Source: Lysobacterales bacterium (GTDB taxonomy: Bacteria > Pseudomonadota > Gammaproteobacteria > Xanthomonadales > Rhodanobacteraceae). From it: a DNA stretch of 49,484 nucleotides. The notes under the pieces are model-generated. The model searched no databases and had not been told where the DNA came from. It saw only the letters and a list, made by a program, of their open reading frames with translations. This document shows positions 1 to 49,484 of the stretch, piece by piece. Position 1 is the stretch's first letter, and each line of letters starts with the position of its first letter. The stretch covers positions 1 to 49,484 of the forward strand of contig JAFKMZ010000022.1 of NCBI GenBank assembly GCA_017305055.1, given 5' to 3'. A program made the position numbers and the translations under genes.

Positions 1-2532
1 GCGCTGGTTGGCACGCAGCAGCGCGGAAAGGGAAGAAAGACCCCCTTTCCCAGCAACCTCACCCCGGACCAGGGCATCGCGCACGAAGATCCGGTGCGCG
101 AGCGCCGCGTCCTGCTGGAACAGTACCGGCCGCTGCTCGACCAGGACCAGGCCGAACAGGCTGACCTGCTCGAACGCGACCACCGCGCCGCGGCGCTTCG
201 ACCAATGCGGATCGCGGCAACTCGTGCGCAGCAGGTGCGCCGCCTGCTGCTCGATCCACAGCGGGTCCACGCGCGCGTTGGTCATGGCCCAGACGCGGCC
301 GCCAACGTCGAGGATCTGGGCCGAGCACAGCCAGTTCGGCGGTGCCTTGGCCAGGACCGAGCCGGGGAAGACCTGGAACTTGCGCTCGCGGGGCCCCAGG
401 TAGCCGCCCTTCTCGTCCTTGCGCCCGACCAGGGTCGGCAGGCCGCTGAGGATGCTGCGATGGATCGCCTCGTAGGTCCGCGCAAAGCCCTCGTCGGCAG
501 CCGCCTCGCCGTCCGGCGCGCCGCTCCCCTGGCCGGCCTTGGCAGGCCGGGAGCCAGGTTTTGGCGAACGCCGCCGCGGTCCGGTGTCTCCCTTCGTGGC
601 CCACACGGCGGCAGGCGCCACCGGATCGATCGACCACCCCAGCTCCTGCGCCGTCGCCAGCAGCTGCCGGTGCAGCTCGCTCCATTCGCGCATGCGCAGG
701 AAGCCGAGGAAGTGGCGCGAACACCAGTCGCGCAGCCTGGATTGCGTCAGCTCCTCATGCGCCGTGCGATAGGCGCGCCACAGGTTCAGCGCACCCGCGA
801 AATCGGACTGCGGATCGGCGAACGCCTTGTGCGCGGCGTCGGCCTGCGTGCGTGCATCGGCCGGCCGCTCGCGCGGGTCCTGCACGCTGAGGAAGGCGAC
901 GACCACCAGCGCCTCGCGCAAGGCCCCCAGGCGCTGCGCCTCGACCAGGATGCGCGCCAGCTGCACATCGATCGGCCAGCGCGCCAGGGTGCGGCCGATC
1001 GTCGTGAGCCGGCGCTCCCCGTCGATCGCGGAGACCTCGGCCAGGCGCCGGTAGCCATCGGCCACCACGCGCGGGTCCGGAGCGTCAAGAAAAGGAAAGT
1101 CCTCGACCGCACCCAGCTTCAGCGCCAGCATGCGCAGGATGACGTTGGCCAGCGACGAGCGCAGCAGCTCCGGGTCGGTGAACGCCGGCCGGGCGGCGAA
1201 ATCGGCCTCGTCGTACAGCCGGTAGCAGATGCCCGGCCCGACGCGTCCGCAGCGCCCCTTGCGCTGGTCGGCCGCCGCCTGGGAAACCGGTTCCACATGC
1301 AGGCGTTCGATCTGGCTGCGCCGGCTGTAGCGCTTGATCCGGGCCGTGCCGGTGTCCACCACGTAGCGGATACGCGGCACGGTGAGCGAGGTCTCGGCGA
1401 CGTTCGTCGCCAGCACGATGCGGCGCGGGACCCCCGGCTTGAACACGCGGTCCTGGTCCCTGGCCGACAGGCGGGCGTACAGCGGCAGGACTTCCGTCGC
1501 CCGGTACTGGCGACGCGACAGCAACAGGTGTGCATCGCGGATCTCGCGCTCGCCGGGCAGGAACACCAGCACGTCGCCACGCGGGTCGGCGCGGGTGATC
1601 TCGTCGAGCACCGCCGCCACGTGCTCGGCGCTGCCCTGCGGGAAAGGGAAAAGGGGGTCAGGTTCACTTTTCGCTGGACGGGGCGTTGGATCCGTCGCCG
1701 CCTCGGGCGAAAAGTGAACCTGACCCCCTTTTCCCCCTCGCCAGCGCACCTCGACCGGGTAGGCGCGGCCTTCCACCTGCACCACTGGCGCGCCGCCGAA
1801 ATGCTCGGCGAAGCGCGCCGTGTCGATGGTCGCCGAGGTGACGATGATCTTGAGGTCTGGCCGCTTGCCAGCCAGCCGCTTCAGATACCCGAGCAGGAAA
1901 TCGATGTTGAGGCTGCGCTCGTGCGCCTCGTCGATGATCAAGGTGTCGTAGGCACTGAGCCAGGGATCGTGCTGGGTCTCGGCCAGCAGGATGCCATCGG
2001 TCATGAACTTGACCAGGCTGCGCGCGGACACCTGGTCGGTGAAACGCACCTGGAAGCCGACGATGTCGCCAACCGTCGTGCCCAGTTCCTCGGCCACGCG
2101 CCGCGCCATTGAACGCGCGGCCAGGCGCCGTGGCTGGGTGCAACCGATCATGCCCGCCTCGCCGCGCCCGGCGGCCAGGCACAGCTTCGGCAGCTGCGTG
2201 GTCTTGCCCGAGCCGGTTTCGCCGGCAATCACCACCACCTGGTGCTTGCGGATCAGCGCCACGATGTCGTCGCCGCGCACGCTGATCGGCAGGGCGGCGT
2301 CCAGCGTGATGTGCGGCTTGGCTGCCACGCGTTCCCGGCGCCGCGCCGCTGAGCGTTCGACGTCCGCAGCAAGGGCCGCGAGCTTGCCCGCGTCGGGCTC
2401 GCGAGCGAGCTTGCGCCAACGTTGCTGCAGGTGGTGCAGGTCGCGGCTGGACACCGCCTCGAGCTGCCGGCCCAGGGCCTGCAACCGCGGACCGCGGTTG
2501 TCGGATTCGTCGTGCGCGCGGGAATGCTTCAT
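1..2532 (-). CDS. hrpA: ATP-dependent RNA helicase HrpA (DEAH box), 3' end outside window
   Basis: DEAH-box (SF2) helicase that remodels RNA or ribosome complexes using ATP in the cytoplasm. The minus-strand frame is open from 2532 to the window edge (844 codons), so roughly the last third of a usual HrpA (about 1300 aa) is missing. Visible motifs are Walker A GETGSGKTT (about residues 104-112), DEAH (201-204), SAT (about 233-235), then LVFLPGEREIR and QRKGRCGRVGPG in the second RecA domain. Residues about 266-296, between the two RecA domains, are encoded by a perfect palindromic repeat (1646-1735), and the frame stays open through it. An in-frame ATG lies 4 codons upstream at 2544; neither start has a clear ribosome site. 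Identity is sure; the start is not. Confidence 0.93.
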   Translation of the reverse strand, partial: MKHSRAHDESDNRGPRLQALGRQLEAVSSRDLHHLQQRWRKLAREPDAGKLAALAADVERSAARRRERVAAKPHITLDAALPISVRGDDIVALIRKHQVVVIAGETGSGKTTQLPKLCLAAGRGEAGMIGCTQPRRLAARSMARRVAEELGTTVGDIVGFQVRFTDQVSARSLVKFMTDGILLAETQHDPWLSAYDTLIIDEAHERSLNIDFLLGYLKRLAGKRPDLKIIVTSATIDTARFAEHFGGAPVVQVEGRAYPVEVRWRGGKGGQVHFSPEAATDPTPRPAKSEPDPLFPFPQGSAEHVAAVLDEITRADPRGDVLVFLPGEREIRDAHLLLSRRQYRATEVLPLYARLSARDQDRVFKPGVPRRIVLATNVAETSLTVPRIRYVVDTGTARIKRYSRRSQIERLHVEPVSQAAADQRKGRCGRVGPGICYRLYDEADFAARPAFTDPELLRSSLANVILRMLALKLGAVEDFPFLDAPDPRVVADGYRRLAEVSAIDGERRLTTIGRTLARWPIDVQLARILVEAQRLGALREALVVVAFLSVQDPRERPADARTQADAAHKAFADPQSDFAGALNLWRAYRTAHEELTQSRLRDWCSRHFLGFLRMREWSELHRQLLATAQELGWSIDPVAPAAVWATKGDTGPRRRSPKPGSRPAKAGQGSGAPDGEAAADEGFARTYEAIHRSILSGLPTLVGRKDEKGGYLGPRERKFQVFPGSVLAKAPPNWLCSAQILDVGGRVWAMTNARVDPLWIEQQAAHLLRTSCRDPHWSKRRGAVVAFEQVSLFGLVLVEQRPVLFQQDAALAHRIFVRDALVRGEVAGKGGLSSLSALLRANQR
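1646..1735. repeat. 90-bp palindromic element inside hrpA (family A)
   Basis: Two perfect 29-bp inverted arms (1646-1674 and 1707-1735) surround a 32-bp centre. The arm core reads GGGGGTCAGGTTCACTTTTC. The total is 90 bp, 30 codons, so the hrpA reading frame is kept. The same arm type recurs at 4322-4415 and 7624-7706. The design resembles REP/REPIN elements mobilised by REP-associated tyrosine transposases; no such transposase gene lies in the window, so that link is inference. Confidence 0.9.
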
Positions 2533-2562
2533 CGGGCCGTACATGATACCGGCACGACCCAA

Positions 2563-2590
2563 GGGGACCCCAAAACGGGGTCAGGCTTCC
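2563..2590. repeat. Half copy of family A element with hairpin at M20 gene stop
   Basis: CAAAACGGGGTCAGG (2571-2585) matches the left arm of the element at 4322 with one mismatch. It overlaps a hairpin GACCCC-AAAAC-GGGGTC (2566-2582). The stop codon of the minus-strand M20 gene (2581-2583) lies inside this half arm. No matching right arm is visible. It could also act as a weak terminator, but no T-tract follows. Confidence 0.6.
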
Positions 2591-4257
2591 GGGGTCAACG
2601 AGGCCGGGGCACCACAGGTTGAGCCCTGGGTCAGGCACGGATACCTGATGCCGAGCTGCTCCAGGTAGCTGCCGTACTTGGCCGGGTTGTAATAGAACTT
2701 CTGCATCAACGGCCGCATGACCTTCATCGACGCGTCGTTGATGTGGATCTCGGGCGCGGCGTCGGCAGGCAGGAACGATGCATACACCACCGGCTTGTCG
2801 GCCCCGTAGGCCTTCTCGGCGAGCTTGGGCTGCTCCTCGTCGAAATACTTCTTCGCCTGCGCGACGAGTTCCGGATCCAGATACAGATCCAGCGCGGTCA
2901 TCGCCAGCACCTTGCCCTCGGCCACCGATCCCTTGTGCGCGATCGGCGTCGCGCCGGCCAGCGCAGCCGCCCAGTTGTGCCCGCCGATGCCGGGAATGTT
3001 GCTGGGGAAGATCAGGCGCACGCTCGGCACCGACCACATGACGTCGCCGATGTCATCCGAGCCGCCGCCGGAAGGATGCTCCGTTCCCGTGCCGAGCTCA
3101 TCGAGCTTGGTCGACAACCCAATTTCCGGCTTGCCGACGAGTTTCTGCACACCCTTCGCATACGCCTGGTCGGCCTCGCTCCACTGCGGCAAGCCAACCG
3201 CCTGGATGTTCTTGTACACCGCCTCGGCCAGTGGCTTGTTGGCCCAGGACGGCCAGGCCGACCCGACCACCTTGTGCGTGAACGTGGTGCCGAACATGTC
3301 CGCGGCGGCCTGTGCCGCCCGGTTGCCCGCCGCGTAGTCGGAGAGGATCCACTCTGGCGTCACCTCGCGGAAGTAGTACCAGTTGGTGGCCAGGTGCGGC
3401 ACGATGTTCGGCTGGTTGCCGGTAAAGGGCAGCACGTTGTGCGTGCGCGAGCTCGGCCGGAAGAACTGCCGCATGAAATTGATGCCGACGTCCATCATCT
3501 CGACGGAGGCGAGCGCGCTCTTGCCTTCCCAGGGCGCACCGGCGGCGTGCACCGACTTGCCGTTGAAGGTGTAGACCACGGAAATCAGGCCGGTGCCGGC
3601 GGTGCGCCCGTACTCGGTCTTCAAGGCCGAACCGACGTGGGTGGAAAGCACGGCGTCGACGTCCTTGAACACGCCGGCCCGGACGTACCACGCCTTGCCG
3701 CCGACGATCTCCTCGGCGATGCCAGGCCAGACCTGGATCGTGCCGGAGACGTTGTTCTTGCTCATGACCTCCTTGAGCGCGAGGGCCGCCACGACCATGC
3801 CGCCCAGGCCACTGTTGTGTCCCTCGGCCTGGCCCGGGCCACCCACGATCATGGGATCCTCCTTGAGCACACCTGGCCATTGCGACAGGCCCGGCAGGCC
3901 GTCCTCGTCGTTGTTCAGCGATACCGTGGGCTTGCCCGAACCGTGGCTCCAGGTCGCCAGCCACGCCGTCGGCATGCCGGCGATGTTGTTCTGGATCTCG
4001 AAGCCGTGCTTGCGCAGGATGCCGGTCAGGTACTTCTGCGTCTCGGTCTCGTGGTAGCCGATCTCCTGGAAGCTGAAGGTGGAGTCGACGATCTGCTGCA
4101 CCAGCTTGGCGTTGGCATCGACATACGCCGCCGCGGCCTTCTTCAGCGCGTTGCGGTCAGCGCTTTGCGCCGACACCGCGAAACTCGTCGCCACCGTCAC
4201 CAGCGTCGCCGCAGTGACCAACCCGAGCAGCCTTGAACCCGCACGCATGACCTGCAT
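2581..4257 (-). CDS. Secreted M20-family amidohydrolase (AbgB-like)
   Basis: Zinc-dependent M20 peptidase/amidohydrolase of 558 aa. An N-terminal hydrophobic signal segment (LLGLVTAATLVTVATSFAVSA) predicts export. Family marks are GHNSGLGG (metal ligand region), the acidic pair in GIAEEIVGG (catalytic Glu), and SVHAAGAPWEGKSA in the dimerisation domain, close to p-aminobenzoyl-glutamate hydrolase subunit B. The true substrate is unknown. The ATG at 4257 was chosen because GGGGAGA sits about 8 bp upstream; a longer in-frame extension to 4302 lacks support. It lies 48 bp upstream of hrpA on the same strand and downstream of a secreted propeller protein. Its stop codon falls in a half palindromic repeat. 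Confidence 0.85.
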   Translation of the reverse strand: MQVMRAGSRLLGLVTAATLVTVATSFAVSAQSADRNALKKAAAAYVDANAKLVQQIVDSTFSFQEIGYHETETQKYLTGILRKHGFEIQNNIAGMPTAWLATWSHGSGKPTVSLNNDEDGLPGLSQWPGVLKEDPMIVGGPGQAEGHNSGLGGMVVAALALKEVMSKNNVSGTIQVWPGIAEEIVGGKAWYVRAGVFKDVDAVLSTHVGSALKTEYGRTAGTGLISVVYTFNGKSVHAAGAPWEGKSALASVEMMDVGINFMRQFFRPSSRTHNVLPFTGNQPNIVPHLATNWYYFREVTPEWILSDYAAGNRAAQAAADMFGTTFTHKVVGSAWPSWANKPLAEAVYKNIQAVGLPQWSEADQAYAKGVQKLVGKPEIGLSTKLDELGTGTEHPSGGGSDDIGDVMWSVPSVRLIFPSNIPGIGGHNWAAALAGATPIAHKGSVAEGKVLAMTALDLYLDPELVAQAKKYFDEEQPKLAEKAYGADKPVVYASFLPADAAPEIHINDASMKVMRPLMQKFYYNPAKYGSYLEQLGIRYPCLTQGSTCGAPASLTPEA

Positions 4258-4321
4258 GAGCGTATCTCCCCTGGATGTGGACCCCATCAGCCCCTGGGCC
4301 ATCGTACAAGAAAGGCAAAAA

Positions 4322-4415
4322 GGGGCAAAAAGGGGTCAGGTTCATTTTTCGCCTGACGTACGGGCGGAATTGGAATGCGGTTGGGCGAAAAATGAACCTG
4401 GCCCCTTTTTGCCCC
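4322..4415. repeat. Palindromic element (family A) at 3' end of propeller gene 1
   Basis: Inverted arms 4322-4353 and 4384-4415 pair at 31 of 32 positions around a 30-bp centre. The arm core is AAAAAGGGGTCAGGTTCATT. An extra AAAGGC/GCCCCT-rich extension lies outside the arms. The element ends 14 bp from the stop codon of the minus-strand gene at 4430, so its transcript would carry a strong 3' hairpin. Confidence 0.88.
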
Positions 4416-4429
4416 TCCTTTTTTGCCCC

Positions 4430-7400
4430 CTACTTGCCGGTCATCAGCGTCGGGGCGCCGACGGCCTGCGCCGCCTGGTTGTAGCGGGCCACGTCGCCGG
4501 CGAGCAGGTCGTTGAACTGTGCCAGCCGGCGCTCGAGTTCGGCCTTGGCGGTGGCGGCGGTGGCCAGCTCGGTGGCGTCGGGCGGCCGGGTGAAGTTGGC
4601 GTTGCCGAGGCTGTTCAGATCCCGGTTCAGACGTCCGGGAAAATGCACCGAATCACCCGCGTCGCGCTGGATCTGCGGGTTGTACATGCTGTCGCGGAAC
4701 GCCGTGAGCTGCTCGTCGAGCTGACGGGCCTGGGCGGTCAGCGCCGCGTACCGGTTCGGTGCGTCGCCGTGCGTGGTCGTCGACTGCACGAACGCGTCCA
4801 GGCTGGTGTGCATCTGCGCGAGGCGGTTGAGCATGACGTGGAAGGCGCTCAGCTGGTCGCGCGCCTGCAGGTTGAACGCCAGGTTCGCCTGGGCCACGGC
4901 TGGCGGCACGTCCAGGTTCGGATCGCCGTGCACGGTCACCGTGGTGTCCTGGGTCTGCCCGTTGACGGTGACCGCCACCTTGTAGGTGCCGGGCAACACC
5001 GCCGGGCCGGAGCGGGGACCGAAATCCCCGACCGCGGCGCCAGCCAACGGCGTTGCCGGCGCGTAGCTCATGTTCCAGCGGAATTCGTTGACCCCGGCCT
5101 TGGCCGGTCCATACCGGGTGTCGACGACTTCGCCGTCGCCGTTGCTCACCACGATGCGCACCGGCGTGCGCCGGGCGGCCTTGTCCGCTGCGGTCGGTTG
5201 CAGCGCGTCCTTCAGGTAGTAGTCGATCAGCACGTCCTGCCGCGTGCGGCGGGCGGCGTTGGAATACTGCGTGCCCGGCGCGGCGCTGAACAGGTGGAAC
5301 GCCTGTTGCGCGATCTGGCCATCCATCTCCTCCCATGGGCGCAGGTTGTCCAGCACCAGCACGCCCAGGCCGTGCGTGCCGACGATCAGGGCCTGGTGGT
5401 CGAATTTCAGGTCGAAGACCGGGGCCGTGGGAAAGCCGGCGCCGAAGGGCTGCCAGTGCGCGCCACTGTCGCGCGAGTACCACAGGCCGGTCATGTTGCC
5501 GAGCACCAGCAGGCCCTTGTGGTTGGGATCCTCGCGCACTACCACGGCGGCCTCATCGGGCAGGCCCTTGCCGATGCTGCGCCAGGACTTGCCGTAGTCG
5601 TCGGTGGCGTAGACGTAAGGCTTGCGGTCGTCCATCTCGTGGTTGTCGAAGGCCACGTAGGCGGTGCCGGCGGCGAAGGGCGAGACGCCGACCTTGAACA
5701 CGCGCGCCCACTGCGGAGCGCCGGGCGGCGTGACCTTGCTCCAGTGCGCACCGCCATCGCGGGTCACGTGCACCAGGCCGTCATCGCTGCCGGTCCACAT
5801 CACCGCCGGGTCGGTCGGCGCGATCTCCAGCGCCAGCAGCGTGTCGTAGACCTCGGCGCCGGACAGGTCGTAGTTGACCGGGCCGCCCGAGTACAGCTGC
5901 TTGCTCTTGTCGTCGCGCGTCAGGTCCGGACTGATGACGCTCCAGTTCTGGCCGGCATCGGTGGACTTGAACACCACGTTGCCACCCAGGAACAACGTGT
6001 CCGCGTCGGTGGCCGACACGGCGATCGGCGAGGTCCAGTTGAAGCGGTAGGCGTGGTCCCTGGTCTCCAGGCTGGCGAGCGCACGGTAGGGCTTGATGCT
6101 GACGCGGTTGTGGCTGACCACGTCGTAGCGGACGATGCCGCCATTCTGCGAATCGGCGTAGATGCGGTTGGCATCACTCGGCGCCGGGACGATGTACTGG
6201 CCGTCGCCCAGCGGTATCTCGAACCAGTCCTGGTTCTCCACCTTCTTGACGAAGCGCCGGTCCGGCGGCGGCGTGGACGGCCCGCACCAGCCATCGTTGT
6301 CCTGCAGGCCGACGCAGACGGTGTACGGCGAACGGTTGTCGGTCGCCACCTGGTAGGCCTGGCCGAGCGGCACGGTGTCGGCGAAGCGCCAATGCGCGCC
6401 GGCGTCGCGGCTGAGGTAGATGCCGCCGTCGTTGCCCTGGATCATGCGCGCCGGGTCGGTCGGGTCCTGCCAGAACGTGTGGTGGTCGACGTGCACGGTG
6501 ACGTCGGTGTCGAGCGCATGCGCGGTGTGGCCGCCGTCGTCCGACTGCATCAGGTAGAACGAGGTGAAATACAGCTTCTTCTCGTTGTCCGGCGCCACGA
6601 ACACGTGCGAGAAATAGAACGGCCGCTGGTTGATGTTGTAGTCCTCGCTCACGCGCCGCCAGTGCTCGCCGAGGTCGGTGGAATCGAACAGCAGGCCTTC
6701 GCCGTGCTTGGCCTCGATGAGGGCGTAGATGTGCTGCGGGTTGCTCGGTGCCACGGCCACGCCGATGCGCCCGAGCGGCGCCTTGGGAATGCCTTCGCTG
6801 AGCTGACTCCAGGTGTCGCCGCCGTCGGTCGAACGCCACAGGCCACTGCCGGGGCCGCCCTGGTCCAGCTTCCAGGGATAGCGCTGGGCCTGCCACATGG
6901 CGGCAAACAGCACTTTCGAATTGCTGCCGTCGATGCTCAGGTCGATCGCGCCGCTGCGGTCGTTGACGAACAGCACCTTCTTCCAGGTCTGGCCGCCGTC
7001 GGTGGTCTTGAACACGCCGCGCTCGGCGTTCGGTCCCCAGACATGGCCGAGCACGGCCACCCACACGGTGTTGCCGTCGTGCGGGTCGACCACCACCTTG
7101 GCGATGTTGCCGGCGTCCTTGAAGCCCATCAGCTTCCAGGTCGCGCCGGCGTCGGTCGAGCGGTACAGGCCGGCGCCGTCCAGCACGTCGTTGCGGATAT
7201 TGGCCTCGCCGGTCGCCACCCAGACGATGCCCGGGTTCGAGGGATCGAGCACCACGTCGCTGATCGAGGCGGTCGGCTGCTTGGCGAAGATCGGGTGCCA
7301 CTGGTAGCCGCCGTCGGTGGTCTTCCATACCCCACCACCGGCCGCACCGGCGTAATAGATCTGCGGCTGTCCGGGGATGCCGACCACCGAGGTGATCCTT

Positions 7401-7552
7401 CCGCCGGCGATGGCAGGGCCGATGTTGCGCAACGCGAGGTGCTGGAACGGATCGGTCGGCGTCGGCGGTGCCGTCGCCGCCGTGGCGGGTGACAGGCCGA
7501 CGAGCAGCGCCAGGATCAGGCTGCAGGCAAGGATCAGGCTGGAAGGTTTCAC
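4430..7552 (-). CDS. VPS10/sortilin-type BNR-repeat beta-propeller protein 1
   Basis: Large exported protein of 1040 aa. A signal peptide (about residues 1-25, LILALLVGLSPATA) is followed by repeated Asp-box/BNR motifs such as STDAGATWK, TTDGGQTWK, STDGGDTWS and SRDAGAHWR, which mark sialidase- or sortilin-like propeller blades. The region after about residue 750 is not propeller and has an Ig-like stretch (PGTYKVAVTVNGQ) and a helical C-terminus. Family members are often labelled glycosyl hydrolase, but no catalytic residues are evident. A likely role is binding or processing extracellular polypeptide or glycan. The start is GTG at 7552, with GGGGA about 7 bp upstream. Two paralogues follow at 10557 and 13915, with an M16 protease between. 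Confidence 0.85.
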   Translation of the reverse strand: MKPSSLILACSLILALLVGLSPATAATAPPTPTDPFQHLALRNIGPAIAGGRITSVVGIPGQPQIYYAGAAGGGVWKTTDGGYQWHPIFAKQPTASISDVVLDPSNPGIVWVATGEANIRNDVLDGAGLYRSTDAGATWKLMGFKDAGNIAKVVVDPHDGNTVWVAVLGHVWGPNAERGVFKTTDGGQTWKKVLFVNDRSGAIDLSIDGSNSKVLFAAMWQAQRYPWKLDQGGPGSGLWRSTDGGDTWSQLSEGIPKAPLGRIGVAVAPSNPQHIYALIEAKHGEGLLFDSTDLGEHWRRVSEDYNINQRPFYFSHVFVAPDNEKKLYFTSFYLMQSDDGGHTAHALDTDVTVHVDHHTFWQDPTDPARMIQGNDGGIYLSRDAGAHWRFADTVPLGQAYQVATDNRSPYTVCVGLQDNDGWCGPSTPPPDRRFVKKVENQDWFEIPLGDGQYIVPAPSDANRIYADSQNGGIVRYDVVSHNRVSIKPYRALASLETRDHAYRFNWTSPIAVSATDADTLFLGGNVVFKSTDAGQNWSVISPDLTRDDKSKQLYSGGPVNYDLSGAEVYDTLLALEIAPTDPAVMWTGSDDGLVHVTRDGGAHWSKVTPPGAPQWARVFKVGVSPFAAGTAYVAFDNHEMDDRKPYVYATDDYGKSWRSIGKGLPDEAAVVVREDPNHKGLLVLGNMTGLWYSRDSGAHWQPFGAGFPTAPVFDLKFDHQALIVGTHGLGVLVLDNLRPWEEMDGQIAQQAFHLFSAAPGTQYSNAARRTRQDVLIDYYLKDALQPTAADKAARRTPVRIVVSNGDGEVVDTRYGPAKAGVNEFRWNMSYAPATPLAGAAVGDFGPRSGPAVLPGTYKVAVTVNGQTQDTTVTVHGDPNLDVPPAVAQANLAFNLQARDQLSAFHVMLNRLAQMHTSLDAFVQSTTTHGDAPNRYAALTAQARQLDEQLTAFRDSMYNPQIQRDAGDSVHFPGRLNRDLNSLGNANFTRPPDATELATAATAKAELERRLAQFNDLLAGDVARYNQAAQAVGAPTLMTGK

Positions 7553-7623
7553 GGCAGTCCCCTGGTTCAGGCCCCAGCCACAGCGGCTGCGGCGGCGAGG
7601 CGGAATACGGTGTGTCAGTGCGA

Positions 7624-7706
7624 GGGGGAAAGGGGGTCAGAGTTACTTTTCCACCGATTCCACTGTCGATACCGGCGTCGAAAAGTAACTCTGACCCCTT
7701 TTCCCC
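7624..7706. repeat. Palindromic element (family A, variant arms) at 3' end of M16 gene
   Basis: Arms 7624-7651 and 7680-7706 pair around a 28-bp centre. The core is GGGGGTCAGAGTTACTTTTC, a variant of the GGTTCA arms at 1646 and 4322. It ends 3 bp before the stop codon of the minus-strand M16 gene (7710-7712). It also lies about 70 bp upstream of the propeller gene start at 7552. Confidence 0.88.
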
Positions 7707-7709
7707 TTT

Positions 7710-10382
7710 TTATCCTGGCCCCTTGACCGCGGTGACGAAAGCGTCCGGACGCACGTGCCTGGCAAAGGCCTGCTGCACCTGCGCCGCCGTGAGCTGCAGG
7801 TAATGCCGGCCGGCGATGGTCGCCTCGTCCAGCGGCTTGCCCTCCTGGGCCAGCTGCAGCAGCTGCCGGCCGATCATGCCGAAGCTCGACTCGCCGAGCG
7901 GAATCCGCCGCAGCAGCACGCCCTTGGCACGCTGCAGTTCGTCGGCCGTGACCGGCGCGGTCTGCATCTGCGCCACGTCGCGCACGACCATGGCGCGGGC
8001 TGCCGCCACCTTGGCCGGATCGCTGCCGTAGGAAACATTGTAGGTGCTGCGGTGCTTGTCGAACGCGAAGCTGGAGTTGACCCCGTACACCAGGCCGCCG
8101 TTCTTGCGCAGGTCGTTGGACAGGCGCGACGCATACAGGCTGCCGCCCAGCACCTCGTTGCCCAGCTTCAGCGCAAAGCGCTCCGGGTCATCGCGGGTGA
8201 CGTCGACGGTCTGCGCCAGCTCCACGCTGTCCTGGACCGCGCTGCTGTCCGGCACGTGCAGCTGGCCCGGCCGGTTTGGCGGCACCGCCGCATAATCGAC
8301 ATCCGGTTGCGGACCGCTGGCCGTCCAGCCGCCAAAAGTCTGCTCCACCACGCGCCGGGCCTGCGCCGGATCGACCTTGCCGACGATGACGATGGTGGTC
8401 AGGTCCGGACGCATGACGCTGTGCCTATAGGCCTGCACCTTGGCCAGGCTGAGGCCCATCACGTTTTGCGGCGTCGCATGCCGCAACGCCGGGTCGCCGG
8501 CCGGTAGCAGTGCCTTGGCCAGACCCATCGACATCAGGAAATCCGGTGACTGCAGCTGCCCGGCGGTGATCCCCGCCACCTGCTTCTGCACGATGGCAAA
8601 CGCCGCCGGCGGCAGGGCGGGATGCAGTTCGTTCTCCGCCAGGAGCCTCATGCCCTCGGCGAAGTGCTGCGCGGGGACAGCCAGCGAGAACGAGGTGCCC
8701 GCGCTTTCCTGCGCGCTGATCGCATCGAGGGCCTGCTGGAACTGCAGCCGGTCCAGGCTGGTGGTGCCGAACGGATACAGGCCGTCCAGCACATCGGCCA
8801 CGCCTTCCTCGCCGGCTGCCGCCTGCAGGTCCTGGTTGGTACGGACGCCGCCATAGACCTGGACCGTATCGCTGATCGTCTCCGGCTGCACGACCAGGCG
8901 CAGGCCGTTCGGCAAGGTGCTGGACACCGGCGCCAGGCTGGAGCGTGGCACCTCAAGCTTGGCCAGGGCCTGGCGCGCCCAGTCCGGCAGGACCACAGGC
9001 TGGTCGGGCGCGGAGGCAAAGCTCTCGGCGCCGCCAAAACCCTTGCCGGCCACCGGCTTGCCGGAACTCTCCGGCGTGAGCACCGCGGTCAGCGCATGCT
9101 CCGGAACGAAGATCGCCTTGGCCAGCGCATCGACAGCGCCCGGGGTCACCGCCTCGAGCGCCTGCTTCATCGCCGCGGGCGATTCCAGCTCCTGGAACGC
9201 CAGCGCGCTCGACCACGCATTGGCCAGGCCGGCCACGGAATTCTTCTGGAATTCCAGCCCGGCAATGGCCTTGCGCTTGGCCGCCTCGACCAGGGCCGGA
9301 TCGATGCCCCTGGCCGCCGCCTCGGCCATGATCTTGCGCATGCGTGCCAGTACCGGTTGCGGATCGGCGCCCTTGGGGAAAATGCCCACCGCCAGGCCAA
9401 AGCCCGCGTGCGGCATGAACTGGGTGCCAAAGCCACCATACAGTGCCGTGCCGTCGGCGCCCATGCCGAACAAGGCCGCGCGCTGCGAACCCAGGGCATC
9501 GCCCAGCACCAGCGCGGTGGCGTAATCGGCCGCGCGCATGCCGGGCAGGCGCCACACCAGGTAGACGGACCCATAGGGGCTGTCGGTCGGCAACTGCATG
9601 GTCCTGGCCTGCACCGGCTGGAACGCAAACGCGGGCCGGGCCGGTATCGTCTTGCGCGGAATGTCGCCGAACTGCGCCTTCACCTGGGCCAGCGCGGCCG
9701 CCGGATCGACATCGCCGGCAATCACCAGGATGGCGTTGTTCGGCGCATACCAGGTGTCGTGGAACTGCTTCAGCATCGACGCCGTGGTCTTCCCGAACGA
9801 CTCGCGGGTGCCAAGCGGCGTATGCGCATAGGGCGTAGCGGCAAACAGCTGCGCCTGCATCTGTTCGTAGAACTTGTATTCGGGGTTGGACAGGTCGCGT
9901 GAGACTTCCTGCTCGATCGCGCCACGCTCCTTCTTCCAGTCGCTTTCAAGCATGTCCACGCCACGCATGCGCAGCGCCTGGATGTGCAGCGCCACTTCCA
10001 GATCCTGGGCCGGGGCGACAAAGTAGTACTGGGTCACCCCCTGGGTGGTGTCGGCATTGAACGCGCCGCCCATGCTGGCGGCAATGGCCGAGAGCTGGTC
10101 CTTGGACAGGCCCGGGCTGCCGCGGAACATCATGTGCTCCACTGCATGCGCGGTCCCGGGAAAGGTGGCCGGCACCTCGTCGGAACCAGCCAGGTAATTC
10201 ATCTCGGTGGTCACCACCGGTGCCAGCGCGTTGCGTACGATGACCACGCGCAGGCCGTTGTCCAGAGTCGCGCGGGTCACTTCGGCTGCGTTCTGGATGG
10301 TCGCCGAACCAGTAGCCGTGGCACCACCGGCCGCCAACAACATGATGACCGCCAGCAGCCACCGCGTCGTCCACTTGTTCAT
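7710..10382 (-). CDS. M16-family zinc metalloprotease (insulinase/pitrilysin type), exported
   Basis: 890-aa zinc protease with the duplicated M16 fold. The signal segment WLLAVIMLLAAGGATATG is followed by the inverted zinc motif HAVEH (residues 79-83) and the downstream acidic ligand in GAIEQEVSRD. The second half (from about residue 450, SSTLPNGLRLVVQPE) repeats the fold without a zinc site, as usual for this family. Members degrade unfolded or small peptides, here likely in the periplasm. The ATG at 10382 has GAGGAG about 8 bp upstream, so longer in-frame starts are not needed. It sits between two VPS10-type propeller genes on the same strand, which suggests joint use in peptide processing. 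Confidence 0.9.
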   Translation of the reverse strand: MNKWTTRWLLAVIMLLAAGGATATGSATIQNAAEVTRATLDNGLRVVIVRNALAPVVTTEMNYLAGSDEVPATFPGTAHAVEHMMFRGSPGLSKDQLSAIAASMGGAFNADTTQGVTQYYFVAPAQDLEVALHIQALRMRGVDMLESDWKKERGAIEQEVSRDLSNPEYKFYEQMQAQLFAATPYAHTPLGTRESFGKTTASMLKQFHDTWYAPNNAILVIAGDVDPAAALAQVKAQFGDIPRKTIPARPAFAFQPVQARTMQLPTDSPYGSVYLVWRLPGMRAADYATALVLGDALGSQRAALFGMGADGTALYGGFGTQFMPHAGFGLAVGIFPKGADPQPVLARMRKIMAEAAARGIDPALVEAAKRKAIAGLEFQKNSVAGLANAWSSALAFQELESPAAMKQALEAVTPGAVDALAKAIFVPEHALTAVLTPESSGKPVAGKGFGGAESFASAPDQPVVLPDWARQALAKLEVPRSSLAPVSSTLPNGLRLVVQPETISDTVQVYGGVRTNQDLQAAAGEEGVADVLDGLYPFGTTSLDRLQFQQALDAISAQESAGTSFSLAVPAQHFAEGMRLLAENELHPALPPAAFAIVQKQVAGITAGQLQSPDFLMSMGLAKALLPAGDPALRHATPQNVMGLSLAKVQAYRHSVMRPDLTTIVIVGKVDPAQARRVVEQTFGGWTASGPQPDVDYAAVPPNRPGQLHVPDSSAVQDSVELAQTVDVTRDDPERFALKLGNEVLGGSLYASRLSNDLRKNGGLVYGVNSSFAFDKHRSTYNVSYGSDPAKVAAARAMVVRDVAQMQTAPVTADELQRAKGVLLRRIPLGESSFGMIGRQLLQLAQEGKPLDEATIAGRHYLQLTAAQVQQAFARHVRPDAFVTAVKGPG

Positions 10383-10465
10383 CACCTGCTCCTCAACTTT
10401 CATCCATACCGAAGGCAAAATGGGGCCGGGGGCGGAGGGTGCGCGCAAGAGCCGGAAACCCCCTC

Positions 10466-10493
10466 TCGTCATTCCCGCGAAGGCGGGAATCCA
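10466..10493. repeat. Short palindrome ATTCCCGC-GAAG-GCGGGAAT
   Basis: Perfect 8-bp arms (10469-10476 and 10481-10488) with a GAAG loop, in the 174-bp gap between propeller gene 2 and the M16 gene. This sequence type is a widespread dispersed repeat in proteobacteria. It may act as a processing or termination hairpin after propeller gene 2. Confidence 0.75.
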
Positions 10494-10556
10494 GTGACTG
10501 ACGAAAATAAGGATTCAAGCTCAAGTACACGCCATTCGTCCCTGACTTCATTTCAG

Positions 10557-13500
10557 CTATCCGCCAGCAACCGTCTTCAGGGCTGGAAGACCGGCCTTTT
10601 GCAGCTTCGTGTTGAGCCGGGTCACGTCCTTGTCCTGGAACTGGTTCCAACGTGCCAGCGTGGCGGCGACCTCCTGGCGCAGTTTGTCCAGCCCGGCCAG
10701 GCCAGCCGTGGTTGGCGCGCCGCTGCTCTCCTGGGTGGTGGTGGACATGCCGGCCAGCATCTGTGCCAGGCCCATCAGGCTGTCGGCAGCCGGTGCCGCG
10801 TCGCCGACGCCCGTGGTGTCGGGCAGCGGCGGCGGGGCGTGGCCCTCGATCTCGCGGGCCTGGCCGTCCACACCGGCAATCGCCCTGGTCATCGCCGCCG
10901 ACGCACCGGCCTGACCGCGCAGGGCAGCCAGCTGCTGGCGCAGCCCCTTCACCGCGCGCTCGGCCGTGGCCACCTGGGTCTGCAGGCCGATGATCTGCTG
11001 CACCATCGTGCTGCGTGCCGCGAGCGCGGCCGGATCCTGCTGCGTCACCGGATGCTGCACCACCGTCAGCGGCTGGGTGTAACTCTGGCCATCGACGGTC
11101 AGCTTCACCGTATACGTACCGGGCAGCACGGTGTGTCCGCCGAAAGCGTCGACATCGGTGGCGCCATGGCCGTCGGCGGCGATCGCGCGCAGATCCCAGC
11201 TGAAGCGGTGCATGCCCGCCGTGGCCGGCAGTGGTGCCGGCGTGCTGATCCACACGGCCGGCACATTCAGGCTCTTGGGGTCGACCGCCGGATATTTCGT
11301 GGTGCTGGAGTAGTGCCGGATCACCTTGCCGCCAGCGTCCAGGATGTCCAGCGTCACCGGCCCGCCGGCCGCCGACTTCAGGTAGTAGTCGAGCAGCGCA
11401 CCCTTCATGCGCGGTGCGCCGGAGGCGACGTCGATCGGGGTCAGGTTGGTGGACACGGCCAGGTCGGTGTCGCGCCGGTCGTGGTTGTCGCCGGGTTTCA
11501 GCACCGCCGTCTCCGGTCTGTACAGGTGCACACTGGCGTTCGCCACGGCCGCATCCAGCTGGTGCAGCGGCGCCAGGTCGTCCAGGATCCACAGCGAGCG
11601 GCCAAACGTGGCGATCGCCACCGAGTTGCCGTGGAAGGCGAAATCGCGGATCTCCACCACCGGCATGTTCAGCCGCAGGGACTGCCATTGGTCGCCGGCA
11701 TCGAAGGACACGTAGACGCCGATCGAGGTGCCGGCAAAGAGCAGCCCCGGACGGTCCGGGTCCTCCTTGATCGCCTGCACGTAGGCGTTGCCCGGCAGGC
11801 CCTCGATGACTTCCTGCCAGGTCTTGCCGGCGTCGCGCGTGCGCAGCACGTGCGGGGTGTAGTCGTTCAGGCGGTGGCGGTCGATGGCCGCGTACGCCGT
11901 GCCCGCGTCGGTGTGCGAGGCATCCAGCATGATCACCTTGCTCCAGGCGCTGAGACCCTTGGGCGTGACATCCTGCCAATGCCCGCCGCCATCGTGGGTC
12001 ACCCAGATCAGGCCGTCGTCGGTGCCGGCCCAGACCGTGTCCGCCTGCAGCGGCGAGGGGGCGATGGAGTAGATCACGCCCCAGCGCGGGCCGCCGGTCT
12101 TCTGCTGATAGGTGGTATCGGCCGCCGTGGTCGGATCGAGATTGGCCGGGATGCCGGGCTTGGCGCGGCTGAGATCCTGGCTGATGCGCTGCCAGTGCTC
12201 GCCCTTGTCGGTACTCTTCCACAGGAACTGGTTGGCGAAATACAGCGCATGCCCCGGCGCCATGGAAAACACCGTGGGCAGGGTCCAGGTGTGGCGGAAC
12301 TGCTCGCCGGGATACGCCGCCCACGGCGTGACCACCTTCTTCACCCCGGTGAGCTGGTTGCAGCGCGTCAAGGTGTTGTCGTTCAGGTCGTACAGCAGCG
12401 TGGTGGCGTAGAGGTCGGCGACGCTGTCCGGGTCGACCGCCAGCATGTCGCTCTCGCCACCGGTGCAGGTGGACGCCCAACGGGCATACGTCAGGCGGCC
12501 CTCCGGCACGTCGGTGACCACGCCGCGTGGGCCGCTGTCCTGCTGCGCGCCATAGACCCAGAACGGATCGCGATTGTCGGCAATGACGTGGTAGAACTGC
12601 CCGGTCGGCTGGTTGTCCCACGAGCCCCAGGTGCGCGCGCCGTTGACGCTGACGATCGTCCCCTGGTCGCTGCTGAGCACCATGCGGTCGGGATCGTCCG
12701 GGTTGATCCACAGGCGCCGGTAATCGTCGCCACCGGCCGTGCCCTTGATCGCCTCGAAGCTCCTGCCGCCGTCGGTCGAGCGGTACACCGAGGTGTTCAT
12801 TACGTAGAGCTTGTCGGCGTTCTTCGGATCCACGGTGAGGCGGTCGAAATACCAGCCGCGGCCCCAGATGCGCGCCTCGCCGTCGGCGAGCTTCCAGGTG
12901 GCGCCGGCGTCATCGGAGCGGTACAGGCCGCCCTGGTCGGCATCCAGGATCGCGTAGACGCGATTGCTGTCGGTCGGCGCCACGGCCAGGCCGATCTTGC
13001 CCAGGCCGGCGGTCGGCAGGCCGTTGGTGAGGTGGGTCCAGGTGGAGCCGCCATCGGTGGACTTGTACACCCCGCTGCCCGGGCCGTTGGAGGGTGGATA
13101 CACATTCCACGGCGGGCGCCGCGTGGCCCACAGCGCGGCATAGATCACCTGCGCGTTGTCCGGGGCGAAGACCACGTCGATCGCGCCCACGTCCGGATTC
13201 CTGTACAGCACCTTTTGCCATGACGCGCCGCCATCGGTCGAGCGGTAGATGCCGCGCTCCGAATTGGCCGCGTACAGGTTGCCGAGCACGGCAACGAACA
13301 CGCGCTGCGGATTCTTCGGATCCACGATGACCTGGCTGATGTGCATGCTCCTGGGCAGGCCGATGTGCGTCCAGGTCTTGCCGGCGTCGGTGGACTTGTA
13401 CATGCCATCGCCGTAGGAGATCTGCGAGCGCGGATCGGACTCGCCGGTGCCGACGTAGATGATGTCCGGGTTGGACGGCGCCACGGCAATGGCGCCAATC

Positions 13501-13859
13501 GAGGCGATCGGCGCGGTGTCGAAGATCGGCTTCCAGGTCACGCCGGCGTCGTCGGTCTTCCACACCCCGCCGTCCACCGCGCCGGAATAGAACAGGTTGG
13601 GTTGGCCGGGCACGCCGGCCACCGCCTCGGTACGACCGGCACGGAACGGGCCGAGCAGGCGCCACTGCAGGCCGGACAGCAGGCTGGCGTCATAGCCTTG
13701 CGCCACCGCCGTCGCCGGCAGCACCGCCGCCGCGATCAATGCTGCCGCCGCCAGCCAGGCCATGCGCACCAGGCAGCGCCCGGCGGGGACGGGGTTGTGG
13801 GGGCAAGGGCGCTGCTCCTGCGAATCCGGCTGGTACCACGCGTGCGTCGCCTTCGTCAT
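10557..13859 (-). CDS. VPS10/sortilin-type BNR-repeat beta-propeller protein 2
   Basis: 1100-aa exported propeller protein, paralogue of the genes at 4430 and 13915. An unusually long N-terminus precedes the hydrophobic signal segment (WLAAAALIAAAVLPATAVA, about residues 34-52). The mature start SGLQWRLLGPFRAGRTEAVA is shared in pattern with paralogue 3. Asp-box motifs include KTDDAGVTWK, KSTDAGKTWT, RSTDGGASW and RSTDGGRSF. A coiled, Gln/Ala-rich segment lies near the C-terminus. The ATG at 13859 has GGGAGA about 8 bp upstream. It starts 55 bp after the stop of paralogue 3, consistent with one transcript. The molecular role is not established; propeller architecture is certain, enzymatic activity is not. 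Confidence 0.85.
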   Translation of the reverse strand: MTKATHAWYQPDSQEQRPCPHNPVPAGRCLVRMAWLAAAALIAAAVLPATAVAQGYDASLLSGLQWRLLGPFRAGRTEAVAGVPGQPNLFYSGAVDGGVWKTDDAGVTWKPIFDTAPIASIGAIAVAPSNPDIIYVGTGESDPRSQISYGDGMYKSTDAGKTWTHIGLPRSMHISQVIVDPKNPQRVFVAVLGNLYAANSERGIYRSTDGGASWQKVLYRNPDVGAIDVVFAPDNAQVIYAALWATRRPPWNVYPPSNGPGSGVYKSTDGGSTWTHLTNGLPTAGLGKIGLAVAPTDSNRVYAILDADQGGLYRSDDAGATWKLADGEARIWGRGWYFDRLTVDPKNADKLYVMNTSVYRSTDGGRSFEAIKGTAGGDDYRRLWINPDDPDRMVLSSDQGTIVSVNGARTWGSWDNQPTGQFYHVIADNRDPFWVYGAQQDSGPRGVVTDVPEGRLTYARWASTCTGGESDMLAVDPDSVADLYATTLLYDLNDNTLTRCNQLTGVKKVVTPWAAYPGEQFRHTWTLPTVFSMAPGHALYFANQFLWKSTDKGEHWQRISQDLSRAKPGIPANLDPTTAADTTYQQKTGGPRWGVIYSIAPSPLQADTVWAGTDDGLIWVTHDGGGHWQDVTPKGLSAWSKVIMLDASHTDAGTAYAAIDRHRLNDYTPHVLRTRDAGKTWQEVIEGLPGNAYVQAIKEDPDRPGLLFAGTSIGVYVSFDAGDQWQSLRLNMPVVEIRDFAFHGNSVAIATFGRSLWILDDLAPLHQLDAAVANASVHLYRPETAVLKPGDNHDRRDTDLAVSTNLTPIDVASGAPRMKGALLDYYLKSAAGGPVTLDILDAGGKVIRHYSSTTKYPAVDPKSLNVPAVWISTPAPLPATAGMHRFSWDLRAIAADGHGATDVDAFGGHTVLPGTYTVKLTVDGQSYTQPLTVVQHPVTQQDPAALAARSTMVQQIIGLQTQVATAERAVKGLRQQLAALRGQAGASAAMTRAIAGVDGQAREIEGHAPPPLPDTTGVGDAAPAADSLMGLAQMLAGMSTTTQESSGAPTTAGLAGLDKLRQEVAATLARWNQFQDKDVTRLNTKLQKAGLPALKTVAGG

Positions 13860-13914
13860 CGCCTTTCTCCCAACTGGGGTTCCCACCACCACGTCCCTGC
13901 CTCACCTCACGCCG

Positions 13915-16896
13915 TCACCCGCCGGAACCCAGCGCGGCGGCGACCTTCTGGTGCAGCGCGGCTGCCGTGGCCACCTGCACTGCCGTCGGTGCCGCCAAGG
14001 CCGAGACCGCGCCGTACTGGCCGCCATAGATCGAGCCGTAGACACCGCCCAGCTGCTCATGCAGCTGACGCAGGGCAGCGGCGTTGCCGGCACCGGCCTG
14101 GTGCATGGCCGCGTAGACGCGATCCATGTCCGTCACCAGCTGCGTGGCCAGCTCGAACTGCTGGCTCAGCCCGGCCAGCGGCGTATCCAGCCGCGGGTCG
14201 ATGCGCAAGGTCAGCGGCTGCGTATACGTCTGGCCGCCCACGCTGAGCGTCACCGTGTATTGGCCCGGCACGGCGGTGGGCCCCAGCGGCCCCAGCGGCG
14301 TGTCATGCAGGATCACGGAGATCGGCGCCCGATGCGTGTCGGACTGCGGCGCAGGGTAATGCAGATCCCAGACGATGCGGTGCCGGCCGGCGGCAGCCGA
14401 CAGTTGCTGTGGCGGCCGCAGCCAATAGGTGGGGAAATTCAGGCTGGCCGGGTCGACCTGCCGGGGCTGGTCGGTCGAGGCCAGGCGGAACGCGAGCCGC
14501 CCGGCTGCATCGTGGATTTCCAGCGTGACCGGCCCGCCCGCGGCCGTCTTCAGGTAGTAGTCCAGGATCGCGCCATCGGGCGGATTCTGCCCGGCCGGCG
14601 TTTCCTTCGGCATCTGCGTGTCGGTATAGGTGTTGCGCAGCACCTGGTAGGCCGCCGCCGGCTTGTACAGGTAGGCCGACGCCGCCGCCTTGGCCGCGGC
14701 CATCTGGCGCAGCGGGGTGATGTCGTCCAGGATCCAGAACGAGCGCCCGTGGGTGCCGACCACCACGTCGTTGCCGTGGATCACCAGGTCGCGCATCGAG
14801 GTCTGCGGCAGGTTGCCCTGCAGCGTATGCCAATGCTCGCCGTCGTCGGCCGAAAACCACACCGCACGCTCGGTGCCGGCGATCAGCAGCCCCTTCTGCT
14901 CGGGATCCTCGCGCACCACGTTGACCGAGGCGTTGTCCGGCAGGCCATTGACGATGAGCTGCCAGGTCTTGCCACCATCGTGGGTGCGGTAGATGTAGGG
15001 CTTCAGGTCATCCAGGCGGAAGCGGCTGACCGACGCGTAGGCCGTCTGGTCGTCGTAATGCGAGGCCACCAGCTGCGTGACCTTGCTCCAGCCGGTCATG
15101 CCCTTGGGCGTGACGTTGTCCCAATGCTTGCCACCGTCGCGGGTGACCCAGATGTAACCGTCGTCGGTGCCGGCCCAGATCGTATCCACGTTCTTGAACG
15201 AGGGCCCGATGCTGTAGATCACGCCGCGATGGTCACGCGGGTCCACCTTGGCGTTGAACGGTGCCAGGCTCGCCGGCTTGCCCGCGTTGGGACGCGACAG
15301 GTCCGGACTGATCCTGTCCCAGGTCTGGCCACCATTGCTGGTCTTGAACAGCACATTGGTGCCGTAGAACAGCACATGCGGATCGGCCGGCGAGAACAGC
15401 AGCGGCGCCGTGCGGTTGGTACGGTACTCGCCACCGCGCCCGATCTGCGGGCCGACGAACTGGGTCTGCCCGGTGATGCGGTTGTGCCGGGTCACCTTGC
15501 CGCCATAGATGATGTTGGGGTTGAGCGGATCGGGCGCGACGTAGCCGTACTCCTCGACGCCCACCGGATGCCAGTCGCGCAACGTGATCTGGCCGTCATT
15601 GCTGCGGCTGGTGATGCCGACCGAGCCACTCTCCTGCTGCGAGGCGTAGACGTTGTAGGGAAATTCGTTGTCGGTGATGATGTGGTACGCCGCCGCGGTC
15701 GGCTGGTTGTACCACGAGCTCCAGGTCTTGCCGCCGTCGACGCTCAGGGTGCCGCCCTGGTCCACGCCGAGCGCGATGATCTTCGGATTTTCCGGATTGA
15801 TCCAGATGCGGTGGTAGTCGTCGCCGCCAGGCGCACCCTTGATCGCCTCGAAGGTCTTGCCGGCGTCCATCGAGCGATAGAACGAGGTGTTGGCGACGTA
15901 GATCTCGTCGGGATTGTCCGGCGCCACCACGACCTCGGCAAAGTCCTGCCCGCGGCCGTGGATACGCGGCTCATCGTTGACCCTGTGGAAGCTCTGGCCG
16001 GCGTCGTCGGAACGGTAGGTCCCGGCAAGCGCCTGCGGCGCCTCCACCTGGGCATAGATGCGCCTGGGGTCGCTCGGCGCGATGCCGATGCCGATACGGC
16101 CCAGGCCCTGCGCCACCGTGGGCAGGCCCTGGCCGATCTGCTTCCAGGTGGCACCGTCATCGGTGGACTTGAACAGGCCGCTGCCGGGCACGCCATTGAG
16201 CGCGCTCTGGCCCGTCCACGGCGCATGCCGCGTGGCCCACAGCACCGCATACACCGTATGGGGGTCGGCCGGGTCGAGCGCCACCTGTACTGCGCCCACG
16301 TTCGGGTTCTTGTACAGCACCTGCTGGAAGGACTTGCCGCCGTCGGTCGAGCGGTACACGCCACGCTCCGTGTTCGGGCCGTAGGGATGGCCAAGCACCG
16401 CCACGAACAACTTGTTCTCGTCCTGCGGGTCGACCACGATCGAGGCAATCTGCTGGCCGTCGCGCAGGCCCAGGTGCTGCCAGGTCCTGCCGGCATCGGT
16501 GGACTTGTACATGCCGTCGCCGGTGGACAGGTCCGGCCGGATCAGGCCCTCGCCGGAGCCCACGTAAATGACGTCCGGGTTGGACCTGGACACCGCCAGG
16601 TCGCCCACGGAGTTGCTTTCGTCGCCCTTGAACAGCGGCTCCCAGGTACGTCCGAAGTTCTCGGACTTCCACACGCCGCCATTGTTCACACCCATGTAGA
16701 ACACGTTGGGCTGGCCCGGCACGCCGGTCATCCCGACCGTGCGGCCGCCGCGGAATGGACCAATCATGCGCCACTGCACGCCGCTGTAGAGCGCGGCATC
16801 GGCCTGCTGCGCCTGCGCCGGCACCAGGGGCAAGGCCAGCGCCACCAGCGCCAGCGACGTCAACAACCAGGTTTGCGCAAACTTTCGGATCGACAT
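13915..16896 (-). CDS. VPS10/sortilin-type BNR-repeat beta-propeller protein 3
   Basis: 993-aa exported protein and the first gene of the minus-strand run. It has a clear signal peptide (KFAQTWLLTSLALVALALPL, cleavage near AQAQQ), then GVQWRMIGPFRGGRTVGMTG and a series of Asp-box repeats (KSTDAGRTWQ, RSTDGGKSFQ, KSTDDGATWK, RSMDAGKTF, KTSNGGQTWD). The C-terminal part carries an Ig-like segment (PGQYTVTLSVGGQ) as in both paralogues. The ATG at 16896 has AGGAGA about 11 bp upstream; an in-frame extension upstream to 17502 has no support. Three different-length paralogues in tandem suggest old duplication and divergence, perhaps for different extracellular ligands. Confidence 0.86.
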   Translation of the reverse strand: MSIRKFAQTWLLTSLALVALALPLVPAQAQQADAALYSGVQWRMIGPFRGGRTVGMTGVPGQPNVFYMGVNNGGVWKSENFGRTWEPLFKGDESNSVGDLAVSRSNPDVIYVGSGEGLIRPDLSTGDGMYKSTDAGRTWQHLGLRDGQQIASIVVDPQDENKLFVAVLGHPYGPNTERGVYRSTDGGKSFQQVLYKNPNVGAVQVALDPADPHTVYAVLWATRHAPWTGQSALNGVPGSGLFKSTDDGATWKQIGQGLPTVAQGLGRIGIGIAPSDPRRIYAQVEAPQALAGTYRSDDAGQSFHRVNDEPRIHGRGQDFAEVVVAPDNPDEIYVANTSFYRSMDAGKTFEAIKGAPGGDDYHRIWINPENPKIIALGVDQGGTLSVDGGKTWSSWYNQPTAAAYHIITDNEFPYNVYASQQESGSVGITSRSNDGQITLRDWHPVGVEEYGYVAPDPLNPNIIYGGKVTRHNRITGQTQFVGPQIGRGGEYRTNRTAPLLFSPADPHVLFYGTNVLFKTSNGGQTWDRISPDLSRPNAGKPASLAPFNAKVDPRDHRGVIYSIGPSFKNVDTIWAGTDDGYIWVTRDGGKHWDNVTPKGMTGWSKVTQLVASHYDDQTAYASVSRFRLDDLKPYIYRTHDGGKTWQLIVNGLPDNASVNVVREDPEQKGLLIAGTERAVWFSADDGEHWHTLQGNLPQTSMRDLVIHGNDVVVGTHGRSFWILDDITPLRQMAAAKAAASAYLYKPAAAYQVLRNTYTDTQMPKETPAGQNPPDGAILDYYLKTAAGGPVTLEIHDAAGRLAFRLASTDQPRQVDPASLNFPTYWLRPPQQLSAAAGRHRIVWDLHYPAPQSDTHRAPISVILHDTPLGPLGPTAVPGQYTVTLSVGGQTYTQPLTLRIDPRLDTPLAGLSQQFELATQLVTDMDRVYAAMHQAGAGNAAALRQLHEQLGGVYGSIYGGQYGAVSALAAPTAVQVATAAALHQKVAAALGSGG

Positions 16897-17386
16897 GGGG
16901 CGGGTATCTCCTGCCGGATGGATGGAAGTACTGCAGCAACGATGTGAACGATGTGAACAAGCCCGCCAGCGGCCACGGGGATTGCCTCGTGGGCGGGTGG
17001 CGCTCCTGGACACCGGGACAAGGCGCCCGCCGCGACCGCAGGGAGTACCTGGCGGACTGGCGACGCTCTTCGCCTCGCACCACACCGGCGCACGACATGT
17101 AGGAGCCCGCTGGCAGGCTCCTGCACCATCACGCGCGCATCGGGTGCTGCAAGAACCACGAGTGTAACCGGCAAACACGACGCATCCCGCATCGAGGCGC
17201 GCGGTCCGCGCGGGTGCCGGAGGCGTCGTCCAGAGTCTGCCGACATGATGGCTACGCCCCGCCGCGCCAGACAATATGCCGAAAGTCCCAGCGCTCCTGC
17301 GGGCAGGAGGTTCCAGCCTGCCGATCAGGCCCATAGGGCGGGTACCTGTGGATGAGCCGGTTCGAATGCCCTCCCGGACCCCGCGA
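16897..17386. other. Intergenic region upstream of the propeller/peptidase run
   Basis: This 490-bp gap separates the divergent propeller gene 3 and the DUF4143 ATPase gene and should hold the promoter of the minus-strand run. No clear sigma70 promoter stands out. A degenerate REP (AGGAGCC-N8-GGCTCCT, 17101-17122) lies in it. No coding sequence was recognised. Confidence 0.5.
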
Positions 17387-17466
17387 CTCCTGGTCGGACG
17401 GTACCACATTCCCGATTGGACGCCGTTTAATTCCTGATTGGACGGTGCAATGATCCCGATCAGACG
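17387..17466 (+). promoter_or_regulatory. Four phased 14-bp direct repeats (22-bp period)
   Basis: Copies start at 17387, 17409, 17431 and 17453: CTCCTGGTCGGACG, TTCCCGATTGGACG, TTCCTGATTGGACG and ATCCCGATCAGACG. Nine of 14 positions are invariant and nearly all differences are transitions, while the 8-bp gaps between copies are unrelated. A 22-bp period is about two helical turns, so all copies face the same side of the DNA. This pattern fits an iteron-like operator. It ends 25 bp before the ATG at 17492. Confidence 0.75.
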
Positions 17467-17491
17467 AAAGCTGGACAGATCTTCCCTGCGC

Positions 17492-18739
17492 ATGTCCGAC
17501 ACGCTCTACCCCCGCTTTGCAGCAGCCCGCGTGCGCGCGGCCATGGCCGACACGCCAGTGGTGCTGTTGAACGGTCCACGCCAATCCGGCAAAACCACGC
17601 TGGCCCGGATGCAATCTGACGAGGCGCGCACTTATCGCACTCTCGACGACGAAACCACGCTCGCCGCTGCCATCGCCGACCCCACTGGATTCATCCGTGG
17701 CCTGGAGCAAGTCACGATCGACGAAATCCAGCGCGCACCGGCACTGCTGCGCGCCATCAAGAAATCAGTCGACGACGATCGCCGCCCCGGCCGTTTCCTG
17801 CTCACCGGATCAACCAACGTGCTCTCGCTTCCGCAGGCTGCCGACAGCCTCGCGGGACGCATGGCCGTCGTCGACTTGTTGCCGCTGGCCCAGGCCGAAA
17901 TCGCCGCGGTCCAGCCAAGCTTCCTCCCCTCCGCCTTCGCAGGAACACCAGCGGCCGCGCCCGCCAAGCCCCCGCTCGGCAACCAGCTGGTGCACACCGT
18001 CCTCGCCGGCGGTTATCCCGAAATGGTGCGCCGGCGCGATCCGGAGCGCCGCGCCGAATGGGCCAGGAACTACATCCGGGCCATCATGCAACGGGACGTG
18101 CGCGACATCGCCGCCATCGAAAAACTGGGCCAGATGCCACGCCTGCTGCGCGTACTGGCGCACCACGCCGGCCAACTGGTCAATTACTCGGGCATCGGCA
18201 GCAGCCTCGATATGGACGCCAAGACCGTGCGCCGCTACATGGACGTGCTGCAGCAGTTGTTCCTGGTACGCAGCCTGGAGCCCTGGTCGACCAACCAGCT
18301 GAAACGCCTGGTCAAGACGCCAAAGCTCCACTTCCTCGACAGCGGCCTGCTGGCAAGCCTGCTCGGCCTGACACCGGCCAATGCCGGCGAACGCCACAAG
18401 ACCTACGGCGCCATCCTGGAAAGCTTCGTGGTGGCGGAAATCGCCAAGCTCGCCACGACCGCCGACGGCGAGCTGCTGTTCCACCATTACCGCGACAAGG
18501 ACCAGAACGAGGTGGACCTGGTGCTCGAAAACGCCGCCGGCGACATCGTCGGCATCGGGGTGAAGGCCGCTGCCACCGTCACCGCCAGCGATTTTGCCGG
18601 CTTGCGCAAGCTGGCTGCCGCGTGCAAAACGCGTTTTCGCTGCGGTCTCGTGCTGCACGACGACGACCAGATCCACGCCTTCGGCGACCGCCTGTACGCG
18701 GCGCCCCTGGCCAGCATGTGGGCAGGTACTGCCACGTGA
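17492..18739 (+). CDS. AAA-type ATPase with C-terminal DUF4143 (PD-(D/E)XK-like) domain
   Basis: 415-aa ATP-binding protein. The N-terminal P-loop has Walker A GPRQSGKTT and Walker B VTIDEIQRAP, with LLTGSTN as sensor. The C-terminal DUF4143 part reads HFLDSGLLASLLG, ILESFVVAEI, HYRDKDQNEVDLVLE and GIGVKAA. Relatives usually end in a (I/V)EVK motif; here the position before VK is Gly, so a nuclease-like Glu may be lost. The function of the family is unsettled. The start at 17492 (MSDTLYPRF) matches the usual N-terminus; an in-frame ATG at 17450 would place the fourth upstream repeat inside the gene. Four phased 14-bp repeats directly precede it. The downstream neighbours are TA genes, so this is an accessory region. 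Confidence 0.82.
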   Translation: MSDTLYPRFAAARVRAAMADTPVVLLNGPRQSGKTTLARMQSDEARTYRTLDDETTLAAAIADPTGFIRGLEQVTIDEIQRAPALLRAIKKSVDDDRRPGRFLLTGSTNVLSLPQAADSLAGRMAVVDLLPLAQAEIAAVQPSFLPSAFAGTPAAAPAKPPLGNQLVHTVLAGGYPEMVRRRDPERRAEWARNYIRAIMQRDVRDIAAIEKLGQMPRLLRVLAHHAGQLVNYSGIGSSLDMDAKTVRRYMDVLQQLFLVRSLEPWSTNQLKRLVKTPKLHFLDSGLLASLLGLTPANAGERHKTYGAILESFVVAEIAKLATTADGELLFHHYRDKDQNEVDLVLENAAGDIVGIGVKAAATVTASDFAGLRKLAAACKTRFRCGLVLHDDDQIHAFGDRLYAAPLASMWAGTAT

Positions 18740-18822
18740 TCAAAAGCGGACTGGGGCATGACGGCAATTCCCGGTCAAGCGCACGCTCAAAAAGCCGCCC
18801 CCCCCCAACCGGCCGCCGCTAC

Positions 18823-18876
18823 TTGTGGGAGCCCGCTCGTGACCGAAGGGAATCCCTTGTGGGCGGGCGATGCTCT
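18823..18876. repeat. REP family B, long variant
   Basis: TTGTGGGAGCCCGCTCGT, a central AAGGGAATCCCTT palindrome and GGGCGGGCGATGCTCTT. The same long layout recurs at 33495-33545 (inside a coding sequence) and 37117-37169. It directly abuts the truncated phosphatase copy. Confidence 0.75.
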
Positions 18877-19045
18877 TCGACAACCCCACCCAACGCACAT
18901 CCCATCGCCTCAACGCGACATCGACGCCGCCGGCGCCGCCCCTCCGCCAGCGCCGCATCCGTGGATGCGCCATCCACCAGCGCCGCGCGCAACGCGATCA
19001 TCGCGCCCACCCGGTTGCTGCTGGCGCAATGCACCACGGTCAGCC
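18867..19045 (-). pseudogene. Truncated, internally deleted copy of the phosphatase gene at 20014
   Basis: Positions 18867-18919 are identical to 19971-20023, and 18933-19045 (113 bp) are identical to 20113-20225. The 77 bp between these in the intact copy are missing here. The ends of the loss are the direct repeat GCGCCGCCCC (20036-20045 and 20113-20122), so it looks like a slippage deletion. The fragment keeps the phosphatase loop HCASSNRVGA but loses the N-terminal half and shifts frame after ALAEGR. It lies on the other side of the TA pair from the intact gene. Confidence 0.9.
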
Positions 19046-19205
19046 ACCGTATTGCCTTCGCGATGTCGTTTTCCTTGCTGGGATTGGATTACACAACAAG
19101 GGGGACGTTTTCCGATGGCAAGGTCACCGCCACCTGGCATCGTGCCTCCTCGTACCAAGCCGCCACACCCCGCCAACCTGCATCGGCAAAGGGGCACCTT
19201 GCCCT

Positions 19206-19226
19206 TAGTACCAAAAAAAGTACAAT
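19206..19226 (+). promoter_or_regulatory. Candidate promoter/operator of the HigB/HigA-type pair
   Basis: TTAGTAC and GTACAAT form an imperfect inverted repeat around an A-tract (CAAAAAAA). TACAAT would serve as a -10 box but ends at the toxin ATG, so the transcript might be nearly leaderless. Autoregulation by the HTH antitoxin is usual in this family. Confidence 0.4.
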
Positions 19227-19580
19227 ATGGCCACGCGGTTCCTGCCCATCCTTGCGGTTCGCTTTTATGCCAGCGCTCAAGGTCGCGAGCCGGTTCGAGA
19301 GTGGCTGAAATCACTATCGCCCGATGCTCGCAAAGTGATCGGCGAAGACATCAAAACTGTGCAGTACGGCTGGCCACTTGGCATGCCTTTGGTACGCAAG
19401 ATGGAACCTGGACTGTGGGAAGTACGAAGTACGATCGGTGCAGGCATCGCGCGGGTGCTGTTCACCGCAGACGGACCTCGCATGGTCCTGCTGCACGGCT
19501 TCATCAAGAAAACTGACAAGACGCCCAAGGCCGACCTGCAGTTGGCTCTGCGCCGATCAAACGAGGTTCATCATGGCTAA
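19227..19580 (+). CDS. RelE/HigB-type toxin (Gp49-like family)
   Basis: 117-aa toxin of the phage-derived Gp49-like/HigB family, expected to cleave mRNA on the ribosome. Visible family marks are VRFYASAQGREPVREWL, EDIKTVQYGWPLGMPLVRK, LEVRS-type core as LWEVRSTIG, and IARVLFTADGPRMVLLHGF followed by KKTDKTP, which carries the usual C-terminal basic residues. The toxin-first order with the antitoxin overlapping by 8 bp (19573-19580) is typical of higBA-like systems. The module lies between a truncated and an intact copy of a phosphatase gene. The start at ATG 19227 fits the family N-terminus; no good ribosome site is visible. Confidence 0.88.
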   Translation: MATRFLPILAVRFYASAQGREPVREWLKSLSPDARKVIGEDIKTVQYGWPLGMPLVRKMEPGLWEVRSTIGAGIARVLFTADGPRMVLLHGFIKKTDKTPKADLQLALRRSNEVHHG

Positions 19581-19866
19581 GCACAACGTCCATATTGGCA
19601 GCGCCTTGGATGATCTCCTGGCCGAAGACGGCGTGCTGGAAGAAGTATCGGCACGCGCCATCAAGCGCGTCATCGCCTGGCAACTGCGCGAAGCCATGCA
19701 GGCCCAGGGGGTGACCAAGACCGTCATGGCGCAACGGATGCACACCAGCCGATCCATGCTCGATCGCCTGCTCGACGATACCGATACCGGCTTGACCATC
19801 GACACACTGAGCCGCGCAGCACGGGCGCTGGGCTACCGGGTGAAAGTCGAACTGGCGGCGGCATAA
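19573..19866 (+). CDS. HTH antitoxin (XRE/HigA-like) paired with the upstream toxin
   Basis: 97-aa antitoxin and likely autorepressor. The central part (about residues 40-85) is a helix-turn-helix of XRE type: AMQAQGVTKTVMAQRMHTS, then RSMLDRLLDD and LTIDTLSRAARALG. The N-terminal part (residues 1-30, MAKHNVHIGSALDDLLAE) would wrap the toxin. ATG 19573 lies inside the toxin gene end with GAGG 6 bp upstream, so translation is coupled. Nothing looks broken; the pair is probably functional. Confidence 0.88.
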   Translation: MAKHNVHIGSALDDLLAEDGVLEEVSARAIKRVIAWQLREAMQAQGVTKTVMAQRMHTSRSMLDRLLDDTDTGLTIDTLSRAARALGYRVKVELAAA

Positions 19867-19911
19867 CCACTCACCAGCAACGCCAACCCCCTCCCCGTTG
19901 TGTGTGTTGTG

Positions 19912-19980
19912 TTGTGGGAGCCCGCCCCACGGGCGATGCCCTGATGTGAGTTGTGGGAGCCCGCTTGCGGGCGATGCTCT
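19912..19980. repeat. Two tandem REP family B copies
   Basis: 19912-19940 begins TTGTGGGAGCCCGCCCCACG; 19951-19980 begins TTGTGGGAGCCCGCTTGCGG and continues GCGATGCTCT. Both are in the same orientation. The second abuts the 3' flank of the intact phosphatase gene exactly as the REP at 18823 abuts the truncated copy. Confidence 0.8.
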
Positions 19981-20013
19981 TCGACAACCCCACCCAACGC
20001 ACATCCCATCGCC

Positions 20014-20571
20014 TCAACGCGACGACGACGCGGCCGGCGCCGCCCCACCCGCCCCGGCAGACCACGCCGCCAGCCGCTCGCGCACCTGCGGCTCCAGGCT
20101 CTTCAGCCCCCAGCGCCGCCCCTCCGCCAGCGCCGCATCCGTGGATGCGCCATCCACCAGCGCCGCGCGCAACGCGATCATCGCGCCCACCCGGTTGCTG
20201 CTGGCGCAATGCACCACGGTCAGCCCGTCACCGGCGTCGCCCAGCAGCTTGTCGAACGCCAGCACATTGCCCCTGGTCAGGTCCTGCGGCCCACGGATCG
20301 GCAGGTGACGATAGTTGATGCCCACCCCCTGCACCGCCGACGCCTCGTCGAAACCCGGCGTCTCGCTGGCCGCGCGCAGGTTGATGACCTCGCGCACCCC
20401 TGCCGCCTGCAGCGCCGGCAGGTCGTCGGCCTGCAGCGCACCCGCCGCCACGCGGTGCGGCGCGGGGAAGCTGACGCTGGGGAGGTTGGCGAGGGCACGC
20501 TCGGGCGACGGCGCACTGCACGCGGTGGCCAGGGCGGCGATGGCGGTGAGGCAGAGCAACAGGCGGAACAT
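20014..20571 (-). CDS. Small tyrosine-phosphatase-like lipoprotein
   Basis: 185-aa protein of the beta-lactamase-hydrolase-like/dual-specificity phosphatase group. The N-terminus is a lipoprotein signal, LLCLTAIAALATACSAP, with Cys in a lipobox. The active loop is VVHCASSNRVGAM (Cys-X4-Arg), and the upstream VREVINLRAASETPGF matches the usual first strand. It would act at the membrane on phosphorylated protein or small molecules; the substrate is unknown. The ATG at 20571 has GAGGTG about 7 bp upstream and starts right at the signal peptide. A truncated copy of its 3' part lies at 18867 on the far side of a TA pair. The Ala/Ser-rich C-terminus (GGAAPAASSSR) is encoded by the region deleted in that copy. 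Confidence 0.8.
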   Translation of the reverse strand: MFRLLLCLTAIAALATACSAPSPERALANLPSVSFPAPHRVAAGALQADDLPALQAAGVREVINLRAASETPGFDEASAVQGVGINYRHLPIRGPQDLTRGNVLAFDKLLGDAGDGLTVVHCASSNRVGAMIALRAALVDGASTDAALAEGRRWGLKSLEPQVRERLAAWSAGAGGAAPAASSSR

Positions 20572-20592
20572 GGGTTCACCTCGCGGTGCGCG

Positions 20593-20620
20593 GGAAACAG
20601 GTGTCAGGAACGAATGGCAC
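20593..20620. repeat. Half-type repeat GTGTCAGGAACGAATGGCAC
   Basis: The sequence continues TGGCGCC. A related copy, CGTCAGGGACACTTGGCACT followed by GGCTCC, lies at 31404-31431 just after hipA. No inverted partner is visible in either place. They look like single arms of another palindrome family. Confidence 0.4.
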
Positions 20621-20704
20621 TGGCGCCTTTTGCCGATGAGTACGGTATCTTTCCCCTGTCGGCAAACCTGAAACCACGCCCATCCAAGCAAGTTGCCTAC
20701 CGCC

Positions 20705-20998
20705 ATGCAAAGGCCATCCCAACGGATCCAAGCCCATCGTGAAGCCATCAAAGCCATCGTGGCCCGACATCACGGTATGCATCCGCGCCTGTTCGGTTCG
20801 GTAGCGCGCGGACAGGATACGCCGCAAAGTGACGTGGACCTATTGGTGGACACTCGCGCCGGAACCGGGTTGTTCGCACTGGGAGCCATGCAATACGAAT
20901 TGCAGCAACTACTGCAAACCCGGGTCGACGTACTGACCCCGGGCGATCTGCCCGCCGCCTTCCGCGCGCAGGTGCTGGCTGAGGCGCTCCCACTGTGA
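20705..20998 (+). CDS. MntA-like nucleotidyltransferase antitoxin 1
   Basis: 97-aa minimal nucleotidyltransferase. The catalytic signature is LFGSVARGQDTPQSDVDLLVD, that is GSxxRG followed by two Asp in DVD. In MNT/HEPN modules this protein AMPylates the HepT RNase and silences it. The C-terminal half (LQTRVDVLTPGDLPAAF) is normal for the family. The start is taken as ATG 20705; an in-frame ATG at 20693 is possible. Its stop overlaps the GTG of the following hepT (GTGA at 20995-20998), so it is the first gene of a coupled pair. The partner carries an amber stop. Confidence 0.85.
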   Translation: MQRPSQRIQAHREAIKAIVARHHGMHPRLFGSVARGQDTPQSDVDLLVDTRAGTGLFALGAMQYELQQLLQTRVDVLTPGDLPAAFRAQVLAEALPL

Positions 20999-21369
20999 CG
21001 GACCCAATCGAACGCGCCGCCACCTTTCTGGCCCACATGAAAGAGGCGGCCGCATAGGCCTGTGCCTACGTGGAGGGCATGGACAAGCCAGCATTCATGG
21101 ACGACAAGCGAACCCAGCAAGCCGTGGTGATGAACCTCATCATCCTTGGTGAAGCTGCTACAAAGCTTGCAGACAGCGCGCCCGCCTATTGCACGCAGCA
21201 CCCACAAATTCCCTGGAACAGCATGCGCGGCATGCGCAACCGTCTGGCTCACGGCTACTTTGCCATCGATCTTGAGGTGGTATGGGAAACCGTGCAAAAC
21301 GATCTTCCGGCACTTTTGCGCCAATGGCCGAAAGTGCCCAATCCCGCGGGCAATCCCCCTTCACCATGA
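20995..21369 (+). pseudogene. HepT-like HEPN RNase 1 with in-frame amber stop at codon 21
   Basis: From GTG 20995 the frame reads a normal HepT N-terminus (TDPIERAATFLAHMKEAAA), then TAG at 21055-21057, then continues in the same frame as ACAYVEGMDKPAFMDDKR to the end. The HEPN active motif RNRLAHGYF (Arg-X4-His) is intact near the C-terminus. One base change (CAG to TAG, or similar) would explain the stop. Reinitiation at GTG 21070 or ATG 21079 would give a protein lacking the first helix. The antitoxin partner upstream is intact. It is called a pseudogene, though readthrough or restart is possible. Confidence 0.8.
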
Positions 21370-21730
21370 CACACGCCCACGACATCTAACCCCAGCGTCG
21401 CTCCCAGCCATCGTGGTCAAGTGGAGTCGGCGCGGCAATGGATCCGGTCTCAAAAATGGGGGCTTGGCCCTGCCGCACGGAGCTTGACGGACCGTCGTCC
21501 ACCTGCCGCGGCACAACATCGGTTCGCGCCCGCTATCCCGCCAACCGCACCAGTCCTATGTCCGACCCAAAAAACCATCCCTGATATCGCTTCCACATCC
21601 CTTGCGGCACATCGACTTCGACCGGTTGGGGTACGCTAGCGGCTGAAAATGGGGCCAAGGACAGGATGCGGAAGCCACCCGGCCAAAACTGTCCCCGACT
21701 CCGCTTGCGCAGGCACACATCCTGGACGCG
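21370..21730. other. Intergenic region, no gene recognised
   Basis: This 361-bp stretch separates the two nucleotidyltransferase modules. Short frames exist on both strands but none shows a family motif. It holds GACGGACCGTC (21487-21497), a short inverted repeat. Confidence 0.4.
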
Positions 21731-22024
21731 ATGATGCTACTGGAACAACTCCGCCAAAGCAGGGACCAGATCAACGCCGCGTGTCGTCGCTACGGCGCGC
21801 GCCGCATACGCGTATTCGGTTCCGTCGCGCGGGGTGAAGAGCGTCCCGACAGTGATATCGACTTTCTCGTCGATCTTCCGCGTGGTTACGACCTGGTAAC
21901 CCAGCGCATCCCGTTGCAACGACGCCTCACCGAGATCACCGGGCGCCGCCTGGACGTGGTTCCCGAGCACGAGCTGAACCGGCACATCCGCGACGCGGTG
22001 TTGCGGGAGGCCGTGGACCCGTGA
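21731..22024 (+). CDS. MntA-like nucleotidyltransferase antitoxin 2
   Basis: 97-aa minimal nucleotidyltransferase of the same family as the gene at 20705 but clearly diverged. The signature is VFGSVARGEERPDSDIDFLVD, with GSxxRG and DID metal ligands, followed by ITGRRLDVVPEHELNRHI. The N-terminus (LLEQLRQSRDQINAACRRYG) is of usual length. The start may be ATG 21731 or 21734. It overlaps the next small frame by 4 bp (GTGA at 22021-22024), the normal junction to hepT, but that partner is only a remnant. It may now act alone or be decaying. Confidence 0.83.
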   Translation: MMLLEQLRQSRDQINAACRRYGARRIRVFGSVARGEERPDSDIDFLVDLPRGYDLVTQRIPLQRRLTEITGRRLDVVPEHELNRHIRDAVLREAVDP

Positions 22025-22161
22025 GCAAGCATTGGGAGGCGTATGCCCTCCACCTAGGTGACATCGACCCAGGACCCGTGCTTGCGGCACTCAAACACAA
22101 TCTGCCACCGCTCGAAGCAGCCGTCCGAGCCATGCTTGCCGAGCGTAGCGAAGAGCCGTAA
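22021..22161 (+). pseudogene. HepT-like remnant 2 (46 codons)
   Basis: GTG 22021 overlaps the upstream antitoxin stop. The 46-residue product starts VSKHWEAYALHLGDIDPGP and ends NLPPLEAAVRAMLAERSEEP, which resembles the very N- and C-terminal ends of HepT proteins. The middle, including the Arg-X4-His active site, is missing. It looks like an internal deletion of hepT; an unrelated small protein cannot be excluded. Confidence 0.55.
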
Positions 22162-22256
22162 ATAAAGTGTCGCACACACATCTTGCGGCACTTTCCCGAA
22201 GAGAGCATCCCAATGGAAACGTTCTTAGAAATGTCCTCGACACATCTTTCCCTACC

Positions 22257-23447
22257 ATGAAAAAGGTGATCGTGTTCCGCAGCGACCTGCTTCATCGCTC
22301 GGAAACCTTCATCAAGGAACAGGTTATCGCGCTTACTAAATGGGCCCCCGTCCTCGTCGGATATCGCGAAGTCGAAAACGGATTGGATCTAACCGGTATC
22401 GATGTCCGTATCCTTCCCGGCCTCGGAACGAGAAAGTGGAAACGGTTACGATTACGTTTATGTCAGTTGCTAGGAATTGCGCACGCACCGACTGTTCGCG
22501 CGCTGCGTGCAGTCGGTGCTAACTTGGTACACGTCCACTTCGGTACCGACGCGGTCAATGTGTGGCCAAGCGTACGCAGACTAGGTCTACCGATGCTGGT
22601 CACGCTGCACGGATATGACATCAACATCTATCGTAGATGGTGGGAAACTGGACAAGGTGGCCTGCTTATGTGCACCTACCCCCGTCGGCTGCTTCGCATG
22701 GCGAAAGCGTCGGACGTAAGCTTCATAGCCGTCTCAAAAGCTATCGCGCGGCGAGCAATCCAATATGGCATCCCTGAGGAAAAAATCACTGTCACCTACA
22801 TCGGTATCGACACCAAGCGGTTTAAGCCAGGTGGTTTGCCGCTGAAGAAACGCCGCATGCGGATGCTATTTGTCGGCAGAATGGTGGAGAAGAAAGCTCC
22901 GCTGCTGATGATCCATGCCTACGCCGAAATACGCAAAGCCATCCCAGTCGCGGAACTCGTCATGATCGGCGACGGACCGCTACTAGATAACGCGAAACAA
23001 CTGGCCGATGAGCTCGCCGCACCAGTGCAATTCCTCGGCTCCTGCAACTCGGACGAAGTCTTATCGCAACTGCACGAAACTAGAGTTTTTTGTCTGCCAA
23101 GCGTGACTGCAGCGAATGGTGATGCGGAAGGGCTGCCCATATCAATTATGGAGGCATTGGCTTGCGGCATACCTGTCGTCACCTCCGCGCGCGGAGCAGT
23201 AGGCGAAGTGATTACAAATGGTGAAAACGGGTTTACCTTTCCAGAAGGAATGTTGAGCGAACTGACACGTTCAATTTTGGAAATCCTAACCAAAGATTGG
23301 CTTTTCTCATGCAAATCAATCCAAGCCGTGCAACCTTCGGACGATGTACTGTCAATTTCTGCGACATCTAAAACGCTTTCAAATATCTATGACGTAACCG
23401 CATTAATTAATGGACGTTTTGAGCGTGATATAAGCAGTCCAAAATAG
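22257..23447 (+). CDS. Glycosyltransferase family 4
   Basis: 396-aa GT-B fold sugar transferase acting at the cytoplasmic side of the membrane in exopolysaccharide or O-antigen synthesis. The N-terminal domain has RSETFIKEQ and LVHVHFGTDA; the donor domain has MLFVGRMVEKKAPLLMIHA, MIGDGPLL, CLPSVTAANGDAEGLPISIM and EALACGIPVV, the EX7E signature region of GT4. ATG 22257 matches the family N-terminus (MKKVIVFRSDLL). The C-terminus after about residue 350 is weakly conserved. Base composition drops from here to about 28500 compared with the flanks, which suggests the island was acquired. Its donor and acceptor are unknown. Confidence 0.88.
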   Translation: MKKVIVFRSDLLHRSETFIKEQVIALTKWAPVLVGYREVENGLDLTGIDVRILPGLGTRKWKRLRLRLCQLLGIAHAPTVRALRAVGANLVHVHFGTDAVNVWPSVRRLGLPMLVTLHGYDINIYRRWWETGQGGLLMCTYPRRLLRMAKASDVSFIAVSKAIARRAIQYGIPEEKITVTYIGIDTKRFKPGGLPLKKRRMRMLFVGRMVEKKAPLLMIHAYAEIRKAIPVAELVMIGDGPLLDNAKQLADELAAPVQFLGSCNSDEVLSQLHETRVFCLPSVTAANGDAEGLPISIMEALACGIPVVTSARGAVGEVITNGENGFTFPEGMLSELTRSILEILTKDWLFSCKSIQAVQPSDDVLSISATSKTLSNIYDVTALINGRFERDISSPK

Positions 23448-23500
23448 AACTAATTCTCAGCAACACCAAAAGCTCTGCTTGCCACTCCAAGAACGTTATT

Positions 23501-24193
23501 ATGTACACCGAAGACAAGCTTAGCTATAATTGGGTGATAAAAAATGCCATCAACAACATGGTAAGAAGCCGCGTCTCCATGCTGAGCGGGAAAGTACTTG
23601 ATCTTGGCTGTGGAACACGACCGTTCGAAGTAGAGATTCTGGAATACGCCGACGAATACATCGGCATCGACTGGAACAACACGCTACACGAACTCAGGGC
23701 TGACATCGCATCCGACCTTAACAAACCGCTCCCTATCCAGAGCGCTTCGATCGACCACATCGTCTCCTTCGAAGTCATGGAACACCTACGTGAACCAGGT
23801 GTAATGCTCAGTGAAGCGTTTCGCGTTCTGAAAGCTGGCGGCAGCATCACGGTGTCCACGCCATTTCAATGGTGGGTTCACGAGGCTCCATGGGATTATT
23901 ACCGCTACACCTGCTTCGGGCACCAGTACCTATTCGACAAAGCTGGTTTCATCGAAGTTCTTGTGAAGCCCACGACAGGATTTTGGTCGATGTGGCTCTT
24001 AAAACTCAACTATCAGCTAAAGCAACTCGTCCGAGGCCCAAGGTGGGGACGCCGGCTTATCCTTGCGGTGCTGATCCCGATATGGTGGACAAATCAACAA
24101 CTTGGTCTCTTGCTTGACCGTTTCTGGCGCGAGGAGCACGAAACGGCCGGCTACTTTGTTATCGCACGTAAACCTAGTGCACCGACCGTTTAG
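23501..24193 (+). CDS. SAM-dependent methyltransferase (Methyltransf_11 type)
   Basis: 230-aa class I methyltransferase. Motif I is KVLDLGCGTRPFEVE, the acidic residue of motif II is in YIGIDWNN, and motif IV is HIVSFEVMEHLREPG. The segment after residue 130 (FQWWVHEAPWDYYRYT) is common in methyltransferases of polysaccharide clusters that modify a sugar or lipid carrier. A basic, hydrophobic C-terminus (LILAVLIPIWW) may contact the membrane. It follows the GT4 gene by 53 bp on the same strand, so both probably share a transcript. The exact substrate is not known. Confidence 0.83.
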   Translation: MYTEDKLSYNWVIKNAINNMVRSRVSMLSGKVLDLGCGTRPFEVEILEYADEYIGIDWNNTLHELRADIASDLNKPLPIQSASIDHIVSFEVMEHLREPGVMLSEAFRVLKAGGSITVSTPFQWWVHEAPWDYYRYTCFGHQYLFDKAGFIEVLVKPTTGFWSMWLLKLNYQLKQLVRGPRWGRRLILAVLIPIWWTNQQLGLLLDRFWREEHETAGYFVIARKPSAPTV

Positions 24194-24659
24194 GAGTTTG
24201 AACAGTACGTCGGTTCGCTACACCTTGTGACCCGATGCAAGCATGATTAAGTCCCACTTAGCGATATAAGAGAACTTAACTCAATGTTCGGAATACTCGG
24301 TGCCTATGGACCTCAGGTATGAGCGTCAAGCAACATTCACGTTGCCTTGGGCGGTCGCTTTAGTGCACTTTAGGGGGTCACCATATCCTCGGGTCAACCT
24401 ACATACAGGAGCCAATGCGGTATCTGAAGAATTTACCGGAGTTGCCGTGATAAAAATATTCCTGTCACTGCTACCGATCGTTTCACTAAAGCCGGCGGAA
24501 GATTGTGCGCGGAAGTGCTCTAACCTAGTCGTCAGGTAACTAACTAGGCAGTTATCGGAATCGCTAAATGAATGAGTTGCTTTGACTGTCTAACCGACGG
24601 ACGTGAACAGGAGTAGCTCACGTTTGAGTTACCGATCGTTTATTAGTTTGAACCCAATC
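24194..24659. other. Non-coding gap in the glycan island with duplicated 23-bp motif
   Basis: No gene was recognised in this 466-bp AT-rich stretch. The last bases of the upstream gene and its flank (24181-24203, ACCGACCGTTTAGGAGTTTG) recur at 24631-24653 as ACCGATCGTTTATTAGTTTG, with 20 of 23 positions the same. This may mark a duplication or insertion junction. A 79-codon frame at 24300 shows no family resemblance. Confidence 0.45.
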
Positions 24660-25403
24660 ATGAACATCATTAAATACCTTCCACAATCTATGCGTGACAT
24701 ATATAAATCTTGGAAGCGCATAAGACCTCTTGCGTCTCGCGTGTGTCCGGTGTGTGAGTATGCGGGCTTCTTTCGAAGCACTGGTCGCCCTCCGCGATTG
24801 GATGCTTGCTGTCCTTCCTGCGGATCATTGGAACGACATCGTTTATTCTGGTTGTGGTATATGGACCACCCAACGGAGATACAGTCACCTATCTTGCATT
24901 TTGCGGCGGAACCAGTATTTGAACCACGTTTTCGCTCTCGTTTCTCATCGGACCCGACGTCCTATCGCACAGCAGATCTACTTACTCATGCGGACCTTAA
25001 AATAAATATTGAACAAATCGACTTGCCGAGTGGTAGCGTTGCAACCGTCATTTGCAACCACGTACTTGAGCACGTGGATGACCGCAAGGCTTTGGCGGAA
25101 ATCTATCGGATACTGCATACCCATGGAATAGCAATACTATCGGTACCAATCGTCGAAGGCTGGGCGCAAACCTACGAAAATATCTGCATTACCGACCCGG
25201 TAACGCGGGAGCTGCACTTTGGCCAGTCAGACCACTTGCGCTACTACGGCCGGGACTTCCGCAATCGCGTGCAGCAAGCAGGTTTCGTGTTCAACGAAGT
25301 TACATCTTCGCCTACTGACGTAGTGAAGTTCGGCTTGCTGCGCGGTGAGTCGTTCTTTGTCTGCAGAAAGGCTACTCATGCGATACAGGAGGTTGTCACG
25401 TGA
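24660..25403 (+). CDS. Methyltransferase with N-terminal zinc-ribbon-like motif
   Basis: 247-aa protein. CPVCEYAGFF and CCPSCGSLERHRLFW near the N-terminus form two Cys pairs, as in zinc-ribbon methyltransferases of surface-glycan clusters. The methyltransferase core is reduced: VATVICNHVLEHVDDRKAL is motif IV, followed by AILSVPIVEGW and HLRYYGRDF. The ATG at 24660 is preferred; a GTG at 24603 would add 19 residues of no family character. Its stop overlaps the start of the next gene (GTGA at 25400-25403), so translation is coupled with a glycosyltransferase. It probably methylates a sugar residue; the target is unknown. Confidence 0.75.
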   Translation: MNIIKYLPQSMRDIYKSWKRIRPLASRVCPVCEYAGFFRSTGRPPRLDACCPSCGSLERHRLFWLWYMDHPTEIQSPILHFAAEPVFEPRFRSRFSSDPTSYRTADLLTHADLKINIEQIDLPSGSVATVICNHVLEHVDDRKALAEIYRILHTHGIAILSVPIVEGWAQTYENICITDPVTRELHFGQSDHLRYYGRDFRNRVQQAGFVFNEVTSSPTDVVKFGLLRGESFFVCRKATHAIQEVVT

Positions 25404-26401
25404 GCGCCCCTTTGGTCAGCGTTATTATCCCTACCTATCAAAGACCAGAACTGTTACCGCGCGCGGTTGAAAGCGCACTTACCTATCAAGGGCCAGATGT
25501 AGAAGTCGTCGTAGTTCCCAACGGACCCGACAATTCATGGAAACATTCGCTATGGCGCTGGACAAGCGATGCGCGCGTACGTGTATCACCCATTTCTACG
25601 GCTCATGGCAACGTGGCTCGCAACCAAGGCATGGCGTTGGCTACCGGAAAGTACATTCGGTTTCTAGATGACGACGACTATTTGCTTGAGGATTCAAGGC
25701 AACAACTGACACGGTTAGAAGGTGAGTCAGCAGAAGTATGTTCAGGGCTCGTCCAAAGTGTCGATCGCGATGGCTCGTCCCTCGGTCAGCTCACTTTCCC
25801 AAGCACACGCGACTTTGTGTGCGCTACTGTCGATGCACTTTATGGGACTGGTTTTACACAGCCGACAGGTCTGATATTTCTTCGCAGCTCCATCGCGAAC
25901 TGCCGATGGGATCCGATGGTCGAACGGACACAAGATTATGCGTGGATGATGGACATCTCAGCCGCTGCCGAAAGACGTTGGGTCCATGTACCGGTTCCTG
26001 TAGGGGCATGGGTCCAGCACCCTGCGAAACGTGTTTCCAGCAACGGTCCAATTCGCCGCAAAGAGCAACCATTTGTCAAACGCCTGCTCGCGCTCTACGA
26101 CCAACTTACGGCAGAGAACCGCATGAGTTTTCAACGGACGCAGGCCATCGCAAGGGCGCTGTGGCGCTATGCACATCGTGGCTTCCCATATCACCCGTTC
26201 TATTGGTCAAAGGTTGCTCAACGGGCGCGTTTGATGGATATGGCCAGTATTCCACCGGACTCTCTATACCAAAGGATACCGTTACGCCTTCTTAACCCAA
26301 TCATTGGCGAGTGGCTTCTTCTACCCCCTCGGCGACTCACTCGGGCTTTGCGCGACGTACGCTCGATAATATCCGAGGAACCATACAAGCGACGACTATA
26401 A
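25400..26401 (+). CDS. Glycosyltransferase family 2
   Basis: 333-aa GT-A fold transferase. The nucleotide-sugar site reads LVSVIIPTYQRPELL, NVARNQGMALATGKY and FLDDDDYLL (DXD). The C-terminal half is basic and has no clear membrane segment. It starts with GTG 25400, overlapping the stop of the upstream methyltransferase by 4 bp. It is the first of three GT2 genes in a row, each adding one sugar in the usual model for such islands. There is a 112-bp gap before the next one. Confidence 0.87.
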   Translation: MSAPLVSVIIPTYQRPELLPRAVESALTYQGPDVEVVVVPNGPDNSWKHSLWRWTSDARVRVSPISTAHGNVARNQGMALATGKYIRFLDDDDYLLEDSRQQLTRLEGESAEVCSGLVQSVDRDGSSLGQLTFPSTRDFVCATVDALYGTGFTQPTGLIFLRSSIANCRWDPMVERTQDYAWMMDISAAAERRWVHVPVPVGAWVQHPAKRVSSNGPIRRKEQPFVKRLLALYDQLTAENRMSFQRTQAIARALWRYAHRGFPYHPFYWSKVAQRARLMDMASIPPDSLYQRIPLRLLNPIIGEWLLLPPRRLTRALRDVRSIISEEPYKRRL

Positions 26402-26513
26402 TGACATACCAACCTTTCGTCATCAGATTTGTGGAACATGCGCATGCCGTGCGCTAACAGTGAGCCGCAACGCTGACGGGTGTACGCACAATTATCGACA
26501 GCCTACGATAGTC

Positions 26514-27455
26514 ATGAATCTGCTTACTGTTGTCGTACCAGCATATAACGTTCAGGCTTACGTTGCGCGTTGTATTGAATCGATACTTTGTCAACCGGCA
26601 GCGACATCTCTTATAGATCTAATTGTCGTTGTCGACGGCGCAACGGACGATACCTTGTCGGTAGTGCAATCGATTGCGCGGCGCTTTGGTGGCCGCATGC
26701 GAGTGGTCGTACAAGCCAACCATGGATTGAGCGCGGCACGCAATGTTGGTGTCGGTTTGACGTCGACAGAGTACGTTACCTTTCTGGATGGCGACGATAT
26801 CTGGCTGCCAGACTATTTGTCCTCTGTACTCCAAACCATTGAGCACAACCGGCCTGATATCTTGGAATACGATGCGATACGCATCGATGAAAGCGGCACA
26901 GCCTTGAGTACGCTCAAAATCGCCACCGCGCCTGATGGGGCGACAGCCACGGGTTCTCGCGAAGCATTCCTCGCCAAGTTTCTCTGCTTCGCGTGGGCTC
27001 GTGTCTACCGCACCTCGCTGGTTCGTACTCGCCCTTTTCCGCTCGGTCGCCGCTTTGAGGACACGGCAACCACGCCATGGCACTACTGGAACACCACTCG
27101 TATCGTGAGTTTGGGGATACCTTTGGTCGGTTACCGGCAGCGCCCCAACAGCATATTGACGACCCCTGCGCGACAAGATATTGACGACATCGCCAGCACC
27201 ACCGCCGAAGCAGCTGCCATGTATGCGAAGACTGGCACCGAATACTGGCAACGCGTGGCTCATCGGTCCTTTCAGCAGGCGTGCAGCCGAATCGCACAGC
27301 AACCAACGCGTACCTGGCCGTCAAGTCTGCGTACCAGCTATGCCGCTGTTGCGAGCGTACCTGCACCGCCAGGTGCCGCTCGCTGGCTGGGGTCGAACAT
27401 TCCGCTGGTCTATGTCGCATTGCTACGGGTCAAGCGTGCACTTCGGCGCAATTGA
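26514..27455 (+). CDS. Glycosyltransferase family 2
   Basis: 313-aa GT-A fold transferase. It begins MNLLTVVVPAYNVQAYVARC, followed by IVVVDGATDDT, HGLSAARNVGVG and FLDGDDIWLPDYL with the DXD metal site. ATG 26514 places the first strand at the N-terminus as is usual; an upstream in-frame GTG at 26460 adds an unlikely leader. The C-terminal part contains WARVYRTSLV, typical for this subfamily. It stops 8 bp before the next GT2 gene. Donor and acceptor are unknown. Confidence 0.87.
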   Translation: MNLLTVVVPAYNVQAYVARCIESILCQPAATSLIDLIVVVDGATDDTLSVVQSIARRFGGRMRVVVQANHGLSAARNVGVGLTSTEYVTFLDGDDIWLPDYLSSVLQTIEHNRPDILEYDAIRIDESGTALSTLKIATAPDGATATGSREAFLAKFLCFAWARVYRTSLVRTRPFPLGRRFEDTATTPWHYWNTTRIVSLGIPLVGYRQRPNSILTTPARQDIDDIASTTAEAAAMYAKTGTEYWQRVAHRSFQQACSRIAQQPTRTWPSSLRTSYAAVASVPAPPGAARWLGSNIPLVYVALLRVKRALRRN

Positions 27456-27463
27456 CCGCCAAA

Positions 27464-28522
27464 ATGCTTGTAGAGGTAAGCAGCTTGCCACTGATTTCCG
27501 TTTTGATCCCATGTCACAACGCCGCGCCTTGGTTGAAGGGGGCCGTCGACAGCGTGTGCGCACAGTCCATCCGCAACCTGGAAATTCTTATTTACGACGA
27601 CGGCTCAACCGATGAATCGGGAGATGCCATCGACCGATTAGCCGCCACCGACCCGCGTATCGTCGTTATGGGCGAAGCGACTAACCGCGGCATCGTGTAC
27701 GTGCTGAACGCCATGCTTAAAAATGCACGTGGCGCCTATATAGCACGCATGGACGGCGACGATATCTGTCTGCCGCAACGCTTCGAACAACAGCTCCGCT
27801 TCATCGAAGCCGGCAATGCCGATCTATGTGGCACTTGGTTCCAGGAGTTCGGCGGCGGGATCCCCCGCACCGTACGCTGGCGGCATAAGCCGGACGAGTT
27901 GCGTGCCGCCATGTTATTCCAGAACACCATCTGCCACCCAACCGTAATGGCAAAACGCGAGGTGTTCGAATCCTTCACCTATCGCGAAGACTACAACCTG
28001 GCTGAGGATTACGACCTGTACGTGCGCGCGCTCACCCGGTTCCGTTTGGCCAATCTACCCGCGACATTGCTGCGCTATCGGCGGCATAGGGAACAAGCCA
28101 CCTACGCGCGCCGCACAAGGATGGAAGAGGTGACCTGTCGAGTTCGTCTCGAGGCTCTGACTGCGCAGGGGATTGAGGCGTCGCCGGAGGAGCAGCGGAT
28201 ACACAACGTGATCCGAGCGCCACAGTCAATCCGCTCGATGGAGGACTTCGACCGGATCGAGACCTGGTTGCTCAAATTGATCGGCTGCTTCGACAACCCC
28301 GAAGCACAGCGGACGATCGCATCGCAATGGACCCGCGCGGCTGTCCGGGCCGCCCCGCTAGGTTGGGCGATGTGGCGCAGATACCGCGGCTCCCCTCTAC
28401 GCAAGCTCCTGGACAACCGACCCACGGCGGAGTGCATCGACCTGGCGGTACTCGCCACACTACGCTTGGACTACCGGTCGCGCGCATTTGAGCTGCTACG
28501 CCGGCTTGGTACCAGTATCTGA
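27464..28522 (+). CDS. Glycosyltransferase family 2
   Basis: 352-aa GT-A fold transferase and last plus-strand gene of the island. Motifs are LISVLIPCHNAAPWLKGAVD, EILIYDDGSTDESGD and ARMDGDDICLPQRFE (DXD), then HPTVMAKREVF and LAEDYDLYVRAL with the likely catalytic Glu-Asp. ATG 27464 lies 8 bp after the previous stop; a much longer in-frame extension overlaps that gene and is not needed. The C-terminal region after residue 240 is basic and may contact the membrane. Base composition rises toward its end, near the edge of the island. Confidence 0.87.
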   Translation: MLVEVSSLPLISVLIPCHNAAPWLKGAVDSVCAQSIRNLEILIYDDGSTDESGDAIDRLAATDPRIVVMGEATNRGIVYVLNAMLKNARGAYIARMDGDDICLPQRFEQQLRFIEAGNADLCGTWFQEFGGGIPRTVRWRHKPDELRAAMLFQNTICHPTVMAKREVFESFTYREDYNLAEDYDLYVRALTRFRLANLPATLLRYRRHREQATYARRTRMEEVTCRVRLEALTAQGIEASPEEQRIHNVIRAPQSIRSMEDFDRIETWLLKLIGCFDNPEAQRTIASQWTRAAVRAAPLGWAMWRRYRGSPLRKLLDNRPTAECIDLAVLATLRLDYRSRAFELLRRLGTSI

Positions 28523-28548
28523 CACCATCTGACGCCACTCGAACAACG

Positions 28549-29331
28549 TCAACAAGCCGCCGGGTGTTCTACTTTTGAAGTGTCTACTTGACGGGGAAGC
28601 TTACGCTTGGTTCCCCACGCCACGTAGCCGTCACCCAGGTCACGGCCATAGAACCATCGCTGGACCACACGAAACGGCGACACCACCTTGTCGCTGACCA
28701 GGGCAAGCACGCGGTTGATGACTTTGGGCTTCGCCTGGGCGCTGCGGATGCTGCGCTCCTCGGGGGTCAGGTCGTCGTAGGTGTGGTCGTGCTTGACGAG
28801 GCGATTGGAGATGCGGCGTGTCACTTCCGTGAGCGGATAACCATAGTTGACGACATGGACATCGCCCACCCCTGCATCCGCAAGCATGCTGAGCAACCCT
28901 GATTTTTCGTAGCGACGCACGTGACCGACCAGCAGGTCGGACCTTCCGTACTTGCGCGCGTGAGCGGGCACCGAAACCAGCACGCGGCCACCGGGTTTCA
29001 GGTGAGCCATCCACCCTCGCAACACTTCCAGGTCGTCCTCGATGTGCTCAAGCACTTCGAAGGCAAACAGGTAGTCGAAGGCGTCGACTGGCAGTTCCGC
29101 CACGTCGTCGACGACGCGCATGCGCTCGCCGGCATACGCCAGCCGCTCGCGTATCATTTTCCGGCTGTCCACGCCCAGGTCGTGGGCGGCTCCGGTGAAA
29201 CCGCGCTCCAGGAAGAGGCGCGACATCTGACCCGTTCCCGCCCCCATTTCGACAAAGCTGCCTGCAGGCCAGGCGTGGGTTACATCATCGATGCAACTCT
29301 CGCGCAGGATGAGTTTGGGTTGCTTCTTCAT
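28549..29331 (-). CDS. SAM-dependent methyltransferase (UbiG-like)
   Basis: 260-aa class I methyltransferase, convergent with the glycosyltransferase genes. Motif I is FVEMGAGTGQMSRLFLERG, motif IV is YLFAFEVLEHIEDDLEVL, and post-motif LKPGGRVLVSVPAHARKYGR is clear. The C-terminal part (FRVVQRWFYGRDLGDGYVAW) is typical of methyltransferases near polysaccharide genes. The start may be ATG 29331 or the in-frame GTG at 29337; AGGTGG lies just upstream. GC content is like the surrounding chromosome, unlike the plus-strand island genes. Confidence 0.83.
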   Translation of the reverse strand: MKKQPKLILRESCIDDVTHAWPAGSFVEMGAGTGQMSRLFLERGFTGAAHDLGVDSRKMIRERLAYAGERMRVVDDVAELPVDAFDYLFAFEVLEHIEDDLEVLRGWMAHLKPGGRVLVSVPAHARKYGRSDLLVGHVRRYEKSGLLSMLADAGVGDVHVVNYGYPLTEVTRRISNRLVKHDHTYDDLTPEERSIRSAQAKPKVINRVLALVSDKVVSPFRVVQRWFYGRDLGDGYVAWGTKRKLPRQVDTSKVEHPAAC

Positions 29332-29414
29332 GGCCACCTATGTTGCAGGAATGCGTGGACGCGCAAAAAGTGTACGAGGTGGGACGCATGGGTGTAAGGG
29401 TCAATGGTCCTGGC

Positions 29415-29442
29415 GAGCATCGCCCGCGAGCGGGCTCCCACA
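29415..29442. repeat. REP family B copy
   Basis: GAGCATCGCCCGCGAGCGGG followed by CTCCCACA, single copy, inverted relative to those at 19912-19980. Confidence 0.8.
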
Positions 29443-29474
29443 GTGCGGCGTGGGTGCGCGGTGGGTCGTCGGCG

Positions 29475-29502
29475 CAATAAGGGGACGGAGGCAATTAAAT
29501 CG
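29475..29502 (+). repeat. Direct repeat flanking hipBA, left copy
   Basis: CAATAAGGGGACGGAGGCAA then TTAAATCG. It matches 31452-31479 at 26 of 28 positions in the same orientation. The motif looks like one arm of a palindromic element; no inverted arm is seen near this copy. Confidence 0.8.
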
Positions 29503-29624
29503 GGTCGAGCGACGCGTTGTGCACGCCGCTCATCGCGCGAATGGGCTCGTCGAGCTTCAGCTGCAACGCCTCGCCATCACGGTTCCAGGTGTTCTGGATC
29601 GGGAACACCATCACGTTGCCTACT

Positions 29625-29654
29625 CCCTCTCCCCTGACTTGTCGGGGGAGAGGG
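29625..29654. repeat. Palindrome CCCTCTCCCC...GGGGGAGAGGG (family C)
   Basis: Stem arms CCCTCTCCCC and GGGGAGAGGG around TGACTTGTCG. Further copies lie between 43769 and 44022. This is a common hairpin repeat and might terminate or protect transcripts. Confidence 0.8.
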
Positions 29655-29739
29655 GGTCCTTATTGGTATTGGACGCCCGCCCGCCCCCTTCCAGTTGACA
29701 CATGCAGGCACGACGTGTAAGAAAGATCACAAATGAACT

Positions 29740-29753
29740 GTTACAAATATAAC
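29740..29753. promoter_or_regulatory. Candidate hipBA operator GTTA-N6-TAAC
   Basis: GTTACAAATATAAC is a perfect GTTA/TAAC inverted repeat, 16 bp before the hipB ATG. TATAAC inside it could be a -10 box. Autorepression by HipB is the rule in this family. Confidence 0.45.
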
Positions 29754-29769
29754 GGATCACATAAGACCT

Positions 29770-30096
29770 ATGAAACGTCAGGAATCCGAGTTCGCCAACC
29801 CTTCCGTCGCAGCCACGGGACAACACTTGGGCGCCTTGGTGCGGCAGGCGCGCATCGCGCGCAAGTGGACCATGGCCGAGCTGGCGGAACGCGCCCGGGT
29901 CAGCCTGGCCACGCTCAAGCGCATCGAGGGCGGCTCGCTGTCGACCTCGATGGGCGCCTGGCTGGCGGTGCTTGAACGCGTCGGGCTGATGTCGCGCGTG
30001 GCCGAGCTTCGCGACCCGGCTTCCGAGGCGCTGCTCAACGAAACCAGGGCCAAGCGTGTGCGCGGCAAATCGGCCATATCCGATCTGGACTTCTGA
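29770..30096 (+). CDS. hipB: HipB-like HTH antitoxin
   Basis: 108-aa XRE-family DNA-binding protein. The helix-turn-helix spans about residues 18-70: HLGALVRQARIARKWTMAEL, ARVSLATLKRIEGGS and WLAVLERVGL. The C-terminal tail (AKRVRGKSAISDLDF) is flexible and basic, as in antitoxins with a protease-sensitive end. It stops 3 bp before the hipA start, so the two are cotranscribed and probably coupled. A GTTA/TAAC inverted repeat upstream is a candidate operator. The pair is bracketed by 28-bp direct repeats (29475 and 31452). Confidence 0.88.
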   Translation: MKRQESEFANPSVAATGQHLGALVRQARIARKWTMAELAERARVSLATLKRIEGGSLSTSMGAWLAVLERVGLMSRVAELRDPASEALLNETRAKRVRGKSAISDLDF

Positions 30097-30099
30097 GCC

Positions 30100-31377
30100 A
30101 TGTCCGAACGCATCGTATTCATCTACCTGCCCGGTGAAACCGTCGCGGTGCCGGCCGGCCGGCTGGCCATGCTCGAACAAGGGCTGCAGGTGCAGGCCTC
30201 GCGCTTTGCGTATGGGCGACGCTACCTGCAACGCGCCAATGCGGTACCAGTGGATCCGGTCGCCTTGGCCCTTGCCGACGGCGGTGGCGATGCGGAACTG
30301 GTGCCGCCAGCGGGGCTGGCCTTGTTTGGCGCACTCCGCGACGCCACCCCGGACGCCTGGGGGCGGCGGGTCATCGAAAACTGGCTCAGGGCGCCACCCA
30401 ATGGGCTGCCCGAATCGACCTATCTGGATCATGCCGGCCCGCACCGCGGGGGGGCACTCGATATACGGCTGACGCCGACCAGTCAGCCGGCCGAAAGCGC
30501 CCTGCCCTCGGTGATGGATCTTGGCCACCTGCTCGATGCCGCCGCCCGTATCGAAGAAGGCGAGCCGGTGCCTGCGCATCTGGAGGTGTTCTTTGCCGGC
30601 GGCCCATCGGTCGGCGGCGCACGCCCCAAGGCCGTCATCCGCATTGACGACGGCGAGTGGATAGCCAAGTTCCCTTCCGCCTCCGACCGCTTCAACGTGC
30701 CGCTGATCGAGCACGCCACGCTGGAACTGGCCCGCGAAGCGGGGCTCGACGTACCTCGCACTCGCATCGAGTCTCTGGCCGACGATCGGCAGGTCATGCT
30801 GATCGAGCGCTTCGATCGCATGCCTCTGCCCGGCGGCATCGGTCGCCGGCACTTGATCAGCGCACTGACTTTGCTGGCGTTGCACGAGCAGGACTCGCCC
30901 AATGCCAGCTATGCCGCGATTGCCGACGCGCTGGGCCGCTATGGCGTGGGCGGCTGCATCGCACATGATCGTAGCGAGCTATATGCCCGCATGGTCTTCA
31001 ATATCCTGGTGACCAACGACGACGACCACCTGCGCAATCACGCGTTCCTCTACGACGAAAAGGCCGAAGGCTGGCGTCTGAGCCCCCTGTACGACGTGGT
31101 GCCCAGGCCACAGGCAGCACAGGAACGCATGCTGCATCTTTCCGTGGGGCCGCAGGGCCGGATCGCGCGACTGGACAACGCATTGGCAGGTGCGGGACGT
31201 TTTGGTCTGCTGCCACCCGATGCGGCCGCCATCGTGGATCGCGTCGCAAGAGCGATACGAAGCTGGCGGGACACCTTCGAACGCATGGACGTACCGGCAC
31301 GTGACTGTGACCGGGTAGCCAGCGCCTTCCGGCGCGCTGGCGACATCGGCATGCGGGCGGTGGAACGGCACCTCTAG
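30100..31377 (+). CDS. hipA: HipA-family serine/threonine kinase toxin
   Basis: 425-aa toxin kinase. The N-terminal subdomain (SERIVFIYLPGETVAVPAG) is followed by GGARPKAVIRIDDGEWIAKF with the ATP-site Lys, MLIERFDRMPLPGG, the catalytic loop ILVTNDDDHLRNHAFLY and the metal-binding SPLYDVVPRP. Length is normal for HipA. Known relatives phosphorylate glutamyl- or other tRNA synthetases and cause dormancy; the target here is unknown. It forms an operon with hipB. A fragment resembling the C-terminus of a different HipA lies downstream on the opposite strand. Confidence 0.9.
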   Translation: MSERIVFIYLPGETVAVPAGRLAMLEQGLQVQASRFAYGRRYLQRANAVPVDPVALALADGGGDAELVPPAGLALFGALRDATPDAWGRRVIENWLRAPPNGLPESTYLDHAGPHRGGALDIRLTPTSQPAESALPSVMDLGHLLDAAARIEEGEPVPAHLEVFFAGGPSVGGARPKAVIRIDDGEWIAKFPSASDRFNVPLIEHATLELAREAGLDVPRTRIESLADDRQVMLIERFDRMPLPGGIGRRHLISALTLLALHEQDSPNASYAAIADALGRYGVGGCIAHDRSELYARMVFNILVTNDDDHLRNHAFLYDEKAEGWRLSPLYDVVPRPQAAQERMLHLSVGPQGRIARLDNALAGAGRFGLLPPDAAAIVDRVARAIRSWRDTFERMDVPARDCDRVASAFRRAGDIGMRAVERHL

Positions 31378-31451
31378 GGAAGGCAATGTACAACGGCGCA
31401 ATGACGTCAGGGACACTTGGCACTGGCTCCGCCTGGGGTCACGCCCAATAC

Positions 31452-31479
31452 CAAGAAGGGGGCGGAGGCAATTAAATCG
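31452..31479 (+). repeat. Direct repeat flanking hipBA, right copy; arm of a larger element
   Basis: CAAGAAGGGGGCGGAGGCAA then TTAAATCG, 1977 bp after the left copy. An inverted, degenerate partner, CAATTACCTCCGGCCCCTTA, lies at 31811-31830, so 31452-31831 may be one element of about 380 bp. Confidence 0.75.
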
Positions 31480-31566
31480 CGCTGGCAGCCTTGCGATGTG
31501 ATCCAAACTTTCATCTGGACGACGGCCATACTCCGCGACCACGGGGATCACTTGCCTGCGTACCGG

Positions 31567-31740
31567 TCACGCAAGCGCGGCCAGCCGCCGGGCCGAGGCC
31601 TCCAGACCACGCAGGATGGGGTCACTTACGCCCGCCGGAAATCCACGCGGCAGCGCCGCGTTCGCTGCCGCCACGACCTTGGGCGTGGCTTCGACCGGAT
31701 CGCCGATGATCGCCCTGGCCGCGCTGTCTTTGAATCGTGT
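31567..31740 (-). pseudogene. Possible C-terminal remnant of a HipA-like gene
   Basis: The minus frame ending at TGA 31567 gives 57 residues ending with RGFPAGVSDPILRGLEASAR then RLAALA. This pattern resembles the C-terminal helical end of some HipA-family kinases. No start codon or kinase motifs precede it. It lies between the inverted arms at 31452 and 31811. The match is from memory of the family and is tentative. Confidence 0.35.
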
Positions 31741-31827
31741 CACCGGGCATGCGGGCGTGACCCAACCAGGCAGCCGAACAACGGCCGCAGCACCTCGCGA
31801 ACCCAGAGTTCAATTACCTCCGGCCCC

Positions 31828-32229
31828 TTATCGGCCCCCAATGCACTCCACGCGCCGGAAGCGCAGCGCCGACCAGTCCTCGTCGATGGCGACCGCGCGC
31901 ACCGTGTCGAAGCCCAGGCTTTTCAGGACGTCCCAACCGGTGTCGCGGTTGAATGCGCACCGGTATCTTTTGGATGAGCCCTTGGGGTAGGCGAACCAGA
32001 GCAACGGGTCACCGGGCGCCTTCTTCGCCAGGGCGCGGGCCAGCCTGTCCACTTCGGCCTGTTCGGTGGCGAACGCCAGGGCAAAGTGGATGACCTCGAG
32101 GTCCTGGGCCTTGCGCCACACGCGCACACCGGTGAGCGCCGCCAAGGTCGGCTCGAAGGATGCGGGAGCGTTGATGACCAGGATCTCGCGCTGGTCCTTG
32201 AGATTTAGCTTGTCGAAGACGGTGGGCAT
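31828..32229 (-). CDS. DUF3052-like protein of unknown function
   Basis: 133-aa cytoplasmic protein. FDKLNLKDQREILVINAPAS, LLWFAYPKGSSKRY, WDVLKSLGFDTVRAVAID and EDWSALRFRRVE match the layout of DUF3052 proteins, which have no assigned activity. The start is uncertain: ATG 32229 gives the usual N-terminus (MPTVFDKL), while ATG 32253 adds 8 residues and has a G-rich sequence before it. It borders TA remnants on both sides. No membrane segments or signal peptide are seen. Confidence 0.68.
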   Translation of the reverse strand: MPTVFDKLNLKDQREILVINAPASFEPTLAALTGVRVWRKAQDLEVIHFALAFATEQAEVDRLARALAKKAPGDPLLWFAYPKGSSKRYRCAFNRDTGWDVLKSLGFDTVRAVAIDEDWSALRFRRVECIGGR

Positions 32230-32415
32230 GTGGGGTTCCGATCCGGTTTTCATCCGCCCCCCGCATCAGGCGAGGATGGCATGCTGGCTCCTTCGAACCG
32301 GACGCCAGGCAGCATACCGGCACGCCGGGTGTTCCGGTGAGTGCCGGCGGAGGCGCCGGCGACGATGCCGGGGGCAACGTGACGTTCTGGTGCGGCACGA
32401 TTTGGGGAGGAGGTG

Positions 32416-32580
32416 TCAGGGCACCACGACCGGAATGCCCAGGCCTGGCGCCTTCGCCAATCGCGTGTCGCGCGTGACCAGGGTGGCTCCGAGCAGTCGC
32501 GCCAGGATGACGTACGCGGCATCATAGGCCGTCACGTTGGCGCGCAGCGCCCAGATGCCGTCGACCCGGTTGAGCCGTGT
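32416..32580 (-). pseudogene. vapC (PIN toxin) C-terminal remnant
   Basis: The last 54 codons of a PIN-domain toxin: IWALRANVTAYDAAYVILAR, LLGATLVTRDTRLAKA and GLGIPVVVP, including the conserved Asp residues of the third and fourth acidic positions (AYDAA, TRD). The N-terminal half with the first catalytic Asp is missing, and upstream sequence in this frame is unrelated. No vapB is visible. Confidence 0.8.
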
Positions 32581-32674
32581 CATCCACGGCGGCGCAGATG
32601 CGTTGAGGGTGCCTGCGACGCGATGCTGGCCGCAGCAACAACAGATCGCAGCTCGATCAACCAGGCCGCTGTAC

Positions 32675-34324
<1,650 letters not shown>

Positions 34325-34352
34325 TCGGCCGCGAGCGGCCGCGAGGCATGCC

Positions 34353-35555
34353 ATGAACCGTCGTCAATTCCTGCTTGCCGCCGCCAGTGCCGCCGCGGCA
34401 CTGCCGGCGTTGTCCTTCAGCGGACGGCTGTTTGCCGCGCCGGCCAACACTCCGCGTTTCCTGCTGGTGTTCCTGCGCGGCGGCTACGATTGCAACAATG
34501 TGCTGGTGCCGTACGCCAGCGATTTCTATTACGACGCGCGGCCCACCCTGGCGATCGCGCGACCGGACCCGGCAAACGCGTCGAGTGCCATCGCGCTCGA
34601 CGCGGATTGGGGCCTGAACCCGGTGCTGCGCGATTCGCTCTATCCGCTGTGGCAGAAGAGGCAGCTTGCGTTCGTGCCCTTTGCCGGCACCGACGACTTG
34701 TCGCGCAGCCATTTCGAGACGCAGAACCATATCGAGTCGGGCGAGCCCGCCACGCAGCACGCCGGCTTCCGCTCGGGTTTCCTGGCGCGCCTGTCCGGCG
34801 AGCTGACCGGCGTGCCATCGATTGCCTTCACCCGCAACCTGCCACTGAGCTTCCAGGGCGCAGGCAAGGACATCCCGAACATTTCGCTGAAGACCGACCC
34901 GAAGGCGCAGTTCAATGCGCGGCAGGCGGCGATCCTGAGCGGCATGTATCGGGGTACCCCGCTCGAGGCGGCGACGGCCGATGGCCTGGCGCTGCCCTCC
35001 ACCATTTCCGCCGACCTGCGCAACGAGATGCTGAAAGCCAGCGGCGGCGCCCCCAGCGCACGCAGTTTCGCCAGCGAAACCCGGCGCATCGCCACGTTGA
35101 TGCGCGACCAGTACCGGCTCGGCTTCGTCGACGTCGGCGGCTGGGACACCCACGTCAACCAGGGCAGCGTCACCGGCGGTCTGGCGAACAACCTGCGCAA
35201 TCTCGGCGAAGGCCTGGCGGCGTATGCCGAAGAGCTTGGCGAGACCTGGGCCGACACCACCGTGGTCGTGCTCTCGGAGTTTGGCCGCACGTTCCGCGAG
35301 AACGGCGACAAGGGCACCGACCACGGCCACGGCACGGTGCATTGGGTGCTCGGCGGCAACGTGCGCGGCGGGCGCATCGCCGGCGCACAGGTAGCCATCC
35401 AGCCGTCCAGCCTGCTGCAGAACCGCGACTATCCGGTGCTTACCCATTACCGCGATTTTCTGGGCGGCATGTTTGGGCGGCTGTGGGGCCTGTCGCCGGA
35501 TCGCCTGCAGGCGGTATTCCCGCAAGCCCGGCCGCGCGACCTGCAGCTGGTGTGA
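34353..35555 (+). CDS. DUF1501 family protein with Tat-type signal
   Basis: 400-aa exported protein of the alkaline-phosphatase-like DUF1501 family. The N-terminus MNRRQFLLAAASAAAALPAL is a twin-arginine signal. Core motifs are LLVFLRGGYDCNNVLVPY, HFETQNHIESG, VDVGGWDTHVNQG, VVVLSEFGRTFRENG and TDHGHGTVHWVLGG, with His and Asp residues placed for metal binding. It is the usual partner of DUF1800, which precedes it by 28 bp. The ATG at 34353 has GAGG about 8 bp upstream. Its biochemical role is not known. A gene remnant follows convergently 22 bp downstream. Confidence 0.87.
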   Translation: MNRRQFLLAAASAAAALPALSFSGRLFAAPANTPRFLLVFLRGGYDCNNVLVPYASDFYYDARPTLAIARPDPANASSAIALDADWGLNPVLRDSLYPLWQKRQLAFVPFAGTDDLSRSHFETQNHIESGEPATQHAGFRSGFLARLSGELTGVPSIAFTRNLPLSFQGAGKDIPNISLKTDPKAQFNARQAAILSGMYRGTPLEAATADGLALPSTISADLRNEMLKASGGAPSARSFASETRRIATLMRDQYRLGFVDVGGWDTHVNQGSVTGGLANNLRNLGEGLAAYAEELGETWADTTVVVLSEFGRTFRENGDKGTDHGHGTVHWVLGGNVRGGRIAGAQVAIQPSSLLQNRDYPVLTHYRDFLGGMFGRLWGLSPDRLQAVFPQARPRDLQLV

Positions 35556-35577
35556 AGCTGCTTCGACGCCTGGCTTG

Positions 35578-35784
35578 TCACCCGTCCCGGCCCTGGCTGG
35601 CGCCCTGCATGGCGCCCGAGGACAGCACGCGCCGGCCTTGCGCGCGGGGGACTGCATGCGCCAATGCCTGTTCGAGCTGGCCCTTGACCCGGTTGTAGAA
35701 CACCCGTGAATCCGCGTTGGCGTCCAGGTCGATGGCCTGAAACGCGGCGTGGCTGGCTGCCACCTTGATCGTGGTGCCGAGCAC
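35578..35784 (-). pseudogene. Truncated, twice-deleted copy of the NAD(P)-binding protein gene at 36364
   Basis: A 68-codon frame aligns with residues from LGTTIKVA to the C-terminus of the gene at 36364. It lacks two blocks, 24 residues after DLDAN and 61 residues after LEQALA, and the whole N-terminal NAD-binding part. Both losses are in frame and end at short repeats in the intact gene (around GTTGGCG and GCGCCAGCGC). Base differences from the intact gene show it is not a very recent copy. The RelE/RHH pair lies between the two copies. Confidence 0.9.
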
Positions 35785-35789
35785 ACGAC

Positions 35790-35811
35790 AATTGTCCCTG
35801 ACACCATTTCC
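35790..35811. repeat. Half-type repeat at toxin gene 3' end
   Basis: AATTGTCCCTGACACCATTT then CC, 10 bp before the stop of the minus-strand toxin gene. It resembles an arm of the GTGTCAGGGACAATT palindrome type. No partner arm is visible. Confidence 0.45.
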
Positions 35812-35820
35812 AGGGAGCGG

Positions 35821-36105
35821 TCAGTGCCGGTAGACCTCACGGCGGTTGCCAATGCGGACCACAAGAACCCGCAGGATGTCGTCCTGGATATCGCACAACA
35901 CCCGGTAATCACCCACACGGTAACGCCACAAGTCACCTAGCGGCCCAGACAGGGCCTTCCCTTGTTGGCGCGGATCGATGGCAGGTGCTATCCGCTCGCG
36001 GAGAAAAGCAGTGATGCGCTTTGCCGATTGCCGGTCCAGTTTGCCCAGCTGACGCACAGCCGATGCGGTCAGTTCAATCTGCCAAGCCAAGCTTGCGCTC
36101 CACAT
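35821..36105 (-). CDS. RelE/ParE-type toxin
   Basis: 94-aa toxin of the RelE/ParE superfamily. [40 protein letters not shown] and [20 protein letters not shown] follow the typical beta-strand order, ending in the usual RREVYRH. The start overlaps the antitoxin end by 32 bp if ATG 36105 is used; a TTG at 36090 gives a shorter and perhaps more normal N-terminus. It would cleave mRNA or poison gyrase; RelE is favoured by the sequence. It is the second gene of the pair, and the stop lies 10 bp from a half-type repeat. Confidence 0.87.
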
Positions 36106-36301
36106 CGCTCAGGCTGGTGACTGGTTCCTCTCCTTTGCGAACGCGCTCCAAAACATCGGCAGCCAGGTAGTAATCCTCAACGTCGTCCAGACCGCTGCGA
36201 ATGAGCTCGCGCAGATAGTAGGCCTTGGTGCGTCCTGTCCGGGCTGCAAGATCCTCAAGACGTTTCTCGATATCGGGCGCTATGCGAATCGATGTTGCCA
36301 T
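36074..36301 (-). CDS. Ribbon-helix-helix antitoxin (RelB-like)
   Basis: 75-aa antitoxin. The N-terminal ribbon-helix-helix reads [37 protein letters not shown] and [12 protein letters not shown], a dimeric DNA-binding fold. The C-terminal half ([20 protein letters not shown]) binds the toxin. It is first in the operon. The palindrome GTGAAT-N6-ATTCAC upstream (36316-36333) fits its operator. Length and order are normal, so the pair is probably active. Confidence 0.87.
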
Positions 36302-36315
36302 GCGTGCAGACTCTG

Positions 36316-36333
36316 GTGAATGCGTGTATTCAC
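36316..36333. promoter_or_regulatory. Operator palindrome of the RelE/RHH pair
   Basis: GTGAATGCGTGTATTCAC has perfect 6-bp arms, 15 bp before the antitoxin ATG. Ribbon-helix-helix antitoxins bind such sites to repress their own operon. A -10 box is not clear. Confidence 0.6.
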
Positions 36334-36363
36334 TGTATCACAGCGCAAACGGCGCCTTGCTGG

Positions 36364-37041
36364 TCACCCGCCCCGGCTCTGGCTGGCGCCCTGCATGGCG
36401 CCCGAGGACAGCACGCGTCGGCCCTGCGCGCGCGGGACTTCATGCGCCAGCGCGGCCGCCACGTCGACTGCGGCGATGGCGCGCCAGGCGCGCGGAAGCA
36501 GCGGCCGCAGCACGCGATCCAGGCGATCGCCCCAGATTTCGCCGCGGCGCACGGCCTGGCCCAGCGCCGCGCGGTCGCCGCGCAGCAACGACGGCCGGGC
36601 GATGACCAGAGCGTCGAGATCGAGCTGCGCCAGCGCCTGCTCGAGCTGGCCCTTGACGCGGTTGTAGAACACCCGCGAATCCGCGTTGGCGCCCATGGCG
36701 CTGACCAGCCCGATGCGCCTCGCCCCGGCAGCGCGGGCGGCGCGGGCCACGGCCAGGTTGGCGTCCAGGTCGACAGCCTGAAACGCGGCCTGGCTGCCCG
36801 CCACCTTGATCGTGGTGCCGAGCGCCAGGTAGACCTCATCCACCGCCGGCAGCTTGGGCGACGCGGAAAAGTCCACCGGCAAGGCCACCAGTTTGGGGTC
36901 GGCTACTTCCAGCGCCCGCCGCGCCAGGGCGTACACCCTGGCCACGCCCGGGTCGGCGCACAGCCGCTGCACCAGCTGGCGGCCGACCAGGCCGGTGGCT
37001 CCCGCCACCGCCACGCTGCGCAACTGTGCCGTAGCCATCAT
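36364..37041 (-). CDS. NAD(P)-binding Rossmann-fold protein (HTATIP2-like)
   Basis: 225-aa short-chain-type oxidoreductase of the NAD(P)H-binding/epimerase group. The nucleotide motif is VAVAGATGLVGRQLVQRL (GXXGXXG), followed by YLALGTTIKVAGSQAAFQAV, RIGLVSAMGANADSRVFYNR with the Tyr-X3-Lys-like FYNRVKGQLE, and LVIARPSLLRGDR. The substrate is unknown. The start may be ATG 37041 or 37038. A twice-deleted copy of its 3' part sits at 35578 on the far side of the TA pair. Its 3' end starts about 62 bp from the antitoxin gene start, so the TA module abuts its 3' end. Confidence 0.83.
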   Translation of the reverse strand: MMATAQLRSVAVAGATGLVGRQLVQRLCADPGVARVYALARRALEVADPKLVALPVDFSASPKLPAVDEVYLALGTTIKVAGSQAAFQAVDLDANLAVARAARAAGARRIGLVSAMGANADSRVFYNRVKGQLEQALAQLDLDALVIARPSLLRGDRAALGQAVRRGEIWGDRLDRVLRPLLPRAWRAIAAVDVAAALAHEVPRAQGRRVLSSGAMQGASQSRGG

Positions 37042-37116
37042 GGATCACCTCTCCGCACGTGGCATGAGCATGCAGTGTGCAACACGCAGAGGAAATGGTG
37101 CCATGGACAATGACCC

Positions 37117-37169
37117 AGGAGCATCGTCGGTCCACAAGGGACTTCCTCCGGTCGCGAGCGGGCTCCCAC
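37117..37169. repeat. REP family B, long variant
   Basis: AGGAGCATCGTCGGTCCACA, AGGGACTTCCTCCGGTCGCG and AGCGGGCTCCCAC. Same layout as 18823-18876 and the in-gene copy at 33495. Confidence 0.78.
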
Positions 37170-37209
37170 CAACAGCGGGCGGGCGCACGTCGCGGTGCGC
37201 GCGGTGCCG

Positions 37210-37446
37210 TCAGGCTGACGGCAACTGGCCATCGTCCAGGTCACGGGCCACCTCGGCGCGACGGATCATCTGCTGCACCTCCGGGTCGGCGTGCACGGGC
37301 ATCAGCTCCACTTCGGGGTGCGCCCGCGCGAACACGCGGAAAATCTCGTCCGCAAACGCCTGCCCGATCCAATGCACTCCCGCGAAATCCAGCGCGACGT
37401 GGCGAAAGCGCCATTCGCGCCAGGGTCCATTGTCCTTCCCTGTCAC
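37210..37446 (-). pseudogene. DUF4325 (STAS-like) domain fragment
   Basis: The C-terminal 60 residues read HVALDFAGVHWIGQAFADEI, FRVFARAHPEVELMPVHADP and EVQQMIRRA, which is a clear DUF4325 domain. Upstream of about 37446 the frame has no family character and runs into the neighbouring gene, and no good start or ribosome site is seen. Whole DUF4325 proteins are normally longer at the N-terminus, often with a DNA-binding part. Either a short protein starts near GTG 37446 or this is a 5'-truncated remnant. Confidence 0.6.
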
Positions 37447-37483
37447 TTCGTGGAAGCTGGCCTGCCGGCGATGTTCTGGCTTT

Positions 37484-37726
37484 TCACCTGGGGTGTCCCG
37501 ATCGGCGGCCGGGCGGCAGCGCAGCCTGTGCCTTCGGCGGTGCCGCCATGGCAGAGGCAGCGTCGCGGGCCTTGCGTGCGAGCGCCAGGCCCGCCTGGAA
37601 GGCGTCTGCAGCCTGTGCTTCAGCGGAAGCGTCGCCAGCCGCTGCAACCAGGGCACTGAAGTAGACCGAGAACAACCTGGTCAGCACGTCGGCATAGGCG
37701 GACTGGATGATGTCCGTATCGTTCAT
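37484..37726 (-). CDS. Small Ala-rich protein overlapping the S53 peptidase stop
   Basis: 80-aa hypothetical protein. ATG 37724-37726 overlaps the TGA of the S53 gene (ATGA), a layout that implies coupled translation. The N-terminal half MNDTDIIQSAYADVLTRLFS is amphipathic; the rest is Ala-rich (AGDASAEAQAADAFQAGLAL) and would be helical. The C-terminus is basic (PGRRSGHPR). No family is recognised. It may be a partner, inhibitor or chaperone of the peptidase, by position only. Confidence 0.55.
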   Translation of the reverse strand: MNDTDIIQSAYADVLTRLFSVYFSALVAAAGDASAEAQAADAFQAGLALARKARDAASAMAAPPKAQAALPPGRRSGHPR

Positions 37727-39441
37727 GGCCGGCTCCCAGGCGCGCCGGAGGGCTTCGTCGGCTTCGTCGGCTTCGTCGGCTTCGTCGGCTTCGTCGGCTT
37801 CGTCGGCTTCGTCGGCTTCGTCGGCTTCGTCGGCTTCGTCGGCTTCGTCGGTTTTGGCTTTGGCTTCGGCTTCGGTTTTGGCTTCGGTTTTGGCTTCGGC
37901 TTCGGTTTTGGCTTTGGCTTTGGTTTTGGCTTGCCGGCGCCGGACTTGAGGGCGGCCAGCAGGGCCTGGCCGTCTGGACTGCCGAGGCCGGTACAGGCAT
38001 CCCAGCCCGGGCCGGCCTGATAGGCGCCGTTGTTGCCCTGGGTGATGTCGCGCAGGGCTGCCGCGGCGTTTTCGTACAGGGTGGTGTTGGCCAGGCCGAG
38101 CGGCGCGCCCAGTTGCTGGTTCAGGCGCGCGACCAGAGCGGCCCACAAGGGCGCGACGGCGCTGGTGCCGCCAACGACCTCGCTCTTGCCATCGACCAGC
38201 ACCTGGTAGCCGGTGAGCGGATCGGCGTTGCCGGCGACGTCCGGGACGCCGCGGCCGGCGAAGCCATCCGGTGCCGTGGGCACGCCGGCGGCATCCTGCC
38301 AGGACGGCCGCGGGAACGCCTCGCTGACGCCGCCGCCACCCGCCCCTTCGCCGGCGGCGGTCTCGTTCCACACCACCTCGCTGCTGATCCTGCCGCCGCT
38401 GGAAAGCAGCCGGCTGCCGCCGCAGCCGAGCACCGACACACTGGCGGCGGGGTAATCCACGTGGGCGGCCGAGCCGCTTTCGCCATCGCCCGAGCCACTG
38501 TCGCCACTGGCGACACACACGGTGACGCCGAGGGCGGCGGCATCCTGCAGTGCAGACTCCATGGCCGCGCGGGAGGCGGCGCTCCAACTGTCCTCCGGGC
38601 CGCCCCAACTGATCGACATGACCGTGGTGTGCGGCTGGGCGTTGTGCGCGGCCTGGGCGATCGCATCGTAGAAGCCCTGATCGGTATTCGGCGCGAAGTA
38701 CACGGCGAAGTTGGCCGCCGGCGCCAGGGCACCGGCCACCTCCAGGTCGAGCATCACCTCGGCGTCGGCAGTCGACCCTGGCTGGTTGCTGCCGCCATCC
38801 ACCGCCACCGCAGTGATTGCCGGCGTCGGCAGGCCGAGGCCCTTGAAGTAGGTATCCAGGTCGGCCTGCCGATAGCCGCCGCCCAGCTCGATGATGGCGA
38901 TCGCCTGGCCACTGCCGTCGCCCGGCGGGTACGCATACAGCGCGGCAACCTGCAACGGCGTGTACGACACCGCCGGCGCCGCCAGCGCGACGCGGAAATG
39001 CGGGTGCGCCACCGGACGCTGATCCAGGCCGAGCACCGCCAGCAGCGCCGGATCGGGCAGCACCGGGGCGCCCATGCAGCCGACAAACGGCGTGCCGCCC
39101 GGCGACACCTGGTAGCGGCCGAGGCGTACCCCAAAAGCCTGCTGCATGGCGTCGACGCTGCCGCGCCAGTGCAGCGAGCGGCAGGCCATGTCGCAGGCCT
39201 GCTCCTGCATGCCGTGACGCAAACCCAGTGCGCGCAGGCGTTTGACGTCGGCTGGATCGGCGCCGTAGCGCGCGGCAAAGTCGGCGCGGCGCGTCGTCGC
39301 CAGGGGCAAGACCAGAGATCGCCGACACCGCAATACCAGGGTCACATCCAGCGGCAGATCCGGCGCTGCCGCGCCAAGACAGCGCAGCGTGGCGGGCAGG
39401 ATCCGGCGCGCTGCCGAGGCGCTCGATGGTGGCTTGCGCAT
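37723..39441 (-). CDS. Sedolisin (S53) serine-carboxyl peptidase with Lys-Pro repeat tail
   Basis: 572-aa pro-kumamolisin-like peptidase. The propeptide covers about residues 1-150 (RRADFAARYGADPADVKRLR). The catalytic domain has TADAEVMLDLEVAG with the Glu and Asp of the triad, SISWGGPED with the oxyanion Asp, and EVVGGTSAVAPLWAAL with the nucleophile Ser. PGWDACTGLGSPDG holds the calcium-site end. No classical signal peptide is clear. The last about 70 residues are Lys-Pro and Thr-Lys-Pro repeats encoded by 6-bp and 9-bp tandem repeats. ATG 39441 has the strong site GGAGGA 9 bp upstream. It should work outside the cell at acid pH, as relatives do. Its stop overlaps a small gene. Confidence 0.9.
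   Translation of the reverse strand: MRKPPSSASAARRILPATLRCLGAAAPDLPLDVTLVLRCRRSLVLPLATTRRADFAARYGADPADVKRLRALGLRHGMQEQACDMACRSLHWRGSVDAMQQAFGVRLGRYQVSPGGTPFVGCMGAPVLPDPALLAVLGLDQRPVAHPHFRVALAAPAVSYTPLQVAALYAYPPGDGSGQAIAIIELGGGYRQADLDTYFKGLGLPTPAITAVAVDGGSNQPGSTADAEVMLDLEVAGALAPAANFAVYFAPNTDQGFYDAIAQAAHNAQPHTTVMSISWGGPEDSWSAASRAAMESALQDAAALGVTVCVASGDSGSGDGESGSAAHVDYPAASVSVLGCGGSRLLSSGGRISSEVVWNETAAGEGAGGGGVSEAFPRPSWQDAAGVPTAPDGFAGRGVPDVAGNADPLTGYQVLVDGKSEVVGGTSAVAPLWAALVARLNQQLGAPLGLANTTLYENAAAALRDITQGNNGAYQAGPGWDACTGLGSPDGQALLAALKSGAGKPKPKPKPKPKPKPKPKPKPKPKPKPKPTKPTKPTKPTKPTKPTKPTKPTKPTKPTKPTKPSGAPGSRP
37751..37933 (-). repeat. Microsatellite encoding the S53 Lys-Pro tail
   Basis: GGCTTCGTC repeats 11 times without a mismatch (37751-37849), read on the minus strand as Thr-Lys-Pro. 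Next to it GG(C/T)TT(C/T) units of 6 bp run to 37933, read as Lys-Pro. Units are multiples of 3, so copy-number change alters tail length without a frameshift. Confidence 0.95.
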
Positions 39442-39778
39442 GACGCTTCCTCCACGTGGCCCGAGGCCGCTGACGCTGCCGAGCATGCGCCGCGCCGCGT
39501 GAGCGATGAGTGACTGCAGGCCGGATCCGCCGTGCCCACCGCGCCGACCGTAGGGCGGCTCAAGGCCGCAGGCCGGAGCCGCCATGTCGCAATGGCGCAC
39601 CTGGCAACGGCGGCGGATCCGTCGCTGCGCTCCTTGATCCGCCCTACGCGACTTTTGGGTGCATCGCGCAAGCGTGTTGCCCACGGGTGGATCCGTAGAA
39701 AAGGGCCGGTAATTGCGGCGGCGCAGCATCGACGATGGCCTGCAAACCGCGCTGCGATGCGGAAAAGCGGATTTGCAC
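39442..39778. other. Intergenic region between S53 gene and TonB-receptor gene
   Basis: It contains a long imperfect inverted repeat bounded by CGTAGGGCGG (39549-39558) and CCGCCCTACG (39639-39648). This is a dispersed repeat type common in such genomes. No gene was recognised; promoters of both divergent genes should lie here. Confidence 0.55.
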
Positions 39779-39814
39779 CAAACATTCCAAATACATTGCA
39801 TTGTGGAATGTTTG
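39779..39814. promoter_or_regulatory. Operator-like palindrome upstream of the TonB receptor
   Basis: CAAACATTCCA (39779-39789) and TGGAATGTTTG (39804-39814) are perfect 11-bp inverted arms with a 14-bp spacer, about 80 bp before the receptor ATG. The arm shares TGGAAT and GTT with the sites next to the rpiR and iolC genes. It is a strong candidate for control by a dimeric repressor. Confidence 0.65.
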
Positions 39815-39892
39815 TTCGTATTCTTGGGTGGCCGACGCTTCGCCGTTGGGGCGCAGTCAGCCGTGGCGCACGTCTTGGGGAGTAGATGAACC

Positions 39893-42202
39893 ATGCACAG
39901 CTTTCGTCGAAATGCGTTGTATGCGGCACTCGTACTGAGCGGTTGTCTGCTGGCGGCTCCAGGCATGGCCATGGCCGCCGATGAGGGCAGCCCACAGCCG
40001 ACTCCGGAAGCCAGTGGGGAGGCGCAATCCAGCACCGGCGTGCAGACCAGCACCAGGGCGCAGGCCGGCAGCCAAAAACCGGCCAAGGGCGTCAAGCAAC
40101 TCAACGCCGTGCTGGTGACCGGCAACACCGTCAACCAGTTGGCGCCAAGCGCGCCGCCGCTGGAAGCCATCCAGCCGTCCTCGGTAATCGACACGCGCTT
40201 CATCCGCGACGCGCTGCGCATCGATTCCAGCTACGACGACATCGTCAAGTATTCACCCAGCGTCAGCGTCACCTCACCGGAGGGACCCGGGCTGGGCAAG
40301 AACGAAGGCATCAGCATCCGCGGCTTCCAGGACGGACAGTTCAACATCACCTTCGACGGTATTCCCTTCGGCAACGCCGCCGACCTGCACCACACCACCT
40401 CGGCCTACTTCAGCAACCACGTGCTGGGCCAGGCCCAGATCGACCGCGGCCCGGGCGGCGGCGACACCATCGGCAACGCCACCTTCGGCGGCACCATCGC
40501 GCTGCGCTCGCGCGACCCCGACCACGTGCCAGGCCTCACGCCTTACGTCACCCTGGGCAGCTGGGGCTACCACGCGGCGGGGCTTGCCGGCGATGGCAAG
40601 CTGGGTGCCAACACCAGCGCGTTCGCGGACGTGTCGCGGCAATCCAGCGAGACCTTTCTGAAAGGTACCGATGACCGGCGTGAACACGTGTTTCTCAAGA
40701 CCATCAGCAACATTGGCGCCACCAGCAAGCTGACTTTCGTCAGCAGCTACAACCAGCAGCACCAGAACACCGTACAGGGACAGACCAAGGCGCAGGTCAT
40801 CGAGTTCGGGCCGCGCTTCGGCCTCGGCAATGATCCGCGTACCCAAAACTACAAGGGCTACAACAACGCCGCGTATTACTCGAGCTTCACCTACGTCGGT
40901 TTCAGTTCCAGCCTGGGTGCATGGGACCTCGACAACAAGGCGTATTACGTCACCTTCAACCACTGGTCAAACAAGGCCAAGGACGCCAGCGACACGGACC
41001 CGGCGAACAATGGCGTGACCTTCTACGACGAAAATGGCAAGAAAGTCCGCAAGGTGGCGGAGGACGTTTCCGGCAAGCAGGCCGACTCTGCCTACCATGC
41101 CTTTGGCGATGTGTTCCGTCTGCAGCGTGAACTGGGCCCGGGCACCCTCAAGACCGGATTCTGGGTCGAACGCGACATCTTCCATCAGTACGCATTTGCC
41201 AAGGACCTGACCACCGGTGAGAACACTGGAACCAAGGAAGGGTCGCTGTATTCATATGACTTCCACACCACGGACGACACGGTGCAACCGTATGTTCAAT
41301 ACGATTGGGCGATCAACGACAGGTTCACCCTGAGTCCGGGTCTGCGCTACTCCCAGGTGACCCGCCACCTGAATGCGCCGATCAACAAGGCGGATGGCAG
41401 TGCCCTGTACACCGAGGCAACCTACTCCAGCACCTTGCCCTCGCTGACCCTGCACGAGTGGATCACCGACAACTGGACCGCCTACATCCAGGCCGCCAAG
41501 GGCTTCCTGGCACCGCCGGTCGACGTCATCGAAGTCGCCGCCTCCAAGAACCTGACGCCGGAAATCACCACCAACTATCAGCTTGGCACGTCCTACGCCA
41601 CCTCCGCCTTCACCTTTGGCGCCGCCGTCTATTACATCGACTTTTCCAACATGCTGGTGGAAACCGAAGTACACACCGACCTGAGCAACGAGAACACCTA
41701 CATCAACGGCTCCGGTGCGATCTACCGCGGCCTGGAAATGGAAGCCACGGTCGCCTTGACCGACGCCATCAGCCTGTATGGCAATGCCAGCTACAACGTG
41801 GCCAAGTACAAGAATTCAAGTGTGCAACTCGCACAGACACCGAAGCTCACCGGCGCGCTCGGCGTGATCTACGGCCGTGAGCGCGGTTTGTACGGCTCGG
41901 TGATGAGCAAGTTCACCGGCCACCAATACGGGCTGGACAACATCACCGACGACGACGGCAACAGCGTGTTCGCCAACGGCGAGCCGCTGGGCGGCTACCT
42001 CGCGGTGGATGCCACCCTGGGCTATCGCAATCCCGATGGCGGCTTCACCGGCAAGGGCTATACCGTCAGCCTGGACATCAACAACATCTTCAACGTGCAC
42101 AAGCTCACCGAATACGCCGGCACGCAGAAGGTGAGCGGCGACGCCATGTATTTCGGCCTGCCCGGCCGCGGCGTCTTCCTCGACCTGTCGATGAAGTTCT
42201 GA
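39893..42202 (+). CDS. TonB-dependent outer-membrane receptor
   Basis: 769-aa outer-membrane transporter. A signal peptide (residues 1-29, ending AMAMAADEG) is followed by a short Gln/Ser-rich spacer, a plug domain (VTGNTVNQLAPSAPPLEAIQ, ISIRGFQDGQFNITFDGIPF, IDRGPGGGDTIG) and a 22-strand-type barrel ending in DLSMKF, the usual terminal aromatic. A TonB box may lie near NAVLVTGNT. The ATG has GGGGAG about 11 bp upstream. The next gene encodes a histidine acid phosphatase and inositol catabolic genes follow, so phytate or an inositol phosphate is the likely ligand; siderophore uptake is the main alternative. A perfect palindrome lies in the promoter region. Confidence 0.88.
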   Translation: MHSFRRNALYAALVLSGCLLAAPGMAMAADEGSPQPTPEASGEAQSSTGVQTSTRAQAGSQKPAKGVKQLNAVLVTGNTVNQLAPSAPPLEAIQPSSVIDTRFIRDALRIDSSYDDIVKYSPSVSVTSPEGPGLGKNEGISIRGFQDGQFNITFDGIPFGNAADLHHTTSAYFSNHVLGQAQIDRGPGGGDTIGNATFGGTIALRSRDPDHVPGLTPYVTLGSWGYHAAGLAGDGKLGANTSAFADVSRQSSETFLKGTDDRREHVFLKTISNIGATSKLTFVSSYNQQHQNTVQGQTKAQVIEFGPRFGLGNDPRTQNYKGYNNAAYYSSFTYVGFSSSLGAWDLDNKAYYVTFNHWSNKAKDASDTDPANNGVTFYDENGKKVRKVAEDVSGKQADSAYHAFGDVFRLQRELGPGTLKTGFWVERDIFHQYAFAKDLTTGENTGTKEGSLYSYDFHTTDDTVQPYVQYDWAINDRFTLSPGLRYSQVTRHLNAPINKADGSALYTEATYSSTLPSLTLHEWITDNWTAYIQAAKGFLAPPVDVIEVAASKNLTPEITTNYQLGTSYATSAFTFGAAVYYIDFSNMLVETEVHTDLSNENTYINGSGAIYRGLEMEATVALTDAISLYGNASYNVAKYKNSSVQLAQTPKLTGALGVIYGRERGLYGSVMSKFTGHQYGLDNITDDDGNSVFANGEPLGGYLAVDATLGYRNPDGGFTGKGYTVSLDINNIFNVHKLTEYAGTQKVSGDAMYFGLPGRGVFLDLSMKF

Positions 42203-42232
42203 CGGACCACCTGATCTGAATGCCGCGTGTCC

Positions 42233-42315
42233 TTGTAGGAGCCCGCTCGCGGGCGATGCTTTTGGTACCTTCGCACGACATAGCAAGAGCATCGCCCGCA
42301 AGCGGGCTCCTACAA
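42233..42315. repeat. Paired REP family B (REPIN-like hairpin)
   Basis: TTGTAGGAGCCCGCTCGCGG then GCGATGCT (42233-42260) pairs with 42288-42315 at 27 of 28 positions. The 27-bp centre would form a loop. It sits between the receptor and phosphatase genes and could separate their expression after cotranscription. Confidence 0.9.
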
Positions 42316-42408
42316 AAGCAGCTGCGAATCCGGCGCGAACCAGCGAGCCTCGACGATGGACCGTGAATCATCGTGCGGCCGGCACACCAGACCCCAAGGA
42401 CCAAACTG

Positions 42409-43749
42409 ATGCCCATGACGCCCCGACTGCCATTGCCTACCTTGCTTGCCAGTGCCCTGCTGCTTGCCGGACTGAGTGCCTGCTCGCAGCAGGCAGCGGA
42501 CGCACCGGCAGCATCCCCATCGCCCGCAATGACAGCCACCACCGCTGGCGGATCTTCCACCGTCGAGCCGGCACCGGCTCGGGCATCCACCGCCGGCTTG
42601 CAGTTGGAGCGCGTGGTCATGCTGATGCGTCATGGCGTGCGCTCGCCGACCAAGGCGCAGGTTTCCCCCAAGGGCACGAATGACCAGCCCTGGCCGAAAT
42701 GGCCGGTCGGCTACGGTGAGCTGACCCCGCATGGCGCGGACGCCGCACGCCTGCTCGGTACCTGGGACCGGGCCAACTGGGCGGCCCGCGGCTTGCTGCC
42801 CGCGACCGGCTGCCCGACCGCCGCCGACATCGACGTGGCCGCCAGTGCGACGCCCCGCACACGCGATACCGCCAAAGCCTGGCTGCAGGGCTTCGCGCCG
42901 CAATGCCAGATCACCGTGAGCTATCCCGACAGCAAGAAGGACGACATCGAGTTCCACCCCTTCGACGCACACTCCGTGGCCATCGACTCCGCCGAAGCGG
43001 TGAAAGCCCAGCAGGCCATGGCCCCGGCTGGCGGCATGGCTGCCGACGTGCAGGCGCATGCCGAGCTCTACGCGCTGTTGAACAAGGCCCTGGGCTGCCA
43101 GCCCAAGGCCGCTTGCGACCTTTCGCAGACGTCGCCGGACCTGGTGCCGGAACAGGACGGCCCGGCCAGCGTGGGCTCGGCGATCGGCGACGCCTCCACC
43201 ATCAGCCAGACCTTCCTGCTGGAATACCTGCAGGGCATGCCCATGCGGGAGGTGGCCTGGGGTCGCCTGACGCGGGCACAGATCGAGGAGCTGGAACAAT
43301 TCCACATCCTCAAATACAAGTATGAGGCCCGCGCGCCCTACGTTGCCGATCGTGCGGCATCACCGCTGGCCTCGCGCATGCTGAAGGCGGTGGAAGGCGG
43401 CCCGAAGCTGACCCTGCTCGCCGGACACGACACCAACATCGCCGACCTCGGCGGCATGCTCGACCTGCACTGGCAGGTGCCAAGCTACCCGGCCAACGAT
43501 CCACCCCCCGGCGGCGCGCTCGGCTTCGAGGTGCTGGCCAATGCTTCCGGCCAGCAGTTCGTGCGCGTGTTCTACCGCGCCCAGACCATGGACCAGGTAC
43601 GCAACCTGCAGACGCTGGACGCACAGAACCCCGCCTCGTACACCTACCTCGCCATGCCCGGCTGCGCCGAGCTTTGCCCGCTGCCGCAGTTCGAAAAGCT
43701 CGTGAGCGCAAAACTGATCCAACCGCTGCGCACACCCGCCACCAACTGA
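42409..43749 (+). CDS. Histidine acid phosphatase, phytase/glucose-1-phosphatase type, lipoprotein
   Basis: 446-aa branch-2 histidine phosphatase. The lipoprotein signal is LLASALLLAGLSACSQ. The catalytic site is MLMRHGVRSPT (RHGXRXP) with the proton donor in LLAGHDTNIADLGG (HD). Family members release phosphate from phytate or sugar phosphates at the periplasm or outer membrane. ATG 42409 has AAGGA about 11 bp upstream; ATG 42415 is also possible. The gene follows a TonB receptor and precedes inositol genes, favouring phytate or inositol phosphates as substrate. The linker after the lipobox is Ala/Ser/Thr-rich, as expected for a tethered enzyme. Confidence 0.88.
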   Translation: MPMTPRLPLPTLLASALLLAGLSACSQQAADAPAASPSPAMTATTAGGSSTVEPAPARASTAGLQLERVVMLMRHGVRSPTKAQVSPKGTNDQPWPKWPVGYGELTPHGADAARLLGTWDRANWAARGLLPATGCPTAADIDVAASATPRTRDTAKAWLQGFAPQCQITVSYPDSKKDDIEFHPFDAHSVAIDSAEAVKAQQAMAPAGGMAADVQAHAELYALLNKALGCQPKAACDLSQTSPDLVPEQDGPASVGSAIGDASTISQTFLLEYLQGMPMREVAWGRLTRAQIEELEQFHILKYKYEARAPYVADRAASPLASRMLKAVEGGPKLTLLAGHDTNIADLGGMLDLHWQVPSYPANDPPPGGALGFEVLANASGQQFVRVFYRAQTMDQVRNLQTLDAQNPASYTYLAMPGCAELCPLPQFEKLVSAKLIQPLRTPATN

Positions 43750-43768
43750 CTTCACCGGCTTGGCCTCC

Positions 43769-44022
43769 TCTCCCCTGGCTCCGCCGGGGGAGAGGGCTGG
43801 GGTGAGGGGGCGCTCTGCGTGCAGCGACACCACCGACAGGGCAAAAGCCACCCCCTCACCCCCACCCTCTCCCCCGACAAGTCAGGGGAGAGGGAGTAAG
43901 CAGCGCAGCCGTCTGGACATCCGGCGCAGCCCGCGGCCTTGGCCCCCTCTCCCCGGCTCCGCCGGGGGAGAGGGGGCAAGCGGCATCCGGGCTTTGACTC
44001 TCTCCCGACGAGTCAGGAGAGG
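43769..44022. repeat. Cluster of four family C hairpins
   Basis: Copies at 43769-43795, 43865-43894, 43944-43975 and 43999-44022, each a (C)CTCTCCCC...GGGGAGAG(G) palindrome with loops of two types (GGCTCCGCC or GACAAGTCA). They fill the convergent gap between the phosphatase and dehydrogenase genes and could stop transcripts from both sides. Confidence 0.85.
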
Positions 44023-44047
44023 AAGTACGTCGACGGGCTGCTGGCTG

Positions 44048-45025
44048 TTACAGGTGGACGATGGCGCCGGTCTTCGCTGACGTGGTGGCGGCTTCGGCGA
44101 GGGCCAGCGCGGCCAGGCCGTCGGCGTAGCCGATCGCGGCGGGGGCGCCGTCGAGCATGTCGGCGAAGTGTGCCATCTCTGCGCGATAGGCCTCGGCGTA
44201 GCGGTCCAGGAAGAAGTTCTGCAGCGGGTCGCTGGCGATACCCGCTTGGCTCCACACCTGGGTCGTGCTTTCCAGCACGTTGTCGGCCCGCACCATGCCG
44301 CCGGAGGCATACGCCTCGATGCGCTGGTCGTAGCCGTAGCCACTGCGCCGGGTATTGGAGATCACGCACAGCCGTCCACCTGCGGTCTTCAGCACGGTGC
44401 GCGCGGTATCCACGTCGCCGAGCTGGCCGATGGCCGGATCGACCAGGCAACTGCCCACCGCATACACCGTGGTCGGCTCCTCACCCAGCAGCCAGCGCGC
44501 CATGTCGAAATCGTGGATGGCCATGTCCTTGAACAAGCCACCGGAGACGGCGACATAGGCCGGCGGCGGCGGCGCGGGGTCGTTGGAGGTGATCTGCAGG
44601 CTCTCGATGTGGCCGATGGTGCCGCCATCCAGCTTGGCCTTGAGGGCACGGAAATTGGGGTCGAAGCGGCGATTGAAGCCGAGCAGCAGGCGAGCGCCGG
44701 TGAGGCTGGCCGCGGCACTCCGCGCGCGCTCCAGATCCTGATCGATCGGCTTTTCGCAGAACACCAGCTTGCCGGCGGCCGCGGCTCGCTGGCTGTACTC
44801 CAGGTGCGTGGCCGTGGAGCTGGCGATGATCACGCCACGGATCGACGCATCGGCCAGGGCCGCGTCGAGCGTGGTCACCGTGCTGCCGACCTCATCGGCG
44901 AGCGCCGTGGCGGCACCGGCAACAGCGTCGATCACGCCGGCCAGTTCGAGGCGCGGGTGCCGGGCGGCGTTGCGCGCATGGATGTGGCCGATGCGGCCGG
45001 CACCAATCAAGACCACCTTATGCAT
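44048..45025 (-). CDS. iolG: Inositol 2-dehydrogenase-like oxidoreductase (second copy)
   Basis: 325-aa GFO/IDH/MocA oxidoreductase. The NAD site is VVLIGAGRIGHIHARNAARH; catalytic Lys is in FCEKPIDQDLE; FDPNFRALKAK, GGLFKDMAIHDFDMARWLLG and the Asp/His pair match IolG. It would oxidise myo- or scyllo-inositol to inosose in the cytoplasm, the first step of the iol pathway. It overlaps the upstream paralogue by 8 bp (45018-45025), so both are translated from one mRNA. GAGGTG lies about 7 bp before ATG 45025. Which stereoisomer each copy prefers cannot be told from sequence. Confidence 0.88.
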   Translation of the reverse strand: MHKVVLIGAGRIGHIHARNAARHPRLELAGVIDAVAGAATALADEVGSTVTTLDAALADASIRGVIIASSTATHLEYSQRAAAAGKLVFCEKPIDQDLERARSAAASLTGARLLLGFNRRFDPNFRALKAKLDGGTIGHIESLQITSNDPAPPPPAYVAVSGGLFKDMAIHDFDMARWLLGEEPTTVYAVGSCLVDPAIGQLGDVDTARTVLKTAGGRLCVISNTRRSGYGYDQRIEAYASGGMVRADNVLESTTQVWSQAGIASDPLQNFFLDRYAEAYRAEMAHFADMLDGAPAAIGYADGLAALALAEAATTSAKTGAIVHL

Positions 45026-46022
45026 GACGCACCTCGTTCGGAAATGGGCAGACCTGGTCATGCACAACCGACCAGGCGCAGGCTTCGGCCAGGGCCAGGG
45101 CAGCGATGCCGTCGGCGTAGCCGCTCTGGGGCTGCGCGCGACCATGCACCACGTCGGCGAAATGTTCGATCTCGGCGCGATAGGCATCGGCATAACGCTC
45201 GGCAAATGCCGGGCGGATCGGCGCCGCGGTGTCGCCGGCCTCGGTCATCACGTGCACGGTGTCATTGGCCACGTTGCCGGCGCAGAGCATGCCGGCGGAA
45301 CCGAAGGCCTCGATGCGCTGGTCGTAGCCGTAGCCGCTGCGCCGCGTATTGGAAATGACGCACAGCCGCCCGCTGGCGGTTTTGAGCACGGTGCGCGCGG
45401 TGTCGACATCGCCCTGGCGACCGATTTCCGCATCGACCAAGCAGCTGGCGACGGCGTAGACCGTGGTCGGCTCCTCGCCCAGCAGCCAACGCGCCAGGTC
45501 CAGGTCGTGGATGGTGAAATCCTTGAACAGGCCGCCGCTGGTCGGGATGAAGCCGGGCGGTGGTGCCGCCGGATCATGATTGATGAGGTGCAGCGACTCC
45601 AGGCGGCCGATGGCGCCGGCATCCAGTTGCTGCTTCAGGCGCACGAACTGGGGATCGAAGCGGCGGTTGAAGCCGAGCTGGAAGCGCGCGCCGGCAAAGT
45701 GCGGCGCAGCTGCGCGCACCTTGGCCAGGTCGAGATCGATGGGCTTCTCGCTGAACACCGCCTTGCCCGCCGCGACCGCCGCCAGGGCGTGGCCCAGATG
45801 CTGGTCGGTGGGGCTGCAGATCAGCACGCCGCGGATCGCCGGGTCGCCAAGCGCCTGTTCCAGCGGGACGATCGAGGCGCCCAGTTCGGCCGCGAAGGCA
45901 GCTGCCTCGGGTCGCGGATCGACCACGTATTTCAGCTGCAGCCCGGGTTGGCGGGCGGCGTTCGGGCCGTGCACGTGGCCCATGCGCCCGGCACCGATCA
46001 AAGCAACGGCTAAAGTTTCCAA
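45018..46022 (-). CDS. iolG: Inositol 2-dehydrogenase-like oxidoreductase (first copy)
   Basis: 334-aa GFO/IDH/MocA oxidoreductase, close paralogue of the downstream gene. Motifs are ALIGAGRMGHVHGPNAARQ, FSEKPIDLDLAKV (catalytic Lys), FDPQFVRLKQQ and GGLFKDFTIHDLDLARWLLG. The start codon is TTG (46020-46022) with GGGAG about 8 bp upstream; no ATG fits the N-terminal strand. It is divergent from the RpiR regulator gene, with TGGAA-type sites in the 148-bp gap. Two tandem copies suggest use of more than one inositol isomer, as in other iol clusters. Confidence 0.88.
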   Translation of the reverse strand: METLAVALIGAGRMGHVHGPNAARQPGLQLKYVVDPRPEAAAFAAELGASIVPLEQALGDPAIRGVLICSPTDQHLGHALAAVAAGKAVFSEKPIDLDLAKVRAAAPHFAGARFQLGFNRRFDPQFVRLKQQLDAGAIGRLESLHLINHDPAAPPPGFIPTSGGLFKDFTIHDLDLARWLLGEEPTTVYAVASCLVDAEIGRQGDVDTARTVLKTASGRLCVISNTRRSGYGYDQRIEAFGSAGMLCAGNVANDTVHVMTEAGDTAAPIRPAFAERYADAYRAEIEHFADVVHGRAQPQSGYADGIAALALAEACAWSVVHDQVCPFPNEVRHA

Positions 46023-46053
46023 CGTAGACTCCCTGCTGCCGCTTCGGCGACAA

Positions 46054-46090
46054 AATGGAATTAATTTTCCGCCGTCGAGTATAATGGAAT
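46054..46090. promoter_or_regulatory. Divergent promoter/operator between iolG and rpiR genes
   Basis: TGGAATTAATTTTCC (46056-46070) is a near-perfect GGAA/TTCC palindrome, and AATGGAAT recurs at 46083-46090. TATAAT (46080-46085) is a plus-strand -10 box for the regulator, and the minus strand carries TTATACT in the same place. RpiR-type regulators bind such TGGAA/TTCCA sites. Confidence 0.6.
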
Positions 46091-46170
46091 TCTGCGTCGC
46101 GGAGTGGCCCCACGCCGCAACGCCAACCTGGTGCCTGCGCGAGCCGCATCACCCCAAGGACACCTTCCGC

Positions 46171-47058
46171 ATGGTCGAACTGGATACCCCTCCCGCCAGC
46201 GCCGAGGAACTGCGCGCCGCGATCCTCGAGCGCTACGAGAAGCTGAGCAAGCGCCTGCAGCAGATCGCGCGCTACGTGCTGGACGAACCCAACGCGATGG
46301 CGCTGGAAACCCTGGCCGTGCTGGCCGAGCGCTGCAGTGTGCAACCCTCGGCGATCGTGCGCTTCGCCAAGTCGTTCGGCTTCGACGGCGCCACGCAGAT
46401 GCAACGCCTGTTCCGTGATGGCCTGCTCTCCGGCAATGCGGCCCTCGGCTACGGCGAACGCGTGCGCCAGTTCAGCCAGTCCGTGGCCAGCAAGTCCGCG
46501 GGCGATCCGGCCGAGGTGCTGGCCGAATTCGTCGAAGGCAGCGTGATGGCGCTGAACCATCTCGGCGACGCGATCGGCGCGAAAAACCTCGCCGCGGCAG
46601 TCAAGTTGATCACCGCCGCCGACACGGTCTACGTGACCGGGTTCCGCCGCTCCTTTCCGGTGGCCGCCTACCTCGCCTACTCGCTGCACCAGGTGGACAA
46701 GAAGACCGTGTTCATCGACGGCCTCGGCGGCATGCACCAGCAACAGGTGCACGCGATCACGCCACACGACCTGCTGATCGCGGTGAGCTACCGCCCGTAC
46801 GCGCAGGAATCGGTGCAGTTGATCGACGCGGCGACCGCATGCCGCTGTAAGGTGCTGTCCATCAGCGACAGCCTGGTCAGCCCGGTGGCCAAGCCGGCTA
46901 CCCTGGTGCTGCAAGTGCGCGAGGCCGAGATCCGCAAGTTCCGTTCCTTGTCGGCCTCGATGTGCCTAGCCCAGGCGCTGGTGATTTCCTATGCCTTCGC
47001 CAGCACCACTACGGGCAAGGACGGAAAACCGCGTCACGGCAAGTCGTCCAATAAATGA
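46171..47058 (+). CDS. RpiR-family transcriptional regulator (IolR-like)
   Basis: 295-aa regulator. The N-terminal HTH_6 domain (residues about 10-85) reads LSKRLQQIARYVLDEPNAMA, CSVQPSAIVRFAKSFGFDG; the C-terminal SIS domain (about 130-270) reads DTVYVTGFRRSFPVAAYLAY, DLLIAVSYRPYAQESV and KVLSISDSLVSPVA and senses a sugar phosphate. Position between iolG and iolC points to control by an inositol catabolite. ATG 46171 has AAGGA about 11 bp upstream; a longer in-frame start at 46084 would read through the operator region. Its stop lies inside the first half-site of the iolC operator. Confidence 0.88.
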   Translation: MVELDTPPASAEELRAAILERYEKLSKRLQQIARYVLDEPNAMALETLAVLAERCSVQPSAIVRFAKSFGFDGATQMQRLFRDGLLSGNAALGYGERVRQFSQSVASKSAGDPAEVLAEFVEGSVMALNHLGDAIGAKNLAAAVKLITAADTVYVTGFRRSFPVAAYLAYSLHQVDKKTVFIDGLGGMHQQQVHAITPHDLLIAVSYRPYAQESVQLIDAATACRCKVLSISDSLVSPVAKPATLVLQVREAEIRKFRSLSASMCLAQALVISYAFASTTTGKDGKPRHGKSSNK

Positions 47059-47100
47059 AACATACATTGTCCTTTTTTTATAAATGGAATATATGTTACA
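47056..47100 (+). promoter_or_regulatory. iolC promoter with paired operator half-sites
   Basis: -35 TTGTCC (47067-47072), 17-bp spacer, -10 TATATG (47090-47095). TGAAACATACATT (47056-47068) and AATATATGTTACA (47088-47100) are inverted copies at 11 of 13 positions and overlap the two boxes. Binding would block RNA polymerase, so repression is likely. Confidence 0.65.
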
Positions 47101-47145
47101 TTTACTGGGCGTGACCCGCGCCGGGTCCCTGCGGGAGAGGCACAT

Positions 47146-49083
47146 ATGGAAGGGGCAGTCCACCAGCTCGACCTGATCGCCATCGGGCGATCCGGCATCG
47201 ACCTGTACGGGGAGCAGGTCGGCGGGCGACTGGAGGACATGCTGTCGTTTGCCAAGTACATCGGCGGCAGCCCGGCGAACACCGCGATCGGCGCCTCCCG
47301 CCTCGGTCTGCGCAGCGGCCTGATCAGCCGCGTCGGCGCCGACCACTTCGGCCGCTTCATCACCGAGCAACTGGCCCGCGAGGGCGTGTCGACCCGTGGT
47401 GTGGTGACCGACCATGCGCGCCTGACGGCCCTGGTGTTTCTGGGCATCCGCGACCCGGAGACGTTCCCGCTGATCTTCTATCGCGAGAACTGCGCCGACA
47501 TGGCGCTGGACATCCAGGACATCGACCCGGCGTTCGTGCGGGCGGCGGGCGCGGTGCTGATCAACGGCACCCACCTGTCGCAACCGGGGGTCTTCGACGC
47601 CTCGCTGCGCGCCTGCGCACTGGCCCACGCTGCCGGCGCCAAGGTGGTGTTCGATATCGACTACCGGCCCGTGCTCTGGGGCCTCACCGACCGCGATATG
47701 GGCGAGAACCGTTTCGTCGCCAACGCCGCGGTCACCGCGCGCCTGCAGCAGGCGCTGCCCTTGTGCGACCTGATCGTGGGCACCGAGGAGGAAATGCACA
47801 TCCTCGGCGGCGCCACCGACACGCTTGCCGCCCTGCGCACGATCCGCGCGCACAGCGCCGCGCTGCTGGTGTGCAAGCGCGGCGCGCTCGGTTGTGCGGC
47901 ATTCCCCGGACCCATTCCGGAAACCCTGGACCAGGGCGTGGTCGGCCGCAGCTTCAAGGTGGAAGTGTTCAACGTGCTTGGCGCCGGCGATGCCTTCATG
48001 GCCGGCTTCCTGCGCGGCTGGCTGCGCGGCGAGCCGCTGGCCACCTGTTGCGACTATGGCAACGCCTGCGGTGCCATCGTAGTGTCTCGCCATGGCTGCG
48101 CGCCGGCCATGCCCACCTGGACCGAACTGCAGCTGTTCCTGGACGGCAGCCCCCGGCCGTTCCGGCTGCGCGACGACGCGATACTGGAACACGTGCATTG
48201 GGCCACCACCCGCACCCAGGTGCACGAGGACCTGACCGTGCTGGCCATGGACCACCGCAGCCAGTTCGAGGACCTGTGCCGCGACACCGGCGCCGACCCG
48301 GCGCGGATTCCCGCCTTCAAGGCCCTGGCGCTCAAGGCCGTGGACCGCCTGGCCCGCGGCGACCAGCGCTTCGGCGTGCTGCTGGATGGGCGTTACGGCA
48401 TGCGCGGGCTGGAAGCCGCCGCCGACCACCCCTCCTGGATTGGCCGTCCCATCGAAGTGCCCGGCTCGCGGCCGGTGCAGTTCGAGAGCTCCCCCGACGT
48501 CGCCACCGAAATCGCTACCTGGCCGTACAACCACGTGGTCAAGTGCCTAGCCTTCTATCACCCGGACGACCCGGAAGCGCTGCGCGAAGAGCAGGCGTGC
48601 CAGCTACTGCGGCTGCAGGATGCCTGTCGCAAGACCCGCCACGAATTGCTGGTGGAGCTGATCGCCTCGCGCCACGGAACAATCAATCCACACACCGTGT
48701 CACGCGCCATCGAACAACTCTACGACAGGGGCCTGCAACCGGACTGGTGGAAGCTCGAGCCGGCCGCCGACCAGGCCACCTGGGCCCATATCGAACACGC
48801 CATCCGCAGCCGCGATGCGTGGTGCCGCGGCGTGCTGCTGCTCGGCCTGCAGGCACCCAGCGCCGAACTGCTGGCATCGTTCCGCTGCGCGGCGGCCAAC
48901 CCCATCGTCAAGGGCTTTGCCGTCGGCCGTACCATCTTTGCCGGGCCGGCGACGCGCTGGCTGGCCGGCAGCATCGATGACGACACCGCGGTGGCGGAAC
49001 TGGCCGGGGGCCTGGCCACCCTGGTCGATGGCTGGCGTGCGGCGCGGACCGCCGTCCACCAGCCCTGGCAGGAGGCAATGTGA
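47146..49083 (+). CDS. iolC: IolC-DUF2090 fusion (5-dehydro-2-deoxygluconokinase)
   Basis: 645-aa two-domain enzyme. Residues about 1-330 are a PfkB kinase: [34 protein letters not shown], then [20 protein letters not shown] with the catalytic Asp. It phosphorylates 5-dehydro-2-deoxy-D-gluconate in myo-inositol breakdown. Residues about 340-645 are DUF2090, an aldolase-like fold ([47 protein letters not shown]) that may do the next cleavage (IolJ role). Such fusions are known in proteobacterial iol clusters. GGGAGAGG lies about 7 bp before ATG 47146. It ends one base before the next gene's ATG. Confidence 0.9.
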
Positions 49084-49084
49084 C

Positions 49085-49484
49085 ATGAGCACGCTGCGAC
49101 TGACGGCGGCACAGGCCACCGTGCGTTGGCTCAGCGCCCAGTACGTGCTGGTCGACGGCGTGGAAGTGCCGTACTTCGCCGGCGCCTGGGCCATCTTCGG
49201 CCACGGCAATGTCGCCGGGCTCGGCGAGGCCTTGTACGCCGCGCGCGACACCTTGCCCACCTGGCGCGGCCACAACGAGCAGGGCATGGCGCACGCCGCC
49301 ATCGCCTACGCCAAGCAGATGCGCCGCCGGCGCGCCATGGTGTGCACCAGCTCGATCGGCCCCGGCGCCACCAACATGGTCACTGCCGCCGCCCTGGCCC
49401 ATGCCGACCGCCTGCCCGTGCTGTTCCTGCCGGGCGACGTGTTTGCCAGCCGCCAGCCCGACCCGGTGCTGCAGCAGATCGAGG
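49085..49484 (+). CDS. iolD: IolD, trihydroxycyclohexane-1,2-dione hydrolase, 3' end outside window
   Basis: First 133 codons of a thiamine-diphosphate enzyme that opens the inositol-derived ring. [40 protein letters not shown] and [20 protein letters not shown] with the catalytic Glu (NEQ) match IolD closely. The ATG lies one base after the iolC stop, so the genes are one operon. The full protein is usually about 620 aa. Confidence 0.92.

Follow-up and report, generated by a model that had tools for sequence, protein, structure and literature searches.

Layout around a type II toxin-antitoxin pair suggests insertion at the 3' end of an NAD(P)-binding gene with long target duplication

We analysed a stretch of 49,484 nucleotides of a Lysobacterales genome (referred to here as the window), in which a type II toxin-antitoxin (TA) pair is located between an intact NAD(P)-binding gene and a shortened copy of the 3' end of the same gene. 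In our reading, to which we give a probability of about 0.55, the TA entered at the 3' end of this gene by an insertion with long target duplication. The same layout was found at other toxins in related bacteria, and its recurrence suggests that the arrival of a TA pair in a chromosome involves copying of the adjacent gene's end. On the minus strand, the locus at 35564-37041 is read in the order NAD(P)-binding gene, RelB-like antitoxin, ParE/RelE toxin and 3'-end copy, followed by a convergent gene ending at 35555, which we take to be DUF1501-like. The features are as follows:

36364..37041, minus strand: intact NAD(P)-binding (SDR-like) gene of 225 codons (NAD_binding_10, 35.9 bits, cut-off 27.2)
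36350..36823, minus strand: stretch of the intact gene with 14 bp past its stop, partly duplicated beyond the TA (direct repeats)
36074..36301, minus strand: RelB-like, ribbon-helix-helix antitoxin (RHH_1; NF048017)
35821..36105, minus strand: ParE/RelE-family toxin (ParE_toxin; TIGR02385 just under cut-off)
35783..36349, strand not assigned: unit of 567 bp between both gene copies (repeat edges, sequence and homology to another TA)
35564..35782, minus strand: remnant, a copy of the gene 3' end with two in-frame deletions (direct repeats and outgroup comparison)

The remnant, 219 bp long, matched the intact gene in three direct blocks of 88-93% identity, and the insert is in this way flanked by long direct copies of its target. 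The first block pairs 35564-35663 with 36350-36449 (offset 786, 91%), the second 35657-35737 with 36626-36706 (offset 969, 88%, over-extended at one end), and the third 35716-35782 with 36757-36823 (offset 1041, 93%). From the steps between these offsets, the remnant lacks 183 bp at one place and 72 bp at another; the losses correspond to 61 and 24 codons and keep the frame. They end at short repeats of the type used by slippage, the 11-bp TGCGCCAGCGC and the 7-bp GTTGGCG. An open reading frame of 68 codons with a GTG start is found at 35578-35784 on the minus strand, and the match of remnant to intact gene extends 14 bp beyond the stop codon. The three blocks and this reading frame bear out the earlier note, which had described a twice-deleted 68-codon copy in direct orientation at offset 786, and the offset steps together with the 11- and 7-bp repeats agree with the in-frame losses of 24 and 61 residues, ending at short repeats, that it reported.

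No further copy of the duplicated stretch was found in the 3.5-Mb genome, where the single other match was 36 bp long. When the window was compared with itself (pairs of at least 30 bp, with the microsatellite at 37.73-38.00 kb excluded), the only direct repeats of at least 60 bp and above 85% identity were the present case and a second one at 18.8-20.2 kb, both around TAs. The microsatellite (37723-38000) is a run of a nine-base repeat within a sedolisin-like protease gene, named by eye, and encodes a Lys-Pro-rich tail. The NAD(P)-binding gene is not conserved within the genus (best match 46% at the amino acid level among the genus genomes searched); the closest relatives listed had 72% amino acid identity (a Burkholderiales MAG) and 73% DNA identity (G195).

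By its profile matches above cut-off, the window pair is a predicted ParE/RelE-family toxin with a RelB-like antitoxin. The toxin scored 57 bits with Pfam ParE_toxin (cut-off 23) and just missed TIGR02385 (RelE_StbE; 27.6 bits, cut-off 27.9), while the antitoxin scored 20.9 bits with RHH_1 (cut-off 20.5) and 103 bits with NF048017, the NCBIfam profile of a RelB-like antitoxin (cut-off 50). Besides the TA genes, the 567-bp unit has 48 bp in front of the antitoxin start and 38 bp past the toxin stop; the two TA reading frames fill it, with no transposase or integrase among its proteins scanned. The profile scan of the unit covered the TA reading frames, which the remaining ones overlap in other frames; nor was a transposase present among the window proteins scanned. 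Homology of the unit to another TA spans 35843-36340 of 35783-36349, and in the oxidase case listed below (L311) homology to a TA of another genus spans 645-1290, where the stretch between the copies is 646-1296. These extents in both cases suggest that what moved was approximately the functional TA with hardly any other sequence, and neither of its two genes is a recombinase.

One sequence motif lies inside the edge of the unit:

35791..35811, plus strand: ATTGTCCCTGACACCATTTCC motif, with an imperfect inverted partner at 37091-37111; also found beside RAYT-like transposase fragments in a relative

The inverted pair brackets the TA together with the gene and matches at 19 of 21 positions, but equally good pairs arose in 5 of 30 Markov shuffles, so it is not significant alone. 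ATTGTCCCTGACACC was not accepted as a TA border and is kept as a lead only, with 11 matches in 390 kb near toxins versus 13 in 1235 kb at a distance of at least 3 kb, partly from one contig with RAYT-like fragments. At L213 (G064:C92, 434-6175), opposed ATTGTCCCTGACACC pairs bracket small gene cassettes that include a Gp49 TA (434/1108), and are adjoined by RAYT-like fragments (RAYT assigned by eye).

The second case of the window has the following features:

18863..20225, strand not assigned: companion case (repeat comparison and profile scan)
18863-19045: companion remnant
19227-19866, plus strand: Gp49/HTH TA
19967-20225: copied 3' end of the BLH-phosphatase-like gene
20014-20757, minus strand: BLH-phosphatase-like gene (BLH_phosphatase, 22.6 bits, under the cut-off of 26.1)

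The repeats of the companion case were confirmed at 95-98% identity. Overall, its copies are 96.2% identical, versus 91.0% in the NAD(P)-binding case, and this fits the suggestion of the earlier note that the latter event is the older one, provided that both pairs diverged at equal rates. Directly to the right of the companion case (20693-22024) we observed an MntA-like antitoxin, a HepT-like toxin and a second MntA-like gene, apparently a TA array, all scoring under the NCBIfam cut-offs.

The frequency of such repeats was examined at toxins of the genus, collected with Pfam ParE_toxin (53 hits) and Gp49 (44 hits) across 45 genomes, with up to 9.5 kb on each side. We kept 96 of the 97 hits (the one dropped was the second half of a split toxin, G064:C21), two of which score under the curated cut-off; 90 were usable, the other six being nearer than 800 bp to an edge. 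Under a strict criterion (direct repeat of at least 100 bp and at least 90% identity, gap of 200-2000 bp), repeats span 6/90 toxins versus 7/6045 control positions at least 4 kb from these toxins, an approximately 58-fold enrichment, which remains about 39-fold (4/88 toxins) without the two window cases; the controls are positions and not the matched operons proposed in the earlier note. Fisher's test gave 1e-8, and 1e-5 without the window cases, on positions that are not independent. When toxins were placed at random in the same regions, the observed count was reached in none of 1000 trials (mean 0.10 per 90), and leaving out the window cases did not change this. The earlier note had asked whether flanking duplicates might be no commoner at TA modules than elsewhere; against position controls in the genus they are commoner.

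For a replicate outside the genus, the strict and a relaxed criterion (60 bp, 85%) were fixed for 60 Gp49 hits before retrieval, whereas a loose one (45 bp, 80%, gap to 2500) was not pre-stated. Of the planned hits 41 were taken in and 38 were usable, three being left out as nearer than 800 bp to an edge. Repeats span 1/38 toxins at the strict, 2/38 at the relaxed and 4/38 at the loose level, versus 0/2222, 0/2222 and 25/2222 positions, respectively. Random placement that included the zone nearer to the toxins reached the observed number in 243/1000 (strict) and 82/1000 (relaxed) trials. The replicate is concordant with the genus, not significant alone and not conclusive. Among its non-spanning repeats, two surround other TA genes (L329 and L318, by eye) and most others are dispersed repeats in the region L312. 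At L329 (1627-2733) a direct repeat of 69 bp and 90% identity flanks a second, HigB-like TA just after the first (by eye), and at L318 (7623-9133) a BrnA-like antitoxin gene, also named by eye, is spanned by a direct repeat of 137 bp and 91% identity.

Partial tandem duplication is a common mutation, and the layout alone cannot order two events. The 3' end might have been duplicated first, the TA landing later in a tolerant spacer between the copies. We consider this quite unlikely, since such pairs are nearly absent from the control territory of 6045 genus and 2222 replicate positions: of the two distinct strict pairs in the genus controls, one is a tandem-repeat array and the other is a repeat that adjoins runs of N at assembly gaps, and in the replicate no such pair lies at least 4 kb away from toxins.

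At the relaxed level, 9 of the 128 usable toxins are spanned, and in seven of these nine the repeat is a copy of a gene 3' end. Two of the seven are the window cases, and the other five are:

L211: EF-G-like gene (EFG domains), remnant of about 79 codons
L311: molybdopterin oxidase, IorB-like by eye, 221 bp
L334: urate oxidase (Urate_ox_N), 60 bp
L210: glycosyltransferase 2, 79 bp, remnant about 20 bp before the following methyltransferase-like gene
L161: RelB-like gene, named by eye, 229 bp

The order intact gene, TA, remnant was found in six of the seven, the remnant being upstream in L161. Duplications differ in length between the sites, from about 60 to 240 bp, and the copies are separated by 567-921 bp in five cases, by 1.3 kb in L161 and by 1.7 kb in L210. 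The layout recurs in two toxin families and beside a variety of host genes. Together with the enrichment in the genus, this supports the earlier proposal that the layout reflects one process acting at TA modules and not common descent.

It could also be that the repeats are incidental, TAs being situated in repeat-rich, plastic regions. Some toxin-spanning repeats are indeed dispersed or integron-like, and in the replicate the zone at 1.5-4 kb from toxins gives 0.45 (strict) and 0.89 (relaxed) per 38, not far under the 1 and 2 seen at the toxins themselves. We regard this explanation as highly improbable in view of the same zone in the genus, which gives 0.08 per 90 versus 6 observed, and of the gene 3' ends that make up most of the toxin-spanning repeats. 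Several repeats were rejected as gene cases. Those at G064:C5:6359 and G031:C16 were judged not to be gene ends, yet they are counted in the statistics. The integrase pair of L329 passes the loosest criterion only, and its integrase-TA block is common to three other genomes, so tandem islands may explain it; an FkbM-like pair in L312 (by eye), which also passes the loosest criterion only, has both copies truncated. The other weak toxin-spanning repeats of the genus (45-79 bp, 80-92%), with the exception of L210, were read as attC-like, dispersed or paralogous and not as gene ends. At L189 (G064:C77, 1491-3523), Gp49 and ParE toxins lie between repeats that are attC-like by eye, in an apparent integron cassette array.

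Two properties of the seven gene cases count against the reading that we favour. A random target duplication should also yield 5' ends of genes, and none was found among the toxin-spanning repeats. Moreover, the duplications end at +14, +47, -5, +7, +1, -7 and +24 bp relative to the gene end, and random breakpoints do not predict this range of -7 to +47 bp from the stop codon. We cannot fully account for this pattern; fast divergence of intergenic sequence may contribute to it.

An ending near the stop codon would be explained if recombination was one-sided, an incoming gene 3' end with its TA pairing with the resident gene while the other end was joined illegitimately, provided that donor and recipient differ downstream of the gene. 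The remnant would then be the displaced resident 3' end, and the order gene, TA, 3' remnant would follow directly. Homology-facilitated illegitimate recombination, as described in the accessible part of PMC3240628, could produce this direct order but needs incoming DNA that carries the gene end; single-crossover integration of a circle is the other variant, and the two together appear unlikely to us. A further indication in favour of a foreign end comes from the EF-G case, in which the remnant has 14/238 differences to its own gene and 16-23 to the eight other relatives compared, and the intact gene has 15-20 differences to those relatives. The distance between the remnant and its own gene is hardly smaller than the distance between this gene and its counterparts in other species, so the duplication is approximately as old as the species split, or it came from a near relative.

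The kind of differences between the copies speaks against a diverged donor. Diverged alleles should differ mostly at synonymous sites, as do the EF-G orthologues (123/169 = 0.73 synonymous in nine genus comparisons, all with the same G019 gene), whereas between remnants and intact copies only 71/165 differences (0.43) are synonymous in nine repeat pairs, namely the seven gene cases with L329 and L312. The share is 46/107 without the integrase and 38/88 also without the FkbM-like pair; single cases range from 2/6 to 5/10, with 5/14 for EF-G. For one neutral and one purified copy, about 0.44 is expected by hand arithmetic from a neutral share of about 0.28, and the observed share fits this (P 0.88). 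The divergence is, as expected, of the kind that copies identical at birth would show if one of them then decayed. One-sided recombination with a near-identical donor would leave similar scars. In the NAD(P)-binding case, comparison with five outgroups assigned 13 of 17 differences to the remnant and two to the intact gene, with two ambiguous; these outgroups are distant (56-72% at the amino acid level), so the polarisation is weak at synonymous sites. Over-extension of one window block by BLAST gives 21/234 differences instead of 17/207, and the EF-G comparison gains a stray 24-bp piece. A still-coding remnant was considered and rejected, as it exceeds the neutral synonymous share only weakly (P 0.04), and such an excess is expected from the intact partner's own changes.

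We also searched for a single-copy empty site. The left, DUF1501-like neighbour is present in 28 of 44 other genus genomes; the 20 downstream stretches (3.7-10.5 kb) carry no gene of the window's right flank and gave no such site. The EF-G locus gave none either: no match to the 0.78 kb that follow the remnant was found at the 29 other loci. Many of the genomes share a block downstream of the EF-G-like gene, at a distance that varies from about 80 to 1300 bp among the rows listed for 30 genus loci, and small insertions seem frequent there. In both G002 and G019 a TA lies downstream of the EF-G-like gene; a remnant is present in G019 only, and the toxin of G002 is truncated. A linked TA that has no remnant counts against insertion with target duplication. 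This pair of loci, together with homology that ends near the stop codon, would be consistent with a TA that was already situated after the gene and resisted replacement: incoming TA-free DNA that replaced the TA would kill the cell, and survivors would keep the TA and gain a second 3' end. We hold this to be very unlikely, and a remnant in G002 may have been deleted along with the truncated TA.

Returning to insertion with long target duplication, we propose that a small type II TA unit would insert where the NAD(P)-binding gene ends, leaving a direct copy of this 3' end on the far side of the unit and the reading frame of the gene complete. Addiction would favour retention of the unit, while neutral substitutions, and deletions through slippage between short repeats, would erode the spare 3' end. 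As no empty site was found, the molecular step is what we infer, and this is the main gap of the account; the same holds for a single event, for the mechanism at the level of strands and for the role of addiction in retention. A broader claim, which we put forward only tentatively and would not expect to hold as readily as that for the window, is that solitary type II TAs have a transposase-free route to gene 3' ends, leaving a long direct 3'-end copy that stops near the stop codon, and that decaying copies can date and count insertions. How chromosomal TA modules spread without a mobile element is an open question, and an insertion scar, if recurrent, would let their arrivals be counted, dated and tested experimentally.

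Genomic islands integrate in gene 3' ends, where the 3' end of the host gene is duplicated and the gene remains intact. The present case differs in that the TA genes take up the 567-bp unit, the duplicated stretches exceed usual attachment sites in length, and the host gene changes from one case to the next. Integron cassettes that carry TAs also lie between direct repeats (attC-like in L189, by eye), but the long direct repeats across the window unit are gene sequence. In the accessible portion of the open-licence literature we found no report of a recurrent 3'-end scar at TA modules. The closest likeness is to restriction-modification genes, for which insertion with long target duplication has been proposed (Nobusato et al. 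2000; Furuta et al. 2010; via the available parts of PMC3874152, PMC3031569 and PMC1643837). The insertions described there have long, variable direct target duplications, of the order of 100 bp, with no linked known mobile element, and in both situations an addiction unit is placed between such duplications. As far as those parts of the papers allow the comparison, what sets the present cases apart is a solitary type II TA as the unit, a gene 3' end as the copied target in all seven gene cases, and a search that yielded no empty allele. The best-supported account is one already proposed for restriction-modification genes, here extended to solitary type II TAs at gene 3' ends, and if it is true, this mechanism reaches the smallest addiction units.
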